From NCBI GenBank assembly GCA_016867035.1, contig VGKO01000003.1:1-45000 (forward strand): a DNA stretch of 45,000 bases. Direction: 5' to 3'. This DNA comes from Candidatus Pacearchaeota archaeon. Lineage in GTDB: Archaea > Nanobdellota > Nanobdellia > Pacearchaeales > GW2011-AR1. Below, one piece after another: positions 1 to 45,000 of this stretch. Every line of letters begins with the position of its first letter. Positions within the stretch are counted from its first letter, which is position 1. Position numbers and translations under genes: made by a program. The notes under the pieces were generated by a model. That model searched no databases. It worked only from the letters and a program-made list of their open reading frames with translations, and was not told where the DNA came from.

Positions 1-1
1 C

Positions 2-178
2 GATTATGAAGGGCTTGAGGACCCAAGACTACCCACAATTGCAAGTTTAAGAAAAAGAGATTATAAGCCTGAGACGTTTGCTAAGTTTGCAACAATGCGA
101 GGATTAACAGAAGTGGATAAAGTTATGGCTCAAAAAGATTTGTTTGATGTTTTAGATAGATTGAATAAGGAAGACTAG
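2..178 (+). CDS. gltX: Glutamyl-tRNA synthetase, C-terminal part of the gene (5' end outside window)
   Basis: Frame 2 reads DYEGLEDPRLPTIASLRKRDYKPETFAKFATMRGLTEVDKVMAQKDLFDVLDRLNKED-stop; DPRLPT..LR+R matches the conserved archaeal GluRS motif. Confidence 0.6.
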   Translation, partial: DYEGLEDPRLPTIASLRKRDYKPETFAKFATMRGLTEVDKVMAQKDLFDVLDRLNKED

Positions 179-193
179 ATTTTTATATTTGGT

Positions 194-562
194 TTAAATT
201 AGGAGTGCTTGTTCTTGTTGGCATAAAAGGTATTCCTGAGCCTTAGCATCAGTCAGTGCTAAAGGAACACCGGTTTCAAGAGTATCTACAATCGCATCTA
301 AAGATAAAGGATAATTATTAAACAAAAATCTTGCTGCTGCTTCTCTTTCCGGAGCATTGATTTTTTGGTGAGTTCTTCTAGATTGAAATGCTGTTTTTGC
401 ATAATCTGCTATTGCCCCCGGAACCCAGGTATCTCTTAACTCTATCTTTTGTGATAAACTTAATCTTAATTCAAAATATCTTTCAAGTTCAATAACTGCT
501 AAATCAAATACTAATTGTTGATTACACTTTTCTTCAAATAAATCCCCCTCTTTATCAACCAT
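194..562 (-). CDS. Hypothetical protein, second gene of a two-gene unit with the upstream RHH-like gene
   Basis: ORF 194..577; internal Met (MVDKEGDLF) at 562 fits directly after the stop of the upstream ORF. Confidence 0.55.
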   Translation of the reverse strand: MVDKEGDLFEEKCNQQLVFDLAVIELERYFELRLSLSQKIELRDTWVPGAIADYAKTAFQSRRTHQKINAPEREAAARFLFNNYPLSLDAIVDTLETGVPLALTDAKAQEYLLCQQEQALLI

Positions 563-563
563 A

Positions 564-878
564 CTATTTAGCAACAAGATTACTTCGCATCTTGTTTATG
601 TTACCTTGGATGTTTTGTTGGACTGAAGGCTGGGAAGGCTTTTTCTTGATTATTGTTTCCGGGTGCTCTAAAAGCTCTTTTCTTTTCTTTGCTTTTTCAA
701 TATCTCTCAAAATTCTTCCAGCCAGAGCCGGACTTCTTACACAGATATTAAGTATATTTAGAGCTTTGTTAATTAGAGAATCTGCGCTCTCTTCTTTATG
801 TTCTTTTAAGTGTTCTATTCTTTCTCTAGTCTTTTCAGATATTTTTATTGTTGTCGTCTTTATTTCTTGTTTTGTCAT
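564..878 (-). CDS. Ribbon-helix-helix-like / antitoxin-like DNA-binding protein
   Basis: Internal start MTKQEIKTTTIKISEKTRERIEHLKEHKEESADSLINKAL resembles archaeal VapB/RHH-type N-termini; the longer 965 start looks like upstream noncoding. Confidence 0.5.
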   Translation of the reverse strand: MTKQEIKTTTIKISEKTRERIEHLKEHKEESADSLINKALNILNICVRSPALAGRILRDIEKAKKRKELLEHPETIIKKKPSQPSVQQNIQGNINKMRSNLVAK

Positions 879-1009
879 GTTTGGTTTACATGGGTTTAAT
901 ATATAAACTTTATGTTTTTGTATTAACTTTGGAGTTATGACAGTATAGAAAAGCTTATAAAGCAATTTAAGCTATTTATTTTAAGTAAATTTTACACCTC
1001 TTTAAAAGA

Positions 1010-1981
1010 ATGAAAGCCAATAAAATATTGGGTTCGTTTGTAGCAATCTTAGTTGCTTTATTTGCAATTAATTTGGCTGTTGCAGGAACATTGAACGTAA
1101 ATGTTCAAGATACTGCTTTAAACGACATCGAATTAGGAACTAGCTCAACAACTGTTGTAGCAGGATATCCTAGTGAAACCATTCCAGTAGTAATTAAGTT
1201 CTTAGCAAAAGAAGATTTGAAAGACTTAAAACTTAAGGTTTGGATTGACGGCTATAAGAATGATATAAGTGCAACTACAGCAAGATTTAATGTTGTTAAT
1301 GGAAGCACCTACATCAAGAGATTGTCTTTAACATTACCAAATGTTAATGATATGGACGATCTTGACGAAAAACTTACATTATATGTAAGAATAGCTGACA
1401 AAAACGATGAAGTTGAAACAAGCTATAAGATTAATATGCAAAGAGAATCTTATTCTCATGAGGTACTAGCTGTAGAAGCTCCATCAAAAGCTGCTGCTGG
1501 CGAAGTTATTGCTTTAGACGTTGTTCTAAAGAATATCGGTACTTATGAATTAGAAGATTCTTTTGTTACTGCAACAATCCCTGAACTAGGAGTTCAAAGA
1601 AGAGTATACTTCGGAGACTTAGCTAGCAGAGACAATTGTAGTGATAATTGCGACTCAGAAGATGCAAGAGAAAGAAGAATATTCATGGTTATACCATCTG
1701 ATGCAAAATCAGGTGACTATACATTAGAAGTTAAAGCTTCTAACTATGACTCTTCTGCAACAGTAAGAAAAGTTATCTCAATAACTGGTTCTGCTGCTGC
1801 CAACAACTCTAGCACTATAGATACAGGTAAAGACAAAGACAACAAGATACCAACATCAGTCATTGTATTGACAGTTGTATTAGTAATTGTATTTGTAGTT
1901 TTACTTATTGTGCTTATAGTATTGCTTACAAAGAAACCTTCTGAAAAATCTGAAGACTTCGGAGAAACAAGCTACTATTAA
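1010..1981 (+). CDS. Exported, C-terminally membrane-anchored protein with CARDB/NEW3-like beta domains
   Basis: N-terminal signal peptide, Ig-like beta segments (LDVVLKNIGTYELEDSFVTATIP), C-terminal TM helix and charged tail. Confidence 0.6.
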   Translation: MKANKILGSFVAILVALFAINLAVAGTLNVNVQDTALNDIELGTSSTTVVAGYPSETIPVVIKFLAKEDLKDLKLKVWIDGYKNDISATTARFNVVNGSTYIKRLSLTLPNVNDMDDLDEKLTLYVRIADKNDEVETSYKINMQRESYSHEVLAVEAPSKAAAGEVIALDVVLKNIGTYELEDSFVTATIPELGVQRRVYFGDLASRDNCSDNCDSEDARERRIFMVIPSDAKSGDYTLEVKASNYDSSATVRKVISITGSAAANNSSTIDTGKDKDNKIPTSVIVLTVVLVIVFVVLLIVLIVLLTKKPSEKSEDFGETSYY

Positions 1982-2071
1982 TTCCTTTTCTTTTTTTTAT
2001 TTTTTTTAAATTAGCTTGAATCAATGAAGAAGTTTTATTTTTATTAAATTTAAATTAAAACAAAAATACCT

Positions 2072-2341
2072 ATGATAAAACAATTATCAAGATTAATTTA
2101 CCTTGGAATATTAACAATTATAACTGGGTGTTCTCAACAAAATTATCCAAGAGCCACAGGGGAATTAGTTGATTTCGGGGATTTTCCTAGCCCAAGAACA
2201 AGCTTATTCGATAACTTTGACCCCCTATATAGAAAACAAGAGTTTATACCCCAACCAAATGGTCAAGGTCAAATATGTTTTATCAAACAAGAATCAAGCA
2301 ATACTTATTTTAATGTTTCTCTTCTACCTGAAGAACAATAA
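2072..2341 (+). CDS. Small putative lipoprotein
   Basis: Signal peptide followed by lipobox-like ITGC. Confidence 0.45.
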   Translation: MIKQLSRLIYLGILTIITGCSQQNYPRATGELVDFGDFPSPRTSLFDNFDPLYRKQEFIPQPNGQGQICFIKQESSNTYFNVSLLPEEQ

Positions 2342-2349
2342 TTTTTGAA

Positions 2350-5211
2350 TTAAACCTCCAAGCTAACTACTTTGCTAATTTTTTCTTGCATGCTAACTCC
2401 ATAAATAACAGGACTTTCGGTTATGAGCGAGTCGTTGTGAGTTATTATGATATATTGTCCTTTGTTCATGTAGCGTTTGAGTAGAGCCGCAAGTCTTTCG
2501 CTATTTCTTCTATCTAAAGCAGCATCTATTTCATCAAAAATATAAAAGGGATAGGGTTTGTATTCTTGAATTGCAAAAATTAAGGATAAGGAGATTAAAC
2601 TTTGTTCTCCTCCTGATAAAGAATGAGTATCAAAATACTTTCCTTTTCCAACCTTAATGAGCATTTCTACTCCTGCTTTAAAGATATCTTCTTTATCTAC
2701 AGGCTCAAGAGTTGCTGTTCCTTTTGTGCTTAGTTGTGAGAAGTTTCTTGAGAATAATTTGTTTAATTCTTCTAGAGTTTGTAAAAATACCTTTTTCTTC
2801 TTTTTATCAATATCCTCAATTACCTTTAGTATCTCGAGTTTTTCTTCTTGTATTTTATTTACTTTTTCTTGAACTTTATCATACTCAATTTTAACATTTT
2901 CATAGACTTCTAGGGCCTTGAGGTTAACAGTACCTATTCTTGCAATAGTATTTTGTAATTCTTCTATTCTTTTTCTTAATTCATCGATACTTGCGCGCAT
3001 TACTCGCGTTTCACCATAACTTTTAGCTTCTAACTCAAAGGTTTCACGCTGAGCATTTAACTGAGCTCGCTCAATTTTTGAATTATTAATTCTTTCTTCA
3101 GCCGCATGCTTATCATTTTGTTTATGCATTAAATCTCTTTCGAAAAAATGCACTCTCTCTTGTAGTTTGTTTTTCTCTTCTAAAGCTTTGCGGTACTTGT
3201 CTTTTAATAATTGATCTTGGTCGGATTTTTCTTCTAGCAAGGTTTGTTTTTCTTCTACAAGTTTAGAGACTTCTTCTAAAGACTGACTTATTTCTTCAAA
3301 CTCCCTTGCTATTTCCTTAAGAATATTTTTATTTCTTTCAACTCCTCTTTGCTTTAGTGTAACTTCTGTTCCAACGTGAGATTCTTCATGCCTTTGTAAT
3401 TCTTGTACCTCAAGTCTTAGATTATCATAATTTGTTTCACTTGTTTTCAAACTAGAAACTTCATCTTCCATTTTATCTTTCTTTTTTTCTAAATCTTGAG
3501 CTTCTTTTTGTAAAATCTTTAGTTCTTCTGTGAATTTTCTCAAAAGCTCTTTTTTCTCGTTAATTAAATCCAATCTCAATAAGTCTTGGCTTCTTTGTTT
3601 AATTTCATTTTCTATTTTAAATATTATTTCAGACTGTCTTTCGTTTAATTCATGAAGTTGTTTAATGCTTTTTTCGGAACTTGAGATTTTATTCTCGCTA
3701 TCTTCAACTAGCTTCTTGGCCCCTGTAATAACATGGTTAATGTGGTCTTGGGTTATTTTTGTTTTACATAAAGGGCAGATATCAAGTTGAGATACCTGAC
3801 TCTGAATTTTCTTTTGATTTTCAATTTCTTTCTCACAAATAGCAATTGTTTTTTCACAATCGTTGCGTTTTTTTGTGTTTTCCGTTAATTCTAATCTAGA
3901 CTTTTCAAGGTTTGTTTTTAAAATTACTATTTTTTCTTTATGAACTTCTGCAGAATCTTTAATAGATATTTCAGATTCCATTTGTTGAATCTTACCATAG
4001 GTATTTTCATAATCATTCTTGATTCTTTGTATCTGCTTTTGTTTTTCATCTATCCTTGAAACTAAATAGCCTAATTGAGATTTTAAGATATAGAGCTTGC
4101 GCCTTTGCTCATCCATTTGGTCGAGTTGTTGCTTCTTCAGATCAAGGTCTTTTTTAACACTCTTGCCTTTGGATTTTGATAATTCTAGTATTTCATGTTC
4201 TGCTGTTTGAATCATTATACCCAACTCGGATTTTCTCTTTTCCATTTCACTAATTTTATTTTCAAAATCGTTTTTCTTAAAATTTAATCCGGCAAGGTCT
4301 GCCCGCAAATCTGCTATCTCGCGATTAATTTGATCTTGTTCTAAACCCGAACTCTTCTGAACATTAGAGGATATATCATTTATCTTTTGATTTAAAATAG
4401 CAATTTCTTGCTCTGTTTTTTCTATAACTTCGCGGATTTTTCTGATAGAGTTTTCTTCTCTCTCTATGCTCTTATTAATTTCTTCAAGTGCTTCATTTTT
4501 TTCAGATAATTGCTTATTAGCAATAGAGGCTTTACAGACAACAACTTCTTCTTGAAGTTTTTTGAATTGAAGTGCTTGGCGACGCTCATCCTCTAGGTTT
4601 TTAAGATAGGCTGTTCTTTCTCGCAGGATTGCATTAGCTTCTTTTAGCCTTTCATCGGTTTTCTCTAGTTCAGCTAAAGACTTCTGTTTTCTCATTTCAT
4701 AAACCCCTATACCTGCAACTTCCTCAATAACCTCACGTCTTTGGTCTGGCGGCATTTTAACAAAACTATCTATTTCCCCCTGTAAAACAATATTAAATCC
4801 ATTAGGATCAATTCCTGCTTGAACTAATAACTCTAGAATTTCCTGGCGAGTTTTAACTTCATCATTAATTTTGTATACTCCTTGGCCGTTTTTTCTGAGA
4901 ACTCTTTCAATTACAACTTCCTCGTTGCTTAAAGAAAAACCCTTATCAGTATTATCAAATACTAGTTTGACCATTGCTTCATGAGCTGGCTTGTATTTCT
5001 CTGTTCCTGCAAATATTAAATTAGATAACTTTTTTGCACGCATGCTTTTAGAGCCAAGTCTTCCAAGCACAAAGCAGATTGCATCAGTAACATTGGACTT
5101 TCCAGAACCATTTGGGCCCACAATTACATTCATTGTATTCTTGAAAGGAATTCGCGTTTCACGAGCAAAACTCTTGAAACCATGTATCACCAACTCTTTT
5201 ATGAAGGGCAT
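2350..5211 (-). CDS. smc: SMC-family ATPase with a Rad50-like zinc-hook motif at the hinge position
   Basis: Walker A GPNGSGKSN, SMC N-terminal signatures (IKELVIHGFKSFA; LQGEIDSFVKMPPDQRREVIEEVAGI), C-terminal LSGGEQSL and FYIFDEIDAALD; long coiled coils; CPLC at residue ~479 of 953. Confidence 0.93.
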   Translation of the reverse strand: MPFIKELVIHGFKSFARETRIPFKNTMNVIVGPNGSGKSNVTDAICFVLGRLGSKSMRAKKLSNLIFAGTEKYKPAHEAMVKLVFDNTDKGFSLSNEEVVIERVLRKNGQGVYKINDEVKTRQEILELLVQAGIDPNGFNIVLQGEIDSFVKMPPDQRREVIEEVAGIGVYEMRKQKSLAELEKTDERLKEANAILRERTAYLKNLEDERRQALQFKKLQEEVVVCKASIANKQLSEKNEALEEINKSIEREENSIRKIREVIEKTEQEIAILNQKINDISSNVQKSSGLEQDQINREIADLRADLAGLNFKKNDFENKISEMEKRKSELGIMIQTAEHEILELSKSKGKSVKKDLDLKKQQLDQMDEQRRKLYILKSQLGYLVSRIDEKQKQIQRIKNDYENTYGKIQQMESEISIKDSAEVHKEKIVILKTNLEKSRLELTENTKKRNDCEKTIAICEKEIENQKKIQSQVSQLDICPLCKTKITQDHINHVITGAKKLVEDSENKISSSEKSIKQLHELNERQSEIIFKIENEIKQRSQDLLRLDLINEKKELLRKFTEELKILQKEAQDLEKKKDKMEDEVSSLKTSETNYDNLRLEVQELQRHEESHVGTEVTLKQRGVERNKNILKEIAREFEEISQSLEEVSKLVEEKQTLLEEKSDQDQLLKDKYRKALEEKNKLQERVHFFERDLMHKQNDKHAAEERINNSKIERAQLNAQRETFELEAKSYGETRVMRASIDELRKRIEELQNTIARIGTVNLKALEVYENVKIEYDKVQEKVNKIQEEKLEILKVIEDIDKKKKKVFLQTLEELNKLFSRNFSQLSTKGTATLEPVDKEDIFKAGVEMLIKVGKGKYFDTHSLSGGEQSLISLSLIFAIQEYKPYPFYIFDEIDAALDRRNSERLAALLKRYMNKGQYIIITHNDSLITESPVIYGVSMQEKISKVVSLEV

Positions 5212-5307
5212 AACAACCTAAGAGAAAGAGGATATTTAAAGATTATTAAGAAACATAACGCTCTATTACTTTAAGATAAGCCTGGTTTAAACCAGCTATA
5301 TCAAAAA

Positions 5308-5970
5308 TTACCACGCGCTTAAAACCTGCTTTTTTACAAACTCGAGATCTTTTTCTAGTAATTCTGGGAGGAGTATTTTTTCAAATCCAAAAATACCGCG
5401 ACTTATTGTTCCAAGCCCTATTGTATAATTTGTTTTGGCTTTAATTCCAAGCAAGTTTTTCCTTATTCTTTTATTAACAATACCTAGAGAAAGACTTGAA
5501 TAATACATGGGACTTTTCTCGGTTTTAATTGGATAGTCTAAACCCAGCCATCCCATTAATTTGAATTTAAAGGGATATTGTGCAGTCATTATTCTTGAAC
5601 TATTTTTTTTCATGAAATTAGAGATTAATCGTTTGTTTTTGTTGAATTTAAATAAATTTTTAAAGAAAAGCACTGGCTTTAGTAAGGGTAGTTCTAAATC
5701 CATTAAAAAAGTTCCCTTGAACCTTGAGAGTTCCTTAAATAAAACCTCGAGCTCATTTGTATCTGAAAAACCGGAAATCCAATAAGAATTTTTTAGTTTG
5801 GGCCAATAACAGCACTCTATTTTTTTATTTATTTTAATAACTTGTTTCTGAAATTTGTGAAATTCTGCTAAAGATTTCGTACCAATAAATACTCGCGATT
5901 TGAAATCTAATAGTTTAAGCTTACCCAAACTCCCTTTTTCTGGAAACTCGGCATAAAAATCAATCCTCAT
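5308..5970 (-). CDS. Conserved-looking hypothetical protein
   Basis: 220-aa intact ORF, no family recognised. Confidence 0.5.
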   Translation of the reverse strand: MRIDFYAEFPEKGSLGKLKLLDFKSRVFIGTKSLAEFHKFQKQVIKINKKIECCYWPKLKNSYWISGFSDTNELEVLFKELSRFKGTFLMDLELPLLKPVLFFKNLFKFNKNKRLISNFMKKNSSRIMTAQYPFKFKLMGWLGLDYPIKTEKSPMYYSSLSLGIVNKRIRKNLLGIKAKTNYTIGLGTISRGIFGFEKILLPELLEKDLEFVKKQVLSAW

Positions 5971-6072
5971 AATTAAAAAAAGCCAAGCACCTATTTAAAG
6001 ATTATTAAGGCTATTAGGTTTATTTTTTTTAATGACATAAATACTTAAATAGCTATTATGGCTTGTTAATTT

Positions 6073-6327
6073 ATGTTTGGAAGAAAAAGCCTTTATGAAG
6101 AAGTTGGAAGCTCCCCACAAAGTTATGCTCCTTTAGCAGGACTTATGGCTGAATTAAAACCCATCATGGGAAATACTAGAGGGATATTCGAAGTATTTAG
6201 GAAAAGGTTTCAACAATTTGATACTAAAAGTTTAGAAAGATTTATTGCAAGATATGATGGGCAAGTTAATGTTCCAGAAGCAGTATATATGCTTCAAGCA
6301 GCTAAAGAAGTTTATGCAAAAAGATAA
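6073..6327 (+). CDS. Small hypothetical protein
   Basis: 84-aa ORF fitting a promoter-bearing gap between genes. Confidence 0.45.
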   Translation: MFGRKSLYEEVGSSPQSYAPLAGLMAELKPIMGNTRGIFEVFRKRFQQFDTKSLERFIARYDGQVNVPEAVYMLQAAKEVYAKR

Positions 6328-6335
6328 AGAATATC

Positions 6336-7043
6336 CTAGAGTGTAGTTTGCTTATGTTTTACTTGCTCTTTAACTTGCTTGGCAAGTTTAGCTTCTCGGA
6401 AGGTTGCCCAGCTCTCTCGGAAAAAGCCCTTTAACTTGGGATTATCAACATATTTTTTCAGAAACTCTATTGTTGTTGGGTCGCTTGGATAACCGCTTCC
6501 AAAATCTTCGCCCACTATAGATTTTATTTTTTCTATCTCTGCATCTCTTGTAACCTTTGCTAAAATACTTGCGGCTGAAACAACAGGATAATTAAAATCA
6601 GCCTTATGCTCGCAAATAATTTTTGATGCAAGCTTTTTTTCATTAACATACTCAAGTAATTGTCTTTTCCAACCCTCTGTATTGATTGAAGGACAGTCCA
6701 AGATTATTTTTAATCCTGCTTTCTGAGCTATTGAAAGATTTTCAGTTAATTCATTAATTATACTTGCAGCAGCAAGGGCTTCAACTTGATTTAAATTCAA
6801 GCCTTGCCCGAAACCTGTATCGATTTCCTTGGGGGTTATTATCTTGAACTTAAAGTCTTTTGTTATTTTTTTTATTTCTTCAAGTATTCTTTCGCGTTGT
6901 TGTGGCGATAGAAGTTTGGAATCTTTGGCTCCTGCTAGCTTTAAATCATGCTGTTTTTCTGCAGGAATTAATACTCCTGCAAGCAACATTGGACCCATAA
7001 CAGGACCCCGGCCTGCATCGTCAATACCTATTAGGTATTCCAT
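6336..7043 (-). CDS. rnhB: Ribonuclease HII
   Basis: IGIDDAGRGPVMGPMLLAGVLI N-terminus, conserved downstream acidic motifs (ILDCPSIN, HKADFNYPVVSAASILAKVTRD). Confidence 0.93.
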   Translation of the reverse strand: MEYLIGIDDAGRGPVMGPMLLAGVLIPAEKQHDLKLAGAKDSKLLSPQQRERILEEIKKITKDFKFKIITPKEIDTGFGQGLNLNQVEALAAASIINELTENLSIAQKAGLKIILDCPSINTEGWKRQLLEYVNEKKLASKIICEHKADFNYPVVSAASILAKVTRDAEIEKIKSIVGEDFGSGYPSDPTTIEFLKKYVDNPKLKGFFRESWATFREAKLAKQVKEQVKHKQTTL

Positions 7044-7093
7044 AATTTTTGTTAGAGAATAATCTTTATATATCTTTTACTCTTCTAGTTTAT

Positions 7094-7804
7094 ATGAAAT
7101 CACTACCCCTCTTATTGGCTTTATTAGTAATTTTAAGCATAGTTGGTCTGGCTTCTTTTGCTTCTGCTAATTCTTATTACCTAGAGTTTAACCAAGTTGG
7201 GGATAAGATTGTGGTTCGCGAGAGTATTAATGGGCTAAATTCTAGTTATGTTGATTCTAATTTACTTGAAGAAACAAAAATAGGCTATCTTTTTTTAAAT
7301 AAAATAATTTTTCCAGAGGATTTTGAAAGCACGATTATTAAACTAAATTTGGACAATGGTTATACTGTTGGAGAAGATGGAGCTTATCCCTTAGGTTATA
7401 GAGTAGAAACAGACGGACAAATAATTAGTCTTGTTTGGCAATTAAATAATGTAAAAGCAAGCGAGCCTATTGCCGTGGTTGTTAATATAAGAGATTTAAG
7501 AAAAGGCTATACTTGGGTTTGGATTCTTTTAGGCATTATAATTTTAATAGTTGTTGCTTATATCTTATTTAAATATCAGAAGAAAAGAAAAACCAAGAAC
7601 CTAGATAAGCATCTTTTAGATATTGAAAGAAAAATGCTCGAGGAGTTAAGGAAAGCAGACAGGCAGGAAATGTGGCAAAGAAACCTGCAGAAGAATCTTG
7701 GGTTATCTAAGGCTAAAACCTCTAGACTTATTAGAAATCTCGAATCTCGAGAACTCGTGGAAAAGATTCCTTTTGGAAATACGAATAAAATTGTGCTGAA
7801 ATAG
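7094..7804 (+). CDS. Membrane-anchored winged-helix transcriptional regulator (extracytoplasmic N-domain, TM, cytoplasmic wHTH)
   Basis: Signal peptide from Met at 7094, TM helix WVWILLGIIILIVVAYILF, C-terminal wHTH (LLDIERKMLEELRKADRQEMWQRNLQKNLGLSKAKTSRLIRNLESRELVEKI). Confidence 0.65.
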   Translation: MKSLPLLLALLVILSIVGLASFASANSYYLEFNQVGDKIVVRESINGLNSSYVDSNLLEETKIGYLFLNKIIFPEDFESTIIKLNLDNGYTVGEDGAYPLGYRVETDGQIISLVWQLNNVKASEPIAVVVNIRDLRKGYTWVWILLGIIILIVVAYILFKYQKKRKTKNLDKHLLDIERKMLEELRKADRQEMWQRNLQKNLGLSKAKTSRLIRNLESRELVEKIPFGNTNKIVLK

Positions 7805-7867
7805 GTTTAAGTTAAATATATTTTTTATTATAAATAAGCTTTTATATTGGGAATTACTTGAAGTTTT

Positions 7868-8230
7868 ATGAGAAGATTATTTGGGGCAGGTTTAGGAATT
7901 TTGCTTGGATTAAGTACGCTTGCCGGAGCTCAAACTAATTCCCTGCCAAGAATTTTGCAAGAATATAATAGACCAAATGTTTCTCATACAATTGTTACAA
8001 CCAATAATCCTGTTAAATTTAATGAAAATGGAAGAGATTATACTCTTGAAGTTTTAAAAGTAAATAGAGAAGCAGAAAGAGCAACAATTAGATTAAGCAC
8101 ACCAGGTTGGAGGGGTCCTTATGTTCAAGAAGTTAAGAAGGGAGAAGATTATACCTCTTCTGGATTAATTTTAAGATTTTTTGAATTTGGAGATAATGGT
8201 GTTGTTTTAATGCGAGCTAAAAGTCGATAG
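7868..8230 (+). CDS. Small secreted protein
   Basis: Signal peptide MRRLFGAGLGILLGLSTLAGAQ, beta-rich remainder. Confidence 0.5.
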   Translation: MRRLFGAGLGILLGLSTLAGAQTNSLPRILQEYNRPNVSHTIVTTNNPVKFNENGRDYTLEVLKVNREAERATIRLSTPGWRGPYVQEVKKGEDYTSSGLILRFFEFGDNGVVLMRAKSR

Positions 8231-8310
8231 TTTTTTTATCTTACTTAGAATAATTATCGAATATATTAGCTAGCGGTAAAATATAAATAGCTTTCTTGTC
8301 TTTCTTAATT

Positions 8311-8823
8311 ATGATAAAAAATTATCTTACTCGACTTATTAGCAGTTTGGCTTTAACTTGTTCTATTTTGCAAGCCCAAGAACCCGCTCCCGAACAACCA
8401 TCGGATTTAGAAATATTAACCAACCAAGTAAATTTTTCTTCTGCCGATGTAGACTTAAATAATAGGATAAATTGGCAAGAGTATTATGGTTATTTTGATA
8501 GACAGTATACGAATGGTATCCCTCCGCTGGTTCTAAATAGCCTAAGAAAGGATTTTGATAGGTATGATGCTAATAGAGATAGAGCCGTAACTGATGCAGA
8601 ATATGCTAATGGCAATCTTCCTGAAGATCCAAAAGATATAGAGGACATAAAACAACCCCCTAAACCAAAAAGAGATAGAAGTATAAAACAACTTTATAGT
8701 TGGGGAAAAGGCATAAACTCCAGAATAAATAAAATAAAAGTAGCTTATCAAAAAGCCCTTAAGAAAATAGAGGAAGAAAAAAAGAAAGAGGAAGAAAAAG
8801 CAAAGAAAACATCTAAAAAATAG
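8311..8823 (+). CDS. Exported EF-hand-like Ca2+-binding protein with charged C-terminal tail
   Basis: Two 12-residue loops fitting EF-hand spacing: DVDLNNRINWQE and DANRDRAVTDAE; signal peptide; Lys/Glu-rich tail. Confidence 0.6.
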   Translation: MIKNYLTRLISSLALTCSILQAQEPAPEQPSDLEILTNQVNFSSADVDLNNRINWQEYYGYFDRQYTNGIPPLVLNSLRKDFDRYDANRDRAVTDAEYANGNLPEDPKDIEDIKQPPKPKRDRSIKQLYSWGKGINSRINKIKVAYQKALKKIEEEKKKEEEKAKKTSKK

Positions 8824-8929
8824 TCGTTTCATCTTGTTTCACGGATATATTAAATACTAATTTTTCTAAGGTTTACTATCCTAGCAATCAAAATATAATG
8901 ATTGAAAGGAGGTTTAACAAAAAACAAAT

Positions 8930-9691
8930 ATGCAAAATAAAACAATGTATGCTGGAATAATTGCTTTGGCAATGATTTTAGCTATAATGCCTTTGGCTTT
9001 AGCTGAGAATACAACCGATAGCTCAGATGCTATTGCGTTATACAATGATACTTCAAACTTGCCGGATGGAATAGTAATATCGCCTGCTCCAACAAACGAA
9101 ATTATTGAAGAAGCAGATGCTGATTTGAATGAGAATGTTAGCTCTTGGAAAATCAATAGAGAAAGAATGAAAAATTGGTTTACCTTTAACCAAGAGAAAA
9201 AAGCTGAAAGAGAACTAAAGATTGCTAAAATGTTATTGATTCAAGCAAAAATTGCTGCAAGAAATAATAATACAGAAGCAATGGAAAAAGCTCTTGAAGC
9301 TCATAATAGAATAATTAATAGAGTTAAGGAAAGAGTGCAAAAAATCAACGGGGCTTCAGATGAAAAGGGTTTGAAAAAAAATGCTGAAAAACTTGTTGGT
9401 TTAGAAAGAGCTATTCAAGTTCATGAAGCAAGAATAACTCGGTTGCAAACAATGCTTACTAACGAAAATCTAACCGAACAGCAAAGACAAGTTATTGAAG
9501 CTAAAATAGCTAGGGCTCAGAATAATACTGCTAATCTTGTTCAAGTTCAACAAAGACAGCAAGAAAGAATTAAGACAAAACTTATGGCTGTTAAAAACTT
9601 GACAGAAGACGAAGCTAATGAACGAGTTGAGCAGATTAGAGACAGAGTAAAAACTCAAGCCAATAAGCTAAACAATAGAGCCAAGAATTAA
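8930..9691 (+). CDS. Exported helical/coiled-coil protein
   Basis: Signal peptide, long Ala/Glu/Arg-rich helices; SD-like AAAGGAGGT upstream at ~8906. Confidence 0.55.
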   Translation: MQNKTMYAGIIALAMILAIMPLALAENTTDSSDAIALYNDTSNLPDGIVISPAPTNEIIEEADADLNENVSSWKINRERMKNWFTFNQEKKAERELKIAKMLLIQAKIAARNNNTEAMEKALEAHNRIINRVKERVQKINGASDEKGLKKNAEKLVGLERAIQVHEARITRLQTMLTNENLTEQQRQVIEAKIARAQNNTANLVQVQQRQQERIKTKLMAVKNLTEDEANERVEQIRDRVKTQANKLNNRAKN

Positions 9692-9791
9692 TTTTTTATT
9701 TTCTTTTTATTTTTTTCTTGTTTCAGTTTATTATTTTTATTTATTTTAGTTAACTTTAAAAGTCTTCTAAACCTCGTAAAAGTGTAAGTAT

Positions 9792-9866
9792 AGCGGGGTA
9801 GAGGAGCCAGGAGTCCTCACAGGGCCCATAACCCTGAGACCGGTGGTTCAAATCCACCTCCCGCTA
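9792..9866 (+). tRNA. Initiator tRNA-Met (CAU)
   Basis: Acceptor AGCGGGG/TCCCGCT with A1:T72, GGG/CCC pairs in anticodon stem (CAGGG-CCCATAA-CCCTG), T-arm GGTGGTTCAAATCCACC; 3' CCA not encoded. Confidence 0.9.
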
Positions 9867-9871
9867 TTTAT

Positions 9872-9954
9872 GCCCGGATCGCATAACGGTATTGCATCGG
9901 ATTGCTAATCCGAGCCCTTCACTGGGCTCCCAGGTTCGACTCCTGGTCCGGGCG
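9872..9954 (+). tRNA. tRNA-Ser (GCU)
   Basis: Acceptor GCCCGGA/TCCGGGC, anticodon stem-loop TCGGA-TTGCTAA-TCCGA, long variable arm (GCCC..GGGC), T-arm CCAGGTTCGACTCCTGG. Confidence 0.92.
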
Positions 9955-10014
9955 TTTCTTAATTATATTCTAAAAAAGAAAAATTAATTTAAACCCTGTT
10001 TTATCTTAATATTT

Positions 10015-10731
10015 ATGAAAAAAGCAATTGCTAAAATTGCACTTGGTTTGAGTCTTGCGTTAAGTAGTTTAAATAGTTTTGGAGGCTTAGAACAGACCAA
10101 AACAAATTTAGAAGCCAGAGTTGCATCTCTAACTCAAGACTCTTTTGCGATTAAATCAGAAACAACAGGAGCAATAAGTGCTCCTGTAAACTTGGTGCAG
10201 AGCTTTTCATTACAACCCTTGCTTGTTGGAAAGGCTACAATGGCCTTAGCAAACTCTCCTTATTTTTGTTATAGCAATAATCAGGAAATAATCTTTTATA
10301 CTTCACAGGGTTATACTTCAAGATATCAAATAGTCGCCCATAATTCTAAACCCTGTGGAGAGGGATTTAACCAAATAATACTTATAAAAGGAAACAGAGT
10401 ATTTGGAAAATTTGATTCTTGTATGGATATAGATTTCTCAAGCAATCCGGACAATACCACAAGATATAGAAGTAAGATGTTTATTAAATTGGAGAATGGT
10501 TTTCTTGGAGCTATTTTACGAGGCATACTCCGGGTTCCTTTATTGGGGGATAAATTAAAAAAATCTCTAGAAGAGGAACAAGACAAACTTGTTCAAAGCA
10601 CAAATAAAGTCGTGGAAGATGCTTTGAAAAAGCCAAGAGAGACTCTCGAAAAGTTAGAGGGATATACAAATGGACCCACTTATTTTACCCCCAAAGAACT
10701 CGAATCTATAAGAGAAAAGATTGAAAAATAA
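10015..10731 (+). CDS. Secreted hypothetical protein
   Basis: Signal peptide MKKAIAKIALGLSLALSSLNSFG. Confidence 0.5.
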   Translation: MKKAIAKIALGLSLALSSLNSFGGLEQTKTNLEARVASLTQDSFAIKSETTGAISAPVNLVQSFSLQPLLVGKATMALANSPYFCYSNNQEIIFYTSQGYTSRYQIVAHNSKPCGEGFNQIILIKGNRVFGKFDSCMDIDFSSNPDNTTRYRSKMFIKLENGFLGAILRGILRVPLLGDKLKKSLEEEQDKLVQSTNKVVEDALKKPRETLEKLEGYTNGPTYFTPKELESIREKIEK

Positions 10732-10765
10732 AAAGATTTATAAAAACCATTATTAATTCTAATTT

Positions 10766-11344
10766 GTGGAAAAGGGGAAAAGCACAATCTTTATAATAGT
10801 CCTAAGTATTATCTTAATTATAACTGGAATTTTATTATTTACAGATATTATAAAAGAAAACAAAACTGAAAACAAAGAAATGCAAAACACAACAAAAGTT
10901 TTACTTGAAACCAATATGGGGGATATAACTTTAGAGCTATATTCTGAACAAACGATAACTTCTGGAAATTTTATCAGCTTAGTTGAGAAAGGAACCTATA
11001 ATGGAGTTATTTTCCATAGGGTTATTGATGGATTTATGATTCAAGGCGGCGATCCGACTGGAACAGGTTACGGAGATCCTAAAATAAAAAATATTCGCGA
11101 TGAATTTAATGGAGAGCAAAAAAATAATAGAGGAACGATTGCAATGGCTAATGCTGGCCCAAATACTGGCTCTAGCCAGTTTTTTATCAATCTAGTCAAT
11201 AATAATTTCTTAGATGGAAGACATCCTGTTTTTGGCCGAGTTGTTTCAGGCATGGATGTTGTAGATGCCATAGCTAAGGTTGAAACAAACTCTGCAGATA
11301 AACCTTTGAAAGAAGTTAAGATAATTACAGCTAAAATATTATAA
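10766..11344 (+). CDS. Membrane-anchored cyclophilin-type peptidyl-prolyl cis-trans isomerase
   Basis: GNFISLVEKGTYNGVIFHRVIDGFMIQGGDPTGTGYG...GTIAMANAGPNTGSSQFFINL; N-terminal TM; apparent GTG start. Confidence 0.92.
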   Translation: MEKGKSTIFIIVLSIILIITGILLFTDIIKENKTENKEMQNTTKVLLETNMGDITLELYSEQTITSGNFISLVEKGTYNGVIFHRVIDGFMIQGGDPTGTGYGDPKIKNIRDEFNGEQKNNRGTIAMANAGPNTGSSQFFINLVNNNFLDGRHPVFGRVVSGMDVVDAIAKVETNSADKPLKEVKIITAKIL

Positions 11345-11574
11345 TGGCATATCAAGGAAGATTATTACCTGAAGCACTTTTTAGACCGGAAGATTTTAAA
11401 ATTCATTTATCGAGAGGACAATTCGGAGTACATCATCAAGGAGATGTAAGCAATTATGATTCTTCAACAACCGCAATAGTTAGAAGAATTCATGCCCTAG
11501 ATCCACTTGGATTAAAAAGTCATGCATTAGCAACAGAAGTTGAAGGGATGAGTAGAAGGGCAAAAAGTAGTTAA
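11344..11574 (+). CDS. Small hypothetical protein
   Basis: 76-aa ORF overlapping the stop of the PPIase gene. Confidence 0.35.
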   Translation: MAYQGRLLPEALFRPEDFKIHLSRGQFGVHHQGDVSNYDSSTTAIVRRIHALDPLGLKSHALATEVEGMSRRAKSS

Positions 11575-11592
11575 TTAATTCTACAAAAAATC

Positions 11593-12366
11593 TTAGAAAT
11601 TACAAATAACGCCTAAAGAAAAAGAATTAAGAGTGCCTGCTTCGCCTGTATTGCTATTGCCTGAATCAAGGCTATAGGTTTCATAAGAAGCTTCTAAACC
11701 AACATTGGTGCCTAAACTTGAATCATTTTTTGACGTATCAAGCCCTATAAAACCTGCTCTAACTCCAAAACCTTTTAAGTTATATTTTTCTGAACCAACT
11801 TCTTCAAAGCTATCATATCGGTGATGCCCCCAGCTTCTTGTAGCTTTTTGAATTGGAATAAAACCATTTACGAAAAATCGCGTTGTATCTGTTTTAAAAG
11901 ATAATCCTACAAAAGGTTGAACTCCGAAAAAATCTCTCTGCAAATAGTCCATTGCAAAAGAACCAGAGCCCTCTGGTCTTGTATCGCCTTGTTGTTGTCT
12001 ATAATCGGGGATTGTTGGGCCATCCTTTGGTTCAACTAAAACGCTATCAAAATTAAGTTCTAAATCAACTCCTGCTGTTAACTCTAATCTCCCTAAATCT
12101 TTTGCTAATTCAACTCCTGGACGAATAGCAAAGGCTTCCCAGCCATTACCTGCTCTAACCCAAGTACTCCCGCTAATAAAACCGGCATCAGCAGGATGAA
12201 CAGGCACTTCTCGAGATTCATTTAAGCTAAGTTGATTGTATCTCGGAGCATAGGCAATTCTACCCCTTAATGATAAACTTTTAGGTAGAAAAGATTCGGC
12301 TCTTGCAGGTAAACTAGCACAACCAGCAGCTAATGCCAAAGCAGCCATCGCTAATAACTTTTTCAT
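11593..12366 (-). CDS. Exported putative beta-barrel (outer-membrane-protein-like) protein
   Basis: Start MKKLLAMAALALAAGCASLPARAE at 12366 (signal peptide/lipobox), repeated amphipathic beta-strand patterns, C-terminal ...NSFSLGVICNF ending in Phe. Confidence 0.5.
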   Translation of the reverse strand: MKKLLAMAALALAAGCASLPARAESFLPKSLSLRGRIAYAPRYNQLSLNESREVPVHPADAGFISGSTWVRAGNGWEAFAIRPGVELAKDLGRLELTAGVDLELNFDSVLVEPKDGPTIPDYRQQQGDTRPEGSGSFAMDYLQRDFFGVQPFVGLSFKTDTTRFFVNGFIPIQKATRSWGHHRYDSFEEVGSEKYNLKGFGVRAGFIGLDTSKNDSSLGTNVGLEASYETYSLDSGNSNTGEAGTLNSFSLGVICNF

Positions 12367-12430
12367 AAAAAAACAGGGTAATTCGGGCTTAAAAGCATTA
12401 TCAATGTTGAAAATATATCTTAATCTCTCT

Positions 12431-12961
12431 TTATTTTTTCCTTTTAATAACCCTATACGCAAGAATACCAAATATGATTAAAATTAAAACAAGTGCAATG
12501 AAAACAGCTGTTTTATTCTGGAAGTTTTGAACTATACCTTCGAAAACTAAAATTGCTCCTGTTGCTAAGCCTGTTATCTGAATCAGATTTTCTGAAATGA
12601 ATAGACCAATAAGCAACAAAATAAAACCAAGCCCTGCAAAAATATAAAACTTGTTTTGATTATAGGGTTTTTGTGCTTCTTGATAGGCTTGATTACATTT
12701 CTGATAAAAATCACAATAGCCTTGCGGACAAGGTGCTTTTATGCATTGAACCGGTTGTGGAGTCCAGGTTCCATTATATTGCTCACAAACCCCTTTAGTT
12801 ACATTATCATAAGTTTCTAAAGGAATAGACTTGCTGTAGTTACAATAGTTCTCGTAATTTGGCTCGTTCATAAATAAGCTTACTCCAACATTTACTGTTG
12901 AAACTATTATTATCGTGAGAATTATACTGATTATTATACTCAAAGCTAATTTATTTACCAT
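12431..12961 (-). CDS. Cys-rich multi-TM membrane protein
   Basis: N-terminal TM, extracytoplasmic segment with multiple Cys (QCIKAPCPQGYCDFYQKC), C-terminal TM helices. Confidence 0.55.
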   Translation of the reverse strand: MVNKLALSIIISIILTIIIVSTVNVGVSLFMNEPNYENYCNYSKSIPLETYDNVTKGVCEQYNGTWTPQPVQCIKAPCPQGYCDFYQKCNQAYQEAQKPYNQNKFYIFAGLGFILLLIGLFISENLIQITGLATGAILVFEGIVQNFQNKTAVFIALVLILIIFGILAYRVIKRKK

Positions 12962-13041
12962 CTTTTGTTTATAATTTTATTAATACTTGGGCATATTTAA
13001 ATCTTGCTTTGGCACCTTTTAATTTTTTTAGTATAAATCTG

Positions 13042-13129
13042 TTGTAGACAAATTTCTTGTTTTTTGTCTACAAGTTATGTAGGCAAATGTAGACACCAAT
13101 AAAACGAAAGATATATAAATGTAGACACC
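13042..13129. promoter_or_regulatory. Cluster of TGTAGAC(A/ACC) elements around the fic promoter
   Basis: Inverted repeat TTGTAGACAAA/TTTGTCTACAA (13042-13052/13063-13073) and TGTAGACACC at 13088-13097 and 13120-13129 flanking an ATATATAAA box. Confidence 0.6.
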
Positions 13130-13250
13130 TATTATATAGTGGGTGTAAGGACAACATAAGAAGGGAGAGTCTAATTAAACTAACTTAGATGTAGCAACAG
13201 AACATTAATAAAATAAAAAACCCTAAATAAAATAATAACCTAATAAAAAA

Positions 13251-14249
13251 ATGTACTTAGAAAAAAGAAAAACAAAAAAAGGTGAAAAATACTATTTAGC
13301 ACACTCTTTTCGCGAAGGTGGTAAAGTAAACAAGATTAGGGTTTATCTTGGTTCAAATGTTGCTATTCATATTATTCAACAAAGACAGGAGAAAGCTACA
13401 GAGTTATTAAAACAACAACTTAATAGTTTTAAGATAATCAGAAGCCCTATCAATACAAATTTTCTAAGGCGTGAAGAATCACTTATTAAAAAACTGAAAT
13501 TAAAGACTCGATTAAAAGTTATACATCTCTCGGAGAGCGATTGGGAAAGATTTACACAGCTTTTTACTTATAATACTAATGCTATTGAAGGTTCTACTAT
13601 AACCCAAGAAGAAGTTTTTGATATACTCCAAGAAAATAAATGGCCATTTTCAAAACCTAAAGAGGATATTTCAGAAGCTTATGGTGTTGCAGAAGCAATA
13701 AAATATATTAGAAAATCACGAGAACATATTTCGCTTGCTTTAATGCTTAAATTACATGAGATAATCTTTCATAATTCAAAGACTTTTGCAGGTAAGTTTA
13801 GAGAAAAAGGAGTTGAAGTTGGTATTCGCGATGGAACAGGCAACATAGTCCACTTGGGTGCTCCTTCTTCAAGGGTTGCAGGTTTACTTGGTGAATTGGT
13901 TAAATGGTATAATCAAAATAAGAAAAAATATCCCCCTATAGTTCTTGGGGCTGTTATTCATAATCAATTTGAATATATTCACCCCTTTGAAGATGGAAAT
14001 GGGAGAGTCGGAAGGCTTCTGTTAAATAATATATTGATAAAAAATAAGATGCCCCCTGTAAATATATCTATGGAAAGTCGCAAAGAATACTACGAAACCC
14101 TTAGATTATTCCAAAGAACAGGCGATATTAAGCCTACTATTGACTTGATACTTCGAGAGTATCATGAACTGGAGAAAAAATTAAAGAAACAGGAAAAGGA
14201 AAACAAGAAAGGCAAACTAGATAAAAAACCCAGAAAAAAGAAAATTTAA
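13251..14249 (+). CDS. Fic/DOC family protein (putative AMP-transferase)
   Basis: Fic motif HPFEDGNGRVGRLLLNN; N-terminal inhibitory-like motif TNAIEGS; Lys-rich tail. Confidence 0.92.
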   Translation: MYLEKRKTKKGEKYYLAHSFREGGKVNKIRVYLGSNVAIHIIQQRQEKATELLKQQLNSFKIIRSPINTNFLRREESLIKKLKLKTRLKVIHLSESDWERFTQLFTYNTNAIEGSTITQEEVFDILQENKWPFSKPKEDISEAYGVAEAIKYIRKSREHISLALMLKLHEIIFHNSKTFAGKFREKGVEVGIRDGTGNIVHLGAPSSRVAGLLGELVKWYNQNKKKYPPIVLGAVIHNQFEYIHPFEDGNGRVGRLLLNNILIKNKMPPVNISMESRKEYYETLRLFQRTGDIKPTIDLILREYHELEKKLKKQEKENKKGKLDKKPRKKKI

Positions 14250-14253
14250 ACAT

Positions 14254-14303
14254 TGTAGACAGATGTAGACACCGAGCCTTTTTTTAATTATTTTGTAGAC
14301 ACC
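14254..14303. repeat. TGTAGACA / TGTAGACACC copies downstream of fic
   Basis: TGTAGACA 14254-14261, TGTAGACACC 14264-14273 and 14294-14303, the same motif as upstream of fic. Confidence 0.6.
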
Positions 14304-14316
14304 TAATTTTCGGTTC

Positions 14317-14658
14317 TTACCAGTTTCTTACACTTGTTTCTACTCCGCTAACCCAACCGCGAATTATTACCATTATTTTATCTTTTATTGCATCTTTGTC
14401 TTTTATTGAATATTTATATAAGTAACCTGAAGGCAAATTAAATTGTGATCTTGAGATAATATCTTTTTCAAACAGCTTTTTTACGCTCCTTTGCGTTGTT
14501 GATAAGTCCAATTTTAATTCATGTGCCAATTCCTTGGTTGTTAACCCGCTACCTCTTCTCATTAAAGTAACTAGAATGTTGTAATCTGCCTTACTTAATC
14601 CGAATCCACACCTAATAATTTCTTCTATTTCAAATCTTTTGCATGCGAAATCAATCAT
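14317..14658 (-). CDS. Winged-helix transcriptional regulator (TrmB/MarR-like)
   Basis: GLSKADYNILVTLMRRGSGLTTKELAHELKLDLSTTQRSVKKLFEKDIISR wHTH pattern. Confidence 0.75.
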   Translation of the reverse strand: MIDFACKRFEIEEIIRCGFGLSKADYNILVTLMRRGSGLTTKELAHELKLDLSTTQRSVKKLFEKDIISRSQFNLPSGYLYKYSIKDKDAIKDKIMVIIRGWVSGVETSVRNW

Positions 14659-14680
14659 TTTTTATTTTTTAAAATTATTT

Positions 14681-15673
14681 TTAGTATTGAGTTAAAGGGG
14701 AGTCTTTATCTCCTTTAGCTTGTACTAGTTCTCTATAAGCTTGACTTGAAGCTATTGCTCCCTGACTAGCTGCAACAACTATTTGCTTGAACTCATTATG
14801 AATAATATCCCCGGCGGCAAAAAATCCTTCTACATTTGTTTTCTGATTTTCATCAGTAAGGATATAGTTATCCTTTGTCTTTACATTTAAAGAAGCGATT
14901 ATTCCCAAATCAGGTAAGCCGCCTGCTTCGATAAAAACACCATTAACATTCAGTATTTTCTTAGAGTTCTTTAATAAAACTCCTTCCACCTTACTTTTAC
15001 CAATAATTTCTGCAAGTTCTTCATTAAAAATAGTCTCTATCTTCTGGTTTTTCTTTATAACATTCAATAATATCTTATCAGGTCTAAAAAACTCTGACTT
15101 TCTATAAATGAGATAAATCTTGCTAGCATGTTCTGCAAGTAAAATTGCAGCAGATATTGCAGAATTGCCTCCGCCTACTACGACTACATTTTTATTCTTA
15201 AAGAAGGGAGCATCACAATTTGCACAGTAACTAACGCCTCTTCCTTTTAGCTCGGATTCACCCTTTATCTCAAGCTTTTTTCTTACTGAACCTGGAGCAA
15301 AAATTACTTTCTTAGCTAAAAAAGATTTAAGATTTGTTTTAATTTCAAAGATTTCTTTTTCTTTAAAAATCCCCTTAATTTCGTCGAATAATACTTCAAC
15401 ACCTATTGACTTTACATGTTCTAAAAACTTTTCAGCCAAATCTTTTCCAGAAATTTCAGAAAATCCTGGATAATTACAAATTTTATGTGCTCCAGCCCAA
15501 TCATCACCGACTTCCCGAGTTATTAATAGAGTTTTTAATCCAAAGCGCTTAGAATAAACTGCAGCACTAACTCCGGCAGGACCCCCGCCAATAATAACTA
15601 TATCATAAAGATTACTTTTACTATTAGATTTATTATGGTTATTGCCAATTTTGTTTTTAGGTAGTTTGGTCAT
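14681..15673 (-). CDS. trxB: Thioredoxin reductase
   Basis: FAD motif IIGGGPAGVSAAVYSKR, redox CANC, NAD motif VVGGGNSAISAA, C-terminal GFFAAGDI. Confidence 0.93.
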   Translation of the reverse strand: MTKLPKNKIGNNHNKSNSKSNLYDIVIIGGGPAGVSAAVYSKRFGLKTLLITREVGDDWAGAHKICNYPGFSEISGKDLAEKFLEHVKSIGVEVLFDEIKGIFKEKEIFEIKTNLKSFLAKKVIFAPGSVRKKLEIKGESELKGRGVSYCANCDAPFFKNKNVVVVGGGNSAISAAILLAEHASKIYLIYRKSEFFRPDKILLNVIKKNQKIETIFNEELAEIIGKSKVEGVLLKNSKKILNVNGVFIEAGGLPDLGIIASLNVKTKDNYILTDENQKTNVEGFFAAGDIIHNEFKQIVVAASQGAIASSQAYRELVQAKGDKDSPLTQY

Positions 15674-15713
15674 TTGTTGTTGGTTTTGATTGGAAATTGC
15701 TTTCCAAAAATTA

Positions 15714-16031
15714 TTAAATTATTGAATCTATCTTTTCTTTTATGGCTTCTTCCGGAGCATAGCCTACTATTCTATCGACTTCTTGTCCTTTTTTTGCTAT
15801 GACTAGTGCAGGAATACCTTGAATATTAAAATCCGAGGCTAATTCTTGATTTTCGTCAACATTTATTTTAACGAATTTTAATTTTCCCTTATATTGGCCG
15901 CTGAGTTTTTCAAATACTGGCGCCATCATTTTACAAGGCATACACCAATCTGCATAAAAATCGATTATTACTGGTGTTTTTGAATCTACAACTTCTTTCT
16001 TAAAATCCCCTGAATTTATGTGTTCTACCAT
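15714..16031 (-). CDS. trxA: Thioredoxin
   Basis: DFYADWCMPCKMMAPVFEKL active site, 105 aa. Confidence 0.95.
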   Translation of the reverse strand: MVEHINSGDFKKEVVDSKTPVIIDFYADWCMPCKMMAPVFEKLSGQYKGKLKFVKINVDENQELASDFNIQGIPALVIAKKGQEVDRIVGYAPEEAIKEKIDSII

Positions 16032-16036
16032 ATTTT

Positions 16037-16112
16037 AGTACTGATATAAGAAAGCAGTACTTTATAAACGTTTTTAAGAACAGAAAGCGAAGCTTGCAAA
16101 AAGCAGTACTTT
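16037..16112. promoter_or_regulatory. Putative operator sites in the trxA promoter region
   Basis: AAAGCAGTACTTT at 16051-16063 and 16100-16112 plus inverted AGTACTG at 16037-16043; the first copy overlaps a minus-strand TTTATAAA box. Confidence 0.5.
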
Positions 16113-16174
16113 GAATAAAATTTTAAATATGCGAATTTGAAAACCTATTTAAATCATTAAAACCATTAAGTTAC

Positions 16175-16720
16175 ATGAAAAAAGTTGGTGCTATCGTAAA
16201 GATAATTAGTGTTATTTTTTTTATTTTAATGATTTTTTTATTATTATATAGTATATTCAACTATGCAGGCATAAGAGAACTAAGTAGAAACTTGATGTTG
16301 AATTATGGTTTGGGTGTTGTTTTTCTTCTCGCAATTTTTTTAGATGTATTTCCCCAATATCTCTCTGTACATATGCTTCTTATTATGGCTGGTATTGCTA
16401 ATTTAAATATTTGGTTAGTAGGTTCGGTAGTTACCGTAGGTACTTTTTTTGCTTCAATAATAGGGTTTTGGCTTGGAAGATTATTCGAGGATAATTTCTT
16501 TTTTGAAATTTTTGGGGAGAAAAACTACCGTAAAATACATGAGGGTATGAACCGCCACGGAAAATGGTATGTCGCTATATCGGCTATTTCGCCCTTGCCA
16601 TACATACCTATTATATTCGCTGCATTAGGTATGTCTTGGAAGAATTTTATGATCTACGGAGTTTTTCCTAGAATCCTGGGATTTATAGCTACAATAATTT
16701 TTGTTGCGGTGGTGTTTTAG
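16175..16720 (+). CDS. VTT/DedA-like (SNARE-associated) membrane protein
   Basis: Multi-TM with AISPLPYIPIIFAALGMSWKNFMIYGVFPR pattern. Confidence 0.65.
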   Translation: MKKVGAIVKIISVIFFILMIFLLLYSIFNYAGIRELSRNLMLNYGLGVVFLLAIFLDVFPQYLSVHMLLIMAGIANLNIWLVGSVVTVGTFFASIIGFWLGRLFEDNFFFEIFGEKNYRKIHEGMNRHGKWYVAISAISPLPYIPIIFAALGMSWKNFMIYGVFPRILGFIATIIFVAVVF

Positions 16721-16850
16721 TTAAATTGATTAAACTAATCTTATAATTCGTACAAAAGATATATAAATGTAAGATTATTAGATGAAATAAGGTGAAATTT
16801 ATTCTTGCATTGCACTAAATAGATTGAAAGGGGGTCAAAATTAATCAAAA

Positions 16851-17039
16851 ATGGCAAAAAGCGCACTTGATTGGATTGCATTAATCTTGCTTATTATCGG
16901 AGGTCTTAATTGGGGGCTCGTGGGGGTTTTTGAATATGACCTTGTAGCAGCACTATTCGGTGTTGGAGTTGTAGCAAAGACTGTTTATGACTTAGTAGGA
17001 TTAGCTGCATTATACACAATTTATTATTTATTTAAATAA
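16851..17039 (+). CDS. DUF378 family small membrane protein
   Basis: ALDWIALILLIIGGLNWGLVGVFEYDLVAALFG is characteristic of the family. Confidence 0.85.
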   Translation: MAKSALDWIALILLIIGGLNWGLVGVFEYDLVAALFGVGVVAKTVYDLVGLAALYTIYYLFK

Positions 17040-17286
17040 AAATAAATAAAATATAAAAATGTGTGTTTAAATAGTCTTTTTATTCTTTTATTTTTCTTTA
17101 ATTTCTTCTTTTTTTTGTATTTCTCTTTAGCTTTATATCGGGAAATGTCCTTATTTCCATAACCGAAAGCTTTTTAAATAGCCCTTGGATTTATTTTATT
17201 ATCACTTAATTGTAATCATGCAAACATTTGCTTTAGCATAGAATTACGGATAAAATTAAGTCAAAAAAATTCGAGAAATAATTAAA

Positions 17287-17499
17287 ATGCCCCATATTCT
17301 ACAACCAAAACACGCTATATTAAAATCTCAAGAGGTAGAAAAGCTTCTCACAAAATACAATATTTCCTTAACTCAATTACCAAAGATACATTTAGAAGAC
17401 CCGGCTTTGCCAAGTGGTGCTTCGGTTGGTGATGTAATTAAAATAGAGAGAAAAGACGATTCAGGGACTCATGAATATTTCAGAGTTGTTGTTATCTAA
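17287..17499 (+). CDS. rpoH: DNA-directed RNA polymerase subunit H (Rpo5/RPB5 C-domain)
   Basis: HILQPKHAILKSQEVEKLLTKYNISLTQLPKIHLEDPA; upstream of rpoB. Confidence 0.93.
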   Translation: MPHILQPKHAILKSQEVEKLLTKYNISLTQLPKIHLEDPALPSGASVGDVIKIERKDDSGTHEYFRVVVI

Positions 17500-17564
17500 T
17501 AACCTAAAAATAAAAAATTCAAATCAATTAAAACTATAAACAAAAATTTAAATCAAAAAACAAA

Positions 17565-20500
17565 ATGAAACTCGACACAAAAGATAAATATTTGCTTGTA
17601 AGAAAATATCTTGAAGAACATAGCTTAGTTGAATCAAATATTACTTCTTTTAATAATTTTGTTGAGAAGAGAATGCAAGAAATCGTCGATGAGTTGGGAC
17701 AAAGCTTGCCAAAAGAAGAAGATATTGAAATTAATCTCGGTAAAATAAGGGTTGGGAAGCCATTAATACATGAAGCCGATGGAAGTCCAAACTACATTAC
17801 TCCTGCCGAAGCTAGACTTAGAAACTTAACTTATTCTGCTCCAATATACCTGGAAATAACAGTAAAGCAAGGTGGACAAATTGAAAGTCAAGAAGTAGAA
17901 GTAGGTTATGTTCCTGTAATAGTAAAAAGCAATACTTGTAATATTGCTGGAAAAACAAAAGAAGAACTTATTAAACTTTATATTGATCCTAATGACCCCG
18001 GCGGTTACTTTATTATTAACGGTAATGAAAGAGTTATGGTTATGTCTGAAGATTTGGCAGAAAATCAGCCTTTTATTGAAAGATCAAAAGGAAAAATAAT
18101 GCTTAGACTTTTCTCAAGAAGGGGAAGTTATAGAATTCCAGTATCTGTTACAGATACAACTGAAGGCATTATTGAATTGTCTTTCTCAAGATTCAAAAAT
18201 ATTCCGGCTATTGTTATTCTGAAAGCATTGGGATTAACAAAAGAAGCAGATATTGCTAAATATGTAAGCAAAGAAACCGATGAATTGATTATCAATCTGT
18301 ATGAATTTGCAAATCTATCCACCCCCGAAGATGCTATGATGTATATTGCTGAAAAAACCTCTTTACAGGGAACAAAAAAAGAAATTCTCGATAGAGTTAA
18401 GCAAAGAATTGATTCTTATTTGTTGCCTCATATCGGACTAGAAAAATCCGATAGAACTGAGAAAGCAGTTACTTTGTGTAAAATGATTAAACAATTTTTA
18501 ATTGCTAAAGACACACCAGATAACTTGACCGATAAAGACCATTATGCTAATAAGAGAGTAAGACTTTCTGGAGACTTATTAGCAGATTTATTTAGAGTTA
18601 ATTTAAATATTCTTATAAGAGACATACAACATTCCTTACAGAAAACACAAAAAAGAAAGAAATTTTATTCTTTAAAAACAATAGCCAAATCTACTCTATT
18701 TACACATAGAATCGAAAGTTCTATTGCTACAGGTAATTGGATTGGAGAGAGAACAGGAGTTACCCAGAACATGGATAAAACTAATTACCTTGCTATTCTT
18801 TCTCAATTACAAAGAATTTCCTCGAGTTTACCCGGAGAACAAGAAAATTTCCTTGCAAGAACATTACATCCAACACACTATGGAAGATTCTGCCCAGTAG
18901 AAACCCCTGAAGGTACAGAAATTGGTTTAAGAAAAAATCTTGCTATTTTATCTAAAATATCTACAATGGTTGAACTTGATGATAAAAAGTTTAATGAAGT
19001 TTTGACTACAGCCGGATTAGACAAAGAATTACAGGGTGTTGACGTTTTCTTTAATGGAAGATTTATTGGAGCAGTAAAAGATTCGCCGGCTTTTATAAAA
19101 CAAATAAAAGAGAAGAGAAGAGCACAGATATTGCCTTATCAGATGAGTATACGATATGACAAAAACACAGAATCTATTTTGATTTCCACAGAAATTGGAA
19201 GATCCTTAAGACCTGTTGTTATTGTAGAAAACGAACAATCAAAATTAACAGAGCAGATTATGTCTGAATTAAAAAATGATACTTTAAAATGGAATGATTT
19301 ACTTGCACTGGGAATTATAGAGTATATAGACGCTGCTGAAGAAGAAAATTGCTTGGTTGCTTTATATAAAAAAGATATAACTTCTGAAACAACCCATCAA
19401 GAGATTGATGTTATTGATTTGTTTGGTACAATCACTTCGTTAGTTCCTTATCCAAACTACGATCAGAGTGCAAGACTTATGAGAGGAAGTAAAACTCAAA
19501 AACAGTCTTTAGGATTATATGCTGCTAATTTCTTATGTAGGGTTGATACTGATGTAAGCATTTTACATTACCCACAAAAACCCTTAGTAAGAACTTTTGT
19601 TTACGATACTTTGAATGTTTATCCTTCTGGACAAAATGTAATTGTTGCTATTATGACTCATGAAGGTTATAATATGGAAGATGCAGTTATCTTGAACAAA
19701 GCTTCTGTTGACCGAGGTTTAGCCAGATCAACTTACTTTAGACCTTATACAAGTGTTGAACTTAAATATGCAGGAGGATTGAAAGATCAAGTTGAAATAC
19801 CTGAAAAAGGAACATCAGGATATAGAACCGAAGAAAGTTATAGATATTTAGAAGCGGACGGAGTAGTTTATCCTGAAGCTAAAATGACTTCTGGAGAAGT
19901 TGTTATTGGAAAAACTTCACCACCAAAATTCTTATCTGAATCTCGCGAGATATCAGTTAAAGCAAGAAAAGAAGCTTCAAGTGTGATTAGACAAGAAGAA
20001 TCAGGAGTTGTCGATGGAGTTTTTATTACAGAAAACAGAGATGGTAATAGAATTGTTCAAGTAAGAGTAAGAGATCAAAGAATACCTGAACTCGGAGATA
20101 AATTTGCAACATCACACGGACAGAAAGGAGTTGTAGGAGCTTTAGTTGAAGAAAATGATATGCCTTTTACATCCTCCGGAGTAAGACCTGATATTTTGTT
20201 TAATCCACACGGTATTCCTGGACGTATGACTGTAGGTTATTTAATGGAATTAATTACAGGTAAAATTGGAGCATTATCAGGAAGAGTAATGGATGGAACA
20301 GGATTCCAAGAAACCAGAGTAGAAGACTTGGAAAAACAACTTAAGGAATTAGGATTAAGATACGACGGAAAAGAAACAATGTATAATGGAATTACAGGAA
20401 AAATGATGGAAGTAAAAATTTATGTTGGAACAATGTATTATCAAAAACTTAAATACATGGTTAGCAATAAAATGCATGCGCGAGCATCTGGAAAAGTTAC

Positions 20501-20825
20501 TTTATTAACTCGACAACCTATTGAAGGAAGAGCTAGAGGAGGAGCATTAAGACTTGGAGAAATGGAGCAAGAAGCCTTAGTTGCCCATGGTGCTTCACTT
20601 TTGCTTAAAGAAAGATATGATTCGGATAAAGTTGTGGTACATATCTGCACAAAGTGCGGTTCTGTTGCTGTTGAAGATAATATTCATAAAAAAATCTACT
20701 GTCCTTTATGTGGAAGTCAAGAAGCAGAGCCTGTAGAAATGAGCTATGCTTTTAAATTATTAATTGATGAAATACAAGGCTTACATTTAACAACTAAATT
20801 TGACTTAAAGAATAAATACGAATAA
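17565..20825 (+). CDS. rpoB: DNA-directed RNA polymerase subunit B (single-chain Rpo2)
   Basis: Full-length 1086 aa: GYFIINGNERVMVMSEDLA, HPTHYGRFCPVETPEGTEIGL, RIPELGDKFATSHGQKG, C-terminal zinc ribbon CTKCG..CPLCG. Confidence 0.97.
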   Translation: MKLDTKDKYLLVRKYLEEHSLVESNITSFNNFVEKRMQEIVDELGQSLPKEEDIEINLGKIRVGKPLIHEADGSPNYITPAEARLRNLTYSAPIYLEITVKQGGQIESQEVEVGYVPVIVKSNTCNIAGKTKEELIKLYIDPNDPGGYFIINGNERVMVMSEDLAENQPFIERSKGKIMLRLFSRRGSYRIPVSVTDTTEGIIELSFSRFKNIPAIVILKALGLTKEADIAKYVSKETDELIINLYEFANLSTPEDAMMYIAEKTSLQGTKKEILDRVKQRIDSYLLPHIGLEKSDRTEKAVTLCKMIKQFLIAKDTPDNLTDKDHYANKRVRLSGDLLADLFRVNLNILIRDIQHSLQKTQKRKKFYSLKTIAKSTLFTHRIESSIATGNWIGERTGVTQNMDKTNYLAILSQLQRISSSLPGEQENFLARTLHPTHYGRFCPVETPEGTEIGLRKNLAILSKISTMVELDDKKFNEVLTTAGLDKELQGVDVFFNGRFIGAVKDSPAFIKQIKEKRRAQILPYQMSIRYDKNTESILISTEIGRSLRPVVIVENEQSKLTEQIMSELKNDTLKWNDLLALGIIEYIDAAEEENCLVALYKKDITSETTHQEIDVIDLFGTITSLVPYPNYDQSARLMRGSKTQKQSLGLYAANFLCRVDTDVSILHYPQKPLVRTFVYDTLNVYPSGQNVIVAIMTHEGYNMEDAVILNKASVDRGLARSTYFRPYTSVELKYAGGLKDQVEIPEKGTSGYRTEESYRYLEADGVVYPEAKMTSGEVVIGKTSPPKFLSESREISVKARKEASSVIRQEESGVVDGVFITENRDGNRIVQVRVRDQRIPELGDKFATSHGQKGVVGALVEENDMPFTSSGVRPDILFNPHGIPGRMTVGYLMELITGKIGALSGRVMDGTGFQETRVEDLEKQLKELGLRYDGKETMYNGITGKMMEVKIYVGTMYYQKLKYMVSNKMHARASGKVTLLTRQPIEGRARGGALRLGEMEQEALVAHGASLLLKERYDSDKVVVHICTKCGSVAVEDNIHKKIYCPLCGSQEAEPVEMSYAFKLLIDEIQGLHLTTKFDLKNKYE

Positions 20826-20841
20826 AAAATAAAAACCCATA

Positions 20842-20913
20842 GCTGGTTTCCGCGAAAAACAATGTTTTTCGGGGCCTAGAAAACAGAAATGTTTTCTTGG
20901 TTATGAATCCGGC
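20842..20913 (+). ncRNA. Putative structured leader/intergenic RNA between rpoB and rpoA (two hairpins, possible closing stem)
   Basis: CGAAAAAC-AAT-GTTTTTCG (20853-20871), AGAAAACA-GAAA-TGTTTTCT (20878-20897), closing GCTGG/CCGGC (20842-20846/20909-20913). Confidence 0.45.
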
Positions 20914-20935
20914 AAACACTAAACAATAAAATAAA

Positions 20936-23900
20936 ATGACAAAACCTGTAAAAAAACACATTAATGGACTTTACTTCACATTGTTAAATCCAGAACAAAT
21001 CAAAAAAATAGCTGCAGCAAGAATTGTAACTCCGGAATTATATGATATTGATGGTTATCCTGTTGATGGTGGCTTGATGGACCTTCGTTTGGGAGCAATT
21101 GATCCAGGAGTTAGATGTAGAACTTGCGGAGGAAGATTAAAAGAATGTTTAGGACACCCAGGTATGGTGGAATTATCCAGACCAGTTATACATGTTAAAT
21201 ATATCCCAATAATTGAAATGTGTTTGAGATGTTTCTGTCAACATTGTGGAAAATTCTTATTACCAGAAGAAAAATCCAAAGAATACGTTAGTTTGAAAGA
21301 CAGAATCAAAAAAGCCAAAGATGCAAAAAAATGTCCTCACTGCGGAAATCCTCAAGAAAAAATGAAACTTGAGAAGCCGCTTACTTTCAAAAAAGGCAAG
21401 AAAAGAATATTCCCTGATGAAATAAGAGAGATGCTTGTAAATATACCGAGTGATGATTTAAAATACGTTGGAATACAATCCGATATATTTAGACCAGAAT
21501 GGGGAATTTTAACTGTTCTCTTGGTGCCTCCTGTAACTGTTAGACCTTCGATTACTTTAGAAACTGGCGAGAGAAGTGAAGATGATTTAACTCACAAACT
21601 AGGAGATATTATCAGAGCAGACCAAAGACTTCGTGAAAACTTGAATGCAGGAGCACCAGAAGTTATTATTGATGACTTATGGGACTTATTACAATATCAT
21701 GTTACAACCTTCTATGATAACTCGATGGCAGGAGTTCCACCAGCAAGACACAGAAGCGGACATCCATTGAAAACAATTACAGAAAGAATCAAAGGTAAAG
21801 AAGGAAGAATCAGACACAACCTTGCAGGTAAAAGAGTTAACTTTTCATCTCGTACTGTTATTAGTCCAGATCCTAATTTGAGAATCAATGAAATTGGTGT
21901 TCCAAAAGAAATTGCTACAACCTTGACAGTTAATGAATCAGTAACTAGTCTTAACATAGAATACTTAAAGAATTTAATTAAAAGCGAAGTATATCCTGGA
22001 GCTAATTATATTATAAGACCTGACGGAAAAAGAAAGAAAATTACTAAAGAACTTAGGGACGAAATTATTGCAGAACTCGCACCAGGTTATGTTGTTGAAA
22101 GACATCTTAGAGACGGAGATATTGTTTTATTCAACAGACATCCAAGCCTTCACAAAGCAAGCTTAATGGCACATTTCGTAAAAGTATTACCTTACAAGAC
22201 ATTTAGATTACATCCTGCTGTTGCCTTCCCTTACAATGCTGATTTTGATGGAGATGAAATGAACATCCATGTTCCGCAAACAGAAGAAGCAAGAGCAGAA
22301 GCACAAATCTTACTTGATGTAAATCAAAACTTAATGTCTCCAAAAAATAATACTAATTTAATTGGAAGTATTGCTGATGCTACAACTGGAAATTACTTAT
22401 TACATCTTGCAGAATTGAATAATGCTGATGCAAATCAGATTTTATACGAATCTGGAATGCTCGGGGAAATGTCAAAGAAGAAAGTCGGCGGTTCAGAAGT
22501 ATTCTCTGAAGCCTTGCCGGAAATTGATTTTAGTTATAAAAATAAAAGTTCAGAAGAAGTTCTTAGTATCAAGAAAGGAAAATTAATTTCTGGAGCATTA
22601 GACGATAAAATCTTCGGAGTAGAGTGCGGTGTATTAATTAGAGAATTAGATGCAAAAATAGGAAGACAAAAAACTCTTGATGCAATTAGAAAAGTTTTTG
22701 CATTAGGAACAAAGTATCTTTCAAGACACGGATTTACTATTTCTATCAATGACTTAAAAGTTAATAATAAAGTTCAAGACTTAACAGAAAGAACAATCAA
22801 AGAAGCAGAAGAAAAGACTAACAAAATTATTGCAGACTATTACAGCGGCGATTTAGAAATTATTCCTGGAAAAACAAAAGAAGAAACACGAGAAATCAAG
22901 ATTATCCAAGTTCTTAACGAAGTTCGTACCAAAATCGGACAAACAGTTAAGCAAGAATTCCCAAAAGATAATCCGGTTAATACCATGATTTTATCTGGTT
23001 CTGGCGGAAATGTACTTAATATTACTCAGATGGCATGTTGCGTAGGCCAACAGTCCTTATGGGGTAAGAGAATTTCAATTGGTTATAATAATAGAACTTT
23101 ATCTTTCTTCAAGGAAAATGATTTGTCTCCTAAAGCAAAAGGATTTATTCAAACACCTTACATGAGGGGATTAAAGCCTTATGAATTCTTTTTCGGAGCT
23201 GTAACAGGAAGAGATTCGTTAATGGATACTGCCCTTAGAACTCCAAAATCTGGATACTTATATAGAAGACTTGCAAATGCCTTGCAGGACTTAAAAGTAA
23301 GTTATGATACAACAGTAAGAGATGGAAGCGATAATATTATACAATTCAAGTATGGTGATGATGGCTTAGATATTGCAGGATTACATAAAGAAAAAGATAT
23401 TTCCCCCGGAGAAGCTATTGGAATTGTTACTGCTCAATCATTTGGAGAACCTTCTACTCAGATGGCACTTAATGTATTCCACTTTGCAGGAGTTTCTGAA
23501 ATGCAGATTACACAAGGACTTCCTAGATTAATTGAAATTTTCGATGCTAGAAAAACTCCTTCTACTCCAACTATGGAAATTTATTTAGATAAAGAACATA
23601 ATGATGAAAAACATGCAAGAGTTATTGCAGAAAAGATAAAAGAAACAACATTCGGAGAAGTTATTGAAAAAATAAAGATTAATTTTGGAGATAAAAAGAT
23701 TGAAGCGACAATAAATCCTACTTCTCTTAAATCCGTACACATGTCTATGGAAGATTTATCAGCCAAACTAAAGGAAGAAGGGCATTCTAATAAAGTAAGA
23801 GACAATGTTATGGTATTATCTGAACCAAAATTGGATTTCAAACAATTATACAAACTTAAAGAAAAAATAAAAACAATCCATATCTCAGGTGTAGAAGGAA

Positions 23901-24418
23901 TTAATCAGATACTTGTAGTTAAAAGAGAGAAAGATTTTGTTATCTTAACTTCAGGAACTAACTTAAAAGAAATATTAGAGTTTAAAGGAGTAAATCCTGA
24001 AAGAACTTCAACAAACGATATTGTTGAAATATCGCAAGTATTAGGAATTGAGGCAGCTAGAACTTCTATTATTAATGAAATAAAAAGAACAATTGAAGCC
24101 CAGGGACTTGATATTAACGAAAGACACCTTAAACTTGTTGCAGATGCAATGACTTTTGCGGGCAAAGTTTCAGGAGCAACTCGTATGGGTATTATCTCAC
24201 AAAAATCATCTGTACTTGCTAGAGCAAGTTTCGAAACACCAATTAAACACTTTGTTAATTCAACTCTTAAATTGACAAAAGACGAATTAAGTTCAGTTAT
24301 CGAGAATATTATTATCAATCAACCAATACCTGTAGGAACAGGACTTCCTGGATTGCTTGTCAAGGTTACAGGAAAATTAACTCCCGAAGAACCAAAAAAA
24401 GGCAAAGCCAAGGAATAA
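20936..24418 (+). CDS. rpoA: DNA-directed RNA polymerase subunit A, unsplit (A' + A'' fused)
   Basis: A' catalytic NADFDGDEMNIHVP and A'' GEAIGIVTAQSFGEPSTQMALNVFHFAGVSEMQITQGLPRLIEIFDA in one 1160-aa ORF. Confidence 0.96.
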   Translation: MTKPVKKHINGLYFTLLNPEQIKKIAAARIVTPELYDIDGYPVDGGLMDLRLGAIDPGVRCRTCGGRLKECLGHPGMVELSRPVIHVKYIPIIEMCLRCFCQHCGKFLLPEEKSKEYVSLKDRIKKAKDAKKCPHCGNPQEKMKLEKPLTFKKGKKRIFPDEIREMLVNIPSDDLKYVGIQSDIFRPEWGILTVLLVPPVTVRPSITLETGERSEDDLTHKLGDIIRADQRLRENLNAGAPEVIIDDLWDLLQYHVTTFYDNSMAGVPPARHRSGHPLKTITERIKGKEGRIRHNLAGKRVNFSSRTVISPDPNLRINEIGVPKEIATTLTVNESVTSLNIEYLKNLIKSEVYPGANYIIRPDGKRKKITKELRDEIIAELAPGYVVERHLRDGDIVLFNRHPSLHKASLMAHFVKVLPYKTFRLHPAVAFPYNADFDGDEMNIHVPQTEEARAEAQILLDVNQNLMSPKNNTNLIGSIADATTGNYLLHLAELNNADANQILYESGMLGEMSKKKVGGSEVFSEALPEIDFSYKNKSSEEVLSIKKGKLISGALDDKIFGVECGVLIRELDAKIGRQKTLDAIRKVFALGTKYLSRHGFTISINDLKVNNKVQDLTERTIKEAEEKTNKIIADYYSGDLEIIPGKTKEETREIKIIQVLNEVRTKIGQTVKQEFPKDNPVNTMILSGSGGNVLNITQMACCVGQQSLWGKRISIGYNNRTLSFFKENDLSPKAKGFIQTPYMRGLKPYEFFFGAVTGRDSLMDTALRTPKSGYLYRRLANALQDLKVSYDTTVRDGSDNIIQFKYGDDGLDIAGLHKEKDISPGEAIGIVTAQSFGEPSTQMALNVFHFAGVSEMQITQGLPRLIEIFDARKTPSTPTMEIYLDKEHNDEKHARVIAEKIKETTFGEVIEKIKINFGDKKIEATINPTSLKSVHMSMEDLSAKLKEEGHSNKVRDNVMVLSEPKLDFKQLYKLKEKIKTIHISGVEGINQILVVKREKDFVILTSGTNLKEILEFKGVNPERTSTNDIVEISQVLGIEAARTSIINEIKRTIEAQGLDINERHLKLVADAMTFAGKVSGATRMGIISQKSSVLARASFETPIKHFVNSTLKLTKDELSSVIENIIINQPIPVGTGLPGLLVKVTGKLTPEEPKKGKAKE

Positions 24419-24425
24419 TTCTAAG

Positions 24426-24857
24426 ATGACAAAAACTTTTGATATGCAATTTATTCGATATATGAACCTTTTCAATAGAGTTACCAGAATTGGTGCAAAA
24501 CATTGTTTTACTTATAATAATACTATTGTATTCGTTGTTCCTCGAGCAAAAGTTAATGAAGCAATAGGAAAAAATAATGAAAATCTCAAGAAATTGAGCT
24601 CAATTCTTTTGAAAAGAATAAGAATAATTGCTGAACCTAAAAGTGAAAAAGATGTAGAAAGTTTTATTTCAGTTTTAATTTCCCCAATACAATATAAAAC
24701 TCTTGAAGTTGTAAACAATAATGGAGCAGAAGAACTAATTATTACAGCAGGTATGGAAAGCAAAGCTATGTTAATAGGTAGAAATAAAACTAGATTAGAA
24801 GAATTGAAGAATATTGTTGAACAATATTTCGGCATAAAAAGCGTAAAGATTCTCTAA
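24426..24857 (+). CDS. nusA: NusA-like KH-domain transcription factor
   Basis: 143 aa, two KH-like segments (GKNNENLKKLSSIL; LIGRNKTRLEELKNIV), located between rpoA and rps12. Confidence 0.85.
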   Translation: MTKTFDMQFIRYMNLFNRVTRIGAKHCFTYNNTIVFVVPRAKVNEAIGKNNENLKKLSSILLKRIRIIAEPKSEKDVESFISVLISPIQYKTLEVVNNNGAEELIITAGMESKAMLIGRNKTRLEELKNIVEQYFGIKSVKIL

Positions 24858-24938
24858 ATTCCTGAAAAAACTATTTCGGAAGTTTTAAAAACCATACCTA
24901 TATAAAATAAATATAAATCAAACAGAAAAAATAATAAA

Positions 24939-25361
24939 ATGGGATTATTAAGCGCAACAAAGTTACATAAAAATAGAAACAAATTTAGATGGAACGATAA
25001 GAGATACAAGAAGAAAAAACTCGGCTTATTTGCAAAATCTGATCCCCTGGAAGGAAAAAGTCAAGCAAAGGGGCTTGTTACTGCAAAAGTTCAAAAAGAA
25101 GCAAGACAGCCAAACTCAGCTATGAGAAAGTGTTGCAGAGTTCAGTTAATTAAGAACAACAAAATAGTTACTGCTTTTATTCCTGGAAATTTAGCGCAAA
25201 AATTTGTTGACGAACACGATGAAGTTATTATTGAAAGAATTGGTGGAAGAATGAATCGAAGTAAGGGTGATATTCCCGGAGTTAGATTCCAAGTTATTAA
25301 AGTAAATGACCAACCTCTCAGATTGCTTTGGAAAGGCAAGATAGAGAAGGGTAGAAGATAA
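24939..25361 (+). CDS. rps12: Ribosomal protein uS12
   Basis: [31 protein letters not shown]...[13 protein letters not shown]. Confidence 0.96.
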
Positions 25362-25363
25362 AC

Positions 25364-25957
25364 ATGGCCTTCAAGATATTTGATTTGTATGATACTGAAA
25401 ACGTAGTAGTTAATGATCCTGCTCTAAAAAGAGTTATTAACTTAAAACCAAAACTTGTTCTTAAATCACATGGAAAGATTAGAGGTAATTTTGCTCAAAC
25501 AAAAATAAATATTGTTGAAAGACTTGCAAATCTTATTGGTGTTCCAGGACATAGGAATAAAAAACATATTATTATGACAAGCAATGCTTCTGGAAAATAT
25601 ACTAAGAATATGCAAGTTGTTTTAGAAGCTTTTAAGAAAATTGAAGAAAAAACAAAAGAAAATCCTGTTCAAGTTTTAGTTAAAGCAATAGAGAATGCTT
25701 CCCCAAGAGAAGAAGTTACCACAATTGAATATGGTGGGGCGAAATATCCTCAAGCGGTTGACACAAGCCCTTCAAGAAGAGTTGCATTAACCTTAAGATT
25801 AATTGTTCATGGGGCTTATGATAAGGCTTTCGGAAAAAAGACAAAGATTGAAGATTCTCTAGCAAATGAAATAATTCTTGCTTCTCAAGCAGATAACAAT
25901 AGTGCTGCTGTTTCCAAAAAGAATGAGATGGAAAAGTCTGCTAACTCTGCAAGATAA
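25364..25957 (+). CDS. rps7: Ribosomal protein uS7
   Basis: NPVQVLVKAIENASPREEVTTIEYGGAKYPQAVDTSPSRRVALTLRLI. Confidence 0.96.
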   Translation: MAFKIFDLYDTENVVVNDPALKRVINLKPKLVLKSHGKIRGNFAQTKINIVERLANLIGVPGHRNKKHIIMTSNASGKYTKNMQVVLEAFKKIEEKTKENPVQVLVKAIENASPREEVTTIEYGGAKYPQAVDTSPSRRVALTLRLIVHGAYDKAFGKKTKIEDSLANEIILASQADNNSAAVSKKNEMEKSANSAR

Positions 25958-25967
25958 TAATAACGCA

Positions 25968-26342
25968 ATGCATTCAAAACCAACAAGATACGACCTGCAA
26001 ACATCTATGGGTAGATTTGTTACAACAAAACCTCGCGATTCTTATCTAAAAGAAGTAGGTTTTTCAGGAGAATTTGATCGGGTTTTATTTGCTCCTAGAA
26101 TTGAGGATTCTTGGCTTAAATCTACTGCCTTAAGTTTAAATGATCCAGCAATAGCAGTTACTTTAGGACAGGATTATAAAAGACTATATCAGGTTCCAAA
26201 AACAGATAGAGCAAGACTTGCAAAATTTATTGCTGAAAAAATGTTTGGAACTTCAGATGCGGGAAAGATTGCCGACGAACTAGAAGCAGCAGCATTAGCT
26301 GAAGAAGTATATGTTGGTTCTAAACAATTAGTTTTAAGCTAA
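25968..26342 (+). CDS. Hypothetical protein inserted between rps7 and EF-2
   Basis: Internal start MHSKPTRYDLQTSMGRF at 25968 just after rps7; no family recognised. Confidence 0.5.
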   Translation: MHSKPTRYDLQTSMGRFVTTKPRDSYLKEVGFSGEFDRVLFAPRIEDSWLKSTALSLNDPAIAVTLGQDYKRLYQVPKTDRARLAKFIAEKMFGTSDAGKIADELEAAALAEEVYVGSKQLVLS

Positions 26343-26406
26343 CCGGGAAAGGTTTAAAAAGCACTTTTCTATTAAGCATTTATAGTAAAAAATTAAAATA
26401 ACAAAC

Positions 26407-28596
26407 ATGGCTAAAAAAGAAACAAATCTGGAAAAAATACAAAGATTATGCACAGACCAAAAGCATATTAGAAACATAGCTACAAGCGCGCACATTCACC
26501 ACGGAAAAACTGCCTTAACTGATAATTTACTTGCAGCTTCTGGATATATGGCTGCAAAAAATGCAGGCGATTTAGAAGAGGGCATGGCGACTTGGCAGCA
26601 TGGCGATGAACAAGAGAGATTAATGACAGTAGATTCAGCAAATGTATCTATGGTTCATGATTTCCAAGATGAAGAATATTTGATTAATTTGATTGATACA
26701 CCAGGACACGTTGATTTTGGGGGAAATGTTACTCGAGCAATGCGAGCTATTGATGGAACAATCGTTTTGGTTTGCGCTTCAGAAGGAATTATGCCACAAA
26801 CAGAGACAGTTATTAAACAAGCAATTAGAGAAAGAGTTAAACCTGTTTTATTCATAAATAAAGTTGATAGACTTATCAAAGAATTAAAATTAACACCTGA
26901 AGCAATGCAAGCAAGATTAGTAAAAATTATCAATGATTTCAATATTCTTTTATCGCAAATTGCAGAACCAGAATTTAGAAAAATTTGGCAAGTAGATGTT
27001 AATAATGGAAGTGTTGCATTCGGAAGTGCTAGAGATAATTGGGCTTTATCAGTTCCATTTATGCAGAAAAAGGGAATTAGTTTTAAGGATGTTCTTAATA
27101 TTTATAATTTAAATGAGGATGAAAGAAAAGAATGGTGCTGGAAAAATGCACCTTTGTTTGAAGTATTATTAGATATGGTAATTAAACATCTTCCAAGCCC
27201 ACTTGAAGCACAAAAATACAGAATCCCAAAAATCTGGCATGGGGATATAGAAACCGAATTCGGAAAAAATCTTGTTAATTGTAATCCAGAAGGAAAAATG
27301 GCATTTGTTATTACAAGAATTGTTATTGATCCGCGAAGCGGAAAAGAAGTTTGTGCCGGACGTTTATTTTCTGGAAAAGTAAAAAATGGGCAAGAGGTTT
27401 ATTTAAATCTTGCAAAACAAAAACAAAAAGTCCAACAGGTTTTAATTTACAATGGAATTAAACCAGAACAAATGGAAGAATTACCTTGCGGTAATGTTCT
27501 AGCTATTGCAGGAATTACTGGAGAAGCAGGAGAAACAGTTACTATTGAGCCTGAAACTCCATTTGAAGAAATGAAACATATTTTTGAACCAGTTATTACA
27601 AAATCTATTAGTGTTCCAAAACCACAAGACTTGCCAAAATTAATCGATGTATTAAAGAAAGTTGCTAAAGAAGACCCAAGTATCAAAGTTCAAATTAATG
27701 AAGAAACTGGTGAGAACCTGATTAGTGGAATGGGTGAATTACATCTTGAAATTATTGAAAATAGAATTAAAACAGAAAAAGGAGTGGATGTTATTACTTC
27801 TTCGCCAATTGTTGTTTATAGAGAAACAGTTGACAAGCCTTCAGAAGTAGGCGAAGGAAAATCTCCAAACAAACACAACTTGTTCTTTATTAAAATCGAA
27901 CCATTAGAACCTGGAGTTTATGAAGCAATAAAGAACGCAGAGATTAGTGAAGGAAGAATCAAGAAAAAAGATGAGCCGTTATGGAATAAACTTAATGAGC
28001 TAGGAATTTCAAATGAAGAAGCAAGACAATATAGAAGTGTTTACAAAGGTTGTGCTTTCTTAGATAAAACAAAAGGAGAAGTTCATATTCAAGAAGTTAT
28101 TGAGCTAGTTTTAGATGCGTTTGAACAAGTAGTTGATGCTGGCCCAATTGCAAGAGAACCTTGTATTAAATTAAAAGCTTCACTTGTTGATATTAAATTA
28201 CATGAGGATGCTATTCACAGAGGTCCTGCTCAGGTTTATCCTGCTGTTAGAGATTCTGTAAGAGCAGCTATGGCTACAGCTAAACCTGTATTGTATGAAC
28301 CGATGCAAACAATGATGTTTGAAGGACCATTACAATTCATGGGTGAAATGACAAAGCTTATTCAAAGCAAAAGAGGACAATTAATCGATGTTAATCAGAA
28401 TGCTATTGATTGTGTTATCAAAGCCAAACTTCCTGTTGCAGAAATGATTGGACTTGCTAGTGATTTAAGAAGCGCTACTGAAGGAAGAGGAAACTTTAAT
28501 ATGGTTGACCAAGCTTTCGAGAAAATGCCTTCAAGTGTTCAAGAGGGTGTTGTTAGACAAATCAGAACTAGAAAAGGACTTGCTGAGAACGAATAA
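26407..28596 (+). CDS. fusA: Translation elongation factor EF-2
   Basis: GTPase AHIHHGKTALTDNLL, DTPGHVDFGG, NKVDR; C-terminal LHEDAIHRGPAQVYPAVRD with the diphthamide His context. Confidence 0.97.
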   Translation: MAKKETNLEKIQRLCTDQKHIRNIATSAHIHHGKTALTDNLLAASGYMAAKNAGDLEEGMATWQHGDEQERLMTVDSANVSMVHDFQDEEYLINLIDTPGHVDFGGNVTRAMRAIDGTIVLVCASEGIMPQTETVIKQAIRERVKPVLFINKVDRLIKELKLTPEAMQARLVKIINDFNILLSQIAEPEFRKIWQVDVNNGSVAFGSARDNWALSVPFMQKKGISFKDVLNIYNLNEDERKEWCWKNAPLFEVLLDMVIKHLPSPLEAQKYRIPKIWHGDIETEFGKNLVNCNPEGKMAFVITRIVIDPRSGKEVCAGRLFSGKVKNGQEVYLNLAKQKQKVQQVLIYNGIKPEQMEELPCGNVLAIAGITGEAGETVTIEPETPFEEMKHIFEPVITKSISVPKPQDLPKLIDVLKKVAKEDPSIKVQINEETGENLISGMGELHLEIIENRIKTEKGVDVITSSPIVVYRETVDKPSEVGEGKSPNKHNLFFIKIEPLEPGVYEAIKNAEISEGRIKKKDEPLWNKLNELGISNEEARQYRSVYKGCAFLDKTKGEVHIQEVIELVLDAFEQVVDAGPIAREPCIKLKASLVDIKLHEDAIHRGPAQVYPAVRDSVRAAMATAKPVLYEPMQTMMFEGPLQFMGEMTKLIQSKRGQLIDVNQNAIDCVIKAKLPVAEMIGLASDLRSATEGRGNFNMVDQAFEKMPSSVQEGVVRQIRTRKGLAENE

Positions 28597-28646
28597 ATAG
28601 CTTTTTTATGATATTTTTCTAGGGAAAAGCAGTGTTGCTTAAAATG

Positions 28647-29228
28647 AAAGAAACAAAAAAACAAAGATTCAAAGCGCTTGGTTTAGAACTCGAAATTCCT
28701 TTTAACTGGCATTTTCACGATTTGGGCTATCAAAGAAATATGTGGAATTTTTATGAAGAGGTTAATAGCAGACATCACGAGAATACTTGGCCTGCGTGGA
28801 GAAGTTCCCTTGCAAGATTAAATTTTAAAAATGATTTGGGCTTAAGTGTTCCTTTATTCTATAGAGATGAAAAGCGAGGATTCCCACATTTTCAAGTTCA
28901 CAGCTTTATAGGTTATAGAAGACATTACAAAAAAGATGGTGATGTTTTGATAAGAGCACATGAAGAAGCGCATTCTGCAGATGATTTACATGCGCGACCT
29001 GCTTTATTAGGGCAAATTAATTTAAGCTTTCCATTAAATCCCCAAGTTTTTGCAGAAATGCAGAGACTTGGCAGGGAAACTATTGCAGATATTGGAACCG
29101 TATTTGCCTTAAGAAAAAGAAGATTATCGTATGGGGAAATAAGAGATTTATACGCAGAATTAACAGGTCAGGATATTGCTCCTTTCTTACTTGGGTTTTT
29201 TCTAGAAGCAACAGGTGCGAGGTTATAA
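28647..29228 (+). CDS. Putative zincin-like protein (HEEAH motif), otherwise unknown
   Basis: RAHEEAHSADDL fits HExxH; downstream GRETIADIG could supply a further ligand; start MKETKK at 28647. Confidence 0.4.
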   Translation, partial: KETKKQRFKALGLELEIPFNWHFHDLGYQRNMWNFYEEVNSRHHENTWPAWRSSLARLNFKNDLGLSVPLFYRDEKRGFPHFQVHSFIGYRRHYKKDGDVLIRAHEEAHSADDLHARPALLGQINLSFPLNPQVFAEMQRLGRETIADIGTVFALRKRRLSYGEIRDLYAELTGQDIAPFLLGFFLEATGARL

Positions 29229-29271
29229 CTCGCCACCTTACCGTCGGAGAATATATAAACTTTAGATACTT

Positions 29272-29730
29272 ATGAAAAAGATGGAAAATGCTACAATTTC
29301 TAAAATAATGACTGGAGAACATAATGCTATAAATTCTCTTCTTGATGAATTGTGGATAAATTTAGACAATGAAAGAGCAAAAGCTATTTTTGGAAAACTC
29401 AAATGGATGCTCGAAAAACATTTTTACTTAGAAGAAAAAGCTATTTTTGATTTGTATACTCCGAAGAATGATAAGGACTTGCTTGAAGTTGCAGAACTTG
29501 TGAAGCAACATGAAGAACTTAAAGCATTGTTTGTTAATATTGGGGAGGCTATCGAGCATAATATTAAACCCGACTTGCGCGTTTTTGAGGAACTTGCTAA
29601 ACGCCACGCTAAATTTGAGGATGAAATATTTTACCCAAAACTTGATTTAGAGTTAGGTGAAGAGCAAAAAGCCAAGATAATCGATAAATCTCGAGAAATA
29701 ATAAATAGTTATTACAAGGCGATTGAGTAA
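29272..29730 (+). CDS. Hemerythrin HHE-domain protein
   Basis: GEHNAI, EKHFYLEEKAIFD, KQHEEL, KRHAKFEDEIFYP metal-ligand pattern. Confidence 0.88.
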   Translation: MKKMENATISKIMTGEHNAINSLLDELWINLDNERAKAIFGKLKWMLEKHFYLEEKAIFDLYTPKNDKDLLEVAELVKQHEELKALFVNIGEAIEHNIKPDLRVFEELAKRHAKFEDEIFYPKLDLELGEEQKAKIIDKSREIINSYYKAIE

Positions 29731-29870
29731 AAAATGATGAAATTAATAATACTATCTTATTAATTTAAATTCGCTTTATTCAGGTCTTGTAGGTTCAGTA
29801 AGTCTCTTATAGGTTTAGATACGATTAAGTTAATCAGAAGATTTTTATAGTTTGTTTTTCTAATAAGTTT

Positions 29871-30098
29871 ATGAAAAAACAGGTTGCACTAAAAACAATA
29901 TTAATCATCTCAATACTTGGAATGCTATTTTCAGGATACTTGAGTTATGGCGAGTTGTTTGCTGGATCTTGCTATGCTACTCAACTCGGAATGGGTTCTT
30001 GCTCTGTTGTTGCTGGAATTCCTGCTTGCGTTTATGGTTTTGTGATGTATCTTGTCGTGTTTGTGATTTCTATAATTGGATTGAGAGGTAAAAAATAA
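29871..30098 (+). CDS. Minimal VKOR-like membrane protein
   Basis: Two TM helices with C-SCSVVAGIPACVYGFVMYLVV resembling VKOR GIPxxxxG segments. Confidence 0.5.
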   Translation: MKKQVALKTILIISILGMLFSGYLSYGELFAGSCYATQLGMGSCSVVAGIPACVYGFVMYLVVFVISIIGLRGKK

Positions 30099-30133
30099 AG
30101 ATTACAAGAAGAATAAGCGTAGCCAATTAAAAC

Positions 30134-30856
30134 TTAATTAGCACCAAAAACTAAATCTGAACCGCCAGGTATTGGCCAATATCTTTCTCTTAAATCTCGG
30201 AATGCTCGTGTCGCATCTCCCGGATTTCCAAAGCTTGCCAAAAATAAATTTCTTATTTCTCTAGTAGTTGTTCCTCTTTGTATCCAATCATAAAACATTC
30301 TTTCTCCAAGTCCATAACCTTGTTGATGAAAAGCAAATCCCTTTAGGGTTCTAGCTGCCCATTTATTGGCTGTTGCTAATCTTGTTAAATAATCTTGCTC
30401 TTCTTCAAGGGACATCGGAAGAATATCTAAAGTTCCTTGAAAAATATTTTCTCTAGAAGGTTCTAATGTTTTTGAACCAAGAAAACCAAGTGCTTCTATA
30501 ATAATATTAACTGCATTTAAATCTGAAGAATTTTTCCCAGCCAATCTTATTCTAGAATTGACAAGGTGTAAAAAATGAGTTGCTTCTTCGCTTATTGCCT
30601 GTCTTGAAGGTTTAGCAGTAACTAGTGTTTTCTGACTTTTAAGATAAGTTGAAGTCCCGTGATTAAGAACTGCAACTAAAGGCAGATAATACCTTTGTGG
30701 AATACCAAGTTCATTAAAATCAGTATGAACCGTTATTAATCTTACATTAGGATAAAATGGAACAGGTAAATCAAACTCGCCAGCAAGTTCGTCTATAAGA
30801 TCTTCTACTTGTTCTTGAACTCGCTCCTGTCTTTTTTCATACCTCATAATTTTCAT
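30134..30856 (-). CDS. Hypothetical protein, possibly degenerate zincin-like
   Basis: 240-aa intact ORF with SEEATHFLHLV where a zincin would have HExxH. Confidence 0.45.
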   Translation of the reverse strand: MKIMRYEKRQERVQEQVEDLIDELAGEFDLPVPFYPNVRLITVHTDFNELGIPQRYYLPLVAVLNHGTSTYLKSQKTLVTAKPSRQAISEEATHFLHLVNSRIRLAGKNSSDLNAVNIIIEALGFLGSKTLEPSRENIFQGTLDILPMSLEEEQDYLTRLATANKWAARTLKGFAFHQQGYGLGERMFYDWIQRGTTTREIRNLFLASFGNPGDATRAFRDLRERYWPIPGGSDLVFGAN

Positions 30857-30913
30857 TTGTAAACAAGCTTAAAAAGGATTGTTGCTTTAGAGCATATAAT
30901 AGACTTGGATAAA

Positions 30914-31498
30914 ATGAAAAATAAAGGAGCGTTAAAAAAGAGGATTTGGTTAAAGCTGAAGTATCCCAAGTTTGCTTTGCTTATTCTTCTTTTTGTTCTG
31001 GCTTATTTTATTTTTCAAGGAAGCGACACAATAGGAGTATCGAAAAATATTTCTTCATTAGGTTATTTTGGAGCTTTTATTGCTGGATGCTTGTTTACCT
31101 ATGGATTTACAACACCCTTCGCTATAGTAATCTTCTTAATACTTGGGGAAACAACGCAATTAAATATTTTAGTTATGACGATTTTGGGTGGTTTTGGTGC
31201 TTTGCTTGGAGATTTTCTAATTTTTAAGTTCATAAGAACAAGCTTTAAAGATGAAGTAATAAAGCTCGAGCATGAAAAAATAGTTGAAGAAGCCGAGCAT
31301 GCAATTCCCTTAAAGATTAGGCATTATATTATTCCTGTTCTTGCGGGATTAATAATCGCTTCTCCTTTGCCTGATGAGCTTGGGGTTACAATGCTTTCTG
31401 TAACAAGGCATATTAAGCCCAAGGTTTTTGCAATAATATCTTTTGTAATGAACAGCCTAGGCATTCTTGTTATGCTTTTGCTTGGTAAGGCTATTTGA
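30914..31498 (+). CDS. Multi-TM membrane protein
   Basis: Several TM helices (YFGAFIAGCLFTYGFTTPFAIVIFLILG); start MKNKGALKKR. Confidence 0.6.
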   Translation: MKNKGALKKRIWLKLKYPKFALLILLFVLAYFIFQGSDTIGVSKNISSLGYFGAFIAGCLFTYGFTTPFAIVIFLILGETTQLNILVMTILGGFGALLGDFLIFKFIRTSFKDEVIKLEHEKIVEEAEHAIPLKIRHYIIPVLAGLIIASPLPDELGVTMLSVTRHIKPKVFAIISFVMNSLGILVMLLLGKAI

Positions 31499-31553
31499 TT
31501 TTGCTTAAAACTACTATAATCATCTTTAAAAATAAGGAGATTATTAATTAAAA

Positions 31554-32324
31554 ATGGAGGTGTGCGCATTAGCTTCGGGTTCGAGCGGAAATTGCTTTTT
31601 TGTTGAGACAAGTAATGGAGATTCTTTACTTATAGATTTGGGAATAAGTTGTAAACAAACCCAAACTAGACTAGAAAATATTGGAAAAAAACCTGAAGAT
31701 ATTGGAGGAATATTTATTACTCATGAGCACACAGACCACATAAGGGGGGTTGATGTGTTTGCTAGAAAGTTTAATATTCCTGTTTTTGCGACTTCCAGAA
31801 CATTTAAAGATAGGTTTGTGGTTTCAGATGACGAGTTAGTGAATGAAATAAGTAATCGCGATATATTAAAGTTTAAAGGAATTCAAATAGAGGTTTTTTC
31901 AAAATCGCATAAAGCTGCAGATCCTGTTTCTTATACTATTGTTGAAAAAAATAAGCGAGTTAGTATTATAACTGATGCTGGTTTTGCTTGTCAAAATGTT
32001 AAAAGTCACATAAAAGATGCGGATTTTCTTTTTCTTGAGTCAAATCACGATGAGAAAATGCTCCTAGAGGGCAAATATCCTTGGCCAACAAAAAAATGGA
32101 TTAAATCAGATTTAGGACATCTCTCAAATAATCAAGCAAGCTTAGCTGTTCTTGAGCATGCTCCAAAAAAACTAGGAAATGTTGTTTTAAGCCACATTAG
32201 CCAGCATAATAATACGCTTGATGTTGCAATGAAAAGTTTTAATGTCTTAAAAGAAAGAAAGGATTTGAAGCCGAAAGTTTTATTGTCAACCCGGGAAACA
32301 CCAACGCCTTTGTTTTTGGTTTAG
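31554..32324 (+). CDS. Metallo-beta-lactamase-fold hydrolase (YycJ/WalJ-like)
   Basis: ASGSSGNCFFVE, THEHTDHIRGV, LESNHDEKML, VLSHISQHN. Confidence 0.88.
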   Translation: MEVCALASGSSGNCFFVETSNGDSLLIDLGISCKQTQTRLENIGKKPEDIGGIFITHEHTDHIRGVDVFARKFNIPVFATSRTFKDRFVVSDDELVNEISNRDILKFKGIQIEVFSKSHKAADPVSYTIVEKNKRVSIITDAGFACQNVKSHIKDADFLFLESNHDEKMLLEGKYPWPTKKWIKSDLGHLSNNQASLAVLEHAPKKLGNVVLSHISQHNNTLDVAMKSFNVLKERKDLKPKVLLSTRETPTPLFLV

Positions 32325-32446
32325 AGGTTATTACTTTCCTAGATTGAGCTATTAAACAAATTGAAACTTAATTTAAAGGTTTATCAATTAAGATTTATTT
32401 TAATGAGTAGATAGCTATAAAAACCTATGATATTTTATTTTTTATA

Positions 32447-33172
32447 ATGGAAAAAAGAGCACAAATTACATTATTTGTAATCCTTGGAATAGTAATTGTT
32501 ACGATTATTCTTTTATTTTTTTATTTTAAAAGTAATAATCTTCTTTTTAACGACTCTATACCGCCAGAAGTTCAACCTACCTATGACTTTATAATTGATT
32601 GTATTGAAAAAATAAGCTATCAGGGCTTTTATAATATGGCAAAAGTCGGAGGTAATTATCCCTTAGATACTTTTTTCTCCGAACAAAATATTCCCTTGTA
32701 TTTGGAAAATAATATCTCTCTTGCTCCAAAAATTAAAGATTTAAATTCGGTTTATAATAATTATCTGAATTTTAATTTACAATCTTGTTTAAAGAATTTG
32801 AGAAACACTTCCAACCTAAATATTTCCTATGGGAATTTTTCTTCAAGCCTGTTTATTAAAGAAGAAAAAATATTAATACGTCCAGAATTTCCGATAATGA
32901 TCTTAAGGGACGAACGTATTTTAAAATTAATTATTTCTAAAGAGATTTATCTTACTACTAATTTTGGAAAGCTTTATTATATCTCTCTAAATATAACTGA
33001 AGACTATAAAAATGGGGGCGGATTTAAAATGGATAGCATTATGAACAATTTCAAATCTAGTGGAGTTATAACCTCGATTAATCAATATCCCGATTATACC
33101 CAAGTAAGTCTTATTGATGAAAGGGGAATTAAAAATGAATCTGTTCTAACATATAGCTTCTTACTAAAATGA
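32447..33172 (+). CDS. Membrane-anchored extracytoplasmic protein
   Basis: MEKRAQITLFVILGIVIVTIILLFFYF type N-terminal anchor; stop overlaps the next gene's start (ATGA). Confidence 0.6.
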   Translation: MEKRAQITLFVILGIVIVTIILLFFYFKSNNLLFNDSIPPEVQPTYDFIIDCIEKISYQGFYNMAKVGGNYPLDTFFSEQNIPLYLENNISLAPKIKDLNSVYNNYLNFNLQSCLKNLRNTSNLNISYGNFSSSLFIKEEKILIRPEFPIMILRDERILKLIISKEIYLTTNFGKLYYISLNITEDYKNGGGFKMDSIMNNFKSSGVITSINQYPDYTQVSLIDERGIKNESVLTYSFLLK

Positions 33173-35274
33173 AATCTAAAAATATAACTCTTTTAATTTT
33201 ATTTATTGTATTTTTTTTAAATATTATAATTTTATCTTATGCCGAAGATAATGAAATTTTAAAAACAAAAGGTATTGAATATTCTGAGAATACTTCAAGA
33301 TATACTTTTACAGAAATGGAAGATTCTTTGAGAATAAATGGTAATGATTATTGGAATATTCAACCCGAAACAGAACAAAGACAGGCTTATATTAAAGTTA
33401 ATTCAGATAAAACTCGAGTAATTGAAGCAGAATTTACAGTTAATGAAAAAGGGGGAACTTATATTTTTGGGAACGATAGGATTTATGTTCCAGCCAATGC
33501 TACATTGAAGTATTCTGAAGGAGTAATAAAGATAATCGTCCCGGATGGGGGCGTTTTAGAAAATTTTCCTAAGTCTTCTGGTGCAAATAATTTGGATTCA
33601 AGTAATTCGTTTTTAGATAATCGCATAGAAATAATCGGGAAAAATATACAATTACCTAATGGAAATATACTTAATGAAGGAGTTATTTATACAGATAATC
33701 TTTCAGAAGGTTTCTTTCATATAACTTCTGGAAGTAAAATTAATAATCTTCAAATTACTGTGCTTGCACCTGAGGGTTCTAGCCTCTTAGAAGGTCATTT
33801 GCCTCCAAACCCCCTTATCTTTTTTGATGGATTATCTCATAAAGATTCGAGTGAAACTTATATTTCTATGAATCCAAATGAGGGGCTTTTGTATTTCTCC
33901 TATAAAGACATATATAGTCATTCCTATAATTTTCTTAAAGGCAATCCTTTTATTAGAGTCGAAGAAAATGATATCTTTACAATTCAACCAAACAATTATT
34001 TCTCAAATTTAGAAATTTCGATAAAGAATCCTCAAAATAAAATACCTTCAGTTCAAATTGAAAATTTTGCTTTTATCGGAGAAGTTGGAGACTATTCTTT
34101 ACCGATTATAATTAATGGTAATCAAATTATTTCAATTCAAAAAGATAATATGGTATTAATTCCTAATAAAAATAATGCTGGGGGAGAATCGAGTCAAGTA
34201 GCGCTTCTTTTAAATTTAGAAAAATCTTCCGAAGATATTTTATTAATGAATAGTTTTGGAGGAGTCTCACTTCATAAACCTGGCAATTTATTAGAACGGT
34301 ATTCTTCATTAGATTATCAATATCCTGAAGGTTCTAAGGCAGAAGCCATATCTTCTCTTAAATCAAACTTTGCGGATATAAGTTTCGGTAGTCTTGAAAG
34401 ACTTTCTACTTCCCAGGTTGATGAACTTAAAGATTATTTGACTTCTATGCCTGCTAGTTTAAGAAATAGTCTTCGAGAAATAGGGATCTCGGAAGTTCTT
34501 GGGGGCAAGGATACTCCTGCAGGTCAAATTACCATTAGAGCAGTTTCAAAGGGCGAAGGTTCAATAGAATTAACTTCAAGTTCCTTGCCTTCGATTATTC
34601 ATGAAGCATCTCACGAAAAAGCAAGAAGAATAATTGAAGAACAAAAAATTGAACGACTTGAAAAGGTGTTACCTGTAATTTGCGAGAATATAAAAAGACA
34701 AACAAGTGTGGCTATAAAGCCCGAAGATATTAGTATTGATCTTAATCGTCCTTCTATGTCGCCTTATGGTGGTTTTTTTATGCTGAAAGATAATGCTGTT
34801 TCTTCACGTTCTTCTCAAAAAATTAATCAAGAATTATTTTTAATTGATAATTTTTTGAATCCTAGTTTGGGTTCTAAAGTTCTTGATCAGATCAAGTCGG
34901 CAGTAGAAACAACTCCCTTTGAAAATGAATGGTACGCAATTCAGCCAAAAACAGATTATGTTCCTCAACAAGCAAATCCTAATTCAATTATTGTTAATTC
35001 TGCAGTAAATTATGGTGTTCATAAATGGGAAGACGGGACCTCCGGTCCAAAGAATGGTTTTTTAAGCCCTTATTCTACTGGTAGTTTATTAGAAGATATG
35101 GCCGAATATACTAAAGCGGCTATTATAGAACCAGAAATATTTATTGATTTAATTAATCCGGAGAGTCCTAGATATTCCCCAAAGTATAGGAATAAATTAG
35201 ACTTATTATATTCTCGAGGAGATATAAGTTTAGAGAGCTATAATCAAATTTTAAATCTTGCGGGTGTTAAATAG
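33169..35274 (+). CDS. Secreted putative zinc metallopeptidase
   Basis: Signal peptide; SIIHEASHEKARR (HExxH) followed by SPYSTGSLLEDMAEYTKA as a plausible third-ligand region. Confidence 0.6.
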   Translation: MKSKNITLLILFIVFFLNIIILSYAEDNEILKTKGIEYSENTSRYTFTEMEDSLRINGNDYWNIQPETEQRQAYIKVNSDKTRVIEAEFTVNEKGGTYIFGNDRIYVPANATLKYSEGVIKIIVPDGGVLENFPKSSGANNLDSSNSFLDNRIEIIGKNIQLPNGNILNEGVIYTDNLSEGFFHITSGSKINNLQITVLAPEGSSLLEGHLPPNPLIFFDGLSHKDSSETYISMNPNEGLLYFSYKDIYSHSYNFLKGNPFIRVEENDIFTIQPNNYFSNLEISIKNPQNKIPSVQIENFAFIGEVGDYSLPIIINGNQIISIQKDNMVLIPNKNNAGGESSQVALLLNLEKSSEDILLMNSFGGVSLHKPGNLLERYSSLDYQYPEGSKAEAISSLKSNFADISFGSLERLSTSQVDELKDYLTSMPASLRNSLREIGISEVLGGKDTPAGQITIRAVSKGEGSIELTSSSLPSIIHEASHEKARRIIEEQKIERLEKVLPVICENIKRQTSVAIKPEDISIDLNRPSMSPYGGFFMLKDNAVSSRSSQKINQELFLIDNFLNPSLGSKVLDQIKSAVETTPFENEWYAIQPKTDYVPQQANPNSIIVNSAVNYGVHKWEDGTSGPKNGFLSPYSTGSLLEDMAEYTKAAIIEPEIFIDLINPESPRYSPKYRNKLDLLYSRGDISLESYNQILNLAGVK

Positions 35275-35380
35275 CAAGTTAATATATTTATAAAATTAGA
35301 CTTGAAAAACCTAGAAATAAAAACACATTTTGATCAAAACCTAAACAAAGGTGTTTATTCCCCGAATAGAGTAGAAAAGA

Positions 35381-36112
35381 TTATTTCTTTTTATCTTTTA
35401 TATAAAAGAATCCAGCAACTAAACCAACAATTAGCAAACCTGCTCCAAGAAAAGAAGTTGTTTTAGTTGTTAAATCTGCAATTGCATTTCCCGTTATATT
35501 AGATGAAAGGAAAAATATTCCGCCGAGAACTCCGATGATTGAGGCAGTTGCAGCGACTTTTTCTAAACCCCTTTTTGTAACTCTTTGTTTTTTTTGAATT
35601 CTTTTTATTGAAGAGATTAGATGTTCAATTACCTCTTTCTTTGATTGTTCATCTTCCCCCCAGATTCCTTGTTTATCCGCTCTCCTCAGATATAGCAATG
35701 CCCTATCATAACTAAATCTTGCTCTTTCTAAATTTCCTGCATCTTCATATAATTGTCCAGCTCTTTCAAAACATCCGCCGGCATTAGCTAAAGCTTCTTT
35801 CTGCTTTAAATTCCACTCCCCCGCACCGTATGCATCCTCAGCGGCAGTAGATAAAGTTTCAGGATTATAATCCTGCCAAGAATCGCTAGTCCGCCAAGAT
35901 TTCTTATACTTTCCCTTAGAACTACTAGAAGCATCTTTATATCTGACCTTAATCTCCCTACTTAGCTTTAATCGGTCATAAGGTGTCAGTTCCCTTGGAT
36001 TAATAGATAGTAAATATTCTCTCGCCTTTATTTGGCTATGAGAAAATTTAGTTCTAATATCGCTCAATATTTTTCTTGCTGTAGGGGATAATCTACCTTC
36101 TTTTTTATTCAT
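35381..36112 (-). CDS. TPR-like protein with C-terminal ITGNAI-TM-basic tail
   Basis: ERAGQLYEDAGNLERARFSYDRALLYLRRA TPR-like helices; FFLSSNITGNAIADL..TM..KDKKK. Confidence 0.6.
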   Translation of the reverse strand: MNKKEGRLSPTARKILSDIRTKFSHSQIKAREYLLSINPRELTPYDRLKLSREIKVRYKDASSSSKGKYKKSWRTSDSWQDYNPETLSTAAEDAYGAGEWNLKQKEALANAGGCFERAGQLYEDAGNLERARFSYDRALLYLRRADKQGIWGEDEQSKKEVIEHLISSIKRIQKKQRVTKRGLEKVAATASIIGVLGGIFFLSSNITGNAIADLTTKTTSFLGAGLLIVGLVAGFFYIKDKKK

Positions 36113-36213
36113 AATCTTTTATCTCACTCGAACTTTAAAAACCCTTTGCCTTAAGGAATTAAAAAAATTATTGAAACACACGAATTTATAAACCAGGTTT
36201 AGCTGGAAATTAC

Positions 36214-36666
36214 ATGGGAAACTTTAGACAAGATTCAGGTGGATTTGATAGAAGAAACCGCTCTAGTGGTAATCGTGGAAGATTCGGAGGAAATAGGTTT
36301 GGAAGAGGCAATGATGATAGAGAAGGAGATTCTGGGGGCTTTAATAGAGGGGGAAGAGGGGATAGAGGAAGAAGACCAAGTTTTGTAAAACACGAAGTTA
36401 CTTGTGATAAATGCGGAAAATTATGCGATGTTCCATTCAAGCCTACAACAGGAAAACCAATTTATTGTAGAGATTGTTTTGGTTCTGAAAAGTCAAGCCC
36501 CAGTTCTGGTTCTGGTGGAATGTCTAATGAACAATTTGAAAAGCTTAATTCTAAACTTGATAAAATACTTAAAATTCTTGAGAGTGTTGAAATAGAAGAT
36601 GTTGATGGAGAGAACGATGACGGGGATAGTGAAGAAGATTCAGAAGATGAAAGTGAAGAAGAATAA
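36214..36666 (+). CDS. RGG-rich zinc-ribbon protein with acidic tail
   Basis: N-terminal Gly/Arg-rich segment, CDKCGKLCDVPFKPTTGKPIYCRDCF zinc motif, C-terminal Asp/Glu run. Confidence 0.75.
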   Translation: MGNFRQDSGGFDRRNRSSGNRGRFGGNRFGRGNDDREGDSGGFNRGGRGDRGRRPSFVKHEVTCDKCGKLCDVPFKPTTGKPIYCRDCFGSEKSSPSSGSGGMSNEQFEKLNSKLDKILKILESVEIEDVDGENDDGDSEEDSEDESEEE

Positions 36667-36809
36667 AATAAAAAATAATAACAAAAATATCGTCGATAGA
36701 TTATTTATTTAATAAATTAAAAATTTAAAAAGGATTTATTTTAAGATATTTTTTTACAAAACAAAACATTTATAAACCCCCTAAATTATAACATTTTATT
36801 AAGATAAAA

Positions 36810-38096
36810 ATGGCAGACAAAAAAATAAACGTTAATGTTGTATTCGTTGGACATGTAGATCATGGAAAATCTACAACTATTGGTAGATTAATGTATGATG
36901 CTGGAATGATTCCAGAACAAGAAATGCAAAAACTTAAAGAAGAAGCTCAAAAAGTAGGAAAAGTTGGTTTTGAATTTGCTTTTGTTATGGATAAGTTTAA
37001 AGAAGAAAGAGAAAGAGGAGTTACAATTGATTTATCTTACAAGAAATTAATAACTAAAAAATATTCTGTTACAATTATTGATGCACCAGGACACAAGGAT
37101 TTTGTTAAAAATATGATTACTGGAGCTAGCCAAGCAGATGCTGCTTTCTTAACTGTTTCAGCTAAAGATGGAGTTCAACCACAAACAAAAGAACACTTAT
37201 GGTTATTGAGAACAATGGGAGTTCAACAAGTTAATGTTAATATCAATAAAATGGATGCTGTTGAGTATAAAGAAGAAGCTTACAAAAAAGCAGTAGCTGA
37301 TGTTTCTGTTATTCTAAAACAAGTTGGAATAAATCCTGAAAAAGTTAAATTCTTAGCTATTTCTGCTTTCCTTGGAGATAATATTGTTAAAAAATCAGAT
37401 AAAATGCCTTGGTACAATGGGCCAACATTAATGGAAATGCTTGACTTACTTGAAGAACCTAAGAAACCTACAAATTTACCAATGAGAATGCCTTTACAAG
37501 ATGTTTATGAAATCACAGGTATCGGAGTTGTTCCTGTTGGAAAAATTGAAACAGGAATTATGAAAGTAGGACAAAAAGTTATAATCATACCCGGAAGATC
37601 TGGAAAAGGAGTTCCTGGTGAAATTAAGACAATTGAAATGCACCATGAAGCTATGCCTGAAGCTGCTGCTGGAGACAATGTTGGAATCAACATCAAAGGT
37701 ATAGGTAAAAAGGATGTAGCTAGAGGAGATGTAGTTTGCGATGCAGGAAAACCTGCTACAATTGCAGAAGAATTCACTGCTCAAATTGCAGTTATCAATC
37801 ACCCAACTGTTATTGCTAAAGGCTATACTCCTGTATTCCATGTACACACAGCACAAGTTCCATGCCAATTCTTAGAAATTGTAAAGAAAATTGATCCTAA
37901 AACAGGACAAGCTTCAACTGAAAAAGTTGATTTCTTGAAAAATGGAGATGTTGCTGTTGTTAGATTAAAACCTATGGGCAACCTAGTTATTGAGAAACAA
38001 ACAGACAACCCAAATATGTCAAGATTTGCTATCAGAGATGCTGGTGCAACTGTTGCTGCTGGAATCTGCATTGACTTAAAAGCAAAGGCAATTTAA
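36810..38096 (+). CDS. tuf: Translation elongation factor EF-1 alpha
   Basis: [45 protein letters not shown]; 428 aa. Confidence 0.97.
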
Positions 38097-38150
38097 TCAA
38101 CTTATACTTGAATAAATAATTCTAAACAAATAAACAAACTTTATGATAAG

Positions 38151-38288
38151 ATGAAATCACCATTAGTATCCATAAAAAATTTCTTTGTCAATCTTAGGAG
38201 ATATAGCCCACATCATTTAGGGGTTATTGTTGCACTCAATCTAATTAGTGCTATACTTTTCCTAAAAAATAGAGTTCGATTCTATTAA
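38151..38288 (+). CDS. Small single-TM protein (45 aa), below ORF-track cutoff
   Basis: MKSPLVSIKNFFVNLRRYSPHHLGVIVALNLISAILFLKNRVRFY-stop; basic N-terminus plus one hydrophobic helix. Confidence 0.35.
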   Translation: MKSPLVSIKNFFVNLRRYSPHHLGVIVALNLISAILFLKNRVRFY

Positions 38289-38382
38289 AAATCATAGGAA
38301 TAACTTCTTGTAAAAACTCTTGGATTTTTAATTTAAATTGCATTGCTTAAGAAGTAATTAAAAAAATAAAGAAAAAGTAATT

Positions 38383-38418
38383 TTCGAAGCTTGCGCCACA
38401 TGGGGTCTTGCTTCCGAA
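38383..38418 (-). terminator. Hairpin followed by U-rich tract on the minus strand
   Basis: Minus strand TTCGGAAGC...GCTTCGAA then AAAATTACTTTTTCTTTATTTTTTT, just downstream of the 22-aa acidic micro-ORF. Confidence 0.35.
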
Positions 38419-38427
38419 ATGTTTGAG

Positions 38428-38496
38428 CTATTCTTCCTCGAGAGTATCTTCGTCACCTAAAAAACTATCGAGGTCCTCCGGCTCACCGTCAGACAT
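38428..38496 (-). CDS. Acidic micro-ORF (22 aa)
   Basis: MSDGEPEDLDSFLGDEDTLEEE-stop; SD-like GAGGT 5 nt upstream and TTTATAAA box ~40 nt upstream. Confidence 0.4.
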   Translation of the reverse strand: MSDGEPEDLDSFLGDEDTLEEE

Positions 38497-38604
38497 ATAT
38501 AACCTCATTTTGTATTAATTTTACATTATCACGGGGGTTTATAAACATTTTTATTCTCGAAAAAACACGAAAAGGTTATTAAACATTCAATTGCACAGTA
38601 AAAC

Positions 38605-39315
38605 ATGGAGAAAGAAAAAAATATTATTGAACTGAAAAATGTATTTAGATATTATCAAATGGGCGAAAATATTGTCAAAGCTCTTGATGGAATTAATATA
38701 AAAATACGCGAGGGAGATTTTGTTGCAATAATGGGGCCAAGTGGCTCTGGAAAATCAACAGCTATGAACTTGGTTGGAAGTTTAGACTTGGCTACTCGCG
38801 GAAATATTTATTTGGATAATCTTGACATCGAGCATTTAGAGGAATCAGATTTGGCTAACATAAGAGGAAAGAAAATAGGATTTATTTTTCAAAGCTTTAA
38901 TTTAATTCCAAACCTAACTGCTAAAGAAAATGTTATGCTTCCAATGTTATTTCAAGCTACAGAGGAAGATTTTAGAAGAGAGAGAGCAGAGCAATTGCTT
39001 AAACTTGTGGAACTTGGCGATAGAATGGATCACTATCCAAACCAATTATCAGGGGGACAACAACAAAGAGTTGCAATCGCAAGAGCGCTAGCAAATGATC
39101 CTGAAGTAATCCTTGCAGACGAGCCTACCGGCAATTTAGATACGCGAACAGGCGAATTAGTAATGGGTTTTTTAGAGGATTTTAATAAAAAAGGCAAAAC
39201 CATTATCATGGTTACACATTCGCCTGAATTAGCGCACGAACATGCCCGCACAATTTATTGGGTTAAAGATGGTAAGATTGAAAAGATAACTCGTGGTAAA
39301 AAGAGTAAGAAATAG
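38605..39315 (+). CDS. ABC transporter ATP-binding protein (MacB/LolD type)
   Basis: MGPSGSGKSTAMNLVGSLD, LSGGQQQRVAIARAL, VILADEPTGNLD. Confidence 0.95.
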   Translation: MEKEKNIIELKNVFRYYQMGENIVKALDGINIKIREGDFVAIMGPSGSGKSTAMNLVGSLDLATRGNIYLDNLDIEHLEESDLANIRGKKIGFIFQSFNLIPNLTAKENVMLPMLFQATEEDFRRERAEQLLKLVELGDRMDHYPNQLSGGQQQRVAIARALANDPEVILADEPTGNLDTRTGELVMGFLEDFNKKGKTIIMVTHSPELAHEHARTIYWVKDGKIEKITRGKKSKK

Positions 39316-39368
39316 GTCTTATTCTCGATAACCCAAAAGTTTTTAAACAGCTTTTTCCGAGTTTATTT

Positions 39369-39617
39369 ATGAAAAACACCTCAAAATATCTAGCTTATGC
39401 TGCATTTGCTTTAGCTGTATCTTCTTCATGTTATAGTCTTTTTCAAACAATTCAAATAGGTACTTTTGAAAGACGAGGAAACGTTACAGAAGCAAGAACT
39501 GCTGAAAGAAAAGCAGTTGGAGGACTAGTTGTTGCTCTTGCTTCAATGCTCTTCGGTTCAAGAAAACTATACAAAAGTATAGCTGGCGAAGAAGTAGTTT
39601 TAAGAGCAGCAGATTAA
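39369..39617 (+). CDS. Small two-TM protein
   Basis: TM-hydrophilic-TM architecture, located between ABC ATPase and permeases. Confidence 0.5.
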   Translation: MKNTSKYLAYAAFALAVSSSCYSLFQTIQIGTFERRGNVTEARTAERKAVGGLVVALASMLFGSRKLYKSIAGEEVVLRAAD

Positions 39618-39673
39618 GATAAATCAAGAAACAATAATAATAAATAAAAAAATAAAAACAAGATAAAATTAAA

Positions 39674-39928
39674 ATGGATAGAGAGAAATCAAGTTACCTC
39701 GGAATTTGTGGTACCCTGGTAGGATTATTGCTGGCCGGTTATTCCCTATTTAGGGCAGAACAAGAGTATAACAGAAATCCCGCAGGTGCCTTAATACAAA
39801 CCAATATGGCAGAGACTGAACAAAGAGCCAAAAACTGGGCTAAGTTAGGGCTTGCGGGTTTGGCATTATCATCGGCTGCATCAATCGTAACTTTGGGGGC
39901 TTCAAATCCAGATAATCAGGAAATTTAG
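39674..39928 (+). CDS. Small two-TM protein, same topology as the preceding ORF
   Basis: YLGICGTLVGLLLAGYSLF...hydrophilic...TM. Confidence 0.5.
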   Translation: MDREKSSYLGICGTLVGLLLAGYSLFRAEQEYNRNPAGALIQTNMAETEQRAKNWAKLGLAGLALSSAASIVTLGASNPDNQEI

Positions 39929-39960
39929 AATAAACAGAATAAAAATAAATAAAAAATAAC

Positions 39961-40845
39961 ATGAAAACAAAAACAATGAATTTCGCAATAACATTTATGC
40001 TGGCAATAGCAATTCTTGCCTCTTTTAATTTAGCTAGTGCAATGATTATTGACAATGTTGACCAAGGCACACTTTATCCGAGCCAAGATACTACTCTTAC
40101 TATAACTGTAAAAAACACACTTAATGATGATGTGGACAAGGTTTCTCTTACATTATTATTTACAGAAGACTCCACAAAAGCCTTGCAATTCTCTCCTGTT
40201 GGAAGTTCAGAGGATAGTGTTGATGAAATTGAGGAAGACGAAGACGAAGATCTTGAATTTAAAATAAAAGCTTCTAATAACTTACAGCCAGGAGATTATA
40301 ATATTCCTTATCAACTTGTATATTACAATCAAACAGGCTCAAAATTTACAAAAACAGGATCTATTGGAGTTCAAGTAAATTCTAAACTTAATTTGGATTT
40401 TATTGCTTCTACTAGCAACCCTGTTTTTGGAGAAAAAGGAAAGATAAACCTTAAGATTGTTAATCAGGGTTTGGGAGAAATAAAATTTCTTTCTGTAGAT
40501 TTAGAACCTAATGGCTATAAACTTTTATCAGAGAAAAAAGTTTACATCGGTTCAATAAGTAGCGATGACTTTCAAACAGCAAGTTTTGATGTAATATTCG
40601 ATAAAACCAATATAAACTTGGTTGCATTAATTCAATACTCAGACTTTGAAAATAATCCAAGAACTCAGACAATAACCTTGCCTATTAAAGTTTATACACA
40701 AAAAGAAGCCATCTCTGCAGGAATCAAGCAACCAAGTAAAGCTTGGGTAATTGTGGTTGTTATTGTTTTATTAATTCTATTCCTACTATACAGAAGAGCT
40801 AAAAAAAGAAAGAAAGCTAAAGAAAAAGCACAGACACTAAATTAA
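39961..40845 (+). CDS. Exported CARDB/NEW3-like protein with C-terminal TM anchor (ABC-associated)
   Basis: Signal peptide, Ig-like beta segments (DTTLTITVKNTLNDDVDKVSLTL), TM VIVVVIVLLILFLLY, Lys-rich tail. Confidence 0.65.
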   Translation: MKTKTMNFAITFMLAIAILASFNLASAMIIDNVDQGTLYPSQDTTLTITVKNTLNDDVDKVSLTLLFTEDSTKALQFSPVGSSEDSVDEIEEDEDEDLEFKIKASNNLQPGDYNIPYQLVYYNQTGSKFTKTGSIGVQVNSKLNLDFIASTSNPVFGEKGKINLKIVNQGLGEIKFLSVDLEPNGYKLLSEKKVYIGSISSDDFQTASFDVIFDKTNINLVALIQYSDFENNPRTQTITLPIKVYTQKEAISAGIKQPSKAWVIVVVIVLLILFLLYRRAKKRKKAKEKAQTLN

Positions 40846-40899
40846 TAAACGTGCTTTTTGAGTATCATCTAGGGTTTAGAGCCTATTTTAAATAATAAA

Positions 40900-42117
40900 A
40901 TGGTAAAAAAATATTTTTTTCTTGCGTTTAGAAATCTTAAAAGAAGAGGGCTAAGAAGTTGGCTTACTATGCTCGGAATTTTTATAGGGATTGCTGCTGT
41001 AGTATCACTAATATCTTTAGGACAAGGATTACAAACAGCAATAATGGGACAGTTTAATGCTTTAAGTACAGATAGACTTACTATAAGAAATGCAGAAACA
41101 GGCTTTGGTCCTCCGGGCTCAACTGCTATTGAAAAATTAAATCAGCATGATGTAGATATTATAAAAGGAGTTAATGGGGTAGAGGAAGTTATTCCAAGAC
41201 TCCTTAGATCAGTAAGCCTTGAATATAATAAAATAAGGGGTTTTGCTTATTTGGTAAGCATGCCGCCGGATAAAACTCAAATAGATTTAATTTACAATGC
41301 TTTTGATGCTGAGCCAGAAACAGGAAGATTACTTGAGAAAGAAGATAAAGGCAAAGTATTACTCGGGCATGATTTTTCTACAACTGAATTTTATAATAAA
41401 GATATTGTAACAGGAAGCAGAATAGTTTTACAAGGAAAAGAGTTCGAGGTTATAGGAATTTTAAAAGCATCAAGTAGTTTTCAAATTAATTTAGCTATAC
41501 TTATGAATGAAGGAGATATGAATGAACTTCTAGATTTAGAAGATGAATATGATTTAATTGTTGTTCAGATAGCTAAAGGAGCAGACATAGAACAAGTATC
41601 TCTAGCAATTAAAGAAAGAATGCGAAGAGATAGAGGTTTAAAAGAGGGTGAAGAAGATTTTACAGTAGAAACACCGCTAAATACTCTAGCAACAGTTAAT
41701 ACTATTTTACTTGTAATTAATATTGTGGTTATAGGAATTGCACTTGTATCCTTAATTGTTGGGGGTATTGGAATAGCCAATACAATGTACACTAGTGTTC
41801 TAGAAAGAACTCGAGAGATTGGAGTAATGAAAGCAATTGGAGCAAGAAATTCAGATATTCTTTTAATATTTTTATTTGAAGCAGGGCTTTTAGGTTTAAT
41901 TGGCGGTGTTATAGGAGTATTAATAGGTGTTGCTCTTGCTTTCGGAGCTTCTCAAATCGTTAATACAAGTTTAGAAACAGACTTGTTTAAAGTAACTTTT
42001 TCTTATTCGTTAATCTTATTTTCCATAGCTTTTTCATTCATAGTTGGAGTTATTTCAGGAGTTTTCCCAGCACGCCAAGCAAGTAAATTAAAACCAGTTG
42101 ATGCGCTGAGGGGATAA
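40900..42117 (+). CDS. ABC transporter permease (MacB/FtsX family)
   Basis: LRSWLTMLGIFIGIAAVVSLISLGQGL, NTMYTSVLERTREIGVMKAIGARNSDIL, PARQASKLKPVDALR. Confidence 0.93.
   Translation: MVKKYFFLAFRNLKRRGLRSWLTMLGIFIGIAAVVSLISLGQGLQTAIMGQFNALSTDRLTIRNAETGFGPPGSTAIEKLNQHDVDIIKGVNGVEEVIPRLLRSVSLEYNKIRGFAYLVSMPPDKTQIDLIYNAFDAEPETGRLLEKEDKGKVLLGHDFSTTEFYNKDIVTGSRIVLQGKEFEVIGILKASSSFQINLAILMNEGDMNELLDLEDEYDLIVVQIAKGADIEQVSLAIKERMRRDRGLKEGEEDFTVETPLNTLATVNTILLVINIVVIGIALVSLIVGGIGIANTMYTSVLERTREIGVMKAIGARNSDILLIFLFEAGLLGLIGGVIGVLIGVALAFGASQIVNTSLETDLFKVTFSYSLILFSIAFSFIVGVISGVFPARQASKLKPVDALRG
41770..41861 (+). repeat. 92-bp perfect repeat, copy 1 (within permease 1)
   Basis: GGAATAGCCAATACAATG...TTCAGATATTCT identical to 42986-43077. 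Confidence 0.95.
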
Positions 42118-42124
42118 GCTTCAG

Positions 42125-43336
42125 ATGATTAAAGACTATTTTAAAATTGCAATCAAGAACTTGAGGAAAAGACAACTTAGAAGTTGGCTTACTCTTGTGG
42201 GCATATTCATGTCAATAGCAATTATATTTATTCTTGTAAGTCTTTCTTTGGGTTTGCAAGGTGCGGTGGGGGAACAATTTAAGAAATTGGGTTCAGATAA
42301 ATTCTTTGTACAACCTCTTGGAATGTCTGGCGGGCCTGGCTCGAGTGGGGCAGTAACCCTAACTACCAAAGATGCAGAGATTATTGAAAAGGTTTCAGGA
42401 GTAGAAGAAGTAACGTATATGGCTGCAGGCAATTCCAAAGTTGAATATGGTGATAAAACCAGATATTATCCTGTTTATGGAATTCCCGAAGGTGGAATGG
42501 ATTTATTCATTGAATCAGGTTCTATAGAAATTGACGAAGGCAGACTAATACAGAAAGATGGAAATAAAGAAGTTATGCTTGGAAGCGATTTTAAGAAAGG
42601 TAAGTTGTTTGATAAACCCCTCAAGACCGGAAGTACTATCCTTATTGATGGTGTTGAATTTAAGGTAAAAACTATTTTTGAGCCTGTTGGAAACCCACAA
42701 GATGATAAAAATATTATTATCGGTTTTGAAGACTTCAAAAGTTTGTTTTCTTCAGGTGAGAAGGTAGATTATATTATTATTAAAATAAAAGAAGGCGAAA
42801 ACATTACTGAAGTTGCAGATAGAGTTGAAAGAAAACTCATGAATTTCCGAGATGTTACTGAAAAAACCAAAGATTTTGCGATATTAACTCCAGAAGAATT
42901 ATTAAAAAGTTTTCAAACTATCCTTAATATTATTACTTATTTCTTAATAGGTGTTGCTGCAATATCTCTCGTTGTAGGCAGCATAGGAATAGCCAATACA
43001 ATGTACACTAGTGTTCTAGAAAGAACTCGAGAGATTGGAGTAATGAAAGCAATTGGAGCAAGAAATTCAGATATTCTACTCATATTTTTAATTGAATCGG
43101 GTTTAATTGGTGCAACAGGTGGTATTCTTGGTGTTATTTTGGGTTTGATAGTTGCAAAGTCTGTTGAGTTTGTAGCGGCCAATCAATTAGGAACAAACTT
43201 ACTACAGGCAGCCACGCCTCTTTACTTGATTCTTGGTTGCATCGGTTTTGCGTTTATTATTGGTGCATTATCAGGAATATTTCCAGCCCGCCAAGCAAGC
43301 AAAACAAAAACCGTTGATGCGCTGCGTTATGAGTAA
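42125..43336 (+). CDS. ABC transporter permease (MacB/FtsX family), paralog of the preceding gene
   Basis: LRSWLTLVGIFMSIAIIFILVSLSLGLQ, NTMYTSVLERTREIGVMKAIGARNSDIL, PARQASKTKTVDALR. Confidence 0.93.
   Translation: MIKDYFKIAIKNLRKRQLRSWLTLVGIFMSIAIIFILVSLSLGLQGAVGEQFKKLGSDKFFVQPLGMSGGPGSSGAVTLTTKDAEIIEKVSGVEEVTYMAAGNSKVEYGDKTRYYPVYGIPEGGMDLFIESGSIEIDEGRLIQKDGNKEVMLGSDFKKGKLFDKPLKTGSTILIDGVEFKVKTIFEPVGNPQDDKNIIIGFEDFKSLFSSGEKVDYIIIKIKEGENITEVADRVERKLMNFRDVTEKTKDFAILTPEELLKSFQTILNIITYFLIGVAAISLVVGSIGIANTMYTSVLERTREIGVMKAIGARNSDILLIFLIESGLIGATGGILGVILGLIVAKSVEFVAANQLGTNLLQAATPLYLILGCIGFAFIIGALSGIFPARQASKTKTVDALRYE
42986..43077 (+). repeat. 92-bp perfect repeat, copy 2 (within permease 2)
   Basis: Identical to 41770-41861. 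Confidence 0.95.
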
Positions 43337-43347
43337 TAAAAGACAAC

Positions 43348-43412
43348 CTAACGGTTTTCTTTTATGAAACTTTCCCTAGAGTAAGCTAACGGTTTTCTTT
43401 TATGAAACTTTC
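43348..43412 (+). repeat. 27-nt direct repeat, two copies, 38-bp period
   Basis: CTAACGGTTTTCTTTTATGAAACTTTC at 43348-43374 and 43386-43412. Confidence 0.9.
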
Positions 43413-43505
43413 AAGAAATAATTAAAGATTATGTAAAAGATAGAGAAAAAGAAACATTAAATAAAAAAAATAAAAACAAATTGAGTTAAGCTATATGAAG
43501 CGAAA

Positions 43506-43553
43506 TTACAATTTCTTCTTCTTTCTAGCTGCTTTCTTTTTCTTTTTAGCCAT
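43506..43553 (-). CDS. Lysine-rich micro-ORF (15 aa)
   Basis: ATG GCT AAA AAG AAA AAG AAA GCA GCT AGA AAG AAG AAG AAA TTG TAA = MAKKKKKAARKKKKL; SD-like GAGAGG upstream and GGTATTTAAAG box further upstream. Confidence 0.45.
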   Translation of the reverse strand: MAKKKKKAARKKKKL

Positions 43554-43851
43554 TTTTATTTCCTCTCTTTGTAATAATTAATAGGAAAACTTCTTTAAAT
43601 ACCTTTCGCAAATTTTTTGTTTTTGAAAAAAATTATTTTTTATTGAATTTTTTTCTCGACGATAAAAAATATTTGAATTTTCTTAAAATTTCTTAGAATT
43701 CTAAAAATACGGATAATTTTAACAATTTTTATTTTGATTTTTATTGGGTTCAAGAATATTTTTATATTTTAATACTCTAACATATTTGAAATTATTCAAA
43801 ATTATCTAAAATCCTTTAAAAATTTCTTATTTTTTATCTGTAAATCTTCTC

Positions 43852-43874
43852 AAAACTTCCTAAAGGGAAGTTTT
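43852..43874. promoter_or_regulatory. Inverted repeat upstream of rps6e, next to its promoter
   Basis: AAAACTTCC-TAAAG-GGAAGTTTT perfect 9-bp arms, immediately upstream of/overlapping TTTTAAAAACC. Confidence 0.5.
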
Positions 43875-43914
43875 AAAAACCCCCCTTATTTAGCAATTTT
43901 ATACAATATTAAAA

Positions 43915-44334
43915 ATGGTATTCAAAATAAATGTATCTCATAAAGGAAGAACCTTTAAGGTAGAATCTGATAACGAGAGCCTTATTAGAATGAAAATCGG
44001 AGACAAGATTAATGGTAGTCTTATATCTGGAGAGCTAGATGGCTATCAATTAGAAATTACTGGAACAAGCGATATGGCTGGATTTCCCGGAATAAAAGGA
44101 CAAATTGGCGGACAATTAAGAGGTATGCTTTTATCTAAAAATGATTTAGGCATGAACACCACAAGACCAAAGGGATTAAGATTAAAAAAAACAGTACGAG
44201 GGGAAGAAATAAGCGATAAAACAACGCAAATTAATACCAGAGTTCTTAAAGAAGGCGCGAAGAAATTCGATGAAGTTTGCCCTGCTAAAGTCAAAGAAGA
44301 AAAACCAAAAGCAGAAGCAAAACCGGCTGCTTAA
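43915..44334 (+). CDS. rps6e: Ribosomal protein eS6
   Basis: MVFKINVSHKGRTFKVE...GYQLEITGTSDMAGFPGIKG...TRPKGLRLKKTVRGEEIS. Confidence 0.94.
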   Translation: MVFKINVSHKGRTFKVESDNESLIRMKIGDKINGSLISGELDGYQLEITGTSDMAGFPGIKGQIGGQLRGMLLSKNDLGMNTTRPKGLRLKKTVRGEEISDKTTQINTRVLKEGAKKFDEVCPAKVKEEKPKAEAKPAA

Positions 44335-44381
44335 TTAGTAATTCTAGAATAATTTAAAAACATCTGTATCTTGAGTATTTT

Positions 44382-44759
44382 ATGAAAGTAAGGGAGGTTA
44401 TGAAGAAAGCGGTTGCGATAGAAAATGATGTTAGTTTGAGAGAAGCCGCAAAAATAATGAGTAAGAATAATATTGGAAGTTTAATTGTAGTTCACGAAGA
44501 AACAATCAGAGGAATTGTTACAGAAAAAGACATAACTAAAAATGCAGACAATCTTTCTAAAAGAGTTTCAAGTGTTATGGTAAGAAATACAATTACTATT
44601 GATGCGGAGGATGAAATAAGTAATGCTGCCGAACTGATGGCTAAAAATAAAATAAAACATCTTCCTGTTTTAAAAAACGATAAACTTGTTGGAATAATTA
44701 CTTCAGGAGACTTGCTACAAGAACCCGAGGATATTGATGAAGATTTCGCTTTAGAATAA
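44382..44759 (+). CDS. Two-CBS-domain protein
   Basis: VREVMKKAVAIENDVSLREAAKIMSKNNIGSLIVV...GIVTEKDI...VSSVMVRNTITI...LVGIITSGDLL. Confidence 0.93.
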   Translation: MKVREVMKKAVAIENDVSLREAAKIMSKNNIGSLIVVHEETIRGIVTEKDITKNADNLSKRVSSVMVRNTITIDAEDEISNAAELMAKNKIKHLPVLKNDKLVGIITSGDLLQEPEDIDEDFALE

Positions 44760-44884
44760 ATTTTTTAAATAGATAATAAAGATTTCTTAGAGTTATATTT
44801 CTATTAGTATTGCAATTACCGCAAGTTTGGTTGCTTAATTAACTCTAACAAAACATATTTAAACTACTGAAAATTAAGTAGAAT

Positions 44885-45000
44885 ATGGGAAAATTACTTA
44901 TAGAGTTTAAGGAATTTATAAAAGAATATAAGGTGATTGGACTTGCTGTTGGAATTATAATTGGACTTGCTTCGACTACTTTTGTAAAGGCACTCGTGGA
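44885..45000 (+). CDS. mscL: Large-conductance mechanosensitive channel-like protein, N-terminal fragment (runs off window)
   Basis: MGKLLIEFKEFIKEYKVIGLAVGIIIGLASTTFVKALV resembles the MscL N-terminus. Confidence 0.6.
   Translation, partial: MGKLLIEFKEFIKEYKVIGLAVGIIIGLASTTFVKALV

Follow-up and report, generated by a model that had tools for sequence, protein, structure and literature searches.

The window (the whole stretch of DNA that was analyzed, 45,000 nucleotides) carries on its minus strand an uninterrupted smc gene at 2350-5211, with an ATG start at 5211, which encodes a protein of 953 aa followed by a stop codon. Intact, full-length homologues of this gene are present elsewhere in the order, which is very probably Pacearchaeales (Nanobdellota/Nanoarchaeota). 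The N-terminal head (residues ~1-169; 4705-5211, minus strand) includes GFKSFA, the Walker A motif GPNGSGKS (residues 32-39; 5095-5118), LQGEID, and EEVAGI. The C-terminal head (residues ~791-953; 2353-2841, minus strand) includes the ABC signature LSGGEQ (residues 865-870; 2602-2619) and the Walker B motif FYIFDE (residues 889-894; 2530-2547), after which comes the D-loop. Both heads were supported by the SMC_prok models and by the Pyrococcus Smc head structure; the Walker A, signature, and Walker B motifs were assigned from the sequence. Between the heads, also on the minus strand, are an N-terminal coiled-coil arm (residues ~170-474; 3790-4704), a putative zinc-hook tip, the DICPLCKTKITQDH region (residues ~475-488; 3748-3789), and a C-terminal coiled-coil arm (residues ~489-790; 2842-3747). 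The tip contains CPLC at residues 479-482, with C479 encoded at 3777-3775 and C482 at 3768-3766. In all, GFKSFA, GPNGSGKSN, LQGEIDSFVKMPPDQRREVIEEVAGI, LSGGEQ, and FYIFDEIDAALD were found in the protein, together with DICPLCKTKITQDH. The original prediction had proposed a 953-aa protein with SMC head motifs and a first cysteine near residue 479 (codon 3775-3777), at the protein midpoint. The ORF and all the quoted head motifs were confirmed by sequence, Pfam, and NCBIfam, and C479 is indeed the midpoint of the 953 residues.

Pfam assigned SMC_N and AAA_23 to the protein. With the NCBIfam models, it scored 523 bits for SMC_prok_B and 504 bits for SMC_prok_A, compared to 112 bits for the archaeal SMC-related (ASRP) model and no more than 87 bits for the Rad50 models. 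Both SMC_prok scores were under the curated cut-offs (567 and 729, respectively), as expected for a protein without part of the model. The closest solved heads were those of Pyrococcus Smc (5xei, E 8.6e-101). By sequence, the heads of the window protein are those of a canonical SMC.

When the arms were measured from conserved anchors near the heads to the hook, the median lengths were 282 residues on the N-terminal side and 279 on the C-terminal side, and this near equality places the hook at the center. By a hand calculation, the hinge-bearing SMC from a sister genome (L100) carries approximately 320-330 residues on either side of its 114-residue hinge; the hook SMC thus corresponds to such a protein minus the hinge and about 40-50 residues of each arm.

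The neighbors of the smc gene are an unassigned ORF and an RNase HII gene. An ORF of 220 aa without a Pfam match (5308-5970, minus strand) lies directly upstream of smc on the same strand, and a Fic/DOC family protein is encoded at 13251-14249 on the plus strand.

Homology of the tip to Rad50 zinc hooks

An alignment of 76 sequences spanning window residues 400-560, with identities to the window protein of mostly 18-38%, contained only two invariant columns, C80 and C83, which are the cysteines C479 and C482 of the window protein. The proline of CPxC (P81) and the histidine of EH (H91) were conserved at 90% or more. The Pfam zinc-hook model PF04423 (Rad50_zn_hook) matched 68 of the 76 aligned sequences and, in genome searches, reached E 5e-9 in the middle of SMCs from the order. 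The window SMC alone gave only a weak match to PF04423, below the cut-off (E 0.0021 in the genome search and 0.015 for the fragment), and the strong hook statistics are therefore those of its relatives and of profiles. It is on these that the predicted Rad50-like CxxC hook was upheld.

A profile of the hook region searched against the PDB retrieved 1L8D and 6ZFF, both from the P. furiosus Rad50 hook, in first place (3.8e-8). SMC-hook and Rad50-hook profiles matched each other reciprocally, and no match was obtained when hook profiles were compared with hinge SMCs or hookless SMCs. In hhalign, the 70-residue SMC tip aligned with Rad50 hooks of the same order at 2.9e-20 over 68 columns. After masking the CxxC in both sets of tips, the match was still 9.3e-14 over 68 columns, against 0.0027-0.17 for control segments from other parts of the arms. 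The two kinds of tip have the pattern KIs.L..CPxC.......EH in common. In the AlphaFold2 model (mean pLDDT 97), the window tip folds into a helical hairpin whose short turn carries C479 and C482, and the two top Foldseek matches in the PDB were both chains of 1L8D, with weak E-values (0.012-0.021) and a target-normalized TM-score of 0.83 for chain A. The Pyrococcus hook 1L8D is thus the best PDB match of the tip by sequence and by fold. The homology of the CxxC turn of the SMC tip to Rad50 hooks is shown by sequence; that the tip forms an antiparallel helical hairpin and turns as a Rad50 hook does is a model prediction. The reading of the protein as an SMC/Rad50 chimera was upheld because this homology persists even with the cysteines masked.

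A chance CxxC was ruled out by the invariant cysteines and the masked-tip match. A convergent origin, in which a CxxC arose independently in a hinge-less SMC as a disulfide or zinc clasp, also had to be considered. Families in the order with neither hinge nor hook make a hinge-less intermediate conceivable, and hinge-less SMCs without CXXC are known from marine Actinobacteria (PMC12153180). Against convergence stand the masked-tip alignment, far stronger than its controls, and the pattern common to SMC and Rad50 tips, and we consider it unlikely.

Loss of the hinge across the order

In the window genome (751 kb in 80 contigs, 94.6% complete), the genome-wide search returned one SMC-like match, the window protein itself, and the Pfam search found no SMC hinge anywhere. 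A hinge on a separate gene was ruled out by these two results. ScpA is encoded on contig C6 (12743-13810) and ScpB on contig C30, and a separate Mre11-Rad50 pair is encoded on contig C19, with Mre11 assigned by eye. Many relatives in the order also encode a separate Rad50. The smc gene is not adjacent to scpA, scpB, or mre11, so that its partnership with ScpAB rests solely on their presence in the same genome. The Rad50 and Mre11-like genes of C19 (~3660-7050; L180 and L181) adjoin each other and are each split over reading frames (two in the case of Rad50), with several frame shifts within ~3.4 kb; sequencing error or decay may be responsible, and Rad50 is intact in relatives.

Matches to the window protein were found in 130 of the 132 genomes of the order. 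Within the window family, most were full-length (41-71% identity), and the same architecture of ~950-960 aa recurred in more than 100 genomes. The Pfam SMC hinge (PF06470) did not exceed its cut-off in any of the 132 genomes, with positive controls, whereas ScpA was detected in 120 and ScpB in 125 of them, the window genome included. A phylum-wide draw of 279 genomes comprised 38 order members and 241 genomes of sister lineages; a hinge over the cut-off was present in 228 of the latter and in none of the former. The remaining 13 sister genomes had SMC fragments only, or no SMC match. Hinge loss therefore coincides with the order. The predicted absence of a hinge thus held at the level of protein, genome, and order, and an assembly deletion or frameshift of the hinge was ruled out by an architecture common to more than 100 genomes with intact homologues. 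A single-protein search of named genomes had returned five loci only, one of them a Clostridium SMC.

Long SMC sequences from the order (at least 500 aa; a few genomes counted twice) contained the CxxC in 90 of 98 cases, and the other eight were proteins of ~800 aa. The trait is accordingly order-wide, although some members have also lost the hook.

Several genomes departed from the common pattern in other respects. In one relative (L051:470-4921, genome G048), the smc gene has an intein at Walker A with splicing and LAGLIDADG domains, an insertion of ~530 residues; longer SMC ORFs occur in G010, G035, G079, G130, and G009, where a Walker A insertion is inferred from length and match position. 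Three near-complete small genomes of one genus outside the order but in the same class (G230, G255, G357) yielded no SMC match of any kind and no SMC hinge. Two genomes binned with the window family carry a second, bacterial-looking SMC (L049, on G120:C22, ~760 aa; L050, on G118:C30, a fragment), neither with a Pfam hinge; these may be contaminating contigs or a further hinge-less SMC lineage.

Head trees, which took in no ASRP and no SMC5/6-related sequences, placed the proteins of the order, with or without the hook, in one group (support 99/100 with Rad50 as outgroup). This group sits beside the hinge SMCs of the same class, and Rad50 stands apart at 100/100. In another tree, from which Rad50 and bacterial rows were left out, the split between the order SMCs and hinge SMCs received 100/99.

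The window protein could be imagined as a Rad50, an Mre11 partner acting in break repair whose heads have drifted towards SMC. In favor of this reading are the Rad50-type hook and a size between those of the Rad50s of the order and of SMC. It is all but excluded by the head scores (523 bits with the best SMC model, no more than 87 with any Rad50 model), by the 100/100 separation in the head trees, and by the separate Mre11-Rad50 pair of the same genome and the separate Rad50 of many relatives. Model scores and head phylogeny together ruled out a Rad50 identity, and the possibility, raised at the outset, that the heads lie inside Rad50 was not borne out.

A second rival identifies the protein as an ASRP of the Sph/coalescin family, that is, a hook-bearing archaeal SMC relative without a kleisin role. 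The protein is archaeal and hook-bearing, and it does match the NCBIfam ASRP model at E 3e-32. The score of 112 bits, however, is well short of the cut-off of 300 and far under those of the SMC models; the outcome was the same for three divergent homologues with a hook and for two without, and the protein is the sole SMC-like match in a genome that retains ScpA and ScpB. We regard this identity as very unlikely.

The hookless ~800-aa SMCs (L036, L037, L041, L043, L044, L046-L048) belong to sister families with shorter arms, and neither a hinge nor a CxxC was found in them. Topology tests rejected both the hookless proteins as one clade (AU p 0.0006) and the hook proteins as one clade (AU p 0.0002). 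As the hookless proteins do not form a single clade, the hook was likely lost more than once, and because families without it exist, it cannot be indispensable in every part of the order. Their middle was predicted, from only six sequences, as arm, short strand, helical hairpin, short strand, and arm (pLDDT 88). Foldseek returned mainly SMC arm segments for it, with weak E-values, and no dimerizing module was identified.

The simplest reading, which we consider likely, is one replacement of the hinge by the hook near the base of the order, after which the hook was lost at least twice; descent from a hinge-less ancestor that gained the hook later is possible and was not excluded. The hook itself would likely derive from a Rad50-like (or ASRP-like) tip that took the place of the hinge, probably in one gain. 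In a bolder form of the replacement reading, which we consider more likely than not, the only condensin of the whole order is hinge-less, a Rad50-like hook took the place of the hinge in the common ancestor, and several families then lost it, leaving shorter arms and a helical tip of unknown dimerizing power.

Proposed function of the hook SMC

SMC heads, equal arms, the absence of a hinge, the invariant CxxC, and co-encoded ScpA and ScpB genes are shown by sequence, and together they point to a condensin that has a hook where a hinge would be expected. We infer, without biochemistry, that the window protein most likely serves as the SMC of an Smc-ScpAB condensin, a Rad50-type zinc hook having taken over the position of the hinge. 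The original prediction of an alternative condensin architecture is supported to the same extent by ScpA and ScpB in the genome and the order.

In the proposed mechanism, two protomers would each give two cysteines to one zinc ion at the apex, forming a homodimer through four cysteines with arms of ~45 nm, as estimated from residue count; no zinc-binding or dimerization data are available. ScpA would bridge both heads, with ScpB on ScpA (there are no binding data), and head engagement driven by ATP would load or compact DNA as in other Smc-ScpAB complexes, again without compaction data. Since no hinge is present, DNA capture could involve neither the opening of a hinge nor its contact with DNA, and the working parts would be the head/kleisin side and the arms.

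This inference of function rests on two published experiments. A B. subtilis Smc fitted with the P. furiosus Rad50 hook sustained normal growth in rich medium, and the authors of the chimera described the nature of the dimerization domain as "surprisingly uncritical" (PMC5344682). Conversely, fission yeast Rad50 was functional with the MukB hinge replacing its hook (PMC6969161).

The hook could instead be a regulated, zinc-dependent gate, or could join condensins in trans, in which case the working unit would be unlike Smc-ScpAB. Zinc affinity and geometry are undetermined, and Rad50 hooks have been proposed to act both within and between complexes. Human Rad50 hooks, however, act as constitutive dimerizers (PMC6969161), and a plain dimer fits the equal arms and the invariant tip, making a gate or trans joiner improbable.

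Comparison with known systems

It has long been asked whether the hinge of SMC proteins serves as an entry gate for DNA, as a site of DNA binding, or as a mere clasp. No report of a canonical SMC that naturally bears a hook was found in the open-access papers searched, a set that left out most subscription papers and preprints. Laboratory swaps hinted that a Rad50 hook can stand in for the hinge, and evolution apparently did likewise, in a swap kept across most of the order and with natural replicates that later lost the hook. These natural hinge-less condensins, encoded with ScpAB, form a set for testing the role of the apex. If the bolder reading is true, hinge opening and hinge-DNA binding are dispensable for SMC function in nature. 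Dimerization modules may also move among members of the SMC superfamily, which bears on the relationships of SMC, Rad50, and ASRP.

The window SMC resembles the Smc of Smc-ScpAB (P. furiosus, B. subtilis) in its heads, arm layout, single SMC per genome, and co-occurrence with ScpA and ScpB; it differs in lacking the hinge, in its zinc-hook tip, and in its arms, which are shorter than in a same-class SMC with a hinge. With the Rad50/SbcC hook (1L8D, 6ZFF; PF04423) it shares tip sequence, predicted fold, and apical CxxC, but its heads are SMC and its gene is not paired with mre11, Mre11-Rad50 being encoded separately. The ASRPs (Sph, coalescin/ClsN) are likewise archaeal members of the SMC superfamily with a zinc hook; they form their own head clade (PMC9389158), and the window protein does not reach the ASRP cut-off. 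The hinge-less SMCs of marine Actinobacteria (Sussfeld et al., 2025; PMC12153180) also have SMC heads and have lost the hinge, but they are bacterial and without the CXXC of the window SMC; in architecture, it is the hookless ~800-aa SMCs of Pacearchaeota that resemble them. The engineered B. subtilis Smc(zinc-hook) of 2017 (PMC5344682) likewise has heads and arms of SMC and, where the hinge would be, a Rad50 hook; that protein was made in the laboratory, whereas the Pacearchaeota version is natural and fixed across most of the order.

Follow-up and report, generated by a model that had tools for sequence, protein, structure and literature searches.

A native gene for a probable outer-membrane-type beta-barrel protein in a DPANN-type archaeon

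The window, as the whole 45,000-nucleotide stretch of DNA analysed is called here, is a 45-kb contig (G000:C3) of a 751-kb MAG, G000, which is 94.6% complete. The initial annotation had singled out an open reading frame encoding an exported, barrel-like protein. The frame is present, and all the peptides quoted from it were found, inclusive of the C-terminal NSFSLGVICNF. The encoded protein, P0001, and the features residing at the locus are the following:

10766-11344, forward strand: cyclophilin-type peptidyl-prolyl isomerase, on the other flank in both species of the genus (synteny marker).
11593-12366, reverse strand: coding sequence of P0001, a probable exported outer-membrane-type beta-barrel protein; ATG start, 257 aa (open reading frame, orthologue, AlphaFold2 model).
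11596-11631, reverse strand: beta-signal-like last strand LNSFSLGVICNF, with G at -6 and F at -1 (sequence, ends of the array proteins of the second species, G001).
11596-12297, reverse strand: predicted mature barrel domain (AlphaFold2 model and structural matches).
12298-12366, reverse strand: predicted Sec signal peptide, residues 1-23, MKKLLAMAALALAAGCASLPARA (sequence, script, alignment with the orthologue signal peptide).
12387-12417, reverse strand: 31-bp element TATATTTTCAAYATTGATAAT..TTTTAAGC, AT-rich and promoter-like, with a TCAAYATTGA palindrome, starting 51 nt before the ATG.
13251-14249, forward strand: Fic-domain protein, divergent neighbour in both species (synteny marker).

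As in the outer membrane protein (OMP) class, an N-terminal Sec signal peptide is recognized in P0001 by sequence, by script and by alignment with the orthologue, and cleavage is predicted before E24 (MKKLLAMAALALAAGCASLPARA followed by ES). The lipobox formerly read in the same region is probably a misreading. The LAAGC string occurs in P0001 only, and the corresponding region of the orthologue P0005 (MKLLKTILSSALLASALITSAPA followed by ED) has no Cys at the site; the conserved lipobox Cys of bacterial-type lipoproteins is therefore missing, and LspA was found in neither genome of the genus. Since the orthologue lacks the Cys, cleavage by ordinary signal peptidase I appears more likely than processing as a lipoprotein. 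A bacterial-type Lgt (prolipoprotein diacylglyceryl transferase) is encoded at L005:15156-15932 in G001 (145 bits), and was not found in G000. In a survey of the secretome in selected stretches of the genomes, signal peptides of bacterial style, with a lipobox-like motif, were noticed on numerous small exported proteins of both species (window 2072-2341; L028:7343-7723; L030:2429-3301; L035:17400-17870; L073:2788-3609; L022:8156-8566; L015:7365-7793). Also exported is a window protein in which calcium-binding motifs of EF-hand type are weakly recognizable (8311-8823); other small secreted proteins are encoded near it (7868-8230 and 10015-10731). Twin-arginine-like signals (MDRRDFIKASALAALG; REAIKRGIIGTAG) mark similar-looking exported proteins at L032:18161-19450 in G000 and L013:10868-12181 in G001.

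The second species of the genus, G001, is the uncultured archaeon LaPlata_bin-1599 (CAIPOI010000002.1; 89% complete). It hosts an orthologue of P0001 (44% identity, E 3e-55), the alignment with which contains highly conserved stretches, and a paralogue (30% identity). Both reside in an array of four genes encoding exported proteins (L005:2995-6225), the paralogue being the first and the orthologue the last; G000 has one copy. The middle two genes make up a separate sub-family, and homology between the two sub-families, A1 and A2, is not demonstrable (hhalign probability 20%). The array is flanked by matching Fic and cyclophilin genes, and rpoA and rpoB lie on the same 173-kb contig. Among 200 genomes of the order, the P0001 sequence family was identified only in the two species of the genus; a weak match in G133 (E 0.0097) turned out to be a membrane protein of archaeal type without relation to P0001. 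G001 encodes one more pair of adjacent exported proteins, rich in aromatic residues (L019:14718-15428 and 15425-16516; C-termini ISLGYSF and YTYSFGGKK), which look barrel-like by eye; for the longer of the two, no homologue was recovered from G000 or from 54 other relatives.

The element upstream of P0001 is 28/31 identical to that preceding the first array gene of G001, and is found 51 nt upstream in both. The alignment scores 25, whereas none of 500 shuffles exceeded 18. The palindrome reads TCAATATTGA, in the window TCAACATTGA. A looser copy precedes the second array gene, and scores 17 against the element of the window and 22 against that of the first array gene. In the sequence scanned, close copies were found only at these barrel loci; the remaining matches were weaker, and none accompanied an exported protein. 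This conservation indicates that P0001 has its own, maintained regulation, and did not land here as a stray insertion.

The initial annotation had warned that the contig may be chimeric, and had indicated codon usage as a means to recognize a bacterial intruder. The contig carries RpoB, RpoA'/A'', aEF-2 and EF-1alpha matching archaeal NCBIfam models. The codon score of P0001 falls at the 76th percentile of 434 genes and its GC3 at the 34th, values typical of the genome. Signal peptide and fold look bacterial, but a chimeric contig or bacterial contamination is an extremely improbable source of P0001, given these archaeal markers, the native codon usage and the matching synteny on the 173-kb contig of the other MAG. 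P0001 is a native, vertically kept gene of the archaeal genus. Restriction of the sequence family to two species, four copies in one and one in the other, and the bacterial style of the signal peptide would also fit a bacterial OMP gained horizontally which is now drifting or of marginal use, with no working part in the envelope. This is very unlikely, since the gene is intact in both species at 44% identity and with highly conserved stretches, its upstream element is conserved, an array is found in G001, and codon usage is native.

AlphaFold2, run on an alignment of three natural sequences, returned a model of P0001 with pLDDT 77.3 and pTM 0.71, in which low confidence is confined to the signal peptide and two loops. 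By our reading of the DSSP string the strands are eight (residues 31-48, 75-90, 94-108, 137-158, 162-183, 186-208, 221-235 and 242-256), and the fifth is interrupted at P171. The first two loops are long (26 and 28 aa), the first turns short (3 aa). A single-sequence prediction (pLDDT 31) was meaningless, and was discarded. When the model was compared with the PDB by Foldseek, all of the best 50 matches listed were outer-membrane barrels (best E 3.3e-6, probability 1.00), among which NspA, OpcA, OmpA, OmpT, OmpX, Ail, TodX, OmpG, FadL and porins. The sandwich or adhesin fold which, according to the initial annotation, would have spoken against a barrel did not emerge, the best 50 matches listed being closed outer-membrane barrels with no soluble barrel or sandwich among them. 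In turn, the best named matches among predicted viral proteins are phage-encoded outer-membrane proteins. TM-scores to small barrels are mostly 0.36-0.57 (rmsd about 7 A; maximum 0.57 on the target), and because of such modest values closure of the barrel and its exact shear are unproven. P0001 is probably a Sec-exported, eight-stranded outer-membrane-type beta-barrel protein, as the model suggests.

The amphipathic strands on which the barrel had originally been recognized are less telling. Alternation of hydrophobicity in P0001 is not distinctive relative to shuffled sequences (p = 0.10), and is equalled by that of an ordinary archaeal surface protein; the strands alone would be insufficient, and it is the eight-stranded fold prediction that makes the barrel reading convincing. 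P0001 and its homologues match no OMP family of Pfam or NCBIfam at E <= 10, no credible match to P0001 emerged from searches of PDB sequences, phages, plasmids or viral contigs, and homology of the barrel proteins with OmpW is not demonstrable by profile comparison. The ordinary alternation, the lack of family matches and the modest TM-scores would all be expected of a secreted or surface beta-meander, either a soluble barrel or an adhesin, which does not cross a membrane, and this lookalike is kept in play because the model rests on three sequences. We regard it as somewhat unlikely. Membrane barrels account for all of the best 50 structural matches listed, aromatic C-termini are found in 4/4 array proteins, and other exported barrels of the class match the Pfam OMP_b-brl profile, some above the cut-off.

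The C-terminus of P0001 had been interpreted as the terminal-Phe beta-signal of bacterial OMPs, the published motif of which is Gly-X-X-Ar-X-Ar (PMC7383365). The likeness is partial: in the SLGVICNF end G at -6 and F at -1 are in place, but a C replaces the aromatic residue at -3. This position is aromatic in P0003 and P0004, and is T in P0005. The array proteins of G001 end with LGIFTRF, LGAIYKF, AGFNFKY and IEIKKRF. Of the 1137 ORFs called in the two genomes, 107 (9.4%) end with F, Y or W. The four array proteins end with F, F, Y and F, and at this rate four aromatic ends have a chance of 0.094^4, about 8e-5; the four were picked by homology or adjacency, not by C-terminal residue. Beta-signal-like ends are retained across divergent barrel copies.

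A machinery able to read such a signal was expected to be missing, and the genome search agrees. Omp85 (PF01103) was found in neither G000 (94.6% complete) nor G001 (89%), even at E = 10, in a search where well-known diderm controls were positive; at this loose limit one archaeal control, too, gave a match, below threshold. In the class, Omp85 was identified in one of 378 genomes, G069. The protein (L088:3431-6538, on G069:C39) spans 1035 aa, is exported, and combines a TolB-like propeller with an Omp85 barrel at the C-terminus, which contains the stretch VRGYGKNKWG and ends with FFLGYNY. Its contig encodes archaeal Orc1/Cdc6, PolD small subunit and Lhr helicase. Though remarkable in itself, it comes from a different family of this order, and is no insertase of the genus of P0001.

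Matches to Pfam OMP_b-brl (PF13505) were found at E <= 1e-4 in 12 of the 378 genomes of the class, 4 of them above the curated cut-off; exported proteins of this type reside at L089, L090, L091, L092, L095, L096, L097 and L100. The G121 barrel lies on a 351-kb contig and adjoins Dph2 and a thermosome subunit, that of its congener G115 adjoins an arginyl-tRNA-synthetase-like ORF, and that of G134 adjoins aRF1 (Dph2 and aRF1 were identified by Pfam, thermosome and ArgRS by reading the sequence). Some of the barrels follow large exported N-terminal regions. Most have aromatic ends (INFRYTF, LNLRYTF, ISLGIRF, GLRLGF, VGLTWRF, GLLEYRF and VRFSF), the remaining ending in L or with a short tail; the sample is biased because the PF13505 profile covers the C-terminal strand, whereas the ends of the G001 array are free of this bias. 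PF13505 does not detect P0001, the homology of which with the class barrels is not demonstrable (hhalign probability 2% against L097; the G134 barrel was likewise negative). With OMP_b-brl-like proteins in 12/378 genomes and Omp85 in 1/378, outer-membrane-type barrels are a recurrent presence in the class, unaccompanied by their insertase. No report of OMP-type barrels in DPANN was found in the open-licence literature searched.

In whose membrane would the barrel work? The leading reading, tentative and unproven, is that the site of action of P0001 is the outer membrane of a partner, a Gram-negative bacterium, whose BAM complex inserts it. P0001 would leave the archaeal cell unfolded via Sec, and the partner BAM would recognize its C-terminal signal; involvement of this complex is suggested by the end of the protein, which has kept the appearance of a signal for BAM. 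Clients reach BAM from the periplasmic side, and the archaeon must accordingly deliver P0001 into the periplasm of the partner; the archaeal cell, or its contact site, might open into this compartment, as in an invasive or predatory epibiont. Once inserted, the barrel may function where the two cells touch, either as a pore or by offering an anchor or a binding site. The OMP-like fold, the native gene, the retained beta-signal-like ends, the similar ends of other OMP_b-brl proteins in the class and the lack of a detectable Omp85 all speak for insertion by a partner. Against it, this archaeon has no known bacterial host, and the hosts of cultivated DPANN are archaeal (PMC11291902). The required route into the partner periplasm is a further difficulty, and so are the non-aromatic residues at -3 in P0001 and P0005 and the modest TM-scores. 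The beta-signal could also be a leftover of a bacterial donor, and a very divergent Omp85 could have been missed by the profile. The broader notion that some DPANN, living on or inside Gram-negatives, export OMP barrels, which the partner BAM reads by the beta-signal and builds into the outer membrane of the partner, is unlikely. If true, it would define a class of cross-domain effectors borrowing the membrane-protein assembly machine of the victim.

It is almost as likely, if doubtful, that the barrel sits in an outer membrane made by the archaeon itself, or in shed vesicles, inserts without BAM, and acts as a pore or a surface receptor of a diderm DPANN cell. Small OMPs can insert spontaneously in vitro, and folding of this kind needs no BAM. 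Archaea with two membranes exist, some of which ultrasmall, as known from ARMAN, SM1 and Ignicoccus (PMC4243693). Bacterial-style lipoprotein-like signal peptides in the genus, Lgt in G001, and the recurrence of barrels in the class, some placed as surface anchors behind large exported N-terminal regions, point in the same direction. Yet no sign of a second membrane was found in the order, unaided folding does not need a terminal aromatic residue so exactly retained, and Lgt was not found in G000, nor LspA in either genome. Insertion by the BAM of a partner is preferred, with due caution.

Barrels of the outer-membrane type are commonly attributed to diderm bacteria, mitochondria and plastids. 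The data support the presence and nativeness, and the predicted fold, of a bacterial-style barrel in a DPANN-type archaeon. The DPANN placement is that of the initial annotation, and agrees with genome size and gene content. One of two consequences would follow from recurrent exported barrels in small-genomed archaea devoid of the insertase: either these organisms have an outer membrane of their own, and its barrels are assembled by a novel route, or the outer membranes of bacteria are manipulated by them. Because the gene products are small and expressible, the question of whose membrane is directly testable.

Among known systems, P0001 resembles most the small eight-stranded barrels of Gram-negatives (the OmpA transmembrane domain, OmpX/Ail, NspA/Opa; PF13505), with which it shares a Sec signal peptide and, in the predicted fold, eight long antiparallel strands in an up-down meander, with the first loops long and the first turns short; the aromatic beta-signal at their C-terminus is matched in part. 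It differs from them in lacking sequence similarity (about 10-12% in structural alignments), and in being encoded by an archaeon without detectable Omp85. The OMP_b-brl-like proteins of the class (L090, L097, L100) similarly combine a signal peptide with a C-terminal barrel and mostly an aromatic end, but several carry large N-terminal regions. The pore-forming protein of Ignicoccus hospitalis is small and oligomeric, is not known to be an OmpA/OmpX-type barrel, and can be likened to P0001 by description only. It is likewise archaeal, and resides in the outer cellular membrane (PMC4243693). The OmpW-like and OMP beta-barrel proteins of tailed phages, found among the structural matches, offer the case of a barrel whose gene belongs to one genetic entity and whose destination is the outer membrane of a different one; the phage barrel is made inside the host cell, whereas the archaeal one would need to cross between cells.
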